NCBI RefSeq assembly: GCF_029395675.1
Contig: NZ_CP115184.1
Span: forward strand, 2,542,001-2,606,000
DNA length: 64,000 bases
From: Janibacter cremeus
Lineage (GTDB): Bacteria > Actinomycetota > Actinomycetes > Actinomycetales > Dermatophilaceae
Reading direction: 5' to 3'
The translations under genes were made by a program, and so were the position numbers. Position 1 is the first letter of the stretch, and each line of letters starts with the position of its first letter. The notes beneath the pieces are model-generated. The model had not been told where the DNA came from. It worked only from the letters and a program-made list of their open reading frames with translations, and searched no databases. Below are positions 1 to 64,000 of the stretch, piece after piece.

Positions 1-814
1 TGCCGACTCCCTCCGCCGACTGCATGACGTTGAAGGTGAAGAGCAGGTGCATGCCCAGCACCCAGGCGCAGAACCCGACGAAGACGAAGAGCCCGATCTT
101 GACGGCCTTGACCGGGACACCGACGGCTCGGGCGGCCGCGGCGTCGCCACCGACGGCGAAGATCCAGTTGCCGATCCGGGTCTTCTGCAGCACGAGTGCC
201 CCGGCGAGGACCAGCAGCAGCCAGTAGACGACGAGTGCCCTGATGTTCACCGAGCCGATCGACACCTGCCACGCGAAGACCTTCTCCGCCGAGGCGAAGC
301 CGGCCATGTCCGAGATCGGCGGGGTCGACACCGTGCCACCCACGAGACGGGTCACCGCCAGGTTGGCGCCCTGGAGGATGAAGAACGTCCCGAGCGTGAC
401 GAGGAAGCTGGGTAACCCCGTGCGCATGAGCAGCCATCCGTTGAAGGCTCCGACGAGCAGGGAGAAGACCAGGGCGGCCACCACCCCGACCCAGACGTTG
501 AGCCCGAAGTTCCACGCCGTCAGTGCCGCCGTGATCCCCGACGCGGTCGCGGCCACGCCGGTGGACAGGTCGAACTCTCCGCCCACCATGAGCAGGGAGA
601 CCCCGACGGCCATCACCCCGATGGCCGCGGCCGCGTAGAGGATCGTGCCGATGTTGCCCACGCTGCGGAAGGAGGGTGCCACCGCGATGAAGAGGATCGC
701 CACGACGATCGCTCCGATGAGCGCGCCGACCTCGGGTCGGGCGAAGAGGAGGTTGAGGCTGCTCCGCTTCGCGACCCTGTCATCGGCGCCCGTGGTCGCC
801 TGTGCAGCAGTCAT
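1..814 (-). CDS. ABC sugar permease, RbsC/XylH type (3' end cut by window)
   Basis: Integral membrane permease of a carbohydrate ABC importer; about 271 residues are visible and the C-terminus lies beyond the window edge. Translation from the ATG at 814 gives a short cytoplasmic tail, then successive hydrophobic helices and the BPD_transp_2 signature region with GVSLLMVGGEFDLSTG around residues 70-90. The start lies 6 bases after the stop of the binding protein, so the two are co-transcribed. Its position at the end of an inositol catabolic operon suggests myo-inositol or a related cyclitol as substrate; that is inference from context. The matching ATPase would have to lie further left. Confidence 0.88.
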   Translation of the reverse strand, partial: MTAAQATTGADDRVAKRSSLNLLFARPEVGALIGAIVVAILFIAVAPSFRSVGNIGTILYAAAAIGVMAVGVSLLMVGGEFDLSTGVAATASGITAALTAWNFGLNVWVGVVAALVFSLLVGAFNGWLLMRTGLPSFLVTLGTFFILQGANLAVTRLVGGTVSTPPISDMAGFASAEKVFAWQVSIGSVNIRALVVYWLLLVLAGALVLQKTRIGNWIFAVGGDAAAARAVGVPVKAVKIGLFVFVGFCAWVLGMHLLFTFNVMQSAEGVG

Positions 815-820
815 CGGTGA

Positions 821-1789
<969 letters not shown>

Positions 1790-1810
1790 GGGGATCTGCC
1801 TTTCTCTTAC

Positions 1811-1830
1811 CCACCGCGACGGTGCGGTGG
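1811..1830 (-). other. Intercistronic hairpin between iolD and binding protein
   Basis: A perfect 7-bp stem (CCACCGC/GCGGTGG) with a 6-nt loop sits in the 76-bp gap upstream of the binding-protein gene. It could be a processing or attenuation element that sets different expression for transporter and enzymes. No U-tract follows. Low certainty. Confidence 0.3.
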
Positions 1831-1865
1831 TCGAGGGGATCGGTGCCCTGGTGGGCATCCGGGTT

Positions 1866-3860
1866 TCAGTTGTGCGTGCTGCTCGACGGGTCGGTGGGGG
1901 TCAGGTGCGTACGTTGCTCTGCCTTGTGCCGGGTGTAGTCGACGTGGGCCTCCTGGGTGCTCTCCAGCTCGCTGACCTCGCTGACCGGGACGTCCCACCA
2001 CGAGGCGGAGTCCGGCGCGAAGACGTGGGGGTCGGTCTCGACGTGGATGACGACGGGCCCGCCGTCGGCCGGCGCACCCTTCGCCTCCGTGATGGCTGCG
2101 GCGAGGCCCTCGCGGTCGTGGACCTCGATGACCCGGCACCCGAGCGACCGGGCGTTGGCCGCCAGGTCCACGGGCAGTCGCTCGCCCTCGAGCCGGCCGG
2201 TCGCGGCGTCCCGGGCCCGGTAGGCGGTGCCGAAGCGCTGCGACCCGAGCGACTCCGACAGCGAGCCGATCGAGTGGAACCCGTGGTTCTGCACGAGGAC
2301 GACGATGACCTTGGTGCGCTCCTGCACGGCGGTGACGAGCTCGGTCGGCATCATCAGGTACCCGCCGTCGCCGACCATCGCGAAGACGTCCCGGGTCGGG
2401 TCGGCCCAGCGGATGCCGAGGGATGCAGGGACCTCGTAGCCCATGCAGGAGTAGCCGTACTCGACGTGGTAGGCCCGGCGGTCGCGCACCCGCCACGTCT
2501 TGTGCAGGTCACCCGGCATCGAGCCGGCGGCACAGAGGACGACGTCGCGCGGGTCGCTCAGCTCGTTGACCAGGCCGAGCACGGTGCCCTGGGTGAGCAG
2601 CCCGTCGGCGAGCGCGTCGGTGACCTCGGGCGAAGGGAGGTGGCTCGCCTCGACCTGTGCGTCCCACTCCTGCCACAGCCGCTCCTGCTCGTCGCGGTAG
2701 TCCTCCGCGACGGACCAGCCGTCGAGGGCCGCGGTCAGCGCGGTGAGCGACTCGCGCGCGTCGCCGACCACGGTCAGGCCGGAGTGCTTGACCGCGTCGA
2801 AGGACCCGATGTTGAGGTTGACGAAGCGCACGCCCTCGGCGGCGAAGGCCGTGCGGGAGGCGGTGGTGAAGTCCTGGTAGCGGGTGCCGACGCCGATGAC
2901 GACGTCCGCCTGCGCCGCAACCATGTTGGCCGCCGTGGTGCCGGTGGACCCGACGGCGCCGAGGAGGCGGGGATTGCCGTGCAGCAGCGATCCCTTGCCC
3001 GCCTGGGTCTCGCCGACGGGGATGCCGGTCGCGGCGCAGAACTCCTCGAGCGCCTCCTCCGCACCGGAGTAGTGCACGCCGCCCCCGGCGACGACCATCG
3101 GGCGCTGCGCGGACCGGATGGTCTCGGCGGCGGCAGCGATCCGGGAGGGCTCGGCCGGAGGACGGGCGACGTGGTGGGTGCGCTCGGCGAAGAGCTCGAC
3201 GGGCCAGTCGTGGGCCTCGGCCTGCACGTCCTGGGGAAGGGAGATGGTCACCGCCCCCGTCTCGGCCGGGTCGGTGAGCACCCGCATCGCGGACAGCAGG
3301 ATGCTCGGCAGCTGCTCCGGCCGGCGTACCTCGTCGTAGAAGCGCGAGAGCGGGCGGAAGGCGTCGTTGACGGTCAGGTCACCGGCGTGCGGGGTCTCGA
3401 GCTCCTGCAGCAGCGGGCCGGCGGCACGGGTGGCGAAGACCGAGCTGGGCAGCAGCAGGACGGGAAGTCGGTTGATCGTCGCGAGGGCGGCGCCGGTGAG
3501 CATGTTGGTGCTGCCGGGGCCGACGGAGGCGGTGCACGCCCACGTCTGCAGGCGGTCGCGCTGCTTGGCGTAGGCGACGGCGGTGTGCACCATCGCCTGC
3601 TCGTTGCGGGCGAGGACGTAAGGCATGTGATCGGGGCCGTCGGCTTGTTCGTCCACGCTGAGCTCCGCCTGGAGCAGCGCCTGCCCGATGCCCGCGACGT
3701 TGCCGTGGCCGAAGATGCCCAGGCACCCGGCGAAGAGGGGCTGCCGCTCGCCGTCGCGCTCGCTGAACTGGTTGGCGAGGAAGCGCACGACGGCCTGGCC
3801 GACGGTGAGGCGGACGGTCGGAGGTGACGAGGGGCTCTGCGCGGTCATCGCGGTGGTCAC
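1866..3860 (-). CDS. iolD: IolD, 3D-(3,5/4)-trihydroxycyclohexane-1,2-dione hydrolase
   Basis: ThDP-dependent enzyme that opens the ring of THcHDO to 5-deoxy-glucuronate in myo-inositol breakdown; 664 aa, near the usual 640. The N-terminal ThDP-enzyme domain has CLGIFGHGNVAGIGQAL and the glutamate-containing pyrimidine-binding region; the C-terminal ThDP domain carries the GDGGYLMMPTEL...QNHG pyrophosphate/Mg motif. I chose GTG 3860 because it overlaps the iolB stop as GTGA, as elsewhere in this operon; ATG 3848 is an alternative. The protein belongs to the acetolactate-synthase fold, but the neighbours make IolD secure. Confidence 0.95.
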   Translation of the reverse strand: MTTAMTAQSPSSPPTVRLTVGQAVVRFLANQFSERDGERQPLFAGCLGIFGHGNVAGIGQALLQAELSVDEQADGPDHMPYVLARNEQAMVHTAVAYAKQRDRLQTWACTASVGPGSTNMLTGAALATINRLPVLLLPSSVFATRAAGPLLQELETPHAGDLTVNDAFRPLSRFYDEVRRPEQLPSILLSAMRVLTDPAETGAVTISLPQDVQAEAHDWPVELFAERTHHVARPPAEPSRIAAAAETIRSAQRPMVVAGGGVHYSGAEEALEEFCAATGIPVGETQAGKGSLLHGNPRLLGAVGSTGTTAANMVAAQADVVIGVGTRYQDFTTASRTAFAAEGVRFVNLNIGSFDAVKHSGLTVVGDARESLTALTAALDGWSVAEDYRDEQERLWQEWDAQVEASHLPSPEVTDALADGLLTQGTVLGLVNELSDPRDVVLCAAGSMPGDLHKTWRVRDRRAYHVEYGYSCMGYEVPASLGIRWADPTRDVFAMVGDGGYLMMPTELVTAVQERTKVIVVLVQNHGFHSIGSLSESLGSQRFGTAYRARDAATGRLEGERLPVDLAANARSLGCRVIEVHDREGLAAAITEAKGAPADGGPVVIHVETDPHVFAPDSASWWDVPVSEVSELESTQEAHVDYTRHKAEQRTHLTPTDPSSSTHN

Positions 3861-4837
3861 TGCACGCCTCCCATGGGCAGTCGGTCGTTGATGTCCTGGC
3901 CGGTCCAGGTCGCACGGATCGCCCCGTGGGCCGGGTCGTCGCAGATGAGCCAGACCCGCTCGGGGCCGGGCCCGGCCATGACGTTCAGGTAGTACAGGTC
4001 GGCGTCGGGGGCGGCCATGGCCGGCCCGTGCCACCCGTGGGGGACGAGGACCGTGTCCCCCGTCGCGACCTCCACGAGCACGTCGATGTCGCGCCCCCCG
4101 GCGCCGTACACCTGCTGGTAGCCGACGGGCTCGAGACCGTCATCGCGCTCGGCGCCGCGGGTCAGCGGCGGACGTCCCGCCTCGGCGTCGCCGACGGCCT
4201 GCGTCTCGAAGTAGTAGATCTCCTCGAGCCGGCTCTCCTCCCCGGGACGGTCGGTGTCGTGCTTGTGCGGCGGGTAGGAGCTCCAGCCACCGGCGGGGGT
4301 GATGACCTCGCAGGCGAGGATCTGCTCCGCCTCGGGGAGCGTGCCGGGCATCCCGAAGCCGCGCACCTCGCGGCTGCACGTGCCTGCACCGCGCAGCTCG
4401 ACGGGGACGTCGGCGACGGGGACGTGGATGACGTGGCGGTCACCGCCGGTACCGTCCTGGACCCGCGCACCGCACAGTGCGATCCGGACGGGACGGTCCC
4501 CGTCGTTGGTCAGGGTCAGCTCGGTGCCGGCCGGCACGTAGAGCGTGTCGCTCGGCCCGGCGAAGACGCTCGTGCGCCCGGTCAGCACGGTCCGTGACCG
4601 GCCGCGCTCGCGCACGGTCTCGACGACGGCACCGCCGGTGAGGGGCACGACGATGCCCTCCTCGCCGGTGAGGACATGGCCGACGGAGGCTCCGGGCGCC
4701 AGCTCGGCCACGCGGAGGGAGGTGTACTGCCATCCGTCGACGGCGTCGGTGATCTCGACGACCCAGCCCTCCCCCTTCGCGGCGAAGGGGTGGAACCAGC
4801 GGTCGTTGTCGGCACCGGTGCGGGGTGCGTGGCTCAC
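3857..4837 (-). CDS. iolB: IolB, 5-deoxy-glucuronate isomerase
   Basis: Bicupin isomerase converting 5-deoxy-D-glucuronate to 2-deoxy-5-keto-gluconate; 326 aa. The IolB signature around YPPHKHDTD followed by LEEIYYFE is clear, and a second cupin half ends in DLYYLNVMAGP. GTG 4837 is chosen because it overlaps the preceding stop as GTGA and yields the family N-terminus (RWFHPFAAKGEGW). Longer upstream reading gives an Arg-rich non-protein-like stretch. Located between the aldolase and iolD. Confidence 0.94.
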   Translation of the reverse strand: MSHAPRTGADNDRWFHPFAAKGEGWVVEITDAVDGWQYTSLRVAELAPGASVGHVLTGEEGIVVPLTGGAVVETVRERGRSRTVLTGRTSVFAGPSDTLYVPAGTELTLTNDGDRPVRIALCGARVQDGTGGDRHVIHVPVADVPVELRGAGTCSREVRGFGMPGTLPEAEQILACEVITPAGGWSSYPPHKHDTDRPGEESRLEEIYYFETQAVGDAEAGRPPLTRGAERDDGLEPVGYQQVYGAGGRDIDVLVEVATGDTVLVPHGWHGPAMAAPDADLYYLNVMAGPGPERVWLICDDPAHGAIRATWTGQDINDRLPMGGVQ

Positions 4838-5742
4838 TGGGCACCTCCGTGGACGAGGTCTGCGGCGATGTCGACGGCGGCGGCGACGTCGCCGTCCGGC
4901 GGGTAGAGCAGGGCGCGACCGACGACGAGGCCGCGGACCTGCGGGATGGTGAGGGAGCGGCCCCATGCGGCGTAGGTGTCGCGGGGGTCGCCCGTGGGGT
5001 CGCCGCCGAGCAGCAGGGTCGGCAGCGTCGTGGCGTCCATGACCCGCTCGAGGTCGTCGACGACCGGCAGCTTGAGCCAGGTGTGGGCACTGCTCGTGCC
5101 TAGGGCGGAGGCGACACCGATCGACTTGATCGTGCTCTCGGGGTCGAGGAGGTTGACGACCTTGCCGTCACGACGCTGCGACCAGAACGGCTCGACCATG
5201 GCCATGATCCCCTGGTCGGCGAGCTCGGAGACCGCGTGGCCGCTCGCCTCGAGGGTGGCCACGCTGCCCGGGTCGTCGAGGGCGATGCGGGTGAGCATCT
5301 TGCCACCGTCGATGCCGCAGCGGGCGATCTCCGCGGCGCTGTACCCGGTGAAGCGGTCGTCGAGCTCGAAGGCGGCGCCCTGGAGGCCACCACGGTTCAT
5401 CGAGCCGATGACGACCTTGTCCTCGAGGGCTCCCATGAGCAGCAGGTCGTCGAGCACGTCCGGCGTCCCGAGGACACCGTCGACGCCCGGGCGGGAGAGC
5501 GCGGTCGCGAGCCGTTCGAGCAGGTCCGTGCGCGAGCCCATCGCCATCGCCTCGCCACGGATCCCGAGGGCGCCGCGGGCCGGGTGGTCGGCGGCGACGA
5601 GCAGCATCCGGCCGTCCTCGCCGAGGAGCGACCGTCGCGAGCGCCGCGCCCAGGCACGGGCGAAGGCACCCGGATCGCTCGCCCGCACCGCGGTGAGGTG
5701 GGCGACGTCGACCGATCGCCGGGCGCCCGTCGTGGCGCTCAC
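4834..5742 (-). CDS. Class I aldolase of the inositol pathway (DeoC/LacD-like fold)
   Basis: A 302-residue TIM-barrel protein of the type found inside actinobacterial iol clusters, annotated variously as deoxyribose-phosphate-like or Cgl0159-like aldolase. By position it should cleave 2-deoxy-5-keto-gluconate 6-phosphate, the IolJ step; this is inference, since the sequence is unlike the class II IolJ of Bacillus. Recognisable stretches are LLVAADHPARGALG, DKVVIGSMNRGG and TLLLGGDPTGDP. The GTG start at 5742 overlaps the iolC stop (GTGA) and its own stop overlaps iolB in the same way, so it is translationally coupled on both sides. Confidence 0.8.
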   Translation of the reverse strand: MSATTGARRSVDVAHLTAVRASDPGAFARAWARRSRRSLLGEDGRMLLVAADHPARGALGIRGEAMAMGSRTDLLERLATALSRPGVDGVLGTPDVLDDLLLMGALEDKVVIGSMNRGGLQGAAFELDDRFTGYSAAEIARCGIDGGKMLTRIALDDPGSVATLEASGHAVSELADQGIMAMVEPFWSQRRDGKVVNLLDPESTIKSIGVASALGTSSAHTWLKLPVVDDLERVMDATTLPTLLLGGDPTGDPRDTYAAWGRSLTIPQVRGLVVGRALLYPPDGDVAAAVDIAADLVHGGAQ

Positions 5743-6710
5743 GTCCTCGCCCCCTTCGTCGCCCAGTCCGCGAGGCCGGCCTCGACCTCGTCGGCAGTCG
5801 GCATCGCCGTGCTGCACTCGAGGCGGGAGGCGACGATCGCGCCGGCGACGTTGGCGAACTCCACGAGACGCCGCAGGTCCCAGCCCTCGAGGAGTCCGTG
5901 GACGAGGGCCCCGCCGAAGGCATCGCCCGCGCCGAGTCCGTTGACGACCTCGACGAAGTACGGGGGGACCTCGATCCGCTCGTCCGCGGTGGCCGCCAGC
6001 ACGCCCTTGGGTCCCTGCTTGACGACGGCGAGCTCCAGGCCGCGCTCCAGGAGCGCGTCGGCTGCCCGGTGCGCGTCGCTCTCACCGACGGCCACCTCGC
6101 ACTCCTGTGAGTTGCCCACCGCGATGGTCACGTGCTCCAGGGCCCGGCCGACCTCGGCGGAGGCCTCGCTCGGGTCGGCCCAGAACATGGGGCGGTAGTC
6201 GAGGTCGAGGACCGTGTGCGGGCGACGGTCGCGGGCGGCGAAGGCGGTGTGGTGCGCTGACCGGGAGGGCTCCCGGCACAGGCCGGTCACCGTGGTCCAG
6301 AAGACCCGGGCGGAGCGGATCTCCTCCAGCGGCAGGTCCGCATCGGTGAGCATGAGGTCCGGCGCCGTCGGGTACCGGTAGAAGTACAGCGGGAAGTCGT
6401 CCGGCGGGTGCACCTCGCAGAAGGTCACCGGCGTCGGCGGGCCCTCTCCCTCGATGGGGGTGATGTGCTCACCCCGGACCCCGAGCCGCTCGGCCTCGGA
6501 CCGCACGTAGCGCCCGAAGGCGTCCGCCCCGGTCTTGGTCACCAGGGTCGCGCTGCGGCCGTACCTGGCGGCGGCGACCGCCACATTGGTGGCCGACCCA
6601 CCGAGGAACTTCTCGAAGGTGCGCACCTCCTCCAGCGGGACACCGTGGTCGAGCGGGTAGATGTCCACCCCGGTCCGGCCCATCGCGACGAGGTCGACCA
6701 TCTCAGGCAC
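5739..6710 (-). CDS. iolC: IolC, 5-dehydro-2-deoxygluconokinase (PfkB family)
   Basis: Ribokinase-fold sugar kinase phosphorylating 2-deoxy-5-keto-gluconate; 323 aa. The N-terminal PfkB signature GGSATNVAVAAARYG lies near residues 36-51, and the C-terminal anion-hole/catalytic motif NGLGAGDAFGGALVHGLLEG carries the base Asp. Start is either GTG 6710 (8-bp overlap with iolE) or ATG 6701 just after the iolE stop; neither has a strong Shine-Dalgarno sequence, consistent with coupling. The cluster context favours IolC over a generic fructokinase. Confidence 0.92.
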   Translation of the reverse strand: MPEMVDLVAMGRTGVDIYPLDHGVPLEEVRTFEKFLGGSATNVAVAAARYGRSATLVTKTGADAFGRYVRSEAERLGVRGEHITPIEGEGPPTPVTFCEVHPPDDFPLYFYRYPTAPDLMLTDADLPLEEIRSARVFWTTVTGLCREPSRSAHHTAFAARDRRPHTVLDLDYRPMFWADPSEASAEVGRALEHVTIAVGNSQECEVAVGESDAHRAADALLERGLELAVVKQGPKGVLAATADERIEVPPYFVEVVNGLGAGDAFGGALVHGLLEGWDLRRLVEFANVAGAIVASRLECSTAMPTADEVEAGLADWATKGART

Positions 6711-7650
6711 CCGACCCGTCGGAGCCGGGCAGGGACTCGGCGATCGTCGTCAGGTGGGCGATGGAGGTGCGCACGTCCGCGACGGGGTCACCGGCCCCCT
6801 TCGTCGTGGTGGGGTCCGCCGGGTCGCCGGCGAGGATGGTGTCCTGCTCGAGGACGTACCACCCCGTGTAGCCCGCTCCCTCGAGCGAGGCCACGATGGC
6901 CGCGATGTCCACGTCACCCTCGCCGAGCGCGACGTACATCCCCGAGGCGACGGCGTCGGTGTAGGCGGCGGACCCGTCCTGGACCTTGCGCGCCCAGGCC
7001 AGGTCGACGTCCTTGAGGTGCATGTGGGCGATGCGGTCCGGGTGCTCGACGGCGACCCGGACGGGGTCACCGCCGCCGATGAGGAGGTGACCGGTGTCGA
7101 GGCAGAGCCCGATGCGTGAGCCGGCGAGTACCCGGTCGGTCTCCTCCCCCGTCTCGACCATCGTGCCCACGTGCGGGTGGAGGGTGGCCGTGAGCCCGAG
7201 CCGGGCCGCGGCCTCGTCGATGCGGTCGAGGTTGGCCAGGAGTGTGGACCAGCCCGCCTCGTCGAGCTCGGGGCGGTCGTCGTAGCCCTCGGCGCCGGTG
7301 GCCGCGGCGATGACGACGGTCGAGGCGTGCGCGGCGACGAGCCCGGCCATCGCGGCCTCGACGGTGGGAAGGGGGTCGGAGGCGGGGTCGTGGAGCACGA
7401 CCGGCACGAACTGGCCCACGGCCGCGAGACCGTACTGGGCGAGCGTGTCCGCCTTGCCCTGCGGCGAGTCGGGCAGGAAGCCGTCGGGACCGAACTCGGT
7501 CGCGGCGATGCCCAGCTCACGCATCTCGCTGAGGACGGTCGGCGGTTGGTGCTGCCAGCCCCAGCCGGGCACCTCGCACACGCCCCAGGAGATGGGCGCG
7601 GCGGCGATGCGCTCGGTCAGCGGCGGGATGGCGGTCTCGGTCATGGTCAC
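6703..7650 (-). CDS. iolE: IolE-like inosose dehydratase (xylose-isomerase-like TIM barrel)
   Basis: TIM-barrel AP-endonuclease-2-fold protein of 315 aa, assigned as 2-keto-myo-inositol dehydratase. Metal-binding motifs of the fold are visible: PHVGTMVET, LCLDTGHLLIGGGDP and AHMHLKDVD, with the N-terminal ISWGVCEVPGWGWQ typical of IolE. GTG 7650 overlaps the preceding stop as GTGA; ATG 7644 is two codons downstream. A generic sugar-phosphate isomerase is the alternative if the operon context were ignored. Confidence 0.9.
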   Translation of the reverse strand: MTMTETAIPPLTERIAAAPISWGVCEVPGWGWQHQPPTVLSEMRELGIAATEFGPDGFLPDSPQGKADTLAQYGLAAVGQFVPVVLHDPASDPLPTVEAAMAGLVAAHASTVVIAAATGAEGYDDRPELDEAGWSTLLANLDRIDEAAARLGLTATLHPHVGTMVETGEETDRVLAGSRIGLCLDTGHLLIGGGDPVRVAVEHPDRIAHMHLKDVDLAWARKVQDGSAAYTDAVASGMYVALGEGDVDIAAIVASLEGAGYTGWYVLEQDTILAGDPADPTTTKGAGDPVADVRTSIAHLTTIAESLPGSDGSGA

Positions 7651-8672
7651 AGTCCCTTGATCTCGGAGAGGGTAACGGCGCGGCCCTCGGCACGGGAGAG
7701 CTCGCACGCCTCGGCGGTGCGGAACGCCTCGAGGGCGTCGGCGATGGTGCAGGGGCTCTCGGCCCGACCCGCGGCCACGTCGAAGAAGGCGGTCAGCTCC
7801 GCCTGGTAGGCGGGCAGGAAGCGCTCCATGAAGGACCACTTCTGCGGGCCGCGGGGGAAGTCGGTGCCCGGCTCGGCACTGGTCATGGCCAGGGAGTGGT
7901 CGAGGCCGACCGCGACGGTGCCCTTCTCCCCCATGACCTCCATGCGCACGTCGTGCCCGCCGCCGTTGTAGCGGGTGGTCGACATGAGCACGAGGGTGTC
8001 GTCGTCGAGCGTGAGGACGGCGGCGCCGGTGTCGACGTCGCCGGCCTCGCTGAAGTAGTCGGCGCCCTTGTTGGAGCCGGTGGCGTACACGGAGACGACC
8101 TCGCGTCCGGTGACGAAGCGGATCGCGTCGAAGTCGTGGACACCGCAGTCGCGGAAGATCCCGCCGGAGGTCGCGATGAACTCGGCCGGGGGCGGGTCCT
8201 GGTCGTGGGTGTTGGCCCGGATGGTGTGCACGAAACCGAACTCACCCGACGCGACCGCCTCGCGCGCCCGGCGGAAGCCGGCGTCGAAGCGACGCTGGTG
8301 GCCGACGTGCACCGGGGTGCTGCTGTCGGCCTCGAGGCCGGCCAGCTCGATCGTCTCCTCGAGGGTACCGGCGACGGGCTTCTCGCAGAAGGTCGGGATC
8401 CCGGCCGTGAGGCCGCGACGGATCCACTCGGCGTGGCCGGCCGTGGCGGTCGCGACGACGAGCCCGTCCAGGCCTGCGGCGACGAGCTCCTCCGGGGTGT
8501 CGACGACCTGCACCTCACTGCCGGGGTGCTCGGCGCGCAGCCGCTCGGCCACCGCGCGTGCCGTCTCCGGGCGGGCGTCGGTGACCACGAGCGTGTCGAC
8601 GGCCGGCAGGCCGAGCAGGGTGTCGGCGTGGAACGCGCCGATCCGGCCGAGGCCGGTCAGTCCGATGCGCAT
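7647..8672 (-). CDS. iolG: Inositol 2-dehydrogenase, Gfo/Idh/MocA family
   Basis: NAD-dependent oxidoreductase of 341 aa that would oxidise myo-inositol to scyllo-inosose, the first step of the pathway. The Rossmann motif GLTGLGRIG is at residues 4-12, EKP of the family catalytic loop is in IPTFCEKPVAGTLEE, and the C-terminal GFO/IDH domain contains RDCGVHDFDAIRF. ATG 8672 is preceded by GAAGGAG at good spacing. First gene of the minus-strand operon; divergent from the GntR gene. Confidence 0.92.
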   Translation of the reverse strand: MRIGLTGLGRIGAFHADTLLGLPAVDTLVVTDARPETARAVAERLRAEHPGSEVQVVDTPEELVAAGLDGLVVATATAGHAEWIRRGLTAGIPTFCEKPVAGTLEETIELAGLEADSSTPVHVGHQRRFDAGFRRAREAVASGEFGFVHTIRANTHDQDPPPAEFIATSGGIFRDCGVHDFDAIRFVTGREVVSVYATGSNKGADYFSEAGDVDTGAAVLTLDDDTLVLMSTTRYNGGGHDVRMEVMGEKGTVAVGLDHSLAMTSAEPGTDFPRGPQKWSFMERFLPAYQAELTAFFDVAAGRAESPCTIADALEAFRTAEACELSRAEGRAVTLSEIKGL

Positions 8673-8730
8673 CCGGGCGCTCCTTCGCGTGGTCGAGGCG
8701 TGGTGCGCATCACTCTTGCGCACCTCGGGA

Positions 8731-8780
8731 GACCATGTCAACAGTTTGTCAGGACATATGTACGTCTGCCTGTCAGACAC
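8731..8780. promoter_or_regulatory. Candidate GntR operator region between iolG and gntR
   Basis: The divergent intergenic region carries three TGTCA words (8736, 8747, 8771), a perfect octamer palindrome ACATATGT (8754-8761) and an inverted repeat GTCTG-N5-CAGAC (8764-8778). On the minus strand a TTGACA starts near 8742 and may be the -35 of the iol operon, although the -10 is unclear. This is a plausible binding region for the divergently encoded GntR regulator. Confidence 0.5.
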
Positions 8781-8787
8781 CCTCCGC

Positions 8788-8793
8788 TATGCT
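8788..8793 (+). promoter_or_regulatory. -10 box TATGCT for a leaderless gntR transcript
   Basis: TATGCT ends 6 nt before the ATG at 8800, and no Shine-Dalgarno sequence lies upstream of the start. Transcription would begin at or next to the start codon. Confidence 0.5.
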
Positions 8794-8799
8794 CGCGCC

Positions 8800-9540
8800 A
8801 TGCCCGCTGTGCAGCTCGACGTCCTCATCGACCGCGAGTCGCCCGTGCCGCTGTACCACCAGCTCTCGGAGCAGCTCACCGCCGCGGTCGACGACGGTCG
8901 GCTGGAGCCGGGCGACCCCTTCGAGAACGAGGTCGCCCTCGCCCGGCGGCTGGGACTCTCCCGGCCGACCGTGCGCCGCGCGATCCAGGAGATGGTCGAC
9001 CAGGGTCTCCTCGTGCGACGCCGCGGCCTCGGGACCACCGTCGCCAACCGCAAGGTGCACCGCAAGGCCAGGCTCTCCTCCCTCTTCGACGACCTCGAGG
9101 CCGAGGGCCGCGAGCCGCGCACGCGTGTCGTGGAGATGGGGCCCTCCACGGACGAGCGGGCGGCGGCCGCACTCGACCTCGAGCCGGGGACGGAGATGAT
9201 CTCGATCGTGCGGGTGCGCCTTGCCGGGGACCTCCCGCTGGCGATCATGCACAACTGGCTGCCACCGGCCCAGTCGGACATCACCAGGGCGGACCTGGAG
9301 GAGCAGGGCCTCTACGCACTGCTGCGCCGGCGCGGGGTGAAGCCAGTGGTCGCCCAGCAGTCCATCGGTGCCCGGATGCCCACCGCCACGGAGCGCCGCG
9401 AGCTCGACCTCGGCAACGGTCAGCCCGTCCTGACGATGACGCGCATGGCCTTCGACGCCGCGGGCGACGCCATCGAGTTCGGCGACCACGCCTACCGCGC
9501 CGAGGACTACACCATCGACCTGATGCTCGACGAGCGCTGA
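8800..9540 (+). CDS. GntR/HutC-family regulator, likely of the iol operon
   Basis: DNA-binding repressor of 246 aa. The winged helix (about residues 10-75) includes PVPLYHQLSEQL, the entry signature of the family, and LARRLGLSRPTVRRAIQEM as recognition helix. The rest is a UTRA ligand-binding domain with LEPGTEMISIVRVRLAGD and DAIEFGDHAYRAEDY. Divergent from iolG, so an inositol-derived effector is a fair inference. The ATG at 8800 is used without a Shine-Dalgarno sequence (see the -10 at 8788). Confidence 0.9.
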   Translation: MPAVQLDVLIDRESPVPLYHQLSEQLTAAVDDGRLEPGDPFENEVALARRLGLSRPTVRRAIQEMVDQGLLVRRRGLGTTVANRKVHRKARLSSLFDDLEAEGREPRTRVVEMGPSTDERAAAALDLEPGTEMISIVRVRLAGDLPLAIMHNWLPPAQSDITRADLEEQGLYALLRRRGVKPVVAQQSIGARMPTATERRELDLGNGQPVLTMTRMAFDAAGDAIEFGDHAYRAEDYTIDLMLDER

Positions 9541-9546
9541 GCACGA

Positions 9547-9609
9547 TTCGCAACTGCCTGGGCTCCTGCACTACCAGCCCCCTCCCTTCGCAACTGCTTA
9601 GGCTCCTGC
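9547..9609 (+). repeat. Two-copy 23-bp direct repeat
   Basis: A 23-bp word beginning TTCGCAACTGC and ending GGCTCCTGC occurs at 9547-9569 and again at 9587-9609 with two transitions, separated by 17 bp. It fills the short gap between the regulator and the MATE gene. Purpose unknown. Confidence 0.7.
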
Positions 9610-9630
9610 GACTCTCGTGGTGACGGTTCG

Positions 9631-9636
9631 TAGGGT
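9631..9636 (+). promoter_or_regulatory. -10 box TAGGGT before the MATE gene
   Basis: TAGGGT ends 7 nt before the ATG at 9644; no clear -35 or Shine-Dalgarno sequence is present, so a leaderless mRNA is likely. Confidence 0.4.
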
Positions 9637-9643
9637 TCGGGAC

Positions 9644-10999
9644 ATGACCGCCCAGCCACAGCCGAGGCGAGCCGGGCCGCGCGAGGTCCTGGCCCTGGCC
9701 GTACCCGCCTTCCTCGCCCTGGTGGCCGAGCCGCTCTTCCTCATGGTCGATGCCGCGGTCGTCGGTCGGCTCGGGGTCGTCCCCCTCGCCGGGCTGGGCA
9801 CCGCGAGCTCCGTCCTGCTCACCGCGGCCGGGGTCTTCGTCTTCCTCGCCTACGGCACGACCAGCGTCGTCGCCCGCCAGGTCGGTGCCGGCTCGCCACG
9901 GGGCGCGATCGAGGTCGGCACGGGAGGGGTGTGGCTGGCCGGTGGCCTGGGCGTGGTGGCGGCCCTCGTCGTCGGGTCGGCCGCCCGGCCGATCGCAGGG
10001 GTCTTCGGTTCCTCCCCCGAGGCGCTCGACCAGGCGGTGACCTACCTGCAGGTCAGCGCCCTCGGGCTGCCCGGGATGCTCCTCGTCCTCTCCGCGACCG
10101 GCATCCTGCGCGGCCTGATGGACACCCGCACGCCGCTGGTGGTCTCGGTCTTCGGCTTCGGCGGCAATGCCGCGCTCTCGGCGCTGCTCGTCCTCGGCCT
10201 GGACATGGGCATCGCCGGGGCCGCGTGGGGCACGGTCATCGCCCAGTGGGGCATGGCCCTCGCGCTCCTGGCCGTCGTCCTGCACCGGGGTCGGGGGGTG
10301 GGCGCCTCCCTTCGCCCGCACATCGGTCGGGTCGTCTCCGCCGCCCTGGACGGCGCTCCGCTGCTCGTGCGCACCCTGGCCCTGCGGGCGATCATCCTGC
10401 TCACCGTCTACGTGGCCGCGGGCTTCGGCGACGTCCCGCTCGCCGCCTACCAGGTGACGACGACGATCTGGTCCCTGCTGACCTTCGCCCTCGACGCGCT
10501 GGCCATCGCCGGCCAGGCGCTCACCGGGGCCTCCCTCGGCGGCGGCGACGCCGACGGGGCGCGGGAGGCAACGACGCTCATGGTCCGGTGGGGAGTGTGG
10601 GGCGGGGTGGGCCTCGGCGTGGTCATCCTCCTGCTGCACCGGGCCATCCCGCACATGTTCACCCAGGACCCGCAGGTACAGGCGGCGATCGCCGGTGGTC
10701 TCGTCGTCATCGCCCTCGCCCAGCCCCTCTCGGGGTACGTCTTCGTCATCGACGGGGTCCTCATCGGCGCCGGTGACGGCCCCTGGCTGGCCGGCTCGAT
10801 GACGCTCGTGCTGATCGCCTACGTGCCGGTCGTCGCCCTGGCGCGCTCCCTCGGTGACGGGCACGGTGACGTGGTCTCGGTCGTCGTGCTCTGGGCCGCG
10901 TTCACGGTCTTCATGCTGCTGCGGGGCGCGTGCATGGCCTGGCGCATCCGGGGGGACGCCTGGGCCGTGCTCGGGGCCGAGCGCCCGCGACGGGGGTGA
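9644..10999 (+). CDS. MATE-family exporter (DinF-like)
   Basis: Twelve-helix multidrug/toxin extrusion transporter, 451 aa, the normal MATE length. It has two homologous halves; the first starts VLALAVPAFLALVAEPLFLMVDAAVVGRLG, the conserved MatE pattern, and TDTRTPL-like MDTRTPLVVSVFGFGGNAAL marks the end of helix 4-5. I chose ATG 9644 rather than GTG 9617 because of the -10 hexamer 7 nt upstream. The substrate cannot be told from sequence. Confidence 0.9.
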   Translation: MTAQPQPRRAGPREVLALAVPAFLALVAEPLFLMVDAAVVGRLGVVPLAGLGTASSVLLTAAGVFVFLAYGTTSVVARQVGAGSPRGAIEVGTGGVWLAGGLGVVAALVVGSAARPIAGVFGSSPEALDQAVTYLQVSALGLPGMLLVLSATGILRGLMDTRTPLVVSVFGFGGNAALSALLVLGLDMGIAGAAWGTVIAQWGMALALLAVVLHRGRGVGASLRPHIGRVVSAALDGAPLLVRTLALRAIILLTVYVAAGFGDVPLAAYQVTTTIWSLLTFALDALAIAGQALTGASLGGGDADGAREATTLMVRWGVWGGVGLGVVILLLHRAIPHMFTQDPQVQAAIAGGLVVIALAQPLSGYVFVIDGVLIGAGDGPWLAGSMTLVLIAYVPVVALARSLGDGHGDVVSVVVLWAAFTVFMLLRGACMAWRIRGDAWAVLGAERPRRG

Positions 11000-11017
11000 C
11001 CGCTGAGCGCACCAAAG

Positions 11018-11047
11018 GTCACGGTTCAGTAAAGGCGGAACCGTGAC
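11018..11047 (+). promoter_or_regulatory. 10-bp inverted repeat before the symporter gene
   Basis: GTCACGGTTC and GAACCGTGAC form a perfect inverted repeat with a 10-nt loop, 40 bp before the alanine symporter start. It may be an operator or the terminator of the MATE transcript; no U-tract follows. Confidence 0.45.
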
Positions 11048-11086
11048 GGGCATCACGGAGGCCTGTCGGGTGTTGGGTGACTCCTT

Positions 11087-12715
11087 ATGGTGTCACCACT
11101 CCTCATACCGACCGCTGAGTCCGGACCACTGAAGTCCATCGAGGACTCGATCAACAGCTTCTTCGAGCCCTTCGCCGTTTGGATCTCCGGGTGGGTCTTC
11201 TACGCCTTCCCCATCGCCGGGATCTCGATCCCCATCGTCGTGATCTGGCTCGTGGCCGCGGCCACGATCATCACCATCTTCCTTGGTTTCGTGCAGTTCC
11301 GTTCGTTCAAGCTCGCGATCGAGGTCGTGCGAGGCAAGTTCTCCCACCCCGACGACCCCGGCGAGATCACCCACTTCCAAGCACTCTCGTCCGCCCTCTC
11401 CGGCACCGTCGGCCTCGGCAACATCGCCGGTGTCGGCGCCGCGATGGCCCTCGGTGGCGCCGGCGCCACCTTCTGGATGATCGTCTGCGGTCTGCTGGGC
11501 ATGGCGACGAAGTTCGCCGAGTGCAGCATGGGCGTGAAGTACCGGCACCAGAACGCCGACGGCACCTTCTCCGGCGGGCCGTTCAAGTACCTCCCGATCG
11601 CCTTCGGCCGGATCTTCGGCAAGATCCCGGCGATGATCCTCACCGGCGCCTTCGCCATCGCCATCTTCGGCTTCGGCGTCGGCGGCGGCAACATGTTCCA
11701 GGCCAACCAGACCTTCGTCCAGGCCCGGGACGTCACCGGCGGCAGCGACGGCTTCCTCGGCTCGGACGGAGCCGCACTGATCTTCGGTCTCGTCCTCGCC
11801 GGCCTCATCGCCGCGGTCATCCTCGGTGGGATCAAGTCCATCGCCCGTGTCACGAGCAAGCTGGTGCCCTTCATGGGCATCATGTACGTCGTCGCGTGCC
11901 TCTTCGTCATCCTCGCCAACGTCGGGCAGGTCGGCTCCGCCATCGGCGCGATCATCGAGGGTGCCTTCACCCCGGAGGCCGGTCTCGGTGGTCTCGTCGG
12001 TGTCCTGATCGTCGGTTTCCAGCGTGCCGCCTTCTCCAACGAGGCGGGTCTGGGTTCCGCGCCCATCGCGCACTCCCCGGTCAAGACCCGGCGTCCCACC
12101 TCGGAGGGCTTCGTCGCCCTGCTCGAGCCCTTCATCGACACCGTGATCGTCTGCACGATGACCGCCCTGACGATCATCATCGCCGACGCCCCGTCCTTCC
12201 GGGACGGCGTCGACCAGGTCATCGCGGGCGAGGGCGTGCCCAACGGCGTCACCCTCACCTCCGACGCCTTCGAGACCTTCCTGCCCTGGTTCCCGATCGT
12301 GCTGGCGGTGGCCGTCGCGCTCTTCGCGTTCTCGACCCTGATCACCTGGAGCTACTACGGCGAGAAGGCCTGGGAGTTCTTCTTCGGCCACACGAAGACG
12401 TCGCTGAACATCTACCGGTTCATCTTCTGCACCTTCACCGTCATCGGTACGGTCCTGACCTTCAGCCAGGTGCTGACGATCACCGACTCGTTCCTCTTCA
12501 TCTGCGGCTTCATCAACCTCGCCGCCCTGTACATCCTCCTCCCGGAGATCCGTCAGGACATGAAGGAGTACATCGCCGACCGCAAGTCCGGTCGTCTCTA
12601 CGAGCTCGGCGCCGAGGACGACGCGCACCTCGCCGAGATCCGTGCCGAGCACGGCAACACCGGTGAGCTGCCCAAGATGAAGGGCACCGAGCAGCGCCAC
12701 CACACGGAGGAGTGA
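11087..12715 (+). CDS. Alanine/glycine:cation symporter (AGCS family)
   Basis: Sodium-coupled amino-acid importer, 542 aa. Diagnostic AGCS segments: FQALSSALSGTVGLGNIAGV near residue 100, GPFKYL after the third helix, and FQRAAFSNEAGLGSAPIAHS near residue 310. About ten hydrophobic helices are visible, followed by a charged cytoplasmic tail (RKSGRLYELGAEDDAHLAEI). The start lacks a strong Shine-Dalgarno sequence. Monocistronic: a strong terminator follows 16 bp after the stop. Confidence 0.94.
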   Translation: MVSPLLIPTAESGPLKSIEDSINSFFEPFAVWISGWVFYAFPIAGISIPIVVIWLVAAATIITIFLGFVQFRSFKLAIEVVRGKFSHPDDPGEITHFQALSSALSGTVGLGNIAGVGAAMALGGAGATFWMIVCGLLGMATKFAECSMGVKYRHQNADGTFSGGPFKYLPIAFGRIFGKIPAMILTGAFAIAIFGFGVGGGNMFQANQTFVQARDVTGGSDGFLGSDGAALIFGLVLAGLIAAVILGGIKSIARVTSKLVPFMGIMYVVACLFVILANVGQVGSAIGAIIEGAFTPEAGLGGLVGVLIVGFQRAAFSNEAGLGSAPIAHSPVKTRRPTSEGFVALLEPFIDTVIVCTMTALTIIIADAPSFRDGVDQVIAGEGVPNGVTLTSDAFETFLPWFPIVLAVAVALFAFSTLITWSYYGEKAWEFFFGHTKTSLNIYRFIFCTFTVIGTVLTFSQVLTITDSFLFICGFINLAALYILLPEIRQDMKEYIADRKSGRLYELGAEDDAHLAEIRAEHGNTGELPKMKGTEQRHHTEE

Positions 12716-12731
12716 ACCGGCGCTGACGCGC

Positions 12732-12767
12732 GAAGGGGCCCGGGAGTCACGACTCCCGGGCCCCTTC
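12732..12767. terminator. Bidirectional intrinsic terminator
   Basis: A perfect 17-bp inverted repeat (arms GAAGGGGCCCGGGAGTC, 12732-12748 and 12751-12767) lies between the convergent symporter gene and the gene at 12793. No long U-tract, as is usual in GC-rich actinobacteria. Confidence 0.85.
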
Positions 12768-12792
12768 CGCGTCGTGGCCTGCGGCGGACCGC

Positions 12793-13437
12793 TCAGAGCA
12801 CGGAGGGCCGCTCGGCGTCGGCGTAGGAGTACCAGCCGGAGGAGACGAGCGCATCGGCGACCCGCTGCCGGCCCTGCGGTCCCTCGTCGGTGATCACCGC
12901 CAGCTCATCGGGGCGAAGGGGGGTCACCGACAGGGCGTCCACCCTCACCCCGTCGACCTCGTAGCCGGTGGAGCGTCCGGGCAGCCGGATCCCGAGGATC
13001 ACCCCGAGGCGACCGTCCGAGACCCAGTCGGACGGAGCATCCTCTCCACTCACCTCGAGCGAGAGCAGCTCGTGCTCGGCCAGTGCGTCCGTCACGGTCG
13101 CCGCCGCTCCGGCGACGGCGCCGGCACACTCCTCGAGTGCGGCGACCAGCCACCGGCCGACCACGGGGTCGGTCTCGGTGAGCTCGATGCTCTCGACGTA
13201 CAGCTCGAGCCCGAGTGCGGGTTCGCCCGTCGCCCCCGGGTTGCTCAACCCGTCGGTCGTCACGACCCCGGCATGGGCGGTGTTCACCCGGCGGTACGAG
13301 GAGACGCCGTCGGGCCACAGGGACGGCTCGTCGGCATCGCTGAGGGAACCGCGGCTCTCGCCGGGCTCGCCGACACCACGCCAGAACTCCTCCCGCAGCT
13401 CACGGCACCGGTCGCGTGGATCCGAGGAAGTGGTCAT
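12793..13437 (-). CDS. Unassigned protein, faint resemblance to SUFU-domain proteins
   Basis: Soluble 214-residue protein without signal peptide or membrane helix. Start ATG 13437 (MTTSSDPRD...) follows an AGGA-containing stretch. The order of conserved-looking blocks (LGLELYVESIEL, LGVILGIRLPG, VRVDALSVTPLRPDELAVITDEG, GWYSYADAERPSVL) faintly recalls Suppressor-of-fused domain proteins, common in actinobacterial genomes, but I cannot confirm this. Single gene, convergent with the symporter. Confidence 0.65.
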   Translation of the reverse strand: MTTSSDPRDRCRELREEFWRGVGEPGESRGSLSDADEPSLWPDGVSSYRRVNTAHAGVVTTDGLSNPGATGEPALGLELYVESIELTETDPVVGRWLVAALEECAGAVAGAAATVTDALAEHELLSLEVSGEDAPSDWVSDGRLGVILGIRLPGRSTGYEVDGVRVDALSVTPLRPDELAVITDEGPQGRQRVADALVSSGWYSYADAERPSVL

Positions 13438-13497
13438 GCCTGCATCCTGCCGCCTACCCGTGTCCGTGCGCAGCCCGGGGGGCGGCAACTGCCCCCT

Positions 13498-13549
13498 TGC
13501 GCACCTCCCCAGGGAGGTGTGTCCCTGTGCGCACGTCCCCAGGGAGTGT
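13498..13549 (-). repeat. 30-bp tandem repeat with terminator-like hairpin
   Basis: TGCGCAC-[C/G]-TCCCCAGGGAG recurs at 13498 and 13528, a 30-bp period. The first copy forms a perfect hairpin CACCTCCC-CA-GGGAGGTG (13503-13520). Lying just downstream of the minus-strand OmpA gene, it may terminate that operon. Confidence 0.5.
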
Positions 13550-14157
13550 CAGCTGGCGTAGCGCAGCTCGACGCGGCGGTTCTTCTCCCGCCCCTGCGGG
13601 TTGTCCTCGCCGCCGCGCTCGTTGGGCTCCACCGGGTCGGACTCCCCCCTCCCGCTCACGTCGAGCGAGAGGTCGTCGCGCTCGGTCTCGATGACCTCTG
13701 CAACGGAGCGGGCTCGCTGCGTCGACAGCTTCTGGTTGTCCGCGTCCGAGCCGATCGAGTCGGTGTGCCCGACGACCTCGACCTCGGCGTCGTCGGGCAG
13801 CTCGGCCACGGCGGCGGCGACCGCGTCCTTGGCGGACGAGGTCAGCGTGGCCTCACCGAAGCGGAAGAGCACATCCGTCTGGAGGCTGACGACGGTCTCG
13901 TCGCCGGACTGCTCGACCTCCGGCTCGAAGGTCTCGATGTCGGGCACCGTGATGGCGGTGAGCTCCGGGACGTCGATGCTGACGCGCTGGTCGGCGATCG
14001 CGGAGTCGGAGACGGCGGGCAGGCTGTCGATCGTCAACGGCTCGTCGCCGGCCGCGGTCGCGCTCGCGCCCAGCACTGCAAGAGGGAGTGCGACAGCGAT
14101 GGAGGCGAGAGACCGGTGCAGACGGCTCCTGGGCGTGGGGCGGTCCACAGGGATCAC
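13549..14157 (-). CDS. Secreted OmpA-domain protein (copy 1)
   Basis: Exported 202-residue protein: basic n-region, hydrophobic core and a probable cleavage after ATA in GASATAAGDE. Residues ~90-200 form an OmpA-like peptidoglycan-binding domain with VLFRFGEATLTSSAKDAV, VEVVGHTDSIGSDADNQKLS and KNRRVELRY at the end. GTG 14157 overlaps the stop of the upstream lipoprotein (GTGA). Such domains in Gram-positive actinobacteria (for example ArfA of Mycobacterium) bind diaminopimelate peptidoglycan. Paralogue of the gene at 22479. Confidence 0.88.
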   Translation of the reverse strand: MIPVDRPTPRSRLHRSLASIAVALPLAVLGASATAAGDEPLTIDSLPAVSDSAIADQRVSIDVPELTAITVPDIETFEPEVEQSGDETVVSLQTDVLFRFGEATLTSSAKDAVAAAVAELPDDAEVEVVGHTDSIGSDADNQKLSTQRARSVAEVIETERDDLSLDVSGRGESDPVEPNERGGEDNPQGREKNRRVELRYAS

Positions 14158-14741
14158 TTCGGCATCGGGACGTCGACGATCTCCGCGCGGGCCGACACGA
14201 TCTGCAGATCCATCGTCTCCACGCCCTCGCGCGGGAGCGGGAAGGCGGTGAACATGTAGACCGGCTGCCCCAGGGGTGCCTCGACACCGATGTCGCTGCT
14301 CGTGAGGTCAGTCACGTTGCGGTACTTCTCCATGTTCTCCATGTCGACGAAGACCGGCCTGAAGGAGTTGTTGCCGAGCAGGTCGAAGGCCGACGTCGAC
14401 TCGGTGCCACGTCCCTCGCCGGTGAGGCGGAAGGTCGCGAGCATGACGTTGGTGTCCTTGCGCAGCTCGACGAGCTCGACCTTCGTCTCCTCCACCGTGT
14501 CGTGGTTGAGCCGGTCCAACGTCACCGAGGCAATCGCCTCCGGCGGGTTCTCCGTGTCGATGTTGGCGGCCTTGGCGCCGTTCTCCTCGGGGTCCCCCTC
14601 GGGCCCCGACGACTCGGCTCCGTCGCCCGACCCCGTGGACTGCGAGTTCGAGTCGGACGAGTCGGATGCCTGATCGAGCATCGAGCAGCCGCTCAGTGCG
14701 GCGGCGGTGGCTGCGGCGAGCGCGACGACGCGTGTGCGCAT
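14154..14741 (-). CDS. Lipoprotein paired with OmpA-domain protein (copy 1)
   Basis: 195-residue lipoprotein, lipobox LSGC with Cys19, followed by a long Ser/Asp/Gly-rich tether (residues 22-55) and a globular domain beginning SVTLDRLNHD. The start ATG 14741 has AAAGGGGAC upstream, and a -10-like TAGCCT lies further upstream. Overlaps the OmpA gene, so both reach the cell surface together: one lipid-anchored, one wall-binding. Molecular function unknown. The arrangement recurs at 22479-24226. Confidence 0.8.
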   Translation of the reverse strand: MRTRVVALAAATAAALSGCSMLDQASDSSDSNSQSTGSGDGAESSGPEGDPEENGAKAANIDTENPPEAIASVTLDRLNHDTVEETKVELVELRKDTNVMLATFRLTGEGRGTESTSAFDLLGNNSFRPVFVDMENMEKYRNVTDLTSSDIGVEAPLGQPVYMFTAFPLPREGVETMDLQIVSARAEIVDVPMPK

Positions 14742-14831
14742 GATGATGATGTCCCCTTTGTCGTTCCCTGATGAACCGCTGAGAGGCTAACCCATCGGAC
14801 CCGCGGCCGCGCGCGATCCATACGGGGACGA

Positions 14832-14873
14832 CGAAGGGGGGTGACCGCCACGACGGGCGGTCACCCCCCTTCG
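14832..14873 (-). terminator. Intrinsic terminator of rpsF-ssb-rpsR-rplI
   Basis: Perfect 18-bp stem (arms 14832-14849 and 14856-14873) with a 6-nt loop, beginning CGAAGGGGGG, 47 bp past the rplI stop on the minus strand. Confidence 0.85.
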
Positions 14874-14920
14874 AGGCTCGTGCCTCGCACCTCAGGACAA
14901 CGCCTTCGGGTGGTGCGTCG

Positions 14921-15367
14921 TCAGCCGGCGACGACGTCCAGGGCGACCTTTGCCTGCACCTCGGGGTGCAGGCGGACAAAGGCCTCGGCAGGGCCGACGT
15001 TCTTGATCGGCGTCGGGATCTCGATCGTGCGACGGTCGATCTCCGGGCCACCACCGGCCCGGATCGCCTCGGCGACCTCACGGCTGGTGACGGCACCGAA
15101 GAGACGGCCCGACTCGCCCGCGTGGGCGGTGACCGTGACCTGCTGGGCCTCGAGGTTGCCCTTGATGGACTGCGCCTCCTCGAGGGACTTCACGGCGCGC
15201 GCTGCGCGACCGGCGGCGATGGCGTCGACCTGCTTCTGCGCCCCCTTCGTCCACTGCGTGGCCAGGCCACGGCGGTAGAGGAAGTTGCGGGCGTAGCCCG
15301 GCTTGACGTCGACGACGTCACCGGGGGTACCGAGGCCGGACACCTCGTGGGTGAGGATGACCTTCAT
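14921..15367 (-). CDS. rplI: 50S ribosomal protein L9
   Basis: 148 aa, full length. The N-terminal rRNA-binding domain starts [30 protein letters not shown] in canonical form; a helical linker and the C-terminal L9 domain ([16 protein letters not shown]) follow. Last gene of the rpsF-ssb-rpsR-rplI operon, ending at a strong hairpin. Confidence 0.98.
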
Positions 15368-15397
15368 GTCTGCTCCTGTTTCTTCTCGGCCGCGGGA

Positions 15398-15634
15398 TCA
15401 GCGGTTGGACGAGGAGTAGGGCAGCAGCGCCATCTCCCGGGCGTTCTTCACAGCGGTCGCGATGCGGCGCTGCTCCTGGACGGAGACGCCGGTGACGCGG
15501 CGGGCGCGGATCTTGCCGCGGTCGGAGACGAACTTGCGCAGCAGGTTCGCGTCCTTGTAGTCGATGTTCTCGACCTTCGCCGCCTTCAGCGGGTTGGCCT
15601 TCTTCTTGGGCTTGCGCACAACGGGCTTGGCCAT
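15398..15634 (-). CDS. rpsR: 30S ribosomal protein S18
   Basis: 78 aa. Start ATG 15634 is chosen over an upstream in-frame GTG because GAAGGAG lies just before it and the product then begins [12 protein letters not shown]. Conserved [19 protein letters not shown] and [28 protein letters not shown] are present. No zinc-binding cysteines, so this is the Zn-independent form. Confidence 0.97.
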
Positions 15635-15729
15635 CGTGGTGCTCTCCTTCGTGTTCACGAGAGCCCGAGGTTGGTCCTCGGGATGGGGGTGTTGTCAGTG
15701 CTCGGCCCGGGCCGAGCGTGAGCGATCGA

Positions 15730-16317
15730 TCAGAAGGGGGGCTCGTCGTAGCTGGGCGCGTTGCCCCAGCCACCACCGGGCTGACCACCCTGGCCACCGG
15801 CGGGCTGGCCGCCGAAGCCGGGCTGCGGCTGGGCGCCACCCTGCTGGCCACCGGTCGCCCACGGGTCGGACTGCTGGCCACCGAAGCCGGAGCCGCCGCC
15901 CTGCGGCGCGCCTCCGCCCCAGCCGCCACCCTGGCCGCCGCCACCGCCGCGCTGGGTCTTCGTCACCTTGGCGGTGGCGTAACGCAGCGACGGGCCGACC
16001 TCGTCGACCTGCATCTCCATGACGGTGCGCTTCTGCCCGGTCTCCTTGTCCTCCCACGAGCGGGAGACGAGGCGGCCGGTGACGACGACGCGCGCGCCAC
16101 GCACCAGCGACTCGGCGGCGTTCTCCGCGGCCTCGCGCCACACGGAGCAGCGCATGAAGAGCGTCTCCGCGTCCTTCCACTCGTTGGTCTGACGGTCGAA
16201 GGTGCGCGGGGTGGACGCAACGGTGAAGTTGGCCACGGCCGCGCCGCTCGGGGTGAACCGGAGCTCCGGGTCAGCCGTGAGGTTTCCGACGACGGTGATG
16301 GGGGTCTCGCCTGCCAT
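15730..16317 (-). CDS. ssb: Single-stranded DNA-binding protein
   Basis: 195 aa with an OB fold in residues 1-115 ([49 protein letters not shown]), then a long Gly/Gln-rich linker and the acidic tip ending DEPPF that recruits partner proteins. The paralogue position between rpsF and rpsR marks it as the main replicative SSB. Confidence 0.97.
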
Positions 16318-16389
16318 GGGTTTCCTTCTCGATCGGTGATCGTCTCAGGTGAGGTCCTCAGCAGCTGCTGGGGACCCGGGGAGGACGCC

Positions 16390-16677
16390 TCAGGCGTCGG
16401 CGCGCATGATCTTGCTGCGCAGGACCTGCTCGGAGAGGCCGAGCTGACGCTCGAGCTCCTTGCTCGTCTCCGGCGTGCACGTCATGTTGGCGACGGCGTA
16501 GAGGCCCTCGGCCTTCTTGTTGATCTCGTAGGCGAGACGACGGCGACCCCAGTGGTCCACCTTCTCCACGCTGCCACCGTCCTTGGTGACGACGGTGAGG
16601 AACTTCTCGAACAGCGGCTGGACGCTCCGCTCGTCGTTCTCCGGGTCGAAGATGACCATGAGTTCGTACTGACGCAT
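16390..16677 (-). CDS. rpsF: 30S ribosomal protein S6
   Basis: 95 aa starting [20 protein letters not shown], with [19 protein letters not shown] in the middle. ATG 16677 follows GAAGGAGG at normal spacing. First gene of the ribosomal operon; promoter candidate at 16780-16809. Confidence 0.98.
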
Positions 16678-16707
16678 GCTGATAACCCGCCTCCTTCGGT
16701 CTGTGCG

Positions 16708-16726
16708 GTCACGGTCTTTCCGTGAC
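16708..16726 (-). promoter_or_regulatory. Leader hairpin upstream of rpsF
   Basis: A 7-bp stem (GTCACGG/CCGTGAC) with a 5-nt loop lies in the 5' leader of rpsF. In many bacteria S6:S18 binds its own leader; I do not see the conserved bulge of that motif clearly, so autoregulation is only a suggestion. Confidence 0.35.
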
Positions 16727-16779
16727 AGGAGGGTCTGTGCATCCGTACCGACCCGCCAGACGGCAGATCGGGACAGTTC

Positions 16780-16809
16780 AGGGTATCGGCTGCACTCCCT
16801 TCGCACCAA
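16780..16809 (-). promoter_or_regulatory. Putative promoter of the rpsF operon
   Basis: On the minus strand, -35 TTGGTG (16804-16809) and -10 TACCCT (16780-16785) are separated by 18 nt, about 100 bp upstream of the rpsF start. Confidence 0.5.
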
Positions 16810-16835
16810 AGCGTGCCCGGGGAGCAGCCCGGCGG

Positions 16836-18161
16836 TCAGGCCCGCACCGGCTCCTGTGGACGGGACTCCGGGGCGAAGGGGGCCTGTGGACGGGCGCTCG
16901 GATTGTCCACCGGCGTGTACCAGACGCTCCACAGGAGGAAGCACCACGCGATGGCGCGACCGAGGACGACGACCGCGTACCACTCACCCGGGAGGCCGAC
17001 GTCCGGGTCCGACGTGCCACCGATGTACACCCACAGCGCGCCGGCATGGACCGCCTCGACCGCGACGAACCCGAGGTGGGTGCGCCACGTGACGCCGGCG
17101 AGGATCGCGAGCGGCAGGACCCACAGCGCGGCCTGGACCGGCACGGCGGTCCCGGTCATGGCGACCACCGGCACGGCGAAGGCCGCCACCTGCGCCCAGC
17201 TCGCCGGACGCCAGGCGCGTCGAGCCATCAGGATCGACCCGACGATCGCCACGAGCCACCCCAGGAGCGCCGTGGCCGGCGACACCCACGCGGGGAGCGG
17301 ATGGCCCACCAGGGCCGGGATCCTCAGCACCGAGCCGTAGCCCGCGGACTCCGCCCACCAGGACATGAGCGGCCCGGTGACGACCTCGGGCGCCACCAGG
17401 AGCAGGAGGATCCCGATCGCCGCGGCGGTGCCGAGCGCGATGGCGGCGGTGCGCAGGGCCGCCGCACCATCCCCCGGGCGTCGTGCGGAGACCAGGAGTG
17501 CGACCAGGACGATGCCGACCCAGGCATGACCGGTCAGCCCCAGGCCGAGCAGGACCCCGGCGGTCGTCGACCGTCGTCGGCTGTGTGCGAGCACGGCCCC
17601 GAGGACGAGCACGACGACCACGAGGTCCGCGGAGAGCAGGGCCGCGACGACGTAGACCGGCGAGAGCGCCAGCTGGGTCGCCAGGTCGAGGCGCTCCGGC
17701 CTGATCCGGGCCACGCACCACACCCCGACCACCGCGCAGACGGCCAGGAGGACCGCCCACATGGCGAAGTACCACCGGGTCGCCTCCAGCCACCCGGCCT
17801 CGGACGGGACGAAGCCCCCGAGGAGCGCCATCAACCCCGACACCAGGGGCATCTGGGTCGGCTCCCGACCGGAGGTGAGCCATCCCGTCAGGCCGGAGTC
17901 GAGGCCGGCCAGCTGGTACTGCGCCGGCAGGTCGGAGAAGCATCCCCGCCAGAACTGCTCGTCACCGCTCCATCCCCGGGCCACGCAGTGGCCCTGCCTC
18001 AGGACGGCCGCCGCCATGGGCACGCCGACCATGGCGAGGATGACCGGGACGAGCCGGCGGGGGGATCGCTGCCGCCCCGCGGCCCGACGCCCGAGCCGTC
18101 CGCCGATGACGGCGGTGGCGTCCTGCGGGAGCAGGTCGCCGGGCACGGACTCGCGGGGCAC
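16836..18161 (-). CDS. GT87/DUF2029-like membrane glycosyltransferase
   Basis: Polytopic protein of 441 aa with roughly ten hydrophobic helices and a large loop after the first ([21 protein letters not shown]). This topology, with charged loops between helices, fits polyprenyl-phosphate-dependent mannosyltransferases of family 87. The GTG at 18161 overlaps the TAG of the PBP gene, so the two are coupled, which suggests a role in envelope polymers. Donor and acceptor are unknown. Confidence 0.75.
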
Positions 18162-20518
18162 TACCCGGACCCGTTCCCCGTCGTCGTGGCCCCGCCACCC
18201 GGCGTCGGCGGCACGGTGAGACTCGGCTCGGGCTCGGTGGTGGTCGTCGACGTCGTAGGCGGTGGCGTCGAGGACGAGGTCGGGCTCGGTGTCGTCGTCG
18301 TCGTCGAGGACGACGAGCTCGTGGAGGAGGAGCTGGTCGAGCTGCTCGTGGTCGAGCTGGTGGAGCTGGTCGTGGACGAGCTGGTCGAGCTGCTCGTCGT
18401 GGGCTCCGGCGCCTGGGTCGTCGTCGGCTCGGGCTCGGGCGGCGGTGGCGGTGGCGTGTACGGGGTCGGCGCACCGGACGGCAGGTCGGTGTGTGGCTTC
18501 TTCTTGACGTTGCCCGGGGGCGGCAGCTGGACGACCGGCTCGCCCTTCAGGGCACCGATCATGTAGTCGGTCCAGATCAGCGCCGGCACCGTGCCACCGG
18601 TGATCTCGGAGTACCCGCCGATGTTCGTCAGCTGGTTCTTCTCGACGAGCCTGCCGTCGCCCTTGTACATGCCCACGGCCGTGGCCAGCTGACCCGGCGT
18701 GAAGCCGTCGAACCAGGCGGCGTAGTTGTCCGAGGTCGTGCCGGTCTTGCCGCCGAGGGGACGGCCGAGGTCAGCGACCGTCGGGTACCCGGTCCCGCCG
18801 GGCTCGTCCACCCGACTCATCGCCTGGATCGCGTCGCGGGTGACGTCCTCGGGGAAGACGCGGCGCACGTCCGGCTTCGCCTCGTAGTCGACGTCCCGCC
18901 CACCGGTGCCCGTCACGGACTTGATGTAGTACGGCTCGGCGCGCATCCCCTCTGCGGAGATGGTCGCGTAGGCATTGGCCATGTCGATCACCCGGACCGC
19001 GTCGGTACCGAAGACGTTCGAGGGGTCGGTGTTGAGCGGGACGCGCTCGTTGCCCGACCACGCCGTGACACCCGCCGCCTCGGCCGCCTCCGCGGTCGCC
19101 TTGGGGGTCGCCGCGAGGTTCAGCTGGGCGTAGTAGGTGTTGATCGACTTCTGGGTGGCCGTGCGCATGTCCACGGGGCCGAAGGAGACGCCGTTGTAGT
19201 TGACGACGCCACCCTCTTCCTGGATGTCCGTCGCTCCGGGCCCGTCGTAGATGAAGGCGTCGTCGTAGAAGGGACTCCGGCCGCTGTACTTCGTGTCGAG
19301 CGGGAAGCCCTCGCGCAGGGCCGCGATCATGGTGAAGGGCTTCATCGTCGAGCCGGCCTGCATCTTGCCGTCGACGGCGGCGTTGAAGTACCCGTTCTTG
19401 CCCTCACCGAAATTCGGCCCGCCGTACATCGCTCGGATGGCGCCGTCACCGGGCTCGATCGAGGCGAGGCCGATGTGCAGGTCGGAGGCCCGCTCCCCCG
19501 TGGGACGGTGCTGCGAGACCGCCTCGGCCGCGGACCGCTGAGCGGCCTTGTCGATCGTCGTGACGATCTTGAAGCCGCCGCGGTCGAGCTGGGCGTCGGT
19601 GATGTCGAGGTCACGGCGCATCTCCGCCCGCACCTCCTCGGTGATGAAGCCGATGTCGTCGTCACGCGTCTGGGAGCGCTTGGGCGCCGTGGTCTTCGGG
19701 AAGGCCGCGTCCTGCCGCTCGGCGGCGGTCATCCAGCCCTGCTCGACCATGCCGTCGAGGACGTAGTTCCACCGCCCCTGGGCCCGCTTCCTCTGCTCCT
19801 CGCCGAGCGCGGGGTCGTACAGGGAGGGCGCGTTGACGACGCTGGCGAGCAGCGCGCCCTCGGATGCGGACAGGTCCTCCACGTCCTTGTCGAAGTAGGC
19901 CTCGGACGCGGTCTGGATGCCGTCCGCCCCGCGACCGAAGTAGATCGTGTTGAGGTAGTTCTCCAGGATCTGGTCCTTGCTCAGCTCCCCGTCGATCTTG
20001 ATGGAGATGAGGATCTCCTTGAACTTGCGCAGGTAGGTCTGGTCCTGGGTGAGGAAGTAGTTCTTCACGTACTGCTGGGTGATCGTCGAGCCACCACCGC
20101 GGTCCTCGCCGAAGACGACACCGCTCACGGCACGGAGGATGCCCTTGGGCGAGATGCCGCTGTTGTCGTAGAAGCTGCGGTCCTCGGCCGCGATGAAGGC
20201 GTGCCGGACCTCCTCGGGCACGTTCTCCAGCTCGACCGACTCGCGGTTGACCTTGGCGATCCGGTCCATCTCCGTCTCGCCGTCGGAGTAGTAGAGGACC
20301 GAGGCCTGCGCCACCGCCTGGTCGTTCGGCTCGGGGATGTCGATGACCAGGTACGCGATGACGATCCCCGCGACGCCGAGGGCGACGAGCGCCGCGAAGG
20401 CGAGCAGGAGGGTGCGCAGGATGCCCCGCTTCCCTCGGCGGCCGCCGGCGGGGCGGCCCCGCGTGGACGCGCCACGCCGCCGACGTGCGTCGGCACGCGT
20501 ACGTGGTTTATCGGCCAT
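18161..20518 (-). CDS. Class A penicillin-binding protein (GT51 + transpeptidase)
   Basis: Bifunctional peptidoglycan synthase, 785 aa. Basic cytoplasmic tail and one membrane helix (residues 33-58); glycosyltransferase domain with catalytic Glu112 in [12 protein letters not shown] and the [10 protein letters not shown] block; transpeptidase domain with S390-TMK, SIN (458-460) and KTGT (591-594). The last ~90 residues are a Pro- then Ser/Thr-rich tail of near-repetitive codons. ATG 20518 has GAGGTG upstream; the larger frame upstream of it is not protein-like. Divergent from padR. Confidence 0.95.
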
Positions 20519-20598
20519 GGGGACACCTCGTGGGGCGAAGGGGGCAGTCGTGCGCCATCCAGTATGGACGCTCCTCGACATGGGGGTGCACCCGAGGT

Positions 20599-20621
20599 CG
20601 ACATATCTTGTCGATACATCG
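20599..20621 (+). promoter_or_regulatory. Candidate PadR operator
   Basis: A 23-bp imperfect palindrome centred on TTGTC (arms ATATC/GATAC flanked by CGA/TCG, 7 of 9 pairs) ends 2 bp before the -10 of the padR gene, in a position suited to autorepression. Confidence 0.45.
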
Positions 20622-20623
20622 AG

Positions 20624-20629
20624 TAGAGT
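20624..20629 (+). promoter_or_regulatory. -10 box TAGAGT for leaderless padR-ino1 transcript
   Basis: TAGAGT ends 6 nt before the GTG at 20636; no Shine-Dalgarno sequence is present. Confidence 0.5.
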
Positions 20630-20635
20630 TCCCAC

Positions 20636-21253
20636 GTGCGCCGTCGAGAGATGCTCGAGTTCGCCGTGCTCGGCCTGCTCCACGAGAGCCCCCTGCACGG
20701 GTACGAGCTGCGTCGACGCCTCAACTCCCGGCTCGGTCCGTTCCGCGCCCTCTCCTTCGGCACGCTCTACCCCTGCCTCGCGGGTCTGCAGGGACGTGGT
20801 CTCATCAGCGTCGACCACGAGGAGCCCGGCACCGGGCGGCGTCAGCGGATCACCTACACGCTCACCGACGAGGGGCGCGCCACCTTCGCCGCCCTCGCGG
20901 ACCGCAGCGACCCCGGGAGCTGGGAGGACGACGCCTTCGACGTGCGGCTGGCCTTCTTCGCCCGCACGGAGCGGGAGGTCCGGCTGCGGATCCTCGAGGG
21001 TCGCCGCGCCCGGCTGGCCGAGCGCCTGGCGGCGATGCGCAGCGACGACCCCGCCGGCGAGCGTGCGGACCGCTGGACCAACGCCCTTCGCACCCACGGC
21101 GAGGACTCGACCGAGCGGGCGCTGGCCTGGATCGAGGACCTCATCGAGACCGAGCGGCAGGCTCCCCGGGTCCGCCCGGGCAGCCTGACCGACCCCGGAC
21201 ACCCCGCCTTCAACCCACCACGGACCCAGCCACCCACCAAGGAGAACCCATGA
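20636..21253 (+). CDS. PadR-family transcriptional regulator
   Basis: 205 aa. N-terminal winged helix with [21 protein letters not shown] and [19 protein letters not shown], the PadR hallmark; the C-terminal helical half is the dimerisation region. The GTG at 20636 lacks a Shine-Dalgarno sequence. Its stop overlaps the ino1 start (ATGA), a pairing seen in many actinobacteria, so it probably controls inositol synthesis and itself. Confidence 0.92.
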
Positions 21254-22329
21254 GTTCCATCCGCGTCGCCATCGTCGGTGTCGGCAACTGTGCCAGCTCC
21301 CTCGTCCAGGGCGTGCAGTACTACCAGGACGCCGACCCGCAGGGGAGCGTCCCGGGTCTGATGCACGTGACCTTCGGTGACTACCACGTCTCGGACGTGC
21401 AGTTCGTCGCGGCGTTCGACGTCGACGACAAGAAGGTCGGCAAGGACCTGTCCGAGGCGATCAACGCCTCCGAGAACAACACGATCAAGATCTGCGACGT
21501 GCCCACCACCGGGGTCGAGGTGCAGCGCGGCCACACCCTCGACGGGATCGGCAAGTACTACGCGGAGACCATCGACGAGTCCCCCGCCGCGCCGGTCGAC
21601 GTCGTGAGGGCTCTCGAGGACGCCGAGGTCGACGTGCTCGTCTCCTACCTGCCGGTCGGTTCGGAGGAGGCGGACAAGTTCTACGCGCAGTGCGCCATCG
21701 ACGCCGGCGTCGCCTTCGTCAACGCCCTGCCGGTCTTCATCGCCTCCGACCCGGAGTGGTCGCAGAAGTTCGAGGACGCGGGCGTGCCGATCATCGGTGA
21801 CGACATCAAGAGCCAGGTCGGCGCGACGATCACCCACCGCGTCATGGCGCGCCTCTTCCAGGAGCGTGGCGTCGTCCTCGACCGGACGTACCAGCTCAAC
21901 GTCGGCGGCAACATGGACTTCAAGAACATGCTCGAGCGCGAGCGCCTGGAGTCGAAGAAGGTCTCCAAGACCCGGGCCGTCACCTCCAACCTCAGCCACG
22001 ACCTCGGCGCGCGGAACGTCCACATCGGCCCCTCGGACTACGTCCAGTGGCTCGACGACCGCAAGTGGGCCTATGTCCGTCTCGAGGGGCGCGCGTTCGG
22101 CGACGCCCCGCTGAACCTGGAGTACAAGCTCGAGGTGTGGGACTCCCCCAACAGCGCCGGCATCATCATCGACGCCATCCGCGCGGCCAAGATCGCCAAG
22201 GACCGCGGCATCGGTGGCGCCCTGCTCTCCGCGAGCTCCTACCTGATGAAGTCCCCGCCGGAGCAGCGCGAGGACACCGAGGGCCGCCGCCGGCTCGAGG
22301 CGTTCATCACCGGCGACGAGCCCCGCTGA
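21250..22329 (+). CDS. ino1: Inositol-3-phosphate synthase (myo-inositol-1-phosphate synthase)
   Basis: NAD-dependent isomerase making L-myo-inositol 1-phosphate from glucose 6-phosphate, feeding phosphatidylinositol and mycothiol. 359 aa, the short actinobacterial form. Rossmann motif [11 protein letters not shown] at the N-terminus, then [15 protein letters not shown] and LNVGGNMDF, both diagnostic. AAGGAG precedes the ATG, which overlaps the padR stop. The same window also breaks inositol down (iol operon). Confidence 0.96.
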
Positions 22330-22386
22330 CGCCCCCGCCGGGGCGAGGTGCAGGTTCCGCGGCGAGCGCGCCCCGGGACCACGATG

Positions 22387-22422
22387 GCGAAGGGAGTGGC
22401 CCGCCCGGGCCACTCCCTTCGC
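22387..22422 (+). terminator. Intrinsic terminator of padR-ino1
   Basis: Perfect 17-bp inverted repeat (arms 22387-22403 and 22406-22422, starting GCGAAGGGAGTGG), 57 bp past the ino1 stop. Confidence 0.85.
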
Positions 22423-22465
22423 CCGTGCCCTCGGCAGTCGGTGAGACAAGCCACCACCGCTTTCG

Positions 22466-22471
22466 TACAGT
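22466..22471 (+). promoter_or_regulatory. -10 box TACAGT before OmpA-domain gene copy 2
   Basis: TACAGT ends 7 nt before ATG 22479; no Shine-Dalgarno sequence. Same hexamer and spacing as in front of the Nudix gene at 45547. Confidence 0.45.
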
Positions 22472-22478
22472 GACCCCC

Positions 22479-23609
22479 ATGACCGCGATGAGCAGGGGAC
22501 GTCCGCGCCGGAAACCTGTGAAAGGGGTGGTGGGCGCGGCCTCCGGGGCCGCGCTCCTGCTGTCCGGGCTCGCCGTGGCGACGCCCGCTCACGCCGAGGG
22601 CGAGGTGCCGATCCTCGGACAGGTGAAGGCCGTCTCGTGGGATGACACCCCGGAGACCACCATGGATGTGCTCATCAGCGTCCACGGCGTCCGCCGAGTC
22701 GATGGCGCGACGATGGTCTACTACTCCGCCGGCTACACCCCCGATTCGACACCGGGGTCCGACCGGCAGGAACTGACGCACGCCTTCGGCTTCGAGTCCA
22801 CGATGTCCCCCCTCCATGAGGACGGAGAGCGGTTCGGCGACGTCGCTGTCCTCGACGTGCCGGACGGGAAGGCGTACACGACGCTGTACAGCGGCGATGA
22901 GCCCACGGAGCTCAGCGCCTCCGACTGCATCTGCCAGTCCTGGACCGACGCGCTGCCGGACGAGCCGCAGCCCGGTCAGGCCTACGTCGGTACGGCTGCG
23001 GTGCCCCCGGTCCCCGACGACGTGGACACCGTTGCGCTCCGCGTCCTCGGGCACTTCTTCACCGACGTGCCCGTCGAGGACGGACCGATGGAGCCGGTGG
23101 CGGACACGGAGGAGCCGATCACCGTGGGGATGGGCTGGCCCGAGGTCGACACCGAGGCCATCTCCGCCGTTGCCGAGCCGTCACGGTTCGTGCTCCCCCT
23201 GACCACCCATGAGGTCCTCGAGGGCTCCGCGATCAGTGAGCGCAAGGAGTCCGACTCCCGGTCGCTGGACTTGTCGGCCGATGTCCTCTTCGCCGTCGAC
23301 AAGGCCACCCTGACCAGCAAGGCGACCAAGGAGATCCGGGAGGCGGCAGAGAAGGTCGAGGCGGCCGACGTGAAGGGCCGCATCTCTGTCACGGGCCATA
23401 CCGACTCCAGCGGCGAGGAGGACTACAACCAGGACCTGTCCGAGCGCCGCGCGGAGTCCGTGGCCACGGCCCTGGGGGACCTGCTGCCCTCCGGCTCGAA
23501 GATCACCACCGACGGCAAGGGCGAGAGCGAGCCGATCGCCAGCAACGAGACCGACGACGGCAAGGCACTCAACCGCCGCGTGACGATCACCCTCCCGGGA
23601 GCCGAATGA
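22479..23609 (+). CDS. Secreted OmpA-domain protein (copy 2) with extra N-terminal domain
   Basis: 376 aa: basic signal peptide cleaved after PAHA (about residue 38), an N-terminal domain of ~200 residues, then an OmpA-like domain from ~residue 265 (VLFAVDKATLTSKATKEI, ISVTGHTDSSGEEDYNQDLS, LNRRVTITL). The N-terminal domain contains DCICQSW and AAVPPVPDDVDTVALRV, which line up with DVCACTA and VYPPLPEDVQEVEVIL in the lipoprotein that follows, so the two share a domain. The start could also be ATG 22488. Probably anchors to peptidoglycan. Confidence 0.87.
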   Translation: MTAMSRGRPRRKPVKGVVGAASGAALLLSGLAVATPAHAEGEVPILGQVKAVSWDDTPETTMDVLISVHGVRRVDGATMVYYSAGYTPDSTPGSDRQELTHAFGFESTMSPLHEDGERFGDVAVLDVPDGKAYTTLYSGDEPTELSASDCICQSWTDALPDEPQPGQAYVGTAAVPPVPDDVDTVALRVLGHFFTDVPVEDGPMEPVADTEEPITVGMGWPEVDTEAISAVAEPSRFVLPLTTHEVLEGSAISERKESDSRSLDLSADVLFAVDKATLTSKATKEIREAAEKVEAADVKGRISVTGHTDSSGEEDYNQDLSERRAESVATALGDLLPSGSKITTDGKGESEPIASNETDDGKALNRRVTITLPGAE

Positions 23610-24226
23610 TGACCCGCAGTACCAAGCTGGCCACCGTCACCACCGCAGCGCTGCTCGCCCTGGCCCTGTCCGCCTGCTCCGGCGACTCGGACACTCCGGA
23701 GGGATCCAGCAGCAGCTCCGGCACCGCCAGCAGCCCGAGCAGCGAAACCACCGACGCCGCCACCGAGGACCGTAGTGCCGAGGTCTTCGACTCCTACGAG
23801 GAGGCGAAGGTCGTGGGCTCCACCTCCGGCAAGGTCAACCTTGGGGTGGGCGGTACCGACCCGCAGGTCGGAGGCGAGGAGGTGACCTTCGAGGTGACCG
23901 GAGTCACCGCCTCGGAGGGTGCGACGACCCTGCACTACCAACTGCTCGCCGACGAGGAGGTCGCCTTCCGGGTCAGAGGTGAGTTCTGGAGCCAGCAACC
24001 CTCCCTGCGGGTGCCCGGCTCCGACGTCCGGATGCAGTCGGTGACCGCGAAGCTGCCGGAGCTCGATGGCGAGAAGAGCGATGTCTGCGCCTGCACCGCG
24101 GTGTACAGCGCGCTCACCGAGCCGCAGCCCCAAGAAGTCGTCTACCCGCCGCTGCCCGAGGATGTCCAGGAGGTCGAGGTCATCCTCCAGGAGCTCGACC
24201 CGGTGACCGTGCCCGTCAGCCGGTAG
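23606..24226 (+). CDS. Lipoprotein paired with OmpA-domain protein (copy 2)
   Basis: 206-residue lipoprotein; lipobox LSAC with Cys24, a Ser/Thr-rich tether to about residue 60, and a globular domain with a CxC motif (VCACT). ATG 23606 overlaps the OmpA stop as ATGA. Gene order is the reverse of copy 1 at 13549-14741. Function unknown. The stop is only 18 bp from the converging TadG-like gene and I see no terminator between them. Confidence 0.78.
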   Translation: MMTRSTKLATVTTAALLALALSACSGDSDTPEGSSSSSGTASSPSSETTDAATEDRSAEVFDSYEEAKVVGSTSGKVNLGVGGTDPQVGGEEVTFEVTGVTASEGATTLHYQLLADEEVAFRVRGEFWSQQPSLRVPGSDVRMQSVTAKLPELDGEKSDVCACTAVYSALTEPQPQEVVYPPLPEDVQEVEVILQELDPVTVPVSR

Positions 24227-24244
24227 TCGCCCCGCCTCACGGCC

Positions 24245-24979
24245 TCAGTCGGCCAGCGCCGGCTCGAGCCCGAGATCCTTGATCACGTCGGCGTTGACGT
24301 TCTGGAAGCCCAGGCCCCAGCCGTCGTCCTCGCTCCACTCCCACAGGACAGGCAGTTCGAGACCCCCGCACTGGATGGCATCGCCGATGTCATCCACCGG
24401 CGGAGGTGCGGGAGGGGTCGTCGAGGGTGAGCTCGATGACGAGCCGGACGGAGAGCTCGACGGCGAGGTGGTCGTCGATGTGGTCGTCGATGTGGACGGA
24501 GGGGCGGGAGTGTCCGGCACGTCACACGGACCCAGCGCCATGCCGAGCTTCGCGGCTGCGGAGCGCTCCTCCCGCTCACCCGACTCGAGGCTGTCCTGGC
24601 TCCGCACGGTGACGCGCACCCTGTCCTGAACCGGGCTGTAGCTGTAGGAAACCAACGTGGAGTCGTTGCGGTTGGCGAAGTCCGAGGCGGCCGACTGGCC
24701 CAGGCCACCGGGAATCGACTGACCACTGACCAGCGCGGAGACGATCTGACCCGGCGCGTCGGTGACGACGGACTGCGCACCGGCGAGCGCTGCGGCGTCG
24801 GCGGCGGCCTGGAGGCTCGATGCCTCGTCCGTGGCCTTGCTCAACCGCACCCCGAAGAGCATGGCGAAGGCAAGGAGCAGGATAGCGACGACGACGATGA
24901 TCGACATCGCGGCTGCTCCCTCTTCTGCCTTCCGATCGGGCCTACGCTTTCTTCGCTGCTGACCGCCCCTGATGCTCAT
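24245..24979 (-). CDS. TadG-like pilus assembly protein
   Basis: 244 aa. Begins with a basic tail and EEGAAAMSIIVVVAILLLAFAMLF, the Tad-domain hydrophobic segment, then LQAAADAAALAGAQSV, the signature that follows it in TadG proteins. A Ser/Thr/Pro-rich stretch (about residues 160-195) joins a short C-terminal domain. GGGAGGA precedes ATG 24979. Downstream of flp, separated by a terminator hairpin, so partial read-through or an unrecognised promoter would express it. Confidence 0.82.
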   Translation of the reverse strand: MSIRGGQQRRKRRPDRKAEEGAAAMSIIVVVAILLLAFAMLFGVRLSKATDEASSLQAAADAAALAGAQSVVTDAPGQIVSALVSGQSIPGGLGQSAASDFANRNDSTLVSYSYSPVQDRVRVTVRSQDSLESGEREERSAAAKLGMALGPCDVPDTPAPPSTSTTTSTTTSPSSSPSGSSSSSPSTTPPAPPPVDDIGDAIQCGGLELPVLWEWSEDDGWGLGFQNVNADVIKDLGLEPALAD

Positions 24980-25031
24980 GGATCCATCCTCCCGGCTTGC
25001 TCGCGATCTGCACGTCGCTCCACGACCCGGC

Positions 25032-25072
25032 AGCAAGAGGCCGGGGTGCACAGCGGACCCCGGCCCCTTGCT
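25032..25072 (-). terminator. Hairpin after flp
   Basis: 16-bp stem with one mismatch (arms 25032-25047 and 25057-25072, AGCAAGAGGCCGGGGT) and a 9-nt loop, 43 bp after the flp stop. Probably limits transcription into the TadG gene, favouring abundant pilin. Confidence 0.75.
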
Positions 25073-25114
25073 CAAGTAGGCAGGAGAACAGCGGTCCTCG
25101 TGCCTACCCGGGCA

Positions 25115-25324
25115 TCACTTGTCCAGGATCTCGTTGACCGCCTCGGTGACGGCGCCCTGAACGTCCGCACCGTCGATGACCGTGATGACGGCACCGACGA
25201 TGATGGCGGCGACGATGAGCATGCCCACGTACTCGAGGGCGCTCGCACCGCGCTCCTGCTCTGCCAGGCGCTGGGTGAGGGTGTGCTTGGCGACGGTGAA
25301 CTTGGCGGCGGCCTTGTACGTCAT
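25115..25324 (-). CDS. flp: Flp-type major pilin
   Basis: 69-residue prepilin. A 26-residue basic leader ends ERG; cleavage between Gly26 and Ala27 leaves ASALEYVGMLIVAAIIVGAV, with Glu31 at +5 and the Glu-Tyr pair of Flp pilins, then a short polar C-terminus. GGGAGT lies before the ATG at 25324. Monocistronic between its own promoter and terminator, as expected for the major subunit. Confidence 0.95.
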   Translation of the reverse strand: MTYKAAAKFTVAKHTLTQRLAEQERGASALEYVGMLIVAAIIVGAVITVIDGADVQGAVTEAVNEILDK

Positions 25325-25402
25325 GGTGATACTCCCTGGATCAGTCCGTGTGGTTCCCGGGGCCCCCTGAGCGGGGAACCTTCGTCCCTGTTGACAGAGA
25401 AG

Positions 25403-25482
25403 ACATTACGGTCGACCGGCTCTCGCCCGCAGGGTCCTCGGGCCCGTCCTCGGGCCCAAGATCACTGTGGGCCCACGGGCCC
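25403..25482 (-). promoter_or_regulatory. flp promoter with GGGCCC-box array (element A)
   Basis: Reading the minus strand: GGGCCC (25477-25482), 2 nt, GGGCCC (25469-25474), 11 nt, GGGCCC (25452-25457), 6 nt, GGGCCC (25440-25445), 2 nt, GGACCC (25432-25437), 23 nt, then -10 TAATGT (25403-25408). No -35 hexamer is present. The proximal three boxes match elements B (37044) and C (41226) in sequence, spacer lengths and distance to the -10. The array fills the gap right after the response-regulator stop. Confidence 0.8.
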
Positions 25483-25484
25483 AG

Positions 25485-26147
25485 TCAATGGCGCAACCAG
25501 AGCACGATCGCCTCGGCCCGCGTGACCACCCCGAGCTCGGCGAAGATCGCGTTGATGTGGTTCTTGACGGTCTTCTCCGCCAGGAACAGCTCTCGGGCGA
25601 TCTGCTGGTTCGTTCGTCCCTGCGCCACCAGATCCATGACCTCCACCTGGCGCGGACTGAGCGTCGTCGTCTGGGCACCAACCCGTGTCACCGTCTGCGA
25701 GGAGACCTGCGTGGCGGCGTCGTCCCGGTCATCGCTGTCCCCCCGCAGCGCCGTGAGAGCCGGCCCCGAGAAGGCGCCGGCACCCGCTGCACACTGCCGG
25801 ATCATCGATGCCAGGAACTGGGCGTCGAACGTCCCGTGAACGAGGTATCCGCTCGCTCCTCGACGGAGCACCTCCTGGATGACGTGAGCTTCGTCGGTGA
25901 AGGTCATCATGATCACCGTGGCCGTCGCCGACAGCTCGGTCGTGACGGAGACGCCGTCACGCTTGGGCATCCGCACGTCGAGCAGGACCACGTCGGGCTC
26001 GGCCTCGGCCGCAAGTGCCAGTGCCTCGTCGCCGTCGGCTGCCTCGGCGACGACCTCGAGATCATCCTCCGTAGACAACAACGCCTTAAGCCCCATGCGC
26101 ACCACCGGACTGTCATCGACGATCAGGATTCGCAACCTCGTGCTCAC
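25485..26147 (-). CDS. NarL/LuxR-family response regulator of the tad locus
   Basis: 220 aa. Receiver domain with acidic pair DD at residues 11-12, phospho-acceptor Asp57 in VVLLDVRMPKRDG, and a LuxR-type helix-turn-helix near residues 155-215 (LSPRQVEVMDLVAQGRTNQQIARELFLAEKTVKNH). GTG 26147 overlaps the kinase stop (GTGA). Last gene of the tad operon, adjacent to the GGGCCC array of the flp promoter, so it is the first candidate for the protein that binds there. Confidence 0.93.
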   Translation of the reverse strand: MSTRLRILIVDDSPVVRMGLKALLSTEDDLEVVAEAADGDEALALAAEAEPDVVLLDVRMPKRDGVSVTTELSATATVIMMTFTDEAHVIQEVLRRGASGYLVHGTFDAQFLASMIRQCAAGAGAFSGPALTALRGDSDDRDDAATQVSSQTVTRVGAQTTTLSPRQVEVMDLVAQGRTNQQIARELFLAEKTVKNHINAIFAELGVVTRAEAIVLWLRH

Positions 26148-27319
26148 CGCTCGATCAGCCCTTCCCTGTGGACGCTCAACGTGACGGTCGTGCCCCGGCC
26201 GGGCACGGAGACGACGTCGGCCAGGCCGCCGATACGAGCCATTCGTTCCCGGATGCCGACGACCCCGTGATGACCGGCCAACGCGGCCTCGGTCAGTGCG
26301 TGGGCAGACATGCCGACACCGTCGTCGCTGACCTTCAGGACCAGTCGATCCGTGCTCGGACACTCCAGGGCCACCACGACCCGGCACGGCCCTGCATGGT
26401 GACGCACATTGTCCAGCGCCTCGGTGAGGCTGTGCACCAGCTCGTACCGCACGGCATCGTCTTCCGTGTCGAGGTCCTGACGCACCGCAAGCTCGACGGT
26501 TCGTCCGCTGGTTGCCTGCCAGGCCATGGCTGCTTCCGCGACTGCCGAGGACAGTGTCTGGTCCGACGAGCGCTCCCGCAGCGAGGACATGATCTGACGG
26601 AGCTGGTGCACTGCCTGGGTCGTCATCGCCTGCAGCTGTGACGCGTGCTCACGCGCACCCGTGGGGTCCCGCTCCATCAGGGTGGGCAGGGCCGCGCTCG
26701 TCATGACGATCCCCTGCAGGGACTTCGCCATCGAGTCGTGGATCTCCCGCGCAATCGCCGTTCGCTCGCTCGACGCCGCGGCGTTGGCAATGGCATCCCG
26801 GACGACGGCCTGTGCCCGACGCTCTCCCTCGACGGCCGTGGCGATGACCAGACCCAGCAACCACAGGATGATGAAGACGAAGGGGAGGATGGCCGTGACC
26901 GTGAAACTTCCCTGGTCGACGGGGGTGGTGGCCTGCAGGCCGAGGAGGTAGACCGCCAGCAGGCACACGATGACGATTCCGCCCGCGACGCGGTCGATCC
27001 ACAGGCCGAGCAGGAGGGCGGTCGGCAGCAAGACGAGGACGAGCGGGGAGTCGACGCCGGCGAACCCGACCGCGACCGCCATGAGCACCAGGTCGGCCAG
27101 GGCCAGGGCCGGGTGACGACTGACGAGGGACAGGTACTCGGGACGAGCAAGCCCGAGGTACGAGGTCAGTCCGGCGGCCACGACGCCGACGAGGATCGCC
27201 GGCGTCAGCTCCCGGCCCATGATCAGGACCAACGTGGCCAAGAGCCCGACCAGACGGACGACGAAGGCCGTCTGGGTGACGGACACCAGCAGCCGGGGCA
27301 CCCCGTGGACATCAGCCAC
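26144..27319 (-). CDS. Membrane sensor histidine kinase (HisKA_3 type)
   Basis: 391 aa. The N-terminal half holds five to six membrane helices with no large sensory loop; then HisKA_3 with the phospho-His in TAIAREIHDSMAKSLQGIV, and a HATPase domain with DNVRHHAGPC and VSDDGVGMS. I chose GTG 27319 (8-bp overlap with tadC); a longer ATG-free frame extends to 27358. Cognate partner of the overlapping NarL-type regulator. The signal sensed is unknown and may come from the membrane or the pilus machine. Confidence 0.9.
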   Translation of the reverse strand: MADVHGVPRLLVSVTQTAFVVRLVGLLATLVLIMGRELTPAILVGVVAAGLTSYLGLARPEYLSLVSRHPALALADLVLMAVAVGFAGVDSPLVLVLLPTALLLGLWIDRVAGGIVIVCLLAVYLLGLQATTPVDQGSFTVTAILPFVFIILWLLGLVIATAVEGERRAQAVVRDAIANAAASSERTAIAREIHDSMAKSLQGIVMTSAALPTLMERDPTGAREHASQLQAMTTQAVHQLRQIMSSLRERSSDQTLSSAVAEAAMAWQATSGRTVELAVRQDLDTEDDAVRYELVHSLTEALDNVRHHAGPCRVVVALECPSTDRLVLKVSDDGVGMSAHALTEAALAGHHGVVGIRERMARIGGLADVVSVPGRGTTVTLSVHREGLIER

Positions 27320-28223
27320 CGAGCAACGACCCCAACTGGTCACCACCGACTGCCACATACATACCGCCGACGATGAGGATGATCGTTGCCGGCACCATGA
27401 CGGTCGTGACCACCATGGTCACCCGTGGCTCGATTCGGGCGGCGAGCTGGCGCATGCGCTGGGCCGCTGCCTTGCGCATCTCTGCCGCGATCTGGTTGAG
27501 CGTGTCCACCAGAGGCGCGCCGAGCTCCTCTGATTGCAGGTAGGCGGTGACGAACTCGTCCATCGCCGCAGAATCGGTCCGCTGCCGCATGGAGGTGAAG
27601 GCCGATCGCACAGTGGCCCCGTTGTTGATCTGGTGCAGAACCGTCGTGATCTCGTCACCGATCGGGCCTTCGAATCGGTGGGCGACTGTCCCCAACGCCG
27701 AACGGAAGCCCACGCCCGCACTGACCGTGACGGCGAGGACGTCGAGGAAGTCCGGCAGGTCCCGATCGATCTGCTCCCGTCGTTTGCGCGCCATCCCGGA
27801 GAGCCTGGACAGCGGGAGGACGATGACCGCGGCAATCGCCAGGATGACCTGCACGACGTTGGCCTGGAGGACCGCGATGACCACCACGGGCGTGAGGATG
27901 ATCATCCACCGGGCCGAGTTCGACAGGATCGAGTCGACACTCATCCCGTTGGGGCGTCCGGCGACGTCCACCTGCCGCTGCAGCCACCTGATCACCTTGG
28001 GTGGCAACCATGCTCGCATCTTCGACCCAAGGGCCGACGCGACGCGCTGGAAGGCGCTCTCGCCCTCTCCCCGCTTGCGCTCCTCGCCCCTGAGGAGGAC
28101 GAGGTCCTCGGCGAGCAGGTGCTCAGAGGGGTCCGACCGCAGCAGGTGGTACCCGCGGAAGACCAGCACCACGACGAGGAGGGCGACGAGTCCGGGGATG
28201 GCACCGACGAGAAAGCTCATCAT
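27312..28223 (-). CDS. tadC: TadC-like pilus assembly membrane protein
   Basis: 303 aa with a T2SSF/GspF domain: hydrophobic N-terminus, paired helices in the middle, RDLPDFLDVLAVTVSAGVGFRSAL, and a C-terminal helix ATIILIVGGMYVAVG. Inner-membrane platform that works with TadB and the CpaF ATPase to assemble or retract Flp fibres. ATG 28223 overlaps the tadB stop. Confidence 0.92.
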   Translation of the reverse strand: MMSFLVGAIPGLVALLVVVLVFRGYHLLRSDPSEHLLAEDLVLLRGEERKRGEGESAFQRVASALGSKMRAWLPPKVIRWLQRQVDVAGRPNGMSVDSILSNSARWMIILTPVVVIAVLQANVVQVILAIAAVIVLPLSRLSGMARKRREQIDRDLPDFLDVLAVTVSAGVGFRSALGTVAHRFEGPIGDEITTVLHQINNGATVRSAFTSMRQRTDSAAMDEFVTAYLQSEELGAPLVDTLNQIAAEMRKAAAQRMRQLAARIEPRVTMVVTTVMVPATIILIVGGMYVAVGGDQLGSLLGG

Positions 28224-29140
28224 TCGACCTTCGTCATGCGTCGGATGGCGAGAACACCCAGCGCAAAGAGCAGCCCGGCAGTGATCAGGACCACCTGACC
28301 GACGATGTCCGTCGTCATCTTCTGGACCGTGCCGGCCTCGATGGCGTTGAGCAGGAAGAGAATGGCGAAACCGACGAGGACGATCATGTTGGACGTCGCC
28401 ACCGCCTGCGACAGGACGGTCTGCACCTCGCGGCGGGTCTCCTTGCGCTGGTCGAGCGCTTCGGCGATGTCACGCAGCGCGGACACGAGCGAGCCTCCGG
28501 AACGGGCGGAGACGATCAACGTGGAGATGAGCACGTTGCTCTCGCGCGTCCCGACGCGGTCCTTCAGCTCGGCCAGGGCCGAGTCGAGAGACGCACCGAA
28601 CTTCATCGCGTTGGCCACGCGACCGAGCTCGGTCCGAGCCGGTTCGGTGAGCTCGTCACCCGCGATGGCGACAGCGGTGGGCATCGAGAGCCCCGCGTAG
28701 CTCGCGTTGGCCAGGACACGGGCCAGCTCGGGCAGCTGCGCGGTGAACTTCTCCCGACGCCGCACCTGTTCCCGCTGGAGATACCACCGCAGGGCGAGGT
28801 ACCCGGCGACGAGGCCGAGGAGCGCCAGCGTCGGAGCCACGAAGTTCCACAGGACGTAGGTGACGACGACGCCCACGCCCACAGCCCCAGCCAGGACGAG
28901 TACCGGACGGACGACCACGCCGGCGATGTCGAGCTCGTTCTTCAGCCATCGTCCCAGCCGGGTCCGTCCCAGCCGCCGGTCCAGGTCCTCCAGGAGGGAG
29001 GCGTCATCACTGAGTCGGGTGCTCTCCGCACGGAGTACCGCGCGTCGACGATCGGCCGACAGCTCGACGAGATCACGGACGCCGAGGACGACGAGGAGCA
29101 CGGCGAGAACCGAACCGCCGATGATGACCGGGACGGTCAT
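28220..29140 (-). CDS. tadB: TadB-like pilus assembly membrane protein
   Basis: 306 aa, T2SSF family. Long N-terminal helix, LPELARVLANASYAGLSMPTAVAIA in the core domain, GGSLVSALRDIAEALDQRKETRREV, and two C-terminal helices. Overlaps cpaF upstream and tadC downstream by 4 bp. Forms the membrane platform with TadC. Confidence 0.92.
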   Translation of the reverse strand: MTVPVIIGGSVLAVLLVVLGVRDLVELSADRRRAVLRAESTRLSDDASLLEDLDRRLGRTRLGRWLKNELDIAGVVVRPVLVLAGAVGVGVVVTYVLWNFVAPTLALLGLVAGYLALRWYLQREQVRRREKFTAQLPELARVLANASYAGLSMPTAVAIAGDELTEPARTELGRVANAMKFGASLDSALAELKDRVGTRESNVLISTLIVSARSGGSLVSALRDIAEALDQRKETRREVQTVLSQAVATSNMIVLVGFAILFLLNAIEAGTVQKMTTDIVGQVVLITAGLLFALGVLAIRRMTKVE

Positions 29141-30483
29141 GACATCGCCTCGGACCCGGGCTGGATCGAGGTCTCGAAGGGCGTCGTGTCGACGTGGCCG
29201 TGGCGCAGCCGCTCGAGGAACGCCTGCGGGATCTCGTGCTGGACGAAGACCCCCGTCGAACGGTCCGGGTTCTCGGCACGGGCGTCGAAGGTCATCAGCG
29301 GGACGAGGTTGAATTCCTCCTGGCGTCGACTGGCGACGTAGCAGATCTCGACGATCCGACGAGTGCCGTCGCGTTGTCGACCCAGCTGGACGATGACGTC
29401 GATCGCCGAGTTCGTCTGTGAGCGCAGGGCGTGGAAGGGGATGTCCACCTCACTCATCGCAGCCAAGGTCTCGAGGCGCGCCAGCGCATCATCGGTGGAG
29501 TTGGCGTGCACGGTGGTCAGTGACCCGTCGTGACCGGTGTTCATCGCTTGGAGCATGTCCAGCGCCTCACCGCCACGACACTCACCGACGATGATGCGAT
29601 CGGGCCGCATCCGAAGGGAGTTGCGCACGAGGTCACGGATGGTCACCTGACCCCGACCCTCGACGTTCGGAGGGCGGGTCTCGAGGCGGATCGTGTGCGG
29701 CTGGTCCAGGCTCAGCTCGGCCGCGTCCTCGATGGTCACGATCCGCTCGTGCCGCGGGATGAAGGAGGACAGGGCATTGAGGAGGGTCGTCTTGCCGGAC
29801 CCGGTGCCCCCGGAGACGACGACGTTGAGACGGGCATGGACGCACGCCTGGAGCAAGGCCGCAGAACGCTCGTCGAGGCTCTGGTGCTCACGGATGAGTG
29901 TCTGCAGACTCAGCGCTCGCGGAAAGAGACGGATCGTCACAGTCGGACCGTTGAGAGCCAGTGGCGGGAGCACGACGTTGACTCGTGCGCCTCGGGGCAT
30001 GCGACTGTCGGCGGGGAGACGAGCATCGGCCATGGGACTCGACTCGTCGACACGACGATTGACCGTCGAGACGATCCGGTCGATGGTCTGAAGGAGCTGC
30101 TCCTCGCTGCTGAAGGGTGCCGGCCAGCGCTCGAGACGGCCAGCACGCTCGACGAAGATCGTGTCGTGACCGTTGATCATGACCTCGCTGACCTCCGGAT
30201 CGGCGAGAATCGGCTCGAGAACGCCCAGGCCCACGGCTTCGTCGACGACACGACGGATGAGCTGATTGCGTTCACTCGCGGAGACGACGACGCCTTCTCG
30301 GGACACGAGGTGGGCGATGACCCGCTCCAGTCGAGCCCGGCGCTGGTTGGCATCCAGCTGGTTCAGCTCGTGGAGGTCGACCTCCTCGAGCAGCAAGCGG
30401 CGGAAGAAGGCGACCTGGGACTCGTCCTCGGTTGCCTGACCGATGGGGCTGTCGCCGATGAAGGAGGTGTACGAGCGGCTCAT
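29137..30483 (-). CDS. cpaF: CpaF/TadA secretion ATPase
   Basis: 448 aa, type II/IV secretion ATPase powering Flp pilus assembly. Walker [10 protein letters not shown] at residues 225-233, Asp box region [19 protein letters not shown], Walker [22 protein letters not shown] and the His box [14 protein letters not shown]-terminal CpaF domain includes [18 protein letters not shown]. Coupled by 4-bp overlaps to tadE and tadB. Confidence 0.96.
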
Positions 30484-30827
30484 TCGGTCACCGGCATCTC
30501 GACCGATCTGGTGACGGATCCCAACGAGAAGGGCACGACTGTCGGGATCTCCACCTCGACGGTGTAGCGGTAACCCTCCCCGGGGGTCCTCGTACCCGAG
30601 GAGGACGCCATCGGCTCGAGCATGCCACCCAAGGACCCACGGACTGCCTCCTTGGGGTCCACTCCCACACTGTGCGCCCGGGCACCTGCTCGGGCAGCAT
30701 CCGCGGTCTCGACGACGGTCCAGCCGACAACCCCGACCTGGAGCGCGATCAGTGCCGACAGCAGGAGGATCGGCAGCGTGCCGGCGACTTCGAGCGCAGC
30801 GGCGCCTCGCTCTCGAGTCCTCGTCAT
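30480..30827 (-). CDS. tadE: TadE-like pseudopilin
   Basis: 115 aa. Short basic leader, then ERG|AAALEVAG: predicted cleavage after Gly8 with Glu13 at +5, a single hydrophobic helix and a C-terminal extracytoplasmic domain. Minor pilin of the Flp system. Directly downstream of the CpaE gene, whose own C-terminus is another TadE-like module. Confidence 0.88.
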   Translation of the reverse strand: MTRTRERGAAALEVAGTLPILLLSALIALQVGVVGWTVVETADAARAGARAHSVGVDPKEAVRGSLGGMLEPMASSSGTRTPGEGYRYTVEVEIPTVVPFSLGSVTRSVEMPVTE

Positions 30828-32506
30828 GGTTCCATCACCACCCCTTCGGTCACCGACAGCTGTTGGGGCAGGCCGGGGACGTCGAAGGATGCCGGAATGC
30901 TCATGTTCACGGTGACGCTCTCGGCGTGGGCACTCACGTCCAAGCCTGACCGGAAGGGCTCGGGCACGGCGTCACGAGCCTCGGCCCGGGCATCGTGCAC
31001 ATCGCTCGTGATCGCCCACTCCCGGGTAGCAGCCCCACTGGCGTGTCCGGTGTAGATGAAGGTCAAACCGGTGACCGCGAGCTGCCAGCCGAAGACGGCG
31101 AGTACGAGGGCGAGGGGGGTCATGGCGGCGTTCTCGAGGGCCACGGCGCCCCGCTCCCGCCGGCTCGTCGCGACCGACCCTGTCGACGACGATGCGACCA
31201 TCTCGCCCGGAGGGGTGTCGTTCTCCGCGTTGCTCTCCGCCGCCTCGGCGACGGCTGGGGTCGGCTCGGTCCCCACCGCCGTGGCCTTGCGTTCCTTGCG
31301 TCGTCGCCGACCTCCTTCCGGCTTCACCGAGGGGTCCGCCGGAGTGGTCCTGCTCCCGGCATCCGAGAGCGCCAGGTCGGACCGGATGGCACGGATCAGG
31401 CGCCACCAACCGGACTCCGTGACCGATCGCGGGTCGCGATCGTTGATGGCCTGCTCGAGGACCCGCGGGCTCAGCGGGATCGTGGTCCCCAGGACGCTGG
31501 CGGTGGTCAGCTTCGCCACGGCCGAGCTGGGGAAGAGACTCCCCTTGTCGACCTGGTTCACGAGGATCATGCAGGAGGCCTCGTCGGTGACACCCAGCGC
31601 TTCCCATGCCTGCATCCGCTTGCGCATCGCCCGTACCGCGAGCACGTCAGCGGTCGTCACGACCAGCGTCGTGCCGGCGGCTTCGACGACCGCTGCCTGG
31701 GTCGGCGAGACGTGTCCACCGCCGTCCACGACGACGAGGTCGAAGTCGCGACGGAGAAGCTCGATGATGGCGCGCAGGGCGTCCGGGGTCACGTACTCCG
31801 CCTCCCGGACGTCCACCGGCGCGAGCATCATGTACAACCCGGTCTCGTGGTGGACCAGCGCGTCCCTGACTGTCTGCGCAGTCATGTCGTCGGAGACCCG
31901 GGCGACGTTGGCGATCGACACGGCCTGCCGAACCTCCAGGAGCGCACTGACGTCGCCCTTCTCCACGTCCGCGTCGACGACGCAGACGCGTGCGTCCGGG
32001 TTCTCCATGAGGTGGTCGAGCGCCATGTGCGTCGCGACGGTCGTGGTGCCGACGCCTCCCTTCGCGCCCACCACGGCCACCACCTTGCCTCGCCGCCCGG
32101 CGGTGACCTCCACCCCCTCGAGCACGGAGCGCATGGAGATGGCCCATCCGATGGCCGTGTCGAGGTGGGTGGCCACATCCTCGTACGCGAAGGGGTAACC
32201 GATGACCCCGCGCGCGCCGGCAGACATCACCTGGATCGTCTTCTCGTGGGTGCGGATGGCGGAGATCACGAGGACCGAGGTCCCGGGTGACCGTCGACTC
32301 AGCTCTCCAACGATGACGCTCGTCGGCTGCGGGCCGAGGTTCTCGTCGACGAGAACGACCATCGGGTTGAGACGGCGTGACCGCTCCAGGAGCGCGTCCG
32401 TCGTCTCGGTGATCGCCTCGACCTCGTAGTCCCCCTGCTCGTCGAGGATCCCCGAGAGGTCGGAGGCGAGATTCGGGTCCGGTGTCCCGATGATGACGCT
32501 GGTCAC
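30824..32506 (-). CDS. CpaE-like MinD/ParA-family ATPase fused to a TadE-like pseudopilin
   Basis: 560 aa. Residues 1-125 resemble the degenerate receiver domain of CpaE/TadZ; 140-380 are a MinD/ParA-type ATPase with deviant Walker A KGGVGTTT (149-156) and VDGGGHVSPTQ. After a charged linker (385-450) comes ERG|AVALENAAM (Gly453, Glu458 at +5), a hydrophobic helix and a TadE-type extracytoplasmic domain to the end. The frame is open throughout; an internal ATG at 31201 (Met436) could also start a separate pseudopilin. A cytosolic ATPase carrying a prepilin tail is unusual. Confidence 0.9.
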   Translation of the reverse strand: MTSVIIGTPDPNLASDLSGILDEQGDYEVEAITETTDALLERSRRLNPMVVLVDENLGPQPTSVIVGELSRRSPGTSVLVISAIRTHEKTIQVMSAGARGVIGYPFAYEDVATHLDTAIGWAISMRSVLEGVEVTAGRRGKVVAVVGAKGGVGTTTVATHMALDHLMENPDARVCVVDADVEKGDVSALLEVRQAVSIANVARVSDDMTAQTVRDALVHHETGLYMMLAPVDVREAEYVTPDALRAIIELLRRDFDLVVVDGGGHVSPTQAAVVEAAGTTLVVTTADVLAVRAMRKRMQAWEALGVTDEASCMILVNQVDKGSLFPSSAVAKLTTASVLGTTIPLSPRVLEQAINDRDPRSVTESGWWRLIRAIRSDLALSDAGSRTTPADPSVKPEGGRRRRKERKATAVGTEPTPAVAEAAESNAENDTPPGEMVASSSTGSVATSRRERGAVALENAAMTPLALVLAVFGWQLAVTGLTFIYTGHASGAATREWAITSDVHDARAEARDAVPEPFRSGLDVSAHAESVTVNMSIPASFDVPGLPQQLSVTEGVVMEP

Positions 32507-33234
32507 TGGTTCTCCCCTTCGGTCACGGCCTTGCCTCCGAGGTCACCGGCATCGAACTCCTCCACGTCGCTCTGCCGGTCGACACCGACATCGCTCGGCA
32601 GCGCCACCAGGCGCACCTCGTCGGCGAAGGCGGCGGCGTAGGTCACGGCCATGGTCTTCTCCGGCGACAACGCCAGCGTGACGGGGATGACCTCCTGCTC
32701 GGTCAATCCCCCCTGGTTCGACTTGGTGACCGTCTGCTTGCCGGCGATGGACACGACGCGCACGTCCTTGTCGACCATCTTCACGCTGGCCGGTAGGCCG
32801 GGAACCTCACCGAACACGGCGATGATGTCGACCCGGTCCCCGGGGCGGACGCGGCCCGCGACACCGGTGACCGCGTTGACGTTGATCGCGATCTCGCGCT
32901 CGTCCCGGTCGAGGCTGGAGCTCGGGATGAGCATGTCCGAGCTGACGGTGCTCCCGGGGTTCACCCGGAATCCGATCCGTCGCCCCTGCAGGTCGCTCAT
33001 GCTCAGCACGGACGAATCCGCGGCCCACCGAGCGGGCACCTCGACGGGCTCGACGTTCTGGGCGCCGAGCGGCGTGTAGGGCTCGATGGCCTCCGTGGCC
33101 CGGTACACGGTCACCCTGGACCCCACCTGGCTGTTGACCGACGCCACATAGCCGGTGACGACGAAGAAGGTGGCGATGGCGACGAGCGCGGCGATGATGA
33201 TCATCACCAGTCCTCGACGTTGGCGGGGATTCAC
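32503..33234 (-). CDS. cpaB: CpaB/RcpC pilus assembly protein
   Basis: 243 aa. One N-terminal membrane helix (MIIIAALVAIATFFVVTGYVA), an SAF-type domain (VEVPARWAADSSVLSMSDLQGRR) and the RcpC-like region with INVNAVTGVAGRVRPGDRVDIIAVF. In Gram-negatives CpaB works with the outer-membrane secretin; here no secretin is encoded, as normal for actinobacteria. GTG 33234 overlaps the previous gene as GTGA. Confidence 0.9.
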   Translation of the reverse strand: MNPRQRRGLVMIIIAALVAIATFFVVTGYVASVNSQVGSRVTVYRATEAIEPYTPLGAQNVEPVEVPARWAADSSVLSMSDLQGRRIGFRVNPGSTVSSDMLIPSSSLDRDEREIAINVNAVTGVAGRVRPGDRVDIIAVFGEVPGLPASVKMVDKDVRVVSIAGKQTVTKSNQGGLTEQEVIPVTLALSPEKTMAVTYAAAFADEVRLVALPSDVGVDRQSDVEEFDAGDLGGKAVTEGENQ

Positions 33235-34016
33235 GCGGTCTCCTGGGATTCATGGTCGAGCCGGACGCGACAGAAGGGGCAGACGTGGCCACCCACCGTG
33301 AGCGCGCATACGGGGCAGGTGTGGGTGGGCAAGGCGTCATCGCGCCCGAGACGGGCGTACTCGACGCCGCTGGCCCCGTACCGGGCAGCAGTCGAGCCCA
33401 CCGGGGGCAAGGTGCTCGACTGCGCGCCGAAGACCTCGGAGAGCACCGCCGTGGCCATCGCGTCCTCCGTCTCCTCGCTGACGAGGTGGCCGTCGTGCGG
33501 GACGAGCGCATCCGCGGCCCCGGCCGCGGAGACGACCATGCGATCCGGACTCATCGTCGCGACGTACCCACGGCCTCCCGGCAGCATCGAGCGAAGGTGC
33601 TGGCTGAACCTCGGCTGGGGGGAGCGCAGCCGGTGGACCCGTCGGAGCCAGACACCCGAGTCCGTCGTCGCGAGCATCGACTGGAGCTGGGCGACGACCC
33701 CGGGAGAGTCGGGGCGGCTCTCCAGGGCGGTCATCCCGCACGCTCCCAACGCCAGCAGCGAGACCTCGCGCTCGAGCACGCAGAAGGCGATGTCCGGGTG
33801 CTGTCCGGCGGCGATGGTCGTCTGCAACCTGGCCTGCGAGCGCGTCTCCGGCCGGGTCAGCACGACGACGTGCGTCGTCGACGTGCCCTCGACCCAGTGC
33901 GTGAGCGCGACGGGGTCGTGGGCGGAGACGACGATGAGCGGCAGATCCCCGCGCACCCAGGTGCGCACGGTCACCTCGGACTGCGTCCCGTCGACCACGG
34001 CGACCGCAAGCCGCAT
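33231..34016 (-). CDS. Unassigned protein with C-terminal zinc ribbon, first gene of tad operon
   Basis: 261 aa, no signal peptide. Starts MRLAVAVVDGTQSEVTV at ATG 34016, with GGGGG 6 nt upstream. The body is alpha/beta with VVVLTRPETRSQARLQTTI and gives no family I recognise; the C-terminus is a CxxC-x7-CxxC zinc ribbon (CPVC and CPFC). Overlaps cpaB by 4 bp and heads a nine-gene coupled operon, so a regulatory or assembly role in the Tad machine is likely. Confidence 0.75.
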   Translation of the reverse strand: MRLAVAVVDGTQSEVTVRTWVRGDLPLIVVSAHDPVALTHWVEGTSTTHVVVLTRPETRSQARLQTTIAAGQHPDIAFCVLEREVSLLALGACGMTALESRPDSPGVVAQLQSMLATTDSGVWLRRVHRLRSPQPRFSQHLRSMLPGGRGYVATMSPDRMVVSAAGAADALVPHDGHLVSEETEDAMATAVLSEVFGAQSSTLPPVGSTAARYGASGVEYARLGRDDALPTHTCPVCALTVGGHVCPFCRVRLDHESQETA

Positions 34017-34080
34017 ACAGCGCCCCCTGACACTCCGGATGGTCCATCTGACGCCTGCTCGTCGTACGGAACCGTTCGAA

Positions 34081-34108
34081 ATAGTAGAGGATGTGCGGAA
34101 TCTGACAA
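34081..34108 (-). promoter_or_regulatory. Promoter of the tad assembly operon
   Basis: Minus strand: -35 TTGTCA (34103-34108), 16-nt spacer, -10 TACTAT (34081-34086), about 65 bp upstream of the ATG at 34016. A conventional sigma-70-type promoter, without GGGCCC boxes. Confidence 0.65.
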
Positions 34109-34129
34109 CTCGAGGGGGAACTTTCGACC

Positions 34130-34693
34130 ATGGCGAGGAGACGACGGGCCACCCGTCGGCGTACCAGCTTGGATCGAGCACACCGGACGGCCGTCGTCGT
34201 CAGCACGACGCTCTTCCTGGCAGCCCTGGTGGCCATCGGCGTCGGGTCCTACGCCTGGCAGCTGGACCGCAACCCACCGACCCGGGTGACCCCCGACTCC
34301 GCGGTCCGGATCGGCTCGACCCCGCTCTTCGACCCCGGCGTCACGCTCTTCGTCCACGAGAGCACGGTCGACGACACCACGCCGGCACGGTGGGGTTGCG
34401 CGTTGTCGACGTCGGACGGACGGCGACCGCTGGACACTCCCGGTGACATCGAGCGCACGGGCACGCGGGTGCAGGAAGGTCAAGCACTCGTGCCCGCCCT
34501 GCGCATCGGCAGGACGACCGACACCGATCGCCTCTCCTGCTCGGACCTGCCTGCGGAGTCCGTGGTCTGGTCGTTGCCGACCGAGGCGGGATACCCGCGG
34601 ATCCCGATGGCGCTCGTCGTCGGGGGCGTCGCGCTGGCAGGTGCCGGTGCACTCATCCATCCCCGCTCCCGGGGGTTGGGCCGCTTTGCCTGA
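34130..34693 (+). CDS. Small membrane protein, family member 1 of 3
   Basis: 187 aa: basic N-terminus, membrane helix (residues ~22-43), an extracytoplasmic domain with two cysteines (WGCALS and LSCSDL), and a second helix near the C-terminus. The block running from GCALS through QALVPALRIG to RLSCSDLPAE aligns with similar blocks in the proteins at 34763 and 38084, so these are paralogues. GAGGGGG precedes ATG 34130. Divergent from the tad operon. Function unknown. Confidence 0.75.
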   Translation: MARRRRATRRRTSLDRAHRTAVVVSTTLFLAALVAIGVGSYAWQLDRNPPTRVTPDSAVRIGSTPLFDPGVTLFVHESTVDDTTPARWGCALSTSDGRRPLDTPGDIERTGTRVQEGQALVPALRIGRTTDTDRLSCSDLPAESVVWSLPTEAGYPRIPMALVVGGVALAGAGALIHPRSRGLGRFA

Positions 34694-34762
34694 CCCCACA
34701 TCCGCACCGACAACCGGGTAGCCTCGCGACGGACCGGGGAGATGTCAGGGAAGGGAAACCCG

Positions 34763-35176
34763 ATGCACACGCTCAGCCCCACCATCGTCAAGGCCGCGCT
34801 CGCGGTCGGTGGCATGATCCTCGTGGCGGTCATCGTGGTCCTCACGGTCCTTGCCGGAAAGGGCTCCGCCGAGCCCGAGCTCCTGGCCGACTCCATGGCG
34901 GGACAGGCCACCCGGGTGCAGGTCGGCGAAGGAACGGCCGTGGTGTGGGTCTCTGGTTCCGGGTCCGCCGATCCGCGTCCCGGCGATGGGCCCGACCCCG
35001 GCCTGTGCAGCGTCACCGGAGAGGGGATGCCGTCCCTCGCCGACCCGGACACGACGGACACGACCACCATCGGCGGCACGACCCTGTACCCGGTCGCCCA
35101 GGTGGAGGACTACACGGCCCCGATGAAGGTCGTCTGTTCGGGCGGGTCCATCGACCACGTCTACCTCATGCGCTGA
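34763..35176 (+). CDS. Small membrane protein, family member 2 of 3
   Basis: 137 aa. One N-terminal membrane helix, then a domain with LCSVTGEG...TTLYPVAQVED...MKVVCSGGSIDH, the same order of Cys, L/H-P-x-A and CS motifs as its paralogues. ATG 34763 has GGGAAGGG at good spacing and is preferred over ATG 34742. A -10-like TAGCCT lies near 34717. Lacks the C-terminal helix of the other two. Confidence 0.72.
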   Translation: MHTLSPTIVKAALAVGGMILVAVIVVLTVLAGKGSAEPELLADSMAGQATRVQVGEGTAVVWVSGSGSADPRPGDGPDPGLCSVTGEGMPSLADPDTTDTTTIGGTTLYPVAQVEDYTAPMKVVCSGGSIDHVYLMR

Positions 35177-35195
35177 CGCCGGGACGCCCGCTCTC

Positions 35196-36275
35196 TCACG
35201 GGAATGCCGGCTGCCTGATCTGCTCCTCGACGAGGTCGGCCAGGGCGTCGTGGCCCTGGGCGTTGGGGTGGAAACTGCCGGGGTCGACCAGCGACAGGCC
35301 GGGTCCGCCCCAGTTCAGGTCGTTGATCCAGGGATCGTCGGAGCCGATCCCGTGCCCGCGGAAGGCCGCCGTCGGGTCGATGAACTCCACCCCCGCCTCA
35401 CGCGCAGCCGACCGCAACATGTCGTTGAGCTCACCCGCCTGCTCGTTCATCCACGCCTGGTCCTCGGCGAAGAGCAGGTTGCCGAGGCTGTCCCGGGGGT
35501 TCTGCCCGAAGAGCTCCGGGTAACCGACGATGACGACCCGGGCGTCGGGGGCCCGCTCCTGGATCTCGTCATAGGTGTCCACGAGTTCGCCGTGCAGCGT
35601 CTCCAGACGCTCCTCGATCCGGTCCGCGTGCTTGTCACGGCACGAGTCGAGTATGGGGATCCCGCTCTCCCCGTTGATGATGCAGTCCGCGACGACCGTG
35701 CCGAAGCCGAGGTCGTTGCCGCCGATGGACAACGTGACGAGGGAGACGTCGTCGTCGAGCTCGTCCAGCTGCGGGTCCTCGTGGTCGTTGGAGGCGTTGG
35801 AGTCGGTGAGGTCGCCCTGCGTGGCACCGGAGCACGCGGCGAAGGTGGACCCCCCGTGGAAGGTGATGCCCGTCCCCCCGCGCTGGATCACCTCGGCATA
35901 GGCGTTTCCCGAACGGTGGCACCGATTGCGCTCGTCATCTCCCCAGTTGTCCCGGTCCCACTCGTCACCGTGGTCGTAGTCGGTGTCCGGGTCGTAGTCG
36001 CCGGCACCCTCACCAGAGGCATAGCTGTCACCCAGGGCCACGTACTCCCCCCACGTGGCCCGCTCCAGCGGGGTGGCCGTCGAATCATCGGGAGGGCAGC
36101 TGTCCCGGTCGAGGACCTGGCACACGGCACTGCCCACGACCGTCGGCAGCTGGGCGCTGCTGAGTGTCACGATGACTCCCGCGACGAGAATCGCCGTGAC
36201 GATCGTCAGGCCGACCCGCTCGAGGGCGGCGGCCCCCTGCTCCGCCGCCCTCGAGCGGTACCCCCGCGACCGCAC
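35196..36275 (-). CDS. SGNH/GDSL hydrolase with prepilin-like N-terminus
   Basis: 359 aa. Residues 1-40: basic leader, EQG|AAALERVG with predicted cleavage after Gly14 and Glu19 at +5, then a hydrophobic helix. Cys-containing spacer (AVCQVLDRDSC), then an SGNH esterase domain: nucleophile Ser84 in LGDSYASGEG, GGND (185-188), and the C-terminal FHPNAQGH His336. A strongly acidic insert spans ~92-116. GTG 36275 begins 2 nt after the lipoprotein stop. The N-terminal module matches that of the protein at 39729. Probably a minor pilin displaying an esterase. Confidence 0.88.
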   Translation of the reverse strand: MRSRGYRSRAAEQGAAALERVGLTIVTAILVAGVIVTLSSAQLPTVVGSAVCQVLDRDSCPPDDSTATPLERATWGEYVALGDSYASGEGAGDYDPDTDYDHGDEWDRDNWGDDERNRCHRSGNAYAEVIQRGGTGITFHGGSTFAACSGATQGDLTDSNASNDHEDPQLDELDDDVSLVTLSIGGNDLGFGTVVADCIINGESGIPILDSCRDKHADRIEERLETLHGELVDTYDEIQERAPDARVVIVGYPELFGQNPRDSLGNLLFAEDQAWMNEQAGELNDMLRSAAREAGVEFIDPTAAFRGHGIGSDDPWINDLNWGGPGLSLVDPGSFHPNAQGHDALADLVEEQIRQPAFP

Positions 36276-36277
36276 GA

Positions 36278-36964
36278 TCAGTCCGTCCGGTCGAAGGCCC
36301 CGACGGCGTCCTCGAGGACCTGCGGGTCGGGGTGGTCCTTGAGCGCGTACGAGGTGTAGGCGACCAGGGCATGGTCGTCGCTCAGGAGGACCATGTCGGT
36401 GGTCGGGCCGGCTCCCGTGGTCGCCGTCTGGCGCCAGGCCACGGCGTTGGCCGGCAGCCCCGCGACCTCCAGGGGCTCGACGTCGAAGCGCACGGTCGGA
36501 CTGTCCGTCTTGTTGCCCTTGGTCTCGTATGACGAGCATCCGGGAAGGGATGCCTTGAGGTCGCGGACCACCGCCGCCGGCGTCGTGGAATCCGAGTGGA
36601 TGCGCACGTGCTGGGCGAGGAAGGGGCCCAGACCCCCCTGCGAGTACCGGATGGCGCCACCATCGACCGGCTTCTGCGGCTCGATGTCGACACCGCAGAC
36701 GAGCTGCTTGAAGCCGGGGCCGGGTGGGTCACTGTCCCGCCACGTTCCGGGGAGGTCGTCGGCGGAGACAAACCGGTCGGCGACCGGTCGCGCGTCCGGA
36801 CCGGTCGGCGCCGCGGACGTCTGGGCCGTCCGCGCGGTCGACTCCCGAGCCGGCTCGTCCCCGCAGCCGCTCAGGCCGAGCACCAGTGCACCCACCGCCA
36901 CCGCGGCAGCGCGACGCACTGCGGGCACCGCCCGTGGTGTCCTACTTGTGGCTCGACCGCCCAT
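36278..36964 (-). CDS. Lipoprotein upstream of the SGNH pilin
   Basis: 228 aa. Arg-rich n-region, hydrophobic core and lipobox LSGC with Cys34, then a Thr/Ala/Pro linker and a globular domain with two further cysteines (LVCGVD, LPGCSSYE). The start ATG 36964 follows GAAGGAGAAC. Expressed from the GGGCCC-array promoter at 37015-37094 and coupled to the SGNH gene. No family recognised; substrate or pilus tethering at the membrane is possible. Confidence 0.8.
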   Translation of the reverse strand: MGGRATSRTPRAVPAVRRAAAVAVGALVLGLSGCGDEPARESTARTAQTSAAPTGPDARPVADRFVSADDLPGTWRDSDPPGPGFKQLVCGVDIEPQKPVDGGAIRYSQGGLGPFLAQHVRIHSDSTTPAAVVRDLKASLPGCSSYETKGNKTDSPTVRFDVEPLEVAGLPANAVAWRQTATTGAGPTTDMVLLSDDHALVAYTSYALKDHPDPQVLEDAVGAFDRTD

Positions 36965-37014
36965 GCCTTCGTTCTCCTTCGATCCCGGGCCACCCCGGGG
37001 CTGCGTCCTGATCG

Positions 37015-37094
37015 AAGGTAGAAGGATGCGAACCGCGCGGACAGGGGCCACGGGCCCGGTTGTGGGCCCGCCTGCTGGTGGGGCCAGGGACCCA
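37015..37094 (-). promoter_or_regulatory. Lipoprotein-SGNH promoter with GGGCCC-box array (element B)
   Basis: Minus strand: GGGCCC (37064-37069), 6 nt, GGGCCC (37052-37057), 2 nt, GGCCCC (37044-37049), 23 nt, -10 TACCTT (37015-37020), no -35. Spacers and the 23-nt distance are identical to element A. At the same 11-nt offset as in element A there are degenerate distal boxes (GGGCCA 37081, GGACCC 37088). Confidence 0.78.
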
Positions 37095-37101
37095 CGACGA
37101 T

Positions 37102-37120
37102 CCGGGCGAAGGGGGCCCGG
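37102..37120 (-). terminator. Possible terminator of the prepilin-peptidase operon
   Basis: A 6-bp stem (CCGGGC/GCCCGG) with a 7-nt GAAGGGG loop, 15 bp past the stop of the small gene at 37136. Weak on its own. Confidence 0.3.
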
Positions 37121-37135
37121 CCCGGAACGGTGGGG

Positions 37136-37387
37136 CTAGAGGAGGGCGAGGAGCGCGGCGCCGAGGCCGAGGAGCACGGAGAGGATCCCCGCGGGCAGGG
37201 ACCAGCGTCGACGAACGAGACCGACGAGGGCGAGGATCAGGCCCGGCACCGCCAGCAGGGCCATGCGTTGACCCCGGGCCGACTCCGCGAGCGCCGCCGT
37301 CGTGGGCTCGATGTAGAAGCCCTTGGTCAGGGCCCAGAAGCAGACGACCAGGTTGAGTACCAGCGCGAGTGCCGGGACGGCTCTCAT
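37136..37387 (-). CDS. Small two-helix membrane protein
   Basis: 83 aa (MRAVPALALVLNLVVCFWAL...), two or three hydrophobic segments separated by RGQRM and RRRWS. Its ATG at 37387 overlaps the stop of the prepilin peptidase as ATGA, and the frame is clean to 37136. No recognised family. Last gene of the six-gene unit that starts at 41138. Confidence 0.7.
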   Translation of the reverse strand: MRAVPALALVLNLVVCFWALTKGFYIEPTTAALAESARGQRMALLAVPGLILALVGLVRRRWSLPAGILSVLLGLGAALLALL

Positions 37388-38070
37388 GAGATCTCCTGGA
37401 GCAGGGCGCCGACGGCGGGTGCCACGAGGACGAGCAGCGTGCCGGCGACGAGGTAGGGGCCGAAGGCGAGGTGGGACTTGCGACCGGCACCGGTGAAGAC
37501 CACGAGGTAGGCGGCGGCGACACCGGCGAGCAGGAAGGAGCTCAGGGTGCCCAGCAGGACATGCGCCCAGGACAGGTGACCCAGCAGCATCCCCAGGCTC
37601 GGTGCGAGCTTCGCGTCCCCCAGGCCCATGCCCGCGCCACCACCCACGAGGACGAGGACGAGGTAGAACCCACCAAGTGCGAGCCCCGAGATCAGGGCCC
37701 GCACCCAGGCATCGACGTCGTCCGCCACGAGCGCTGCACCGAGGAGGCCGACCACCACCCCGGCCGCCAGCGGGTAGGTGATCATGTCCGGCAGGCGGAA
37801 GACGTCGATGTCGATGGCACCGAGGACGACGAGGGCGATGGCGGCCACGGACTGCACGGTCACGAGCAGGGGCTGGTCCGGACGCGCGAGCACCAGGAGC
37901 GCTGGAAGAAGGACGCAGGCGAGCACCACCCAGCCGACCCGGCGGGTCGGCAGGTCCACCTCGTCCTCGTAGCGGTATGCCTGCGAGCGCAGCCACCGGG
38001 CACACCACAGACCGACCGCGCCGCCGAGGAGCGCCGCGACCCCGACCCAGGGGAGCACGCCATCGCTCAT
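37384..38070 (-). CDS. A24 prepilin peptidase (TadV/CpaA type)
   Basis: 228 aa, polytopic. Catalytic aspartates of the TFPP family are present: Asp87 in LGAIDIDVFRLPD and Asp152 in GGAGMGLGDAKLAP. No N-terminal methylase cysteine motif. It should cleave the five proteins of this locus that carry G|xxxxE. Lies in a transcription unit driven by element C, so processing capacity and substrates are co-regulated. Confidence 0.9.
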   Translation of the reverse strand: MSDGVLPWVGVAALLGGAVGLWCARWLRSQAYRYEDEVDLPTRRVGWVVLACVLLPALLVLARPDQPLLVTVQSVAAIALVVLGAIDIDVFRLPDMITYPLAAGVVVGLLGAALVADDVDAWVRALISGLALGGFYLVLVLVGGGAGMGLGDAKLAPSLGMLLGHLSWAHVLLGTLSSFLLAGVAAAYLVVFTGAGRKSHLAFGPYLVAGTLLVLVAPAVGALLQEIS

Positions 38071-38083
38071 CGAACCATCCGTG

Positions 38084-38629
38084 TCACCGTCGGATCGTCC
38101 ATCCGGCGATCAGGGCCGGGATGCCCATCACGAGCCCGAGGATCCCCGCTCCCAGGGCGACGAGTCCGATGAGCGTGGTGGAGCGGCCGAAGGTGGACTG
38201 CTCGGACAGGGCCGCAGAGGAGAGTGTGTCGTCGGAGCAGGTCAGCGTCGCCGGCTCGGACCGTAGCTCGATCTGCGCGAACGGGTGCCACGTGGTCCCC
38301 TCGACGGTGATCGGATCACCGAGGGCGAAGTCGACGTTCCCGATCCGGGTGCCGCTGGCGACGTCGCCGTCGTCCTCGATGAGTTCGCAGCCCAGCATGC
38401 GGGGCGAGTCGCTCGCGGGCTCAGGGGTGTAGACCATCACCGACCCACCGAGAAGGCCGGAGTCCGAGGGGACGGCCACCTCCGGCCCCTCGGTGACCGT
38501 GAGACGGACCGGATCGTTGCCCTGTGCGAGGGTCACCCCCCCGACGATGATCGAGGCGACACCGCCGATGACCAGGGATGCGCCGGCGACGAGCAGGACG
38601 AGCTTCAGGACCGACGAGAACGGTGTCAT
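38084..38629 (-). CDS. Small membrane protein, family member 3 of 3
   Basis: 181 aa: N-terminal helix, extracytoplasmic domain, C-terminal helix pair (LIGLVALGAGILGLVMGIPALIAG). The domain carries LGCELIEDDG...TTWHPFAQIEL...TLTCSDDTLS, matching the paralogues at 34130 and 34763. A single GGGCCC occurs just upstream (38640), but not as an array. 13 bp upstream of the prepilin peptidase gene. Function unknown. Confidence 0.75.
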   Translation of the reverse strand: MTPFSSVLKLVLLVAGASLVIGGVASIIVGGVTLAQGNDPVRLTVTEGPEVAVPSDSGLLGGSVMVYTPEPASDSPRMLGCELIEDDGDVASGTRIGNVDFALGDPITVEGTTWHPFAQIELRSEPATLTCSDDTLSSAALSEQSTFGRSTTLIGLVALGAGILGLVMGIPALIAGWTIRR

Positions 38630-38647
38630 GGAGATGCGCGGGCCCGA

Positions 38648-39106
38648 CTACCGCAGTCCGGAGGTGTCGATGCGCTCGTCGGCGATCGCCGGCCGGGACC
38701 GGACCGTGACGACCACGACGACCATCCACACCAAGGCATCCACCACCCATGCGAGGGTGCCCTCCCACCCGAATGCGGTGGCGATCAGCGCCTTGCCGCT
38801 CCACGCGGCCGGCAGGAGGACGTACGCGACCAGCCCGGCGACGAGCCACAGGGTCCGCGGGCCGCCGCGCGACCAGCGGTACCCCGTGGTGAGCACCAGG
38901 GCCACCGTGCCGAGGACGAGGACGGTGCGCACCACGGCACCGACGGGGACGCTCAGGGCCATGATGCCGATGATCGACCCGACGACGCCGAAGATGGTGG
39001 CGGCGGCCACGAGGACCAAGCAGGTCAGGACGGCGCCAACCATTCGCCTGGTCGTCCAAGTGTGTGTCGTCGGCGACGGATGGAGATCATGGACCACGCG
39101 CGTCAC
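38648..39106 (-). CDS. Four-helix membrane protein of the tad locus
   Basis: 152 aa, four hydrophobic segments (first MVGAVLTCLVLVAAATIFGV), short polar ends. GTG 39106 overlaps the lipoprotein stop (GTGA). No family recognised. Confidence 0.68.
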   Translation of the reverse strand: MTRVVHDLHPSPTTHTWTTRRMVGAVLTCLVLVAAATIFGVVGSIIGIMALSVPVGAVVRTVLVLGTVALVLTTGYRWSRGGPRTLWLVAGLVAYVLLPAAWSGKALIATAFGWEGTLAWVVDALVWMVVVVVTVRSRPAIADERIDTSGLR

Positions 39107-39729
39107 GCCCCCTTGAAGGTCGCGAGGATCGTCGGAAGCTCGCTCTCCTCGAAGGTGTCCGCGTCACCGATGGCCACGACGTTGAGGATGAGGTTCGAGT
39201 CGATCTGGGCCATCAGCTGCCACGTCTCGCGGCGCTGGCCTCCTGCACCGCCGACAGGATTCGTCCACTGGACGAGGACGGCCTTCTCGGCGCCGGGCCA
39301 GGTGACCTCGGAGCGCTTCACCTCGTCCTCGTTGTTGACCGACTGCATCTCCTCCAGGACGAAGGACTGCTGGATGACGTCCTGCTTCGGCTTCACGTCC
39401 CGCAGGACCGCCACCCGTTGCAGCGAGGTGTCCCCGTCATCCGCCCGTGGCGCGTCGAAGACGTAGGCCTTCGTACCGTTGTCCGCCGTGACGATCTCCT
39501 CCTCGAAGGAGCCGGGGACACCGATGGTGAAGTCCGGCCCCTCGACGGTGCGCCACTGCGAGGACACGGCAGTCGGCGTGACCGACGGCGTCGGCGTCCC
39601 GGTGGGCTGCATCTCAGACTGTGAGGGGTTCACACTCTCCTCCTCCGGCTCGTCCGAGGACGAGCACGCAGCCATGACCACCACCAGGGCCGTGGTCACG
39701 GCCACGATGGAGCGATGGCGGGCGGACAT
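39103..39729 (-). CDS. Lipoprotein of the tad locus (PsbP/DUF1795-like fold suspected)
   Basis: 208 aa. Lipobox MAAC with Cys22, Ser/Pro/Thr-rich linker to ~residue 55, then a compact domain with EGPDFTIGVPGSFEEEI and TWQLMAQIDSNLILNVVAIGDADTFEE. This order recalls PsbP-like proteins, which are also encoded at 43413 in similar form; the assignment is tentative. ATG overlaps the upstream stop by one base. Confidence 0.75.
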   Translation of the reverse strand: MSARHRSIVAVTTALVVVMAACSSSDEPEEESVNPSQSEMQPTGTPTPSVTPTAVSSQWRTVEGPDFTIGVPGSFEEEIVTADNGTKAYVFDAPRADDGDTSLQRVAVLRDVKPKQDVIQQSFVLEEMQSVNNEDEVKRSEVTWPGAEKAVLVQWTNPVGGAGGQRRETWQLMAQIDSNLILNVVAIGDADTFEESELPTILATFKGA

Positions 39730-41138
39730 CAGTCACCCCCCGCGGCCGTGGCGCCGCTGCAACTCGTCCATTCGGACATCTGCGATCCGTCCCAGTATTG
39801 CGCATCGGTCAGGTCGACGGTCTGGGTCGACACATCCACCGCACCTGCCAGCGCGATGGGCCCGGCCTTGCCACCGCCGTTGCCGGCCAGCGGAGTCGAG
39901 CCGGCCATATCGTAGCCCTGCTGGGTCAGGCTGCCGGTCTGTCGGACCCGGTTGAAGTAGTTCAGGTCGACGGGGACCGTGGCCGGCAGCGCGACCGCTG
40001 CGGTGGCGCCACCGACGGACTTGACGCCCTGGCTGGCGAGGAAGGACCAGCCAGCCACCTGGTTGTCCTCGGAGTCCATGGGCAGCGAGGTCTGGAAGAC
40101 CGTCGAACGGCCGGCCGACGTGTCGATGTCCTTGCCCTCGTACTCCCCGGTGAAGGCCGCAGCGGCCACGCCGCTCCCTTCACCGGAGGCAGTGACCGTG
40201 GCATCGACGGAGCTCACCTGACCATCGGGATCCACCGTCACTGCTGTGACCATCTTCATGGAGCCGTCGACGTCACCGCCCTTGAAGTCAACCCCCTCGG
40301 TGTCCACCCCGAGGGTGTTCAGCCCGGCCTCCCCACTGACCTCGGACGACAGGTAGAACGTTTTCGAGCCATCCTTGGACTGCCGGTATCCGAGGGCCTG
40401 GGCGGCACTCACTCCGGCGTTGGCCGTGCCGATACTGGCCACCTGGGCCGACGCGTTGACCGAGAACCCGCCTTCGTAGAACGTCTCGTCCGCTTCCGGA
40501 AGGGGCTTGGTCAGTCCGGTTCCCTCGGTCACCTTGTCGGTCAGCCAGCGCACGGGCCCGGACTCGGCCACCAGCTCGTCCTTGGCGACGTCGGCGATGT
40601 GGGCCTCCACCACATCGCGCATCTCGGCCTCGTCCTCGGCGTGGTAGACCTCACCCTCGGTGATGGACAAACCAGCGCCCACGTCAGCCGATGCCTGGTT
40701 GCCGACCGTGCGGTCGGCGACGGTCAATGACATGCCACCGCCCACGCCGAGTTCGACGCCGGCACCCTCGCCCTTGCTGAAGGTCAGCTTGTAGGTCCCG
40801 TCGCTGAGCTGCTCGATCTGGAACTGTCGCCCGTTCTCCAGGGTGACCACCGAGATGGAGACCTGACCGTGGACGTTGCCGGAGGACCCGGTCACGGTGC
40901 AGGGTTCCGTCGGCTCGGGTCGCTTCGCGGTGTCGTCCCCACCGGAGGATCCACACCCGCCCTGCCCCAGGTTGAGGATGGTGCACACGGCCTGGCGAGC
41001 GCTCTCCGCGACAGGGGTGCGCTGGGTCAGCACCACCACGAGCGCTCCCACGAGCATCGCGGAGACGACGATGATTCCCACCCGTTCGAGACTGACCGCA
41101 CCTCGCTCGCGGTGGTTTCGCGTCCACCCCCGGCTCAT
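39729..41138 (-). CDS. Large exported protein with prepilin-like N-terminus
   Basis: 469 aa. Leader ERG|AVSLERVG, predicted cleavage after Gly13 with Glu18 at +5, then a helix and a Cys-containing spacer (AVCTILNLGQGGC) that parallels the SGNH protein at 35196. The remaining ~400 residues are Gly/Ala/Thr/Val-rich, with alternating polar-hydrophobic pattern suggesting extended beta structure, and no family I know. ATG 41138 has AGGGGGA upstream. Heads the unit containing the prepilin peptidase, under element C. Confidence 0.8.
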   Translation of the reverse strand: MSRGWTRNHRERGAVSLERVGIIVVSAMLVGALVVVLTQRTPVAESARQAVCTILNLGQGGCGSSGGDDTAKRPEPTEPCTVTGSSGNVHGQVSISVVTLENGRQFQIEQLSDGTYKLTFSKGEGAGVELGVGGGMSLTVADRTVGNQASADVGAGLSITEGEVYHAEDEAEMRDVVEAHIADVAKDELVAESGPVRWLTDKVTEGTGLTKPLPEADETFYEGGFSVNASAQVASIGTANAGVSAAQALGYRQSKDGSKTFYLSSEVSGEAGLNTLGVDTEGVDFKGGDVDGSMKMVTAVTVDPDGQVSSVDATVTASGEGSGVAAAAFTGEYEGKDIDTSAGRSTVFQTSLPMDSEDNQVAGWSFLASQGVKSVGGATAAVALPATVPVDLNYFNRVRQTGSLTQQGYDMAGSTPLAGNGGGKAGPIALAGAVDVSTQTVDLTDAQYWDGSQMSEWTSCSGATAAGGD

Positions 41139-41195
41139 CCATCCCCCTGCTGTCCTGACCACTACCGGGACCTCCGGCAGAACTGGCGCGTCCAC

Positions 41196-41251
41196 ATGTA
41201 ACCATCACGTCAGTGCCCGCGTCTTGGGCCCTCGGGCCCGGATCAGGGCCC
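41196..41251 (-). promoter_or_regulatory. Promoter of the 39729 operon with GGGCCC-box array (element C)
   Basis: Minus strand: GGGCCC (41246-41251), 6 nt, GGGCCC (41234-41239), 2 nt, GGGCCC (41226-41231), then 24 nt to a -10-like TTACAT (41196-41201). No -35. Same spacers as elements A and B; the -10 is weaker and one base further away. It also lies 28 bp upstream of the -10 of the divergent biotinyl-type gene. Confidence 0.75.
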
Positions 41252-41278
41252 AAGGACGGGATCCGCCTCGGGGACCCG

Positions 41279-41284
41279 TAACCT
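41279..41284 (+). promoter_or_regulatory. -10 box TAACCT for leaderless biotinyl-protein transcript
   Basis: TAACCT ends 7 nt before ATG 41292 and there is no Shine-Dalgarno sequence. Confidence 0.45.
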
Positions 41285-41291
41285 GTGTGCC

Positions 41292-41510
41292 ATGGGTCAC
41301 AGGATCGAGTCCGAGCTCGTCGCGAACGTCATCTCCGTGCACGTCACCGAGGGGCAGACGGTTGCCGCCGGTGACGAGCTGGTGCTCCTGGAGTCGATGA
41401 AGATGGAGATCCCCGTCCTCACCGAGGGCCCCGGTCGGATCGCCGAGGTCAAGGTCACCGCCGGCGACGTCGTCCAGGAGGGCGAGGTCCTCGTCGTCAT
41501 CGACGACTGA
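41292..41510 (+). CDS. Biotin/lipoyl attachment-domain protein
   Basis: 72 aa, a single biotinyl-like domain with the acceptor lysine in LLESMKMEIPV (the MKM motif of biotin carriers). Small stand-alone carriers of this kind serve acyl-CoA carboxylases in actinobacteria; no carboxylase subunit is nearby, so the partner is unknown. Confidence 0.9.
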   Translation: MGHRIESELVANVISVHVTEGQTVAAGDELVLLESMKMEIPVLTEGPGRIAEVKVTAGDVVQEGEVLVVIDD

Positions 41511-41570
41511 CCCGACGGGCGAAGGAGGTCGACCGACCGGCCCCGCCCTCGCCGTGGGAGTGCCTCCCGA

Positions 41571-42626
41571 TCAGTCCTCGTCGCCGAGGACCACCGCGAC
41601 CTGGCCGGCGAGACGGATGGTCGTCCCCGGCTCGATCGATTGCGGCTCGCCGGGCGTCATCCGTCGGGACGGTCCGTGCGGAGCGCTCAGCGTCGTGCCG
41701 TTCGTCGAACCGAGGTCCCTGACGACGACCTGCGCGCCCTCCGGGTACACCTCGACGTGGCTGCGCGAGATCTCGTTGTCCGGGCTGGCCACCCGCACCA
41801 GGTGGGGCTGGCCCGTGGCGCCGATACCAGCGCTCGCCCGTGGGGCCCGACCGATCAGGACACCACGATCGAGCTCGACGACCTCTCCCGTCGGGAGGAC
41901 GAGTCGTGCGGACGGCCGCGGGGCTGGCGGTGCGTCCATCTCGGGCGCCTCGCCCACAACCGGTAGGACACCCGTCGACGGACCCGGACCGTGGGCGTCC
42001 ACCTCCTCGGACGCAGCGGCACGTCCGGGGACGGCGTCCTCGGACGCGGGGGCCTCGTCAGCGGTGAGGTCCTCCTCGGCGGGGGCGGCCTCGTCGGGAC
42101 GGGTCGGCTCTGCCGTGGCGACCCGGGCACTCACGAGATGCCCCTCGACGAACTGCGGACGGCGCGGTGCCTGCACCGCAGGGGGACCTTCCGGGGCCAT
42201 CTCCGGGGAGACGGCCGCCGGGGCCATCGACTCGGGGGTCGAGGTGGGCTCTGCCGGGACGGGCTCCGGCTCACCGGTGGAGAGCACGGCCGTCGTGGTG
42301 TCCGCGTCGAGGTCCTCGTCGATCCACGGTGCCCGCGCGGGGGCGACCACCTCCCGGGTGGTCTCGTCGACGGTGAGCAGGACGCGGGCCGCGCCGCGCA
42401 CCAGCACGCGGCGATCGGTCTCGTCGACGATGGCGAAGTCCGGCGCCCGGCGCACTCCACCGCTCGTCAGCTCGTCGGTCAGCACGTCGGCCGGGGTGTC
42501 GCCGCCGGCGGCGTCGAGTGCCGAGGTGAGGCGGTCGCGCAGGGCGTCGTCCCCCTTCGCCAGGACGTGGACGCCCGCACGGGTGAGCTCGACCCAGCCG
42601 TCGCGGCCCTCGGTCCTCGTCTCCAT
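41571..42626 (-). CDS. FHA-domain protein
   Basis: 351 aa. C-terminal FHA domain (about residues 255-345) with GVLIGRAPRAS, NEISRSHVEVYPEG and DLGSTNGTTL, a phosphothreonine reader. A Glu/Pro/Ala-rich middle region separates it from an N-terminal domain of ~110 residues. ATG 42626 has GAAGGA 6 nt upstream. Follows the PP2C phosphatase, so both belong to Ser/Thr phospho-signalling. Confidence 0.9.
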   Translation of the reverse strand: METRTEGRDGWVELTRAGVHVLAKGDDALRDRLTSALDAAGGDTPADVLTDELTSGGVRRAPDFAIVDETDRRVLVRGAARVLLTVDETTREVVAPARAPWIDEDLDADTTTAVLSTGEPEPVPAEPTSTPESMAPAAVSPEMAPEGPPAVQAPRRPQFVEGHLVSARVATAEPTRPDEAAPAEEDLTADEAPASEDAVPGRAAASEEVDAHGPGPSTGVLPVVGEAPEMDAPPAPRPSARLVLPTGEVVELDRGVLIGRAPRASAGIGATGQPHLVRVASPDNEISRSHVEVYPEGAQVVVRDLGSTNGTTLSAPHGPSRRMTPGEPQSIEPGTTIRLAGQVAVVLGDED

Positions 42627-42639
42627 CGTCACTCCTTCG

Positions 42640-43416
42640 TCACCGATCGCCCGTGGATCCCGGGTCGACGTCCGCGTCGTCGAGGGCGACCACGACGACA
42701 CTCACATTGTCCCTGCCGCCGGCCGCCACGGCAGCACGGACGAGTGCATCGGCCGCGTCGCGGGGCTCCGGGTGTGCCTGCAGCATGTCACGCAGCTGCT
42801 CGTCGGTGACCTCGTTCGTCAGGCCGTCGCTGCACACGAGGAACCGCTCGCCCGGGGTCAGCGGGACCACCCAGAGGTCCGGATCGTGCGCCAGCGGCGC
42901 GCCCAAGGAGCGGGTGACGACATTGCGGGCCGGGTGCACCTGCGCCTCCGCGGCGGTGATGATGCCCGCGTCGACGAGCTCCTGCACCTCGGAGTGGTCG
43001 ACCGTGACCCGGGTGAGCTCGTCACCCAGCAGCCGGTACGCCCGCGAGTCGCCGACGTTGAAGACCGCCCACTGCGCACGGTCCTCGTGGGTGACGAGGG
43101 CGAGTCCGGTCGCGGTGGTGCCCATCCCCCGCTGCTCGGGGTGGGCCGCGACGGAGGCCAGGATGCGCTCATTGGCCTGCAGGACCTGTCCGGTGACGTC
43201 CTCGGTGGTGAGTCCGTCCCGTCCCACCAGCTCACGCAGGGTCTCGACGACGATCCCGCTGGCCACCTCTCCGGCGGCGTGCCCGCCCATCCCGTCGGCG
43301 ACGACGAAGACCGTGCCCTCCGCGAGGACGGCGTCCTCGTTGTGGTCACGGACCCGACCGGTGTCCGTGGCGCTGCCGATCCGTAGGCGTCCGCCCACCT
43401 CGCCCGGGGTGCTCAC
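42640..43416 (-). CDS. PP2C-family protein phosphatase
   Basis: 258 aa, Mn/Mg-dependent Ser/Thr phosphatase. Motifs: VRDHNEDAVL, FVVADGMGGHAAGEVAS, FNVGDSRAYRL, LVCSDGLTNEV, GGRDNVSVVVV. Soluble, without a membrane tail. GTG 43416 overlaps the previous stop. Presumably acts with the FHA protein downstream. Confidence 0.94.
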   Translation of the reverse strand: MSTPGEVGGRLRIGSATDTGRVRDHNEDAVLAEGTVFVVADGMGGHAAGEVASGIVVETLRELVGRDGLTTEDVTGQVLQANERILASVAAHPEQRGMGTTATGLALVTHEDRAQWAVFNVGDSRAYRLLGDELTRVTVDHSEVQELVDAGIITAAEAQVHPARNVVTRSLGAPLAHDPDLWVVPLTPGERFLVCSDGLTNEVTDEQLRDMLQAHPEPRDAADALVRAAVAAGGRDNVSVVVVALDDADVDPGSTGDR

Positions 43417-43889
43417 GGGTCCAGGCGGATCGAGTCGATGATGCGGTCGACGACGGCGCCATCGGCCTCCCGGCGCGAGCCGGCGAAGGAACCGGTCACC
43501 TGGACGACGTCGAGGACGTCCCGGCGCTGCCGCGTCGAGAACCAGTGTGTCTGCGCGACCGTGCCCGCCTGCGGGTCGACGAAGGAGACCTCGGCCCCGA
43601 CGGCATCGCGACCGTCCAGCTCGCGGCTGCGCAGGGCGCCGAGCGTCCCCCGCTGCCGCTGGCCGGCGTACTCCCCGAGCTCGGCCGTGATCTCGTCCGC
43701 GCCGAACGGGGCCAGCCGCTGGTAGTGCCGCACGACGAGGTTGGCGAGGAAGTGGTCGGTCCCCTGCGCGTCGTCACGGAGGGCGACGAGGGTGTCCGGG
43801 GCCCACACCTGGATCCAGCCCTCGGGCATCTCGAGGTGGATCCGAGGCGGCCCGGGCACGACGGGGCTCGGGTAGGTCACGGTCGGCAC
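43413..43889 (-). CDS. Unassigned protein, PsbP/DcrB-like fold suspected
   Basis: 158 aa without signal peptide. Starts GTG 43889, with AGGAGA upstream. Features: IHLEMPEGWIQVWAPDTLVAL and DVVQVTGSFAGSRREADGAVVDRIIDSIRL, a pattern like DUF1795/LpqN-type proteins. Coupled to PP2C, so perhaps part of the same signalling unit. Confidence 0.7.
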   Translation of the reverse strand: MPTVTYPSPVVPGPPRIHLEMPEGWIQVWAPDTLVALRDDAQGTDHFLANLVVRHYQRLAPFGADEITAELGEYAGQRQRGTLGALRSRELDGRDAVGAEVSFVDPQAGTVAQTHWFSTRQRRDVLDVVQVTGSFAGSRREADGAVVDRIIDSIRLDP

Positions 43890-43974
43890 GAGTGTTCTCC
43901 TGGGCGGACGAAGGGGGTGGCCGGGGTCGGGCTCTCGCCCCAGCCTGCCACTTCACGGGGCCGGGGTGGCGGGC

Positions 43975-45471
43975 TCAGCCGCGCTCGGCCCACCAGGTGC
44001 GCAGGCGATCGGTGGCGGCGTCCTTCCCGATCGGACCCTCGTCGAGGCGGACCTGCAGCAGGTACCGGTAGGCCTGCCCGATCTCGGGGCCGGGCGGGAT
44101 CCCGAGGACCGCACCGATCTCGTTGCCGTCGAGCTCCGGTCGCACGGCCTCGAGCTCCTCCTGCTCCAGCAGGCGCTCGATCCGCTCCTCCAGGTCGTCG
44201 TAGGCGCGGGCCAGACGGGCGGCCTTGCGCTGGTTGCGCGTGGTGCAGTCCGCCCGGGTCAGGCGGTGCAGATGCTGCAGGAGGGGGCCCGCGTCGGTGA
44301 TGTAGCGCCGCACGGCCGAGTCGGTCCACTGGCCGTCGCGGTACCCGTGGAAGCGCAGGTGCAGCTCAACCAGACGGGCGACCTTCTTGGTCGTGTCCTT
44401 GTCGAAGCGCAGCGCCTTCATCCGCTTCGCGGTCAGCTTCGCACCGACGACGTCGTGGTGGTGGAAGGAGACCCCGCCGCCCGGCTCGAACCGCCGGGTG
44501 CGCGGCTTGCCGACGTCGTGGAAGAGGGCGGCCAGACGCAGCACGAGGTCCGGGCGGGGCACCGCGTGGGCACGCTCCGCGTCGCGGTCGGCGTCCGCAG
44601 CGTCGGCGTCATCCTCGGTGTCCGCGGTGTCTTCCAGGTCGATCGCCTGCTGCAGCACCGTGAGCGAGTGCTCGTAGACGTCCTTGTGCCGGTGGTGCTC
44701 ATCGATCTCCAGGCGCAGGGCGGGCAGCTCGGGGAGCATGTGGTCGGCCAGCCCGGTGTCGACGAGCACCCGCAGCCCGGCGACCGGGTCCGCACCGAGG
44801 ACGAGCTTGATCAGCTCGTCCCGGATCCGCTCCGCGGAGACGATGTCGAGGGTCGCCGCGGCCTCGGTCATGGCTGCCGTGACCTCGGGGGCGGGGACGA
44901 GCCCGAGCTGGGAGACGAAACGGGCGGCGCGCATCATCCGGAGCGGGTCGTCGGTGAAGGAGACCTCGGGCGTGGAGGGCGTGCGCAGCCGCCCGGCCGC
45001 GAGGTCGAGCAGGCCGCCGTGCGGGTCGACGAGCTCGAGGCCGGGCAGGCGCAGCGCCATCGCGTTGACGGTGAAGTCGCGCCGGACGAGGTCGTCCTCG
45101 AGGTTGTCGCCGAAGGCGACGACCGGCTTGCGGGTCTCCCCGTCGTAGGCGTCCGCGCGGTAGGTGGTGACCTCGACGACCAGGTCGCCCCGGCGGGCCC
45201 CGATCGTGCCGAACTCCCGACCCATGTCCCAGGTGGCATCGCCCCACGTAGCGAGGATCCGCTCGGTGTCCTCCGGTGGCGCGGAGGTGGTGAAGTCGAG
45301 GTCCCCGCTCGTGCGGCCGAGGAAGGCATCACGGACCGGGCCGCCGACGAGGGCCAGCTCGTGTCCCCCCTTCGCAAATGCCGTACCGAGCTCGGTCAGC
45401 AGCGGGATCACCGGGGCCAGGTGAGCCACTGCGGCGCGCAGGACCTCGGGCGGAAGAGCTGGGGTGGACAT
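43975..45471 (-). CDS. cca: CCA tRNA nucleotidyltransferase
   Basis: 498 aa. Adds CCA to tRNA 3' ends. Class II nucleotidyltransferase motif LALVGGPVRDAFLGRTSGDLDF, RRDFTVNAMALRL, and an HD phosphohydrolase domain with LAALFHDVGKPRTRRF. ATG 45471 lacks a Shine-Dalgarno sequence; TAGCCT ends 8 nt before it. Divergent from the Nudix gene, as in many actinobacteria. Confidence 0.95.
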   Translation of the reverse strand: MSTPALPPEVLRAAVAHLAPVIPLLTELGTAFAKGGHELALVGGPVRDAFLGRTSGDLDFTTSAPPEDTERILATWGDATWDMGREFGTIGARRGDLVVEVTTYRADAYDGETRKPVVAFGDNLEDDLVRRDFTVNAMALRLPGLELVDPHGGLLDLAAGRLRTPSTPEVSFTDDPLRMMRAARFVSQLGLVPAPEVTAAMTEAAATLDIVSAERIRDELIKLVLGADPVAGLRVLVDTGLADHMLPELPALRLEIDEHHRHKDVYEHSLTVLQQAIDLEDTADTEDDADAADADRDAERAHAVPRPDLVLRLAALFHDVGKPRTRRFEPGGGVSFHHHDVVGAKLTAKRMKALRFDKDTTKKVARLVELHLRFHGYRDGQWTDSAVRRYITDAGPLLQHLHRLTRADCTTRNQRKAARLARAYDDLEERIERLLEQEELEAVRPELDGNEIGAVLGIPPGPEIGQAYRYLLQVRLDEGPIGKDAATDRLRTWWAERG

Positions 45472-45479
45472 GGGGACCT

Positions 45480-45485
45480 AGGCTA
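45480..45485 (-). promoter_or_regulatory. -10 box TAGCCT for a leaderless cca transcript
   Basis: Minus-strand TAGCCT ends 8 nt before the cca ATG at 45471. Confidence 0.4.
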
Positions 45486-45534
45486 CGTGGCTCGGCGTCC
45501 CGCACCGGCACCCTCCCGATGCAGGTGCGATGGC

Positions 45535-45540
45535 TACAGT
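45535..45540 (+). promoter_or_regulatory. -10 box TACAGT for a leaderless Nudix transcript
   Basis: TACAGT ends 6 nt before the ATG at 45547; no Shine-Dalgarno sequence. Confidence 0.45.
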
Positions 45541-45546
45541 GACCAC

Positions 45547-46029
45547 ATGAGTCACCCCGCCCCCGCCTCCGGATCGCAGCGGCGTCTGCCCGCGGTCGAG
45601 GAGCGCAGTGCGGGTGGGGTCGTCGTCGACGTCCACGAGGGTGATGCCCGGATCGCCGTCATCGCCCGGCGCAACCGTGCCGGCCGACTCGAGTGGTGCC
45701 TGCCGAAGGGGCACATCGAGGGCCGGGAGACGCTCGTGGAGACCGCTGCCCGCGAGGTCGCCGAGGAGACCGGGATCGAGGCGCGGGTGCTCGTCGAGCT
45801 CGGCACCATCGACTACTGGTTCGCCACCCCCGACCGACGGATCCACAAGTTCGTCCACCACTACCTCCTCGAGGCGACCGGTGGGCACCTGACGATCGAG
45901 AACGACCCCGACCACGAGGCCGTCGACGTCGCCTGGCTCCCCCTGCGCGAGGCGCACCGGCACCTGACCTTCCCCAACGAACGGCGCATCGCGAGGGAGG
46001 CGTGGCAGCGGCTCGCCGGCGACGCCTGA
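45547..46029 (+). CDS. Nudix hydrolase
   Basis: 160 aa. Full Nudix box in GHIEGRETLVETAAREVAEETGIE (G-x5-E-x7-REVAEETGI). Begins MSHPAPASGSQRRLPAVEE and contains WCLPKGH. In this genomic position (cca-Nudix-DUF6049-murJ) it is conserved in actinobacteria, but its nucleotide substrate is unknown. Overlaps the next gene by 28 bp. Confidence 0.9.
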   Translation: MSHPAPASGSQRRLPAVEERSAGGVVVDVHEGDARIAVIARRNRAGRLEWCLPKGHIEGRETLVETAAREVAEETGIEARVLVELGTIDYWFATPDRRIHKFVHHYLLEATGGHLTIENDPDHEAVDVAWLPLREAHRHLTFPNERRIAREAWQRLAGDA

Positions 46030-48050
46030 GGGCAACCTGCATCGCGATGCTGCTCGCGATGCTGGTCCTGCTGCCCTCGGCCGCCGCCACACCCCTGTCC
46101 CCGGGGGAGGACTCCACCGAGAGCGAGCTGACCATCAGCTCGATCACCCCCGTCGTCGAGGGGGAGAGCGCCGGCCGGGTCGACGGCGAGCTGACGAACA
46201 CCACCGACGAGACGCTCGTCGCCCCGGAGGTCTCGCTGGTCGGTCGAGCCGCCTCGGCCGACCGCGACGACATCGCGGCCTGGGCCGATGGAACCGATCC
46301 GATCGCCAAGGATCCCCGGGCCACCGCCACCCTCGAGGACCTCGAGCCGGGTGAGTCCGCCGCCTTCACCATCGAGGTCACCGCCGACGAGCTCGCACCC
46401 GGGCTGACGGCGGGTGCGTCGTGGGTGAGCGTGCAGACGCCGCGGAGCGCGGTGCACACCTTCATGGGAGTGCACCGGAGCAAGGAGTACGTCCCCATGG
46501 ACGTGGTCTGGGGGGTCCCGCTGCTGCTCCCGACCGAGGAGGGGCTCTTCGGCGAGCCCGGCGCCGACCGCACGCAGGCGTGGGAGGACACCGTCGGTCC
46601 GGACTCACGACTGTGGGAGATGACCGAGGAGCCCCCGGCCGAGGACGAGGTCTGGATCCTTGATCCCAGCCTGCTCTCCCTCCCGCCGGAGCCGACCGAG
46701 GACACCGGGCAGGAGCTCAGCCGGGCCCTGACGGCCGAGCGGGACATCCGGTCCGAGTGGGCGAGCCGGGTCCGCTCGACCCTCGACCCCGAGCGCACGA
46801 TCGTCCTGCCGTTCGCGGACGCCGACGTCGCAGCTGCCGCCGGGTCGAAGGCCGTCGCCGACCTCGTCGCCCCGCAGGTGAAGGAGGGGGTGCGATCCGC
46901 CGGCCTGCTCAGCGACGCCCACGGGGACATCCAGTGGCCCAGCGACGGGGTCGTCACCGAGCGCCGGGCCGCGTCGCTCAGCCGGATCCACCCGGGGTCC
47001 ACGCCGCCGACCCTGCTCACCGACACCTCCGCCATCGCTCCCGGTGATTTCACCCCCACCGGCGCGACCCGCGCCACCCACGGGGCCGGGCTGCTCGTCG
47101 CCGACGACTCCCTCTCCACCCTCGCCGGTGAGGTCTCCTCCCCGGAGACCGCGACCCTCGCGCGGCAGCGCCTCGTCGCAGAGACCTCCGTGCTCCTCGG
47201 CGAGCGCCCCGGCACACCCCGATCGCTGCTCGTGGTGCCGGACCGCGAGAGCGAGACCGCCCCCGAGGACTACGAGCAGCTGCGTGGCGCCGTGGACGAG
47301 ATCCCGTGGCTCGAGCGGGGCAGCTTCGCGGACATGCTCGCCCAGGTCGACGACGCTCCCCGCGACGCCGTCCCACGAACTGCGCGGCAGATCGAGCGGG
47401 CCACCGGGGAGATCGCGCCGCCCGTGCTGGACCCGACGGTGGCCGCCGGCATCGTCGAGTACCGGCGGTCCATGTCGACCTTCGCCTCCGTCCGCTCCGA
47501 CGGTCCGATCTGGAAGCAGACGGTCGGTGCGGGCCTGGACCAGCTGACCTCGTCCCGGTGGCGCTCCGACGTCTCGTCCTTCGACGGCCTGTACGACCAC
47601 CTCGGCGAGGAGGTCAGCCTCACCCGGGACGACCTCGTCGTCTCCTCCGGGGAGGTCAACTTCTTCGCCGACACCGGGCGGCTGCAGATCACCATCGTCA
47701 ACCGGACGGACGTCGAGCTGAACAACCTCGACGTCAGGGTCGAGTCGCAGACCCCCTCCTTCCGCATCCAGGAGCCGTCCAAGCTCCTGACCATCGGCCC
47801 GGACGGACGGCAGAAGGTCACCGTGCAGGCCACCGCACTGGCCGCCGGGCAGACCCCTGTGCACGTCGTCGTCACGACCCCTGACGGGCAGGCGCTGACC
47901 GACCAGGCCACCCTGACGGTGCGGATGCGGCCCACCGGTGAGGCCGTCTACTGGATCATCGCGGGTCTCGCCGTCGCCCTCCTCGGTGCGGGCACCTGGC
48001 GTACCCTTCGCCGTCGGAGGACGCCGACCGTGAGCGAGGACAGTGCATGA
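46002..48050 (+). CDS. DUF6049-like secreted membrane-anchored protein
   Basis: 682 aa. GTG 46002 gives an RRRR n-region followed by AMLLAMLVLLPSAAA, a complete signal peptide; ATG 46047 would remove the basic part. Large extracytoplasmic region and a single C-terminal helix (YWIIAGLAVALLGAGTW) with an Arg-rich cytoplasmic tail. This protein is a regular partner of MurJ in actinobacteria, suggesting a cell-wall role. Stop overlaps murJ start as ATGA. Confidence 0.82.
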   Translation: MAAARRRRLRATCIAMLLAMLVLLPSAAATPLSPGEDSTESELTISSITPVVEGESAGRVDGELTNTTDETLVAPEVSLVGRAASADRDDIAAWADGTDPIAKDPRATATLEDLEPGESAAFTIEVTADELAPGLTAGASWVSVQTPRSAVHTFMGVHRSKEYVPMDVVWGVPLLLPTEEGLFGEPGADRTQAWEDTVGPDSRLWEMTEEPPAEDEVWILDPSLLSLPPEPTEDTGQELSRALTAERDIRSEWASRVRSTLDPERTIVLPFADADVAAAAGSKAVADLVAPQVKEGVRSAGLLSDAHGDIQWPSDGVVTERRAASLSRIHPGSTPPTLLTDTSAIAPGDFTPTGATRATHGAGLLVADDSLSTLAGEVSSPETATLARQRLVAETSVLLGERPGTPRSLLVVPDRESETAPEDYEQLRGAVDEIPWLERGSFADMLAQVDDAPRDAVPRTARQIERATGEIAPPVLDPTVAAGIVEYRRSMSTFASVRSDGPIWKQTVGAGLDQLTSSRWRSDVSSFDGLYDHLGEEVSLTRDDLVVSSGEVNFFADTGRLQITIVNRTDVELNNLDVRVESQTPSFRIQEPSKLLTIGPDGRQKVTVQATALAAGQTPVHVVVTTPDGQALTDQATLTVRMRPTGEAVYWIIAGLAVALLGAGTWRTLRRRRTPTVSEDSA

Positions 48051-49738
48051 GCGAGCCGCCCAGCTCCCCCACGCCCGACCGCGACAGCGAGGACGTGACC
48101 CCGGGGACGAAGGTGGAGGCTCCCTCGATCATGCGCTCCAGCGCGATCATGGCGGCCGGCAGCCTCGCCTCCCGCATCCTCGGCCTGGCCCGCAACACCA
48201 TGACCATCGCCGTGGTCGGGCTGAACCTCATGCCCTCCGACGCGTGGAACGCCGCGAACACCCTGCCCAACATCTTCCACCTGCTCCTGGCCGGCGGAGT
48301 CCTCAACGCGGTGATCGTCCCGCAGATCACCAAGGCGCTGCGGCACGAGGACGGCGGCGTCGTCTACATCAATCGGCTGCTGACCCTCGCGGTGACCGTC
48401 CTCGCCGGCGTGACCCTCGTCCTCACCCTCGCCGCCCCGCTCCTCGTGTCGCTCGTCGTCTCGAGCAGCTGGGACGGGGAGGCTCGCGGGCTGGCGACCG
48501 CCTTCGCCGTGATCTGCCTGCCCCAGGTCTTCTTCTACGGCCTCTACACGCTGCTGGGCCAGGTGCTCACGGCGCACAACCGCTTCGGCATGTTCATGTG
48601 GGCCCCTGCGCTCGCCAACGTCGTCGCCATCGCGGGCCTGTCGTGGTTCCTCCTGACCGGTGTCCGGCTCAAGGCACCCATCTCGGAGTGGTCGCCGATG
48701 ATGATCGGGGTCCTCGGTGGGTCGGCGACCCTCGGCATCGCCCTGCAGGCGCTCGTGCTCATCCCCCCGCTGCGTGCCACCGGTCTGCGGTTCCGTCCCG
48801 TCTGGGGTATCCGTGGCAGCGGCCTGGGCTCCGCCTCCCGCATGGCCACGTGGGCCTTCGCCGCGGTCTCCGTCGGTCAGCTCGGGTACTTCGTCAACTC
48901 CCGCGTGCTCACCGACGCGACCAAGCGCGCCACCGAGGCCGGTATCGAGGGCGCGGGCCTGACCGCGTACGCCAATGCATACCTGCTCTTCATGCTCCCG
49001 CACGGCCTCGTGACCGTCTCGCTGGTCACGGCGCTGTTCACCCGCCTGTCCCACGCGGCCCACGACCGCGACACGGCGGCCGTGACCGCCGATCTGCGCA
49101 GGGGCATGACCATGCCCGCCGTCCTGCTCATACCGGCGACGGCCGTGGTCGTCCTGCTCGCCCCCTACGTCCTCGCCGCGATCCTGCCCGGCACCGACCG
49201 GGCCGCGACGAATGCCTCGGTCGGCGTCCTCGTGACGATGATGCTCGGACTCGTGCCCTACGGCTGGTTCTTCCTCGTCCAGCGCGCCTTCTACGCCTAC
49301 GAGGACGGGCGCACCCCCTTCGCCCTCCAGGTCGTGGTCACGCTCGTGGCGGTCTCCGTCACCCTCATCGGCAGCACGCGACCCGCCGAGCACGTGGCCA
49401 CCTGGGTCGGTTCCGGCCAAACCCTGTCCAACCTCGCCGCTGCCCTCATCGGGCTGTGGCTGCTCCGACGCCGCCTCGGGCGGTTGCGGCTGGGCCGGGT
49501 CGTGCGGCAGAACGTGCGCCTGATCGTCGCGACCGGTGTCGCCACCGCCGCCGGCTGGGGGGTTCTGCAGCTGCTGACCGGACCGGTCGCCGCCGAGACC
49601 TGGTTGGGCTCGCTCATCATCTGCCTCGTCGTCGGTTCGCTCGTCCTCGTCGTCACGCTCGCCGTGGCCGCCAGACTGCGGGTGCGCGAGGTCACCGAGG
49701 TCCTTCAGCCGCTGACCCGGCGCCTCGTCCGCGGCTGA
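48047..49738 (+). CDS. murJ: MurJ/MviN lipid II flippase
   Basis: 563 aa, about 14 helices. MviN signatures: AAGSLASRILGLARNTM, WNAANTLPNIFHLLLAGGVLNAVIVP, and NAYLLFMLPHGLVTVSLVTALFTRLS. Translocates lipid II for peptidoglycan synthesis. Unlike the mycobacterial protein, the pseudokinase domain is encoded by the separate next gene. Confidence 0.95.
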   Translation: MSEPPSSPTPDRDSEDVTPGTKVEAPSIMRSSAIMAAGSLASRILGLARNTMTIAVVGLNLMPSDAWNAANTLPNIFHLLLAGGVLNAVIVPQITKALRHEDGGVVYINRLLTLAVTVLAGVTLVLTLAAPLLVSLVVSSSWDGEARGLATAFAVICLPQVFFYGLYTLLGQVLTAHNRFGMFMWAPALANVVAIAGLSWFLLTGVRLKAPISEWSPMMIGVLGGSATLGIALQALVLIPPLRATGLRFRPVWGIRGSGLGSASRMATWAFAAVSVGQLGYFVNSRVLTDATKRATEAGIEGAGLTAYANAYLLFMLPHGLVTVSLVTALFTRLSHAAHDRDTAAVTADLRRGMTMPAVLLIPATAVVVLLAPYVLAAILPGTDRAATNASVGVLVTMMLGLVPYGWFFLVQRAFYAYEDGRTPFALQVVVTLVAVSVTLIGSTRPAEHVATWVGSGQTLSNLAAALIGLWLLRRRLGRLRLGRVVRQNVRLIVATGVATAAGWGVLQLLTGPVAAETWLGSLIICLVVGSLVLVVTLAVAARLRVREVTEVLQPLTRRLVRG

Positions 49739-49820
49739 CGCGCCCGGGCGGCTCCCGGAGTCCGGACCGATGTGGATCTAGGATGGCGCGGCAGGCCAGA
49801 TCATCGACGAGAGGGACACC

Positions 49821-51803
49821 GTGCACGGGGTGAACCCGGGGACCGAACTCGGTCGCTACACGCTCGACGCGCAGATCGAGACGGTCTCCGGCGGCGAGCG
49901 GTGGACCGCGCGCGACACCACGCTCGATCGCGACGTGGTCCTCCTGGTCATGCCCGCCGACGAGACGCGGACCGCCGCAGCGCTCGACGCCGCCCGCCGG
50001 GCGGCCGGGATCGAGAGCGCCCAGCTCGTGCGCATCCTCGACGTCGGGAGCGAGGGGCCGCTCGCCTACGTCTGCGAGGAGGGCATCGACGACCCGCTCC
50101 CCTTCGCCACGCTGATCGGCACGAAGGGCGTGCCCGCCGAGGAGGTCCGCCGGATCACCGGTGAGGTCGCCACCGGGCTGGAGGCCGCGCGCACGCGCGG
50201 TCTGCACCACCTCGTGCTGACCCCCGAGTCGGTGCTGCTGACGCCGGACGGGCGCATCAAGGTCCGCGGCCTGGCCACCACGGCCGCCCTCGCCGGTATC
50301 GAGACCGAGGGTGAGGACGCCGACCGTGACGACGCCACCGGTGTCGTCGCCCTCGCCTACGCCGGTCTGACCGCCACATGGCCCCTCGAGACACCGTCGG
50401 TCGTGCCCGCCGCCCGTCGTGGCGACCACGGGCCGCTGCCCCCGTCCCGGATCGCCGTCGGTGTCCCCGGTGATCTCGACACGATCTGCCGCGAGACCCT
50501 CGGCGAGGACGCAGGCCCCGACTCGCCGGGCGACTACGCCGCCCAGGTGGCCCCGTGGTCGCGCATCCCGCTGGCCGGCGCGGTGCGCACCACCCCGGAC
50601 ACCCGTGCCGCCGCCACCGACATCGACGACCAGGGCCGCGAGGCCGAGCCCGCTGACGGCACGGGCCCCGACTCACCCTCGACGTCCCCGGCCGTCGGTG
50701 CAGCAGCCGCCGGGACGACGGGAGCAGCCGCAGCGGTCACGGGAGCCACCACGGCCGGCGGAGCGGGCGAGGCGCCCTCCGGCACGGCCGCCACCGACGA
50801 GGACGACGACGCCGACACCAACGAGATCCCCCGGTACCGCGAGGACACGGGCCCCGCCGAGGCCGACCACACCGACGACGGCCGGCACACCACGGGGGAG
50901 ACCCAGGGGAGCGGTCGGGCCGCGACCACCGCCGCCGCGGCGGCCGGTGCGGTCGGTACGGGGGCGAAGGTCATCGGCGACCGCCTCGGCAAGGCGTCGA
51001 AGACCGCCGCGGAGCGCTCGCGGGAGAGACTGCACGAGACGCGCGCCCGGCGCGAGGCCATGCGTGAGGACCGCAGCAGGCACTCCTCCCTCGGCGCGGC
51101 CCCCGTGTCCGCCGAGATCGAGCCTCCTGCGCCGCTGCTGCCCGCCGACGCCGGCCGGACGCCCACCCGCGCGCAGTCCAACCTCGTCCTGGTGATCGTG
51201 GCCGCCTTCGTCGCCGTCGCGTGCGTCTTCGGGGCGATCGGCACCGCGCAGATCGGTGATGGCAGCGAGCTGGGCGAGATCTTCGCCGGTGACGGGAGCA
51301 CACCCGGGCAGGCGGCCCCCACCGAGGAGCCCTCGGGTTCTGCGTCACCGGAGTCGTCGGGCGCGGACGCGAACGACGAACCCATCGGCGTGATCAACGC
51401 GGCGGGGTACGACCCCTCCGGGGACGGTGTGGAGCACAATGCCGAGGCCGCGCGGGTCTACGACGGTGACCCCGACACCATCTGGACCACCGAGGGCTAC
51501 GAGACACTGGACTTCGGTGGGGCCAAGGCCGGCGTCGGTGTCACGGTCGACCTCGGCCAGAGCCAGGAGATCAGCACCGTGACGTTGGCCCTCCCCACGA
51601 GCGCCGACGCCACCGTCTACGCAGGTGATGCACCGGCCAGCTCCGGCACCGAGATCGGCACGACCGACGGCCGCACCGGCGAGGTGACCCTCGAGGCCTC
51701 CGACCCGGTCCCGGCCAGGTACGTCACCGTGTGGTTCACCTCCCTGGTCCCCGACGGTGAGGGCCGCTATCGGGCGTCGTTGGGCGAGATCACCATCAGG
51801 TGA
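49821..51803 (+). CDS. Protein kinase-like (pseudokinase) with membrane helix and discoidin-like domain
   Basis: 660 aa. Residues 1-250 follow the Ser/Thr kinase fold but key residues are replaced: LLVMPADETR where the ATP-binding Lys is expected, HLVLTPESVLLTPDGRIKVRGL where HRD and DFG should be. A long Thr/Ala/Asp-rich linker leads to a membrane helix (LVLVIVAAFVAVACVFGAIG) and a C-terminal F5/8-type (discoidin-like) domain with YDGDPDTIWTTEGY. Corresponds to the pseudokinase half of mycobacterial MviN. GTG 49821 follows GAGGGA. Confidence 0.85.
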   Translation: MHGVNPGTELGRYTLDAQIETVSGGERWTARDTTLDRDVVLLVMPADETRTAAALDAARRAAGIESAQLVRILDVGSEGPLAYVCEEGIDDPLPFATLIGTKGVPAEEVRRITGEVATGLEAARTRGLHHLVLTPESVLLTPDGRIKVRGLATTAALAGIETEGEDADRDDATGVVALAYAGLTATWPLETPSVVPAARRGDHGPLPPSRIAVGVPGDLDTICRETLGEDAGPDSPGDYAAQVAPWSRIPLAGAVRTTPDTRAAATDIDDQGREAEPADGTGPDSPSTSPAVGAAAAGTTGAAAAVTGATTAGGAGEAPSGTAATDEDDDADTNEIPRYREDTGPAEADHTDDGRHTTGETQGSGRAATTAAAAAGAVGTGAKVIGDRLGKASKTAAERSRERLHETRARREAMREDRSRHSSLGAAPVSAEIEPPAPLLPADAGRTPTRAQSNLVLVIVAAFVAVACVFGAIGTAQIGDGSELGEIFAGDGSTPGQAAPTEEPSGSASPESSGADANDEPIGVINAAGYDPSGDGVEHNAEAARVYDGDPDTIWTTEGYETLDFGGAKAGVGVTVDLGQSQEISTVTLALPTSADATVYAGDAPASSGTEIGTTDGRTGEVTLEASDPVPARYVTVWFTSLVPDGEGRYRASLGEITIR

Positions 51804-51901
51804 CACGCACGGGGCCCTCGTGCGCCGGTGACTGCTCCGTCTCGGCAGCGGGTCGCGCAGGGATTGCTGCCATGCTCGGGCAGAGCGGGTTCGCCGCGAC
51901 G

Positions 51902-51927
51902 GGAACCCCAGAGCAGTCCACGACGTC
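51902..51927 (+). promoter_or_regulatory. ECF-type promoter candidate (GGAAC-N17-CGTC)
   Basis: GGAAC (51902-51906) and CGTC (51924-51927) are 17 nt apart, the arrangement recognised by many ECF sigma factors, ending 36 bp before the anti-sigma-like gene. Confidence 0.5.
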
Positions 51928-51963
51928 AGACACAACGGCCATCATGTGACGAAGGAGGTGGCC

Positions 51964-52716
51964 ATGACCGACGACCGGGATCCCACCGGGATGAGCCACC
52001 TGCTTGCCGGACTCAAGGAGAGCGGACCAATGCCCGACGACCTCAGCGACCGCATCCGAGCACGTCTGGAGCAGGAGCAGGGTGCCCGCGGGGGCCCGAG
52101 CCAGGGCACCCGGGAGGACGGCGCCTTCTGGTCGGAGATGGACTCCGACGAGCGCCGGCCGGCGCGGCGCTCCAACCCGGCTGGGCGCTGGGTGCTGGGC
52201 ATCGCGGTCGCCGCAGTCCTCGCCCTCGGTGTCGGAGGCATCCTCGTCCTCGGCTCGGACGAGTCCGACCAGTCGGACGGGTCCCCCGGCGGTCCCGGCA
52301 CCAGCGCTGCCGTGGGCGAAGGGGGCGACTCCCCCTCCTCCTCCGACGGCTCCGGGTCGTCCGGCACGCCCTCGCAGGTCCCTGCCTTCGCGATCACGCA
52401 CACCGAGATCGACTACTCACGCGCGAACCTGCAGGAGCAGGCGGCGGACCTCGAGGCCGACCCACTCGGCGCCCCCGACCTGAAGGACGCGAGCGTGCTC
52501 GATGGCATGGACACCGCCGCGGCGGCCAGCGACTGCCTCGCCCGCCTGGGACAGCCGGAGCTGCAGCCAATCGTCCTCGACGTCGCCACCTTCGACGGTG
52601 AGGACGGGCTCCTGCTCCTGGCCGAGGAGGCGCCCGAGGGCAAGGTCCGGGCCTGGGCGGTGACGACCGGCTGCGAGCCGATCTGGAAGGAGTCCTTCCC
52701 CATTCGCGAGGAGTGA
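51964..52716 (+). CDS. Anti-sigma-like single-pass membrane protein
   Basis: 250 aa. Cytoplasmic N-terminus with MPDDLSDRIRARLEQEQ, one helix (residues ~76-97), a Ser/Gly/Asp-rich tether and an extracytoplasmic domain. This topology and the place before trxB match the anti-SigM position of mycobacteria, but no sigM gene lies upstream. ATG 51964 has a perfect AAGGAGGTG. Function inferred from topology only. Confidence 0.72.
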   Translation: MTDDRDPTGMSHLLAGLKESGPMPDDLSDRIRARLEQEQGARGGPSQGTREDGAFWSEMDSDERRPARRSNPAGRWVLGIAVAAVLALGVGGILVLGSDESDQSDGSPGGPGTSAAVGEGGDSPSSSDGSGSSGTPSQVPAFAITHTEIDYSRANLQEQAADLEADPLGAPDLKDASVLDGMDTAAAASDCLARLGQPELQPIVLDVATFDGEDGLLLLAEEAPEGKVRAWAVTTGCEPIWKESFPIREE

Positions 52717-52738
52717 TCCGCGGCCGCGGCCCGGGGGT

Positions 52739-52766
52739 GGGAACAGACGAGATCTACGATGACGTT
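52739..52766 (+). promoter_or_regulatory. SigR/SigH-type promoter of trxB
   Basis: GGGAAC (52739-52744), 18 nt, CGTT (52763-52766): this fits the GGGAAY-N18-CGTT consensus of disulfide-stress sigma factors, which drive trxBA in Streptomyces and Mycobacterium. Leader to the trxB GTG is about 65 nt. Confidence 0.72.
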
Positions 52767-52839
52767 GTCACTGGCAGACCTCGCCGGGACGGGATCGCAC
52801 CGCTCCGGCACCACCACCGACCTCACAAGGAACGATTCC

Positions 52840-53862
52840 GTGGCCGACGCCAACACCTCCTCCGTCCGCAATGTCATCATCATCGGGTCCGGGCCGGCCG
52901 GTTACACGGCTGCCGTCTACGCCGCCCGTGCGAACCTCGAGCCGCTGATGTTCGAGGGCTCCGTCACTGCCGGTGGCGCCCTGATGAACACCACCGATGT
53001 CGAGAACTTCCCCGGCTTCACCGACGGCATCATGGGCCCGGACCTCATGCTCAACATGCGCGCCCAGGCGGTCCGCTTCGGTGCGGAGATCGTCACGGAC
53101 GACGTCACCGCGGTCTCGCTCGAGGGTGAGGTCAAGGTCGTCACCGACGGCGAGGGCAACGAGCACCGTGCCCACTCGGTCATCCTCGCGATGGGCTCGG
53201 CCTACCGCGAGCTCGGCCTCGAGGACGAGAAGCGCCTGTCCGGCCACGGGGTGAGCTGGTGCGCCACGTGTGACGGCTTCTTCTTCCGCGACCAGGACAT
53301 CGTCGTCGTCGGTGGGGGCGACTCCGCCGTCGAGGAGGCGACCTTCCTGACCAAGTTCGCCCGGTCGGTGACCATCGTGCACCGTCGCGACGAGCTGCGG
53401 GCCAGCAAGATCATGGCTGACCGCGCCCACGCCAACGAGAAGATCTCCTTCGCCTGGAACTCCGAGGTCCTGGCCATCCACGGCGAGGACAAGGTGTCCG
53501 GACTGACACTGCGCGACACCATCACCGGTGAGACCCGCGAGATCGAGGCCACCGGCCTCTTCGTCGCGATCGGGCACGACCCGCGCAACGAGCTGATCAA
53601 GGGTGTCGTCGACCTCGACGACGAGGGCTACGTCCTCGTCGAGGGCCGCTCGACGCGTACCAACGTCGAAGGGGTCTTCGCCGCCGGCGACCTCGTCGAC
53701 CACACCTACCGGCAGGCGATCACCGCTGCCGGTACCGGATGCTCCGCCGCCCTGGATGCGGAGCGGTGGCTCGCCGCTCGCGAGGAGGCCGCCGCACCGG
53801 CCGAGGACCAGGCACTCATCTCCCAGGAGAACCCGGTCGCCGGCACCGTCGGCGCCCGCTGA
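52840..53862 (+). CDS. trxB: Thioredoxin-disulfide reductase
   Basis: 340 aa FAD/NADPH enzyme that reduces thioredoxin. FAD motif [21 protein letters not shown], redox centre [14 protein letters not shown] motif [16 protein letters not shown], and [22 protein letters not shown] near the end. I use GTG 52840 with AAGGA upstream; the longer reading from 52759 begins inside the promoter. 37 bp upstream of trxA. Confidence 0.97.
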
Positions 53863-53899
53863 ACCCCAGAACCACGCACCACCGAGAGGAAGATTTCGC

Positions 53900-54223
53900 A
53901 TGGCCACCACACCGACCACCGACGCCACCTTCGACCAGGACGTCCTCAAGAGCGACACCCCCGTCCTCGTGGACTTCTGGGCGACCTGGTGCGGCCCGTG
54001 CCGCGCCGTCGCCCCGGTCCTGGAGGAGCTGTCCGGTGAGTACGACGGCAAGCTGAAGATCGTCAAGCTCGACACCGACGCCAACCCGCAGATCACCGCC
54101 CGCTACGGCATCACGTCGATCCCGACCATGCACGTCTTCCAGGGCGGCGAGGTCGTCAAGACCCTCGTCGGCGCCATGCCGAAGCCGAAGCTGGTCAAGG
54201 AGCTGGAGCCGTTCGTCGGCTGA
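53900..54223 (+). CDS. trxA: Thioredoxin
   Basis: 107 aa, single thioredoxin domain with VDFWATWCGPCRAVAPVLEEL (active site WCGPC) and the cis-Pro in ITSIPTMHVF. GAGAGGAAG precedes the ATG. Co-transcribed with trxB. Confidence 0.97.
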   Translation: MATTPTTDATFDQDVLKSDTPVLVDFWATWCGPCRAVAPVLEELSGEYDGKLKIVKLDTDANPQITARYGITSIPTMHVFQGGEVVKTLVGAMPKPKLVKELEPFVG

Positions 54224-54263
54224 GTTCCGTTGTGGCAGAACCGTATTAACGTTCTGCTGCAGT

Positions 54264-54358
54264 CTTGGCACCTGGTGCCAAGGTTCGCATGGGGGCGCCC
54301 CTTGGGCCTTCGCAAGCTCAGGCCCTGAGTCGGGGCGCTCCACACGAACCTTGGCACC
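54264..54358. repeat. Long inverted repeat between trxA and parB
   Basis: A palindrome CTTGGCACC-T-GGTGCCAAG (54264-54282) overlaps a longer inverted repeat whose 14-bp ends GGTGCCAAGGTTCG (54274-54287) and CGAACCTTGGCACC (54345-54358) match exactly; inner arms (around GGCGCCCC/GGGGCGC) also pair, closing on a GGGCCT/AGGCCC hairpin. The whole can fold into one ~85-nt hairpin. It may be the bidirectional terminator for convergent trxA and parB, or a small miniature-element-like repeat. Confidence 0.65.
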
Positions 54359-54436
54359 TTTGCCGTACCCCCGGTCCGTGGATCAGGGGGCAACGATGCT
54401 GTGCCGGCTCACCCGATGTCCGGGCCAGGCGCGCAC

Positions 54437-55567
54437 TCAGTCCTCGGTGGCGTCGACACCCATCTGGCCGAGGACACGGTGCAAGTCCTCGCGGGAGGCG
54501 AACTCGATGGTCATCCGGCCCTTGCGCTTGCCGAGGTCGATCTTGACCCGGGTGTCGAGCCGGTCGCTGATCCGGCCTGCGAGGTCGTCGAGCTGGGCGT
54601 CGCGCTCCTGACCAGCGCGCGAGGTGCTCCGTGCGGGGGACTCGGGCTCCACGCCGAGCGCCACGATCTCCTCGACGGTGCGGACCGACAGCCCTTCGGC
54701 GACGATCCGCTGGGCCAGGTGCTCCATCTGGCTGCCGTCCTCGAGGGTGAGCAGCGCGCGGGCGTGGCCCGCACTGAGCACTCCCGCGGCGACCCGCCGA
54801 GCCACCACGGGTGGCAGGCGCAGCAGCCGAAGGGTGTTGGAGATCTGCGGGCGGCTGCGGCCGATCCGCTTGGACAGCTCCTCCTGGCTGCAGCCGAAGT
54901 CATCGAGCAGCTGGCGGTAGGCCGCCGCCTCCTCGAGGGGGTTGAGGTTGCTGCGGTGGAGGTTCTCCAGCAGCGCGTCGCGCAGCAGGTCCTCGTCGTC
55001 GGTCGTGCGCACGATGGCCGGGATCGTCTCGCGATCCGCCTCACGACTGGCGCGCCAGCGCCGCTCGCCCATGATGAGCTCGAACTCGACGCCGTCCTCG
55101 GGCTCGACGCGCCGCACGACGATCGGCTGCAGGACCCCGATCTGCTCGATGGATTGGACGAGCTCGGCCATGTCGTCCTCGTCGAAGACGGTGCGTGGTT
55201 GCCGCGGGTTCGCCCGGATGGCCGCCACCGGGACCTCGCCGTAGGTGGCCCCGGGCACCGGAGCCAGGCCGGCCTCGTCCTGCGCCTCCACCGGCTCGTC
55301 GGCCTCTCGTGCTCCCTCGGACACGTCCGCGCCGTCGGAGCGGGCCGCGACGTCCACATCCGGAGTGGGGACCTCGTCGCCCTCCCCGGCGGAGTCGCCC
55401 ACTGGTGTCTCGGCGAGCATCCCCGCAGCGGTGTGCGGGACGGCGGGGCGCTCCTGGTCCCGGAACCAGACATCGACCGGACGTTCGGTCACGGGTCGGC
55501 CGGCCGCCGTCGAGTCGGGGATGAGGGCACCCAGCCCCCGGCCGAGGCCGCGTCGCTTCTCGCTCAT
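54437..55567 (-). CDS. parB: Chromosome-partitioning protein ParB
   Basis: 376 aa. Basic N-terminus [15 protein letters not shown] (ParA-stimulating), a long variable acidic region, then the ParB/Srx domain with [19 protein letters not shown] and [10 protein letters not shown], the DNA-binding HTH ([20 protein letters not shown]) and C-terminal dimer domain. ATG 55567 overlaps the parA stop. Binds the parS sites at 56813-57776. Confidence 0.96.
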
Positions 55568-56676
55568 GCATCGTCCTTCGTGGCTGCGCCGCGGTGGGCG
55601 ATCTCCGCCGCGGCCTCCTGGTAGCACCGGGCGCCGGTGCTCTGCGGGTCGTACGTGATGACGGTCTGGCCGAAGCTCGGCGCCTCGGACACCCGGACCG
55701 ATCGGGGGATGGTCGCCTCGAGGACCTGGTCCGGGAAGTGCTCGCGGACCTCCTGTGCGACCTGGGAGGACAGTCGGGTACGCGCGTCGTACATGGTCAG
55801 CAAGATGGTCGAGACGTGCAGGCCCTGGTTCAGGTGGGTCTGGATGAGCGAGATGTTGTTGAGCAGCTGGCTCAGTCCCTCGAGTGCGTAGTACTCGCAC
55901 TGGATCGGGATGAGGACCTCCTGGGCGGCCACGAAGGCGTTGACGGTGAGCAGGCCCAGGCTGGGAGGGCAGTCGATGAGGACATAGTCCAGCGGCGGCT
56001 CGCCGGCGGCGGCGAGGTCCTCCTGCAGACCGGCGACGGCCTTGGCCATCCTGCTCTCCCGGGCCACCAGCGACACGAGCTCGATCTCGGCACCCGCGAG
56101 GTCGATGGTCGCCGGCACGCACCAGAGGTTGTCCACGTCCGGGCAGGGCCGCATGATCTCGCGGATCGGTGCGCCGTCGACGAGGACGTCGTAGACACTC
56201 GGGATCTCCGCGTGGTGGGCGATGTTCAGCGCGGTGCTCGCGTTGCCCTGGGGGTCGGTGTCGATGAGCAGGACGCGCAGACCGTTCTGGGCGAGCGCTG
56301 CCGCGAGGTTGACCGCGCTCGTCGTCTTGCCGACACCGCCCTTCTGGTTCGACACGGTGATCACCCGCGGCTGCGCGGGGCGCGGCAACGTGGGCCCACT
56401 CGACGCCGGATGCTCCGCCCGCTCGTCCGCCTCCTGCGTGGTGCCCGTCGTCGACGTGGTCTCGGGACGGTCTGTCGAAGCGGTCACAGGTACCTCCGGC
56501 ACCGGGCTCGTGGGTTGTCCCGTGAGGTCGTCGTCGCCGGCGGGCGCGGCCGGCGCGTCGGTCGTGGGCTGGACCTGCTCGGAGCGACCGGTCAGCCACC
56601 CGATGGGTGCGGACCTCGCCGGTGCGGGCAGTGCGGGCCATCCGATACCCGTGACGACGGATCGTTCGCTGGTCAC
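55564..56676 (-). CDS. parA: Chromosome-partitioning ATPase ParA
   Basis: 370 aa. Deviant Walker A KGGVGKTT at residues 112-119, [10 protein letters not shown], and [19 protein letters not shown] Pro/Thr-rich extension of ~100 residues precedes the ATPase. GTG 56676 is chosen because of AGGAGG 9 nt upstream; longer readings lack this. Separated from rsmG by a 435-bp gap with three parS sites. Confidence 0.95.
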
Positions 56677-56812
56677 CGAGTCATTCCTCCTGAAGGCTGG
56701 GAGCCCCGCCATACAACCCCACCCGAGGACGACACGCCAAATGGCGCCCAACTCTCGTGCAGTCGTCGGTGACGACGCCCGTGCGTACCGCGACGTTCAT
56801 GTCCCACGACCC

Positions 56813-56826
56813 GTTCCACGTGAAAC
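56813..56826. other. parS site 1 (variant)
   Basis: GTTCCACGTGAAAC, one mismatch from the palindromic parS core GTTTCACGTGAAAC. Confidence 0.88.
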
Positions 56827-56962
56827 ATCCAATGGGTCGACCGAGCGTCCATCACGGTGTCGGTGACGCGCAGCCCGGGACGCGCCAGGTCCCCGGGGGC
56901 CGCGTCGTCCCCCGGGTCGACATCCGCGAAGGCAGCGCGGTGCTCCGGCTGGCATTGGTGGC

Positions 56963-56976
56963 GTTCCACGTGAAAC
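56963..56976. other. parS site 2 (variant)
   Basis: GTTCCACGTGAAAC, identical to site 1, 150 bp away. Confidence 0.88.
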
Positions 56977-57096
56977 GGACGTCGCGTGATGGTGATGCCG
57001 GCGTACATCCACGCCGGCCCGGGGTGGGGGCGTCGTGCATGGGGGGTGGCACATGCCTGCGTCCGGTGTGGTGGCGCTCGCCGACCGGGGTGCAGC

Positions 57097-57110
57097 GTTT
57101 CACGTGAAAC
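57097..57110. other. parS site 3 (perfect)
   Basis: GTTTCACGTGAAAC, a perfect 14-bp palindrome ending 2 bp before the rsmG stop codon. Confidence 0.93.
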
Positions 57111-57111
57111 G

Positions 57112-57753
57112 TCACCGTCGGTGGCGGACGTGGCAGATGACCGTCAGGGTGGGCGTCTCGAGCACGTCCTCCCCGTGGGAGGTCACCTCGGCGCGAACCA
57201 GGCCCTCCTTGCGCAGGGCCTTCGTCGTCGCCGTCAGCTCGTCCTCGACCGATCGACCCTTGAGTGCCACGAGCTGGCCGTCCTGCTCGACGAGGGGGAA
57301 GCACCACCGGGCCAGCTTGTCCAGACGCGCGACGGCGCGGGCCGTCACGTAGGGGGCCGACAGCCGCCCATGGAACTCCTCGGCGCGCCCGCGGTGCACC
57401 GTCACGTTGTCGGGTCCGATCTCGGCGACCGTCGACTCGAGCCAGTCCGTCCTGCGCTGCATGGGCTCCACCAGGTGCACTTCCAGGTCGGGCCGCGCGA
57501 TGGCCAGGGCAATCCCGGGCAGTCCGGCGCCGGACCCCACGTCGATGAGGCGGGCCCCCTCGGCGAAGGCGTCCTCGATGACGGCGCAGTTGAGGATGTG
57601 GCGGTCCCAGAGGATCGGTACCTCGCGCGGACCGATGAGGCCATGGCTCACACCGGTGTCCGCGAGCACCGCGGCAAACGCCTCGGCGTGCGGAAGGCGC
57701 TCACCGAAGAACCGGTGAGCGCCTTCCGTGGCTGAAGGAGCGTCAGTCGTCAT
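57112..57753 (-). CDS. rsmG: 16S rRNA (guanine-N7) methyltransferase RsmG
   Basis: 213 aa. SAM-dependent methyltransferase for G527 of 16S rRNA. ILWDRHILNCAVI, the SAM motif LIDVGSGAGLPGIALAIARP and VTARAVARLDKL are typical. Lies between parA and khpB, the usual order near oriC. Confidence 0.96.
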   Translation of the reverse strand: MTTDAPSATEGAHRFFGERLPHAEAFAAVLADTGVSHGLIGPREVPILWDRHILNCAVIEDAFAEGARLIDVGSGAGLPGIALAIARPDLEVHLVEPMQRRTDWLESTVAEIGPDNVTVHRGRAEEFHGRLSAPYVTARAVARLDKLARWCFPLVEQDGQLVALKGRSVEDELTATTKALRKEGLVRAEVTSHGEDVLETPTLTVICHVRHRR

Positions 57754-57762
57754 GGCTCCAGC

Positions 57763-57776
57763 GTTTCACGTGAAAC
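57763..57776. other. parS site 4 (perfect)
   Basis: GTTTCACGTGAAAC in the gap between khpB and rsmG. Confidence 0.93.
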
Positions 57777-57784
57777 GAGCGTGG

Positions 57785-58468
57785 TCACGCCGGGTCCGAC
57801 GACCCCTCGTCGGCATCCGTGCCGCTGGTGTCGTCCGCGGTCCCGGACTCGTCCGCCGCCTCGTCGGCCTCGGCGGGATGTACGACGACGAAGCGGCGCG
57901 GCTCCGTCCCGGACGAGTCGGAGACGAGGCCACCGGCGAGCACCTCGTCGTGGACGACCTTGCGCTCGAAGGCGGTCATCGGCTCCAGGTCGTAGGACTC
58001 GCCGCTCTCCTTGACCGACGCGATCGCGGCACGCGCCACCTCTACCAGCTCGGCCCGTCGGGCAGCCCGGTGCCCGGCGACGTCGAGCATGAGACGGCTG
58101 CGGTCACCGGTGGCGGACTGGACCGCCAGCCGCGTCAGCTCCTGGAGTGCCTCCAGCACCTTCCCGTCCTGCCCGACGAGGCGGCGCGGAACGCGGCCCT
58201 CGTCGGAGTCCACGACCGCCACGGCGGCCCGGTCCCCATCGATGTCGAGGTCGATGTCGCCGTCGAGGTCGGCGATGTCGAGGAGGGTCTCGAGGAAGTC
58301 GGCCGCGACCTCACCCTCGCGCTCGAGCTGTCGGCGACGGTTCCCGCCCCTGGCCGGGGCCGACGCGGCTGCGTCCTCCGTGCCCGTCTGCTCCTGGGTT
58401 CCGACGGCCTCGTTCTGGTCCGACTCGTCGGTGGTCGGCTCCCCGACGGGCGTGCTCTTCTCGCTCAT
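57785..58468 (-). CDS. khpB: Jag/KhpB-like RNA-binding protein (KH + R3H)
   Basis: 227 aa. Acidic N-terminus, a KH-like domain around RRLVGQDGKVLEALQELTRLAV, and an R3H domain with SYDLEPMTAFERKVVHDEV, followed by an acidic tail. ATG 58468 follows GGAGAG. Part of the rpmH-to-rsmG cluster; RNA regulator of cell wall functions in other Gram-positives. Confidence 0.93.
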   Translation of the reverse strand: MSEKSTPVGEPTTDESDQNEAVGTQEQTGTEDAAASAPARGGNRRRQLEREGEVAADFLETLLDIADLDGDIDLDIDGDRAAVAVVDSDEGRVPRRLVGQDGKVLEALQELTRLAVQSATGDRSRLMLDVAGHRAARRAELVEVARAAIASVKESGESYDLEPMTAFERKVVHDEVLAGGLVSDSSGTEPRRFVVVHPAEADEAADESGTADDTSGTDADEGSSDPA

Positions 58469-58530
58469 GGTCTCTCCTGCTGCGTGGTGCGGGCGGACGG
58501 TCCCGGCGGGTCGCCGGGTCACGACCGAGG

Positions 58531-59538
58531 TCAGGTGTTCTTACCGGGCTTCTTCGGCGACTGGCCGCTGGACTTCTTGGCGCGCTTCTTCGACATCGGC
58601 TGCTGCCGCTGTCCGGAGAGGACCCCCTTCGAGCGCAGCTCCTCCTCCATCTCGAGGTCGTGGGCCCGCTCCCGGGTCTCCTCGTAGGTGTCGAGCGGCT
58701 TGCCCCGCTTGCGGCGACGCTCCTGCATGGCCTTCTCGGCCGCGGATCCGGGTGCCGGCATGCGTCGGATGACGTAGAACTGCTGGCACATGGTCCACAG
58801 GTTGGTCGTGAACCAGTAGATGAGGACACCGACGGGGAAGAAGACGCCGGAGACGGCGAAGATGATGGGGAAGAGGTAGAGCATCATCTTCTGCTGCTGG
58901 GCGAACTGGCCCTCCAGCGCCGATGCCGGCATGTTCTTGCGCATCAGCTGGTACTGCGTGGTGAAGGTCGTCGCCGACATCAGGATGATCAGCACGACCG
59001 TGACGATCCGTACGGACCAGTTGTCGGCGGCGTTGAACTGGGCCGACAGCTGCGCGCCGAAGATGGCCGAGGACTCCGCCTGGGCGGCGACGTACTGGGT
59101 GATGGGACCGATGGCGTCGGCCTGACCGGCACCGATCTCGTCGAGGGAGTTCAGGACACGGAAGAGTCCGAAGAAGAAGGGCGACTGCGCCAGGATGGGC
59201 AGGCACGAGGAGAACGGGTTGGTCCCGCTGTCCTTGTAGAGCGCCATCGTCTCTTCCGTCATCTTCTGACGGGACTCGGGATCCTTCTTGTCCTTGTACT
59301 TCGCCTGGATCTTCTGCATCTCGGGCTGGATGAGCTGCATCTTGCGCGAGGCGTGGATCTGCTTGACGAAGAGTGGGATCAGGGCGGCCCGCATTACCAG
59401 GACGAGGCCGACGATGGACAGCGTCCACGTCCAGCCGCTGGCCTCCGGCAGACCGATCGACGTCAGTGCGCTGTGCCAGAGATACATGATCCAGGCAACG
59501 AGCCACTCGAACGGGTACATGATGTCGCTGAAGCTCAC
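58531..59538 (-). CDS. yidC: Membrane protein insertase YidC
   Basis: 335 aa. Five hydrophobic segments; 60KD_IMP domain with ALIPLFVKQIHASRKMQ, NPFSSCLPILAQSPFFFGLF and FPVGVLIYWFTTNLWTMCQQ, ending in a long basic tail. No lipobox at the start. GTG 59538 overlaps the yidD stop (GTGA). Confidence 0.96.
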   Translation of the reverse strand: MSFSDIMYPFEWLVAWIMYLWHSALTSIGLPEASGWTWTLSIVGLVLVMRAALIPLFVKQIHASRKMQLIQPEMQKIQAKYKDKKDPESRQKMTEETMALYKDSGTNPFSSCLPILAQSPFFFGLFRVLNSLDEIGAGQADAIGPITQYVAAQAESSAIFGAQLSAQFNAADNWSVRIVTVVLIILMSATTFTTQYQLMRKNMPASALEGQFAQQQKMMLYLFPIIFAVSGVFFPVGVLIYWFTTNLWTMCQQFYVIRRMPAPGSAAEKAMQERRRKRGKPLDTYEETRERAHDLEMEEELRSKGVLSGQRQQPMSKKRAKKSSGQSPKKPGKNT

Positions 59539-59864
59539 TCGGTGAACATCCTTTTGTCGGTGACGTCGCGTGCGACGTCGTCGTCGTCGTCCACGCGAGC
59601 CAGCTGTGGCTTCGCCAGCTCCGGCGATCCACGGTCGGCCCAGGTGGCGGGCACGTGATCGATCCCCCCGGCGGACCAGGGGTTGCACCGCAGCAGGCGG
59701 TGCACGGACAGATATCCGCCGCGCAACGGGCCGAACCGTTGCAACGACGTCACCGCGTAGCCCGAGCAGCTCGGGTAGTACCGGCAGCTCGGCGGCAGCA
59801 GCGGGGAGATCACCAGCTGGTAGGCCTTCACCAGCCAGATGAGGGGCAGCGCGAGGATTGTCAT
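59535..59864 (-). CDS. yidD: Membrane protein insertion efficiency factor YidD
   Basis: 109 aa. YQLVISPLLPPSCRYYPSCSGYAV and HRLLRCNPWSAGGIDHVP are diagnostic. The C-terminus is longer than usual and acidic. ATG overlaps the rnpA stop. Confidence 0.95.
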   Translation of the reverse strand: MTILALPLIWLVKAYQLVISPLLPPSCRYYPSCSGYAVTSLQRFGPLRGGYLSVHRLLRCNPWSAGGIDHVPATWADRGSPELAKPQLARVDDDDDVARDVTDKRMFTE

Positions 59865-60232
59865 CGGTCCTGCCCAACGAGCAGGTCGGCCAAGCAGTGC
59901 CGAAGGGCGGCGCCCAGCTCCTGGGACGTGGCGTCCGCAGCAGGGGGGTTGGCCCGGACGACCACATCGGTCCCGACCGGCAGGAGTGGGAGGAGCAGGG
60001 CCATCTGGGCGCGCAGGCGTCGCTTGACGCGCGTGCGGGTCACGGCATTCCCCACGGCTTTGGACACGACGAGACCGACGCGCGAGACACGGTCTCGCGC
60101 GTCGGTCCGGGAGGCGTCCGCCGGGCGGGCATGGACCACGAGGAGTCGAGTACCGCGGCGGGCGGTGCCCCGACCCCGGATCGTTGCCGCGAAGTCCGCG
60201 CGGTGCGTCAGGCGGTGCCGCGAGGGCAGCAC
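59861..60232 (-). CDS. rnpA: Ribonuclease P protein component
   Basis: 123 aa, basic. RVGLVVSKAVGNAVTRTRVKRRLRAQM is the RNase P protein signature. GTG start at 60232, 10 bp from rpmH. Confidence 0.96.
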   Translation of the reverse strand: MLPSRHRLTHRADFAATIRGRGTARRGTRLLVVHARPADASRTDARDRVSRVGLVVSKAVGNAVTRTRVKRRLRAQMALLLPLLPVGTDVVVRANPPAADATSQELGAALRHCLADLLVGQDR

Positions 60233-60242
60233 CGGGCGCTCG

Positions 60243-60380
60243 TCAGGCCGAGAGCTTGTTGCGACCCTTGGAGCGACGGTTCGCCAGGATCGAGCGGCCG
60301 GCGCGGGTGCGCATCCGGGCGCGGAAGCCGTGCGTCTTCGCGCGACGACGGGTGTTCGGCTGGAAGGTGCGCTTGCTCAT
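60243..60380 (-). CDS. rpmH: 50S ribosomal protein L34
   Basis: 45 aa, [19 protein letters not shown] at the start and [10 protein letters not shown] at the end, the standard L34. GGAGA precedes the ATG at 60380. First gene of the minus-strand arm leaving the origin. Confidence 0.97.
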
Positions 60381-60863
60381 TGCAGTCTCCGATGATCGGT
60401 GGACCCGGGGGGTCCGGTGCTCAGGTCGATGGCATCGGTCGCCATCGGAAGCCCACGTCGTGCCTCCCTGGTCGATCCGGGACGAGCATGGGCATGCGAA
60501 AGCGGCCGACAGGCCTCGGACAAAGGTACGGGAGCCCGGTCTCAGGGGTCAAACCCGCGCGGAGGGGATCCACCCCCTTCGCGGCCCCTCGGTGGCGCCT
60601 GAGGACGACGCTCCGCCGAACCCGCCGACGTTGCCAGTCGCGGCGCCGATCCTTGCGGAGACACGCCGTGGACCACGGAAAGTTGCCGCGCTCTCCGGTT
60701 GCCCAATGATGATCCAAGTTGTTAGCGTCACCCCTCATCACCTTGTCACCAGTGGCGTACCCACAGTTGTGGACAATGCTGTGGACGGCGACCCCTGATG
60801 GGGTTCAATGGCAGTGACGAGGACCCGACCGGCCAGGAGCCGCAGAGAAAGAGGTGTGCGCCC
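60381..60863. other. rpmH-dnaA intergenic region
   Basis: 483 bp with the divergent promoters of rpmH and dnaA. On the dnaA side a perfect DnaA box (reverse TTGTCCACA) lies at 60768-60776 and a one- to two-mismatch copy at 60780-60788, suggesting DnaA autoregulation. An upstream ATG at 60798 in the dnaA frame is possible but has no Shine-Dalgarno sequence. Nothing else coding seen. Confidence 0.75.
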
Positions 60864-62357
60864 GTGGCCGAAGCCGAGGTCGACTTCGGTCAGGTGTGGC
60901 GGACCACCCTCGACACCCTCGATGCCGACGGCGTCCCGGTCACTCGACGGGCCTTCCTGAGCATGGCCCGGCTCGTCGGACTCCTCGACGACACCGCACT
61001 CATCGCCGTCCCGGACGACTTCTCCAAGAACTTCGTCGAGCAGCGCCTTCGGATGCACGTCACCCAGGCGCTGTCCGACCAGCTCGGCCGTGAGGTCAGG
61101 CTGGCCGTCACGGTCGACCCCGACCTCGCCGAGGAGGACTCCCTCCCGCCGACCCAGGGCATCGAGGACGAGCAGGACCATCCCGAGTCGCGGCCCGAGC
61201 GCCGGCAGGGCCTCTCCTCCACGCTGCCCGTCGACGACGTCGACGACGGCCTCGTCGACGAGGACCCGGAGCCGCCGACCCCCGTGCGCCCACGGCGCGG
61301 CCGGCCCGAGCCGGAGCAGGTCGAGCTGACGCGGTTGAACCCGAAGTACACCTTCGACACCTTCGTCATCGGTGCGAGCAACCGCTTCGCCAACGCCGCC
61401 GCCGTCGCCGTCGCCGAGGCGCCCGCCAAGGCGTACAACCCGCTCTTCATCTACGGCGAGTCCGGACTGGGCAAGACGCACCTGCTCCACGCGATCGGGC
61501 ACTACGCCCGCAGCCTCTACCCGCACGTGAAGGTGCGCTACGTGAACTCCGAGGAGTTCACCAACGACTTCATCAACAGCATCCGCGACGACAAGGCCGC
61601 GAACTTCCAGCGGCGCTACCGCGACGTGGACGTCCTGCTCATCGACGACATCCAGTTCCTCCAGGGCAAGATGCAGACGCAGGAGGAGTTCTTCCACACC
61701 TTCAACACCCTGCACAACGCCAACAAGCAGGTGGTCATCACCTCCGACGTCGCGCCCAAGCTCCTCTCCGGCTTCGAGGAGCGCATGCGCAGCCGCTTCG
61801 AGTGGGGCCTGCTGACGGACGTGCAGCCGCCCGACCTCGAGACGCGGATCGCGATCCTGCGCAAGAAGGCCATCCAGGAGAAGCTCTCCGTCCCCGCCGA
61901 CGTGCTCGAGTTCATCGCCAGCCGCATCAGCACGAACATCCGCGAGCTCGAGGGCGCCCTCATCCGCGTCACCGCATTCGCCAGCCTGAACCGGCAGCCG
62001 GTCGACATCGGCCTGGCCCAGATCGTGCTCAAGGACCTCATCCCCAACGAGCAGTCGAGCGAGATCTCCAGCGCGACGATCATGGCGCAGACGGCCGACT
62101 ACTTCGGTCTGAACATCGAGGACCTGCAGAGCCCCTCCCGGACCCGCCTGCTCGTCACCGCGCGCCAGATCGCGATGTACCTGTGTCGCGAGCTCACCGA
62201 CATGTCCCTCCCGCGCATCGGCGAGCAGTTCGGCGGGCGCGACCACACCACCGTCATGCACGCGGAGCGCAAGATCCGTGAGCTGATGGGGGAACGGCGC
62301 GCCATCTACAACCAGGTCACCGAGCTGACGAACCGCATCAAGCAGCAGGCCGGCTGA
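60864..62357 (+). CDS. dnaA: Replication initiator DnaA
   Basis: 497 aa from GTG 60864, chosen for AGAGGTG upstream and an N-terminus ([12 protein letters not shown]) that lines up with other actinobacterial DnaA; starting at ATG 60798 would add 22 residues. Domain I, an acidic domain II, AAA+ domain III with Walker [16 protein letters not shown] and [15 protein letters not shown], and domain IV with [15 protein letters not shown] for DnaA-box recognition. Confidence 0.96.
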
Positions 62358-63101
62358 GCGCCCGGGCCATCGCGCCATATACGCGACTCTGTCCTCTGCG
62401 CAAGACATGGGGATAGATCCTCATCCGGCGATATCCACAGGCTTCTCCCCACCTGTGTGCGCGTGCCGGACGATCGTGACCTCATCGGGACCCACCGCGT
62501 CCGACCCCGGGGCCTCCCCAGCTTGTCCACAGATCCACAGCCTGTGGACAAGCTTGTGGGTACCTGTTCGCTGCCCCGCAGCCGCCAACACGCCCGACGT
62601 CGTCCACAACCACTGCCGTCACGACGCGCTGTGTGCGCCATCCGGTCACTTTGGCACCCCGAGCGACGACGCGAAGCCCGCAGATCGACGCTCAGCACGG
62701 GATTTCCTGCGGACGGACGTGTGCACAGGGTGTGCAGAACCTGTGTACAACGCGAGCAACCTGGTGATGCGTGGTGTTCGCCCACACCCCGTCGATGGTT
62801 GTGCACCTCCCGTCCACAGACCGTCCACATCCGGGATCAGCGCCATCAGCGCGCCGGAGCCGGTTGTCCACGGTGTCCACACCGCCTAAGACAACGATGA
62901 GTCCTCTCTCCATCCATTCCCTCCCCCACGCATTGCTGGGACCCCGGCTGTGGACGAGAGCGTCCCGACGAATCACAAGAAGGCCCTCGGTTGCCCCCGA
63001 GGCGACCCGACCGCGTAATGTCAGGGAACCCACGTGTTGCGACGTGGTTCCATGTCATCCCGTGACCTCGCGCTCCCGGCGCGTCGAAGGGTAGGTCTGT
63101 C
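62358..63101. other. Chromosomal replication origin oriC
   Basis: 744-bp gap between dnaA and dnaN with many DnaA boxes. Perfect TTGTCCACA: 62523-62531 (+) and 62543-62551 (-). One-mismatch or similar: 62431 (ATATCCACA), 62600 (TCGTCCACA), 62742 (-, TGTGTACAA), 62821 (CCGTCCACA), 62864 (TTGTCCACG), 62873 (GTGTCCACA), 62949 (-, TGTGGACGA). Orientation is mixed. No gene or RNA is apparent inside. Confidence 0.93.
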
Positions 63102-64000
63102 GTGAAGTTCCGCGTCGAGCGCGATGTGCTGGCCGAAGCGGTCACCTGGGTGGCCCGAAGCCTGCCGAACCGTCCGCCCGTTCCCGTCCTGGCCGGTGTC
63201 CTCATGGAGGCCACCGATGACGGGTCGCTGACCCTGTCCACCTTCGACTACGAGGTCTCCGCGCGGATCACCGTCGCAGCCGAGGTCAGCGAGTCCGGAA
63301 CCTCCCTCGTGCTCGGCCGACTCCTCGCCGACATCTCCCGCAACCTGCCCGGCAAGCCCGTCGACATCGCCACCGACGGAGCCAAGGTCCAGGTGACCTG
63401 CGGCAGCTCGCGCTTCACCCTGCTGCAGATGCCCGCGGACGAGTACCCCACCCTGCCGACCTCCCCGGAGGGCAGCGGCACCGTCGACGGCACGCTCTTC
63501 ACCCAGGCGGTCCAGCAGGTGCAGATCGCCGCCGACCGCGGTGACACCCTCCCGATCCTCACCGGTGTCCGGGTCGAGATCGAGGGCGAGAGGATGACCC
63601 TGCTGGCCACGGACCGGTACCGGCTGGCGATGCGCGAGCTCGTCTGGCAGCCCCGCGCCTCCGACGCCGACCACGTCGCCCTCATCCCGGCACGCACCCT
63701 CGCCGAGACCGCCAAGGCCCTCGGCGCGGCCGGGTCGATCGAGGTCTCGCTCGGGGCCGCCACGGCTGGTGGCTCCGCCGGTCTCGTCGGTTTCGAGGCC
63801 GGCCAGCGCCACACCACCAGCCGCCTGCTCGACGGCGAGTACCCGAAGGTCTCCAAGATCTTCCCGACGACGAGCGAGACCGAGGCCGTCGTCGGCACCG
63901 AGCTGCTCACCGAGGCCGTCAAGCGCGTCGCCCTGGTCACCGAGCGCAACACCCCCGTGCGGCTGCGCTTCGCCGACGGCCAGGTCACCATCGAGGCCGG
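63102..64000 (+). CDS. dnaN: DNA polymerase III beta clamp (5' part)
   Basis: 299 residues visible; the frame is open to the window edge. GTG 63102, KFRVERDVLAEAVTWVARSLPNRP at the start, then LLATDRYRLAMRELVWQ in the second domain and LLDGEYPKVSKIFPT entering the third. The sliding clamp of the replisome, directly after oriC. Confidence 0.96.
   Translation, partial: MKFRVERDVLAEAVTWVARSLPNRPPVPVLAGVLMEATDDGSLTLSTFDYEVSARITVAAEVSESGTSLVLGRLLADISRNLPGKPVDIATDGAKVQVTCGSSRFTLLQMPADEYPTLPTSPEGSGTVDGTLFTQAVQQVQIAADRGDTLPILTGVRVEIEGERMTLLATDRYRLAMRELVWQPRASDADHVALIPARTLAETAKALGAAGSIEVSLGAATAGGSAGLVGFEAGQRHTTSRLLDGEYPKVSKIFPTTSETEAVVGTELLTEAVKRVALVTERNTPVRLRFADGQVTIEA

What the first reader, a model, noticed from the sequence alone, without database searches (positions are those of the whole stretch)
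25403..25482. A GGGCCC-box array with fixed geometry controls the Flp pilin and two other tad units
Upstream of flp, GGGCCC hexamers are arranged box-6 nt-box-2 nt-box, then 23 nt to a -10 (TAATGT) with no -35. The same three-box arrangement, the same spacers and the same 23-24 nt distance occur before the two other non-assembly units of this locus (37015-37094 and 41196-41251), and as far as I see nowhere else in the window. Five boxes are present here, including a distal pair. Such fixed geometry over unrelated flanking sequence implies a bound activator replacing the -35. The NarL-type regulator encoded immediately beside this array (25485-26147) is the simplest candidate. I know of no described regulon with this motif.
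Basis: partly seen in the sequence, partly recalled or inferred. Interest (0 to 1): 0.88.

Follow-up and report, generated by a model that had tools for sequence, protein, structure and literature searches.

The report
Response-regulator operator driving Tad pilin-type genes
In Janibacter and a number of related actinobacteria a fixed cluster of GGGCCC half-sites sits in front of the genes for the Flp pilin and for larger proteins that begin like a pilin, and most likely lets a regulator encoded next door switch on what a surface pilus is made of, separately from the pilus machine.

Summary
GGGCCC-N6-GGGCCC-N2-GGNCCC occurs three times in the 3.5-Mb genome at up to 1 mismatch, all in this tad locus. 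Orthologues of the adjacent NarL-type regulator occur in 18 of 186 family genomes. The array plus a -10 at 23 nt (up to 1 mismatch) occurs in 15 of those 18 and in 3 of 168 others; exact matches in 13 of 18 and 0 of 168. Arrays also lie beside flp in Nocardioides gilvus and Propioniciclava flava.

Column analysis re-parses it. Box4 and box5 form one inverted repeat, GGGYCYnnRGRCCC, matching the published OsdR/DevR-type site, centred near -42.5. Box3 is an extra direct half-site. The distal pair is a second dimer site at helically phased spacings.

Of 33 sites in regulator-positive family genomes, 15 precede flp and 18 precede units with a larger pilin-like protein, often fused to a GDSL hydrolase. 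The assembly operon has a -35/-10 promoter and no boxes. The regulator family has His or Tyr for the conserved receiver Lys.

Best reading: a dedicated two-component regulon for Tad pilin-type substrates, a new variant of a known kind. Binding and activation are not shown.

The parts
25477..25482 (-). box1, left half of the distal dimer site
   Evidence: conserved in 4 of 4 Janibacter genomes with the locus, with N11 to box3
25469..25474 (-). box2, right half of the distal dimer site
25452..25457 (-). box3, extra left-type half-site (TTGGGCCC)
25440..25445 (-). box4, left half of the proximal dimer site
25432..25437 (-). box5 (GGACCC), right half of the proximal dimer site, about -41 to -36
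25403..25408 (-). -10 element TAATGT of flp, 23 nt from box5
25115..25324 (-). flp, Flp-type pilin (69 aa, ERGASALEYVGM prepilin motif)
   Evidence: Pfam gives only a sub-threshold DUF4244 match
25485..26147 (-). NarL-type response regulator; receiver Lys replaced by His; recognition helix EKTVKNHIN
26144..27358 (-). membrane histidine kinase (HisKA_3, HATPase_c)
37064..37069 (-). unit 2 box3
37052..37057 (-). unit 2 box4
37044..37049 (-). unit 2 box5 (GGCCCC)
37080..37093 (-). unit 2 distal site GGGTCC-ct-GGCCCC, 10 nt from box3
37015..37020 (-). unit 2 -10 element TACCTT
36278..36964 (-). unit 2 first gene, lipoprotein (228 aa)
   Evidence: lipoprotein-like by eye
35196..36275 (-). unit 2 second gene, pilin-like N-terminus fused to a GDSL/SGNH hydrolase
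41226..41251 (-). unit 3 array (box3, box4, box5)
41196..41201 (-). unit 3 weak -10 element TTACAT at 24 nt
39729..41138 (-). unit 3 first gene, pilin-like N-terminus with a beta-rich remainder in a low-confidence model (469 aa)
39103..39729 (-). unit 3 second gene, lipoprotein-like (208 aa)
   Evidence: by eye
34081..34108 (-). promoter-like site of the assembly operon, TTGTCA-16-TACTAT, without boxes (contrast)

Best explanation
The array is the operator of a dedicated two-component system encoded in the same tad locus (kinase 26144-27358, regulator 25485-26147). A regulator dimer binds GGGYCYnnRGRCCC (box4 plus box5), centred near -42.5 where a -35 would lie, and recruits RNA polymerase to a promoter with only a -10. 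A second dimer on the phased distal site and a further subunit at half-site box3 strengthen this cooperatively. The targets are the Tad substrates: the Flp pilin and larger proteins with a pilin-like N-terminus (GDSL hydrolase, large domain). The assembly machine, with kinase and regulator at the end of its gene run, is made from an ordinary -35/-10 promoter, so machine and substrate are controlled apart. Shown by sequence: architecture, conservation, co-occurrence, the nature of the targets, contrast with the assembly promoter. Inferred: that this regulator is the binder, that it activates, box3's role, cooperativity, that the pilin-like proteins are exported by the Tad machine. The signal is unknown.
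For: Near-exact pattern only in this locus genome-wide. Regulator and array co-occur: 15 of 18 against 3 of 168 genomes, Fisher p 1.3e-16; exact matches 13 of 18 against 0 of 168. Reversed-pattern control hits 3 of 186 genomes. 30 of 38 orthologue-flanking regions score 15 or more of 18 box letters and 24 of 38 beat the best of their 60 shuffles, against 0 of 26 for paralogue loci. Boxes conserved, spacers much less. C-to-T changes fall in box3 and box4, G-to-A in box5: the mirror symmetry of an inverted repeat. -10 at 23 nt in 18 and at 24 nt in 2 of 25 arrays. Distal sites at 9-11 or 19-22 nt in 15 of 16 cases. Match to the OsdR consensus; FLAEKTVKN shared letter for letter with DosR. Pilin-type units behind 33 of 33 sites of regulator-positive family genomes (one search finds the motif in 32; the other, in G172, is seen). 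Tad-type ATPase loci without this regulator (G000's others; G008, G011) bring no array hits.
Against: No binding or expression data. Co-occurrence cannot separate the regulator from its kinase or from this whole type of tad locus: within the genus the closely related TadA occurs in the same four genomes. Beyond the family the strict pattern catches few regulator-positive genomes: of the order sample, 6 of 20 at up to 1 mismatch (5 exact, 3 of these from the own family), against 9 and 0 of 376 others; several arrays there have N5 spacers or a degenerate box5, and 5 of the 25 analysed lack TANNNT. 8 of 38 orthologue loci score below 15; Kribbia shows none beside the regulator, one locus ends at a contig edge, and for L152 and L154 the best-scoring placement is not the one before the -10. 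G122 has an array before a lipoprotein and pilin-GDSL unit, but no regulator in the 14 kb read. In regulator-positive G211 one site precedes a membrane protein with no pilin motif.
Confidence: 0.8

Rival explanations
1. Same operator, other binder: a DevR/OsdR-like regulator encoded elsewhere binds the sites, and the tad-encoded regulator has another job.
For: The dimer site equals the OsdR consensus core, the shared helix type is not unique to one regulator, and G122 has an array unit with no orthologue found.
Against: Exact array hits are confined to genomes with the tad-encoded regulator in both samples; array and regulator gene are neighbours in most of the 38 loci read, across several families.
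Confidence: 0.1
2. The boxes bind a repressor, or act both ways; overlap with the -35 position blocks polymerase until the signal comes.
For: Position over -35 is compatible with repression; no expression data.
Confidence: 0.07
3. The self-complementary boxes act in RNA or at the operon end (terminator or processing signal after the regulator gene).
For: At flp the array directly follows the regulator's stop codon; GGGCCC repeats can pair.
Against: The unit 3 array lies between divergent genes (39729-41138 minus, 41292-41510 plus), so no operon ends there; other arrays stand before pilin-type genes away from the regulator, with fixed spacing to the -10.
Confidence: 0.02
4. Chance cluster of GC-rich palindromes in a 70% GC genome.
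For: At up to 3 mismatches the window has no more hits than shuffles.
Against: About 0.12 exact hits expected and 3 found, all in one locus; conservation in relatives.
Confidence: 0.01

Closest known systems
PprA-PprB two-component system of Pseudomonas aeruginosa (PMC3510237, PMC6821963; passages seen)
   Same: Two-component genes inside the flp-tad locus; positive control of flp.
   Different: PprB also raises the assembly genes plus cupE and bapA; the PprB site named in a plasmid list is GGCTAATAC, not GGGCCC; here the assembly operon has no boxes.
DevR/DosR of Mycobacterium tuberculosis and OsdR of Streptomyces coelicolor (PMC5069765, PMC3029386; passages seen)
   Same: NarL-type regulator, with FLAEKTVKN in DosR; GGGCC-N4-GGCCC palindrome for OsdR; DevR's start-proximal site overlaps -35, with cooperative binding to a second site.
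   Different: Dormancy regulon, not pili; no extra half-site at N6 is mentioned in the passages seen; their receiver Lys was not examined here.
Tad/Flp (type IVc) pilus loci
   Same: TadA, TadB/C, TadE, TadZ-like, RcpC/CpaB and Flp genes present.
   Different: Pilin-like N-termini fused to a GDSL hydrolase or large domain under the pilin's kind of operator; one literature search (listing only) showed no report.
Tad gene cluster of Micrococcus luteus (PMC8467076; passages seen)
   Same: Actinobacterial tad genes with a DNA-binding protein and a sensor kinase close by.
   Different: The DNA-binding protein there is an HTH_17 protein; no pilin operator appears in the passages seen.

Membership tests
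NarL/FixJ response regulators | Receiver domain plus GerE (LuxR-type) helix-turn-helix | tested here: met
   Pfam 83.5 and 65 bits
NarL/FixJ response regulators | Conserved receiver Asp, Thr and Lys | tested here: not met
   Asp kept in 38 of 38 loci and Thr in 37 (Ser in L155); Lys is His (31) or Tyr (7) in 38 of 38, and His in 118 of 120 homologues (2 not matched by the script); Lys in the 16 of 26 paralogue rows that aligned as receivers. Still NarL-type by domains and helix, but atypical.
DevR/OsdR-type operator | 14-bp GGGCC-N4-GGCCC-like palindrome | tested here: met
DevR/OsdR-type regulon | Control of dormancy or stress genes | tested here: not met
   The array sites found stand before pilin-type units; single dimer sites genome-wide and transcription were not tested
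PprB-type tad regulators | Two-component genes within the tad locus | tested here: met
PprB-type tad regulators | Co-control of assembly genes | tested here: not met
   The one promoter-like site found in 33900-34300 is TTGTCA-16-TACTAT, and no array hit lies there; judged by sequence only
PprB-type tad regulators | Direct binding to the flp promoter | not testable with these tools
   needs a gel shift or footprint
Class II activated promoter | Activator site overlapping -35 at fixed distance from -10 | tested here: met
   23 nt in 18 and 24 nt in 2 of 25 arrays, none in 5; start sites inferred, not mapped

The most novel reading that the evidence does not exclude
Many actinobacteria carry a dedicated 'pilin-class' regulon: an atypical NarL-type regulator (His or Tyr for the receiver Lys, so perhaps not switched by ordinary phosphorylation) reads a multi-dimer GGGYCYnnRGRCCC operator in front of Flp and of a set of pilin-fused enzymes and large proteins that the Tad machine assembles or displays. 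Pilus composition would then be a separately switched programme.
Probability: 0.5. Interest if true: 0.78.

Novelty: new variant of a known kind. Interest (0 to 1): 0.66.

Why it matters
I found no described operator for Tad pilins in Gram-positive bacteria (searches; open-licence PMC papers only, mostly judged from listings). This gives a concrete, testable site, a candidate regulator and a target list across several families. The operator also works as a discovery tool: it pointed to pilin-fused GDSL hydrolases and large pilin-fused proteins as likely Tad substrates; the named homologues of the unit 3 protein are annotated only as hypothetical or uncharacterized. The His/Tyr-for-Lys receiver raises the question of how the switch is thrown.

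Tried and rejected
Pattern at up to 3 mismatches: background level. Strict pattern at up to 1 mismatch across the order: 10 of 22 sites lie in 9 regulator-negative genomes, near the control's 13 of 396 genomes, so there I rely on exact hits and on reading the loci. Structure of the unit 3 protein: mean pLDDT 55.9; the PDB search gave no match at E 0.001 or better, so no claim on its fold beyond an N-terminal helix and a beta-rich remainder. Paralogue control: my open-frame choice took a kinase or other frame in about 10 of 26 loci, so it is a control of neighbourhoods rather than of aligned regulators. The column analysis used 25 of 38 loci, chosen by hand; near-duplicates (L109, L112) and loci with no, degenerate, two-box or otherwise unclear arrays were left out (L104, L110, L147-L150, L152, L154, L155, L159, L161). 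The flp hits of the matrix scan are therefore partly circular; the non-flp arrays were not in the training set. The final motif check took 36 of the 37 sites (the second, identical G042 site was not given apart); its filter missed one pilin-like protein (G172, contig C88) that one search shows. RNA or terminator role and chance were considered and rejected (see rivals).

Full report
WHAT IS THERE. On the minus strand the tad locus runs RcpC/CpaB, TadZ-like, TadE, TadA, two TadB/C-type proteins, histidine kinase, NarL-type regulator, the array, flp, and a TadE/G-like protein. The flp array is box1-N2-box2-N11-box3-N6-box4-N2-box5-N23-TAATGT; units 2 and 3 repeat box3-N6-box4-N2-box5 with 23 and 24 nt to the -10.

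IS IT MORE THAN CHANCE. At up to 1 mismatch the pattern has three hits in the 3,495,359-base genome, all exact and all here; the reversed pattern has two. About 0.12 exact hits are expected from composition. At up to 3 mismatches the window is at shuffle level, so the signal is in the near-exact form.

CONSERVATION AND CO-OCCURRENCE. Orthologues of the regulator (E at most 1e-48) occur in 18 of 186 family genomes. A broadened pattern with TANNNT at exactly 23 nt, at up to 1 mismatch, occurs in 18 of 186, of which 15 have the regulator; reversed control 3 of 186. Exact hits: 13 of 18 regulator-positive and 0 of 168 others. Misses: G132 and G139, whose arrays have an N5 spacer, and G100 (Kribbia), with no array beside the regulator. 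Pattern without regulator: G042 (one sequence twice; the copy read lies before an ABC transporter gene), G193 (before a tRNA-Gly gene) and G122 (before a lipoprotein and pilin-GDSL unit). In an order sample of 396 genomes, exact hits fall in 5 genomes (3 of them of the own family), all among the 20 regulator-positive ones (E at most 1e-46); at up to 1 mismatch, 6 of 20 against 9 of 376, reversed control 13 of 396. Beside the regulator itself, 30 of 38 orthologue loci, including Propioniciclava flava and Nocardioides gilvus, score at least 15 of 18 box letters and 24 of 38 (P. flava among them, N. gilvus not) beat their best of 60 shuffles; 0 of 26 paralogue neighbourhoods do either. Within the genus the closely related TadA (79% or more) occurs in the same four of 16 genomes as the regulator. 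The own genome has further tad-type ATPases at 57%, 51% and 39%, and G008 and G011 have ones at 53-58%, without array hits. So the array tracks this regulator and locus type, not tad genes in general.

WHAT THE BOXES ARE. In 25 hand-picked flp arrays, box3 and box4 read (T)T-GGG[C/T]C[C/T]: substitutions are mostly C to T at box positions 4 and 6. Box5 shows the mirror image: G to A is the commonest change at positions 1 and 3, CCC is invariant, and T(G) mostly follows. Thus box4 and box5 form an inverted repeat GGGYCYnnRGRCCC, and box3 is a direct copy of the left half. The published OsdR consensus AGGGCCGATCGGCCCT has the same GGGCC-N4-GGCCC core (PMC5069765, passages). The regulator's FLAEKTVKN is identical to that of DosR in the alignment; which DosR residues touch DNA I recall only. 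The upstream pair is a second copy of the dimer site. Among 29 arrays, 16 have one at 10 of 12 or better: 15 lie 9-11 or 19-22 nt from box3 (one of them tied between 11 and 19), and one (L163) at 25 with its next best at 11. The two classes differ by about one helical turn. Several of the 16 are from close relatives and not independent.

PROMOTER GEOMETRY. TANNNT lies at 23 nt (18) or 24 nt (2) in 20 of 25 arrays; five lack it. In five pilin-fused genes an ATG follows 6-7 nt after the -10 (L120, L126, L142, L145, L146), which suggests leaderless transcripts and puts the start there. The proximal dimer is then centred near -42.5 to -43.5. The assembly operon instead has TTGTCA-16-TACTAT at 34108-34081 and no boxes.

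WHAT IT CONTROLS. One search lists 37 sites. All 33 in regulator-positive genomes precede a pilin-type unit: 15 flp genes and 18 units with a larger pilin-like protein. One search finds the motif downstream of 32 of the 33, within 160 nt of the -10 in 28 and at 757-775 nt, behind a lipoprotein gene, in 4; its filter missed the 33rd (G172, contig C88), whose pilin-like start is seen. Of the four sites in other genomes, G122 has the motif at 861 nt behind a lipoprotein gene; G193 and the G042 copy tested have none. The large proteins carry an E-Y/W/R/K/Q/F-type (once D-Y) prepilin-like motif and one hydrophobic stretch, then a GDSL hydrolase or a large domain. The window's unit 2 (lipoprotein plus pilin-GDSL) and unit 3 (469-aa protein) are of this kind. 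A matrix scan of 523 kb gave 41 hits (one place counted twice, in overlapping loci) against 0 in shuffled sequence; its 16 distinct arrays not beside the regulator all precede such units (one is a second flp; G122 included), though several of those loci had been fetched because of pattern hits and two pairs are counterparts in sister genomes. The order sample adds five sites in regulator-positive genomes (two flp, two pilin-fused, one membrane protein without motif) and ten in others: in nine my script found no such gene in frames starting within 300 nt, and one (G332) has a pilin-like segment about 500 nt downstream. That the proteins are Tad substrates is inference.

THE REGULATOR. All 38 aligned orthologues keep the receiver Asp and carry His (31) or Tyr (7) where the 16 alignable paralogues have Lys. 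Among the 120 best database homologues, 118 have His and 2 were not matched by the script. PprB of Pseudomonas still drives flp when its receiver Asp is changed (D60A, overexpressed; PMC6821963, passages), so phosphorylation may not be the switch here either; this is speculation. The kinase has several hydrophobic segments and HisKA_3; its signal is unknown.

COMPARISON AND NOVELTY. It works like PprAB on flp and uses a DevR/OsdR-type site. It differs from both in the multi-half-site layout (not seen in the passages read), in targets limited so far to pilin-type units, and, as far as tested, in the altered receiver. My searches found no description, but they cover open-licence PMC papers only.

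VERDICT. Confirmed as sequence, strongly supported as a conserved operator, with the adjacent regulator as its likely but untested binder. New variant of a known kind.

Noticed in passing
window 25485-26147: The regulator subfamily carries His or Tyr in place of the receiver's conserved Lys in all 38 loci aligned; meaning for phosphorylation unknown.
   Followed up: partly
window 35196-36275 and 39729-41138: Proteins with a pilin-like N-terminus fused to a GDSL hydrolase or to a large domain; possible Tad-displayed enzymes or adhesins.
   Followed up: partly
flp leaders, about 7 nt after the -10 (window 25396-25389): A TGTCAGCA-like stretch is conserved at the inferred transcription start of many flp genes, but was not seen by eye at units 2 and 3; unexplained.
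   Followed up: no
window about 25340-25385: Possible hairpin GGTTCCC...GGGAACC in the flp leader, with similar pairing in G014 (by eye).
   Followed up: no
G000 contig C1 2187607-2188695 and 2196675-2197802: Two further tad-type ATPases (57% and 51% identity) in the own genome, about 8 kb apart, without array hits; a third at 39% lies at 1984970-1985923.
   Followed up: no
L195 (G122): Array, lipoprotein and pilin-GDSL unit without the regulator in the 14 kb read, next to a contig end.
   Followed up: partly
L206 (G211): Strong three-box array, about 15 kb from the regulator, before a membrane protein without a pilin motif.
   Followed up: no
L151, upstream of the array: Tandem copies of a TTGGGCTGCTGG-like unit directly before the array.
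   Followed up: no
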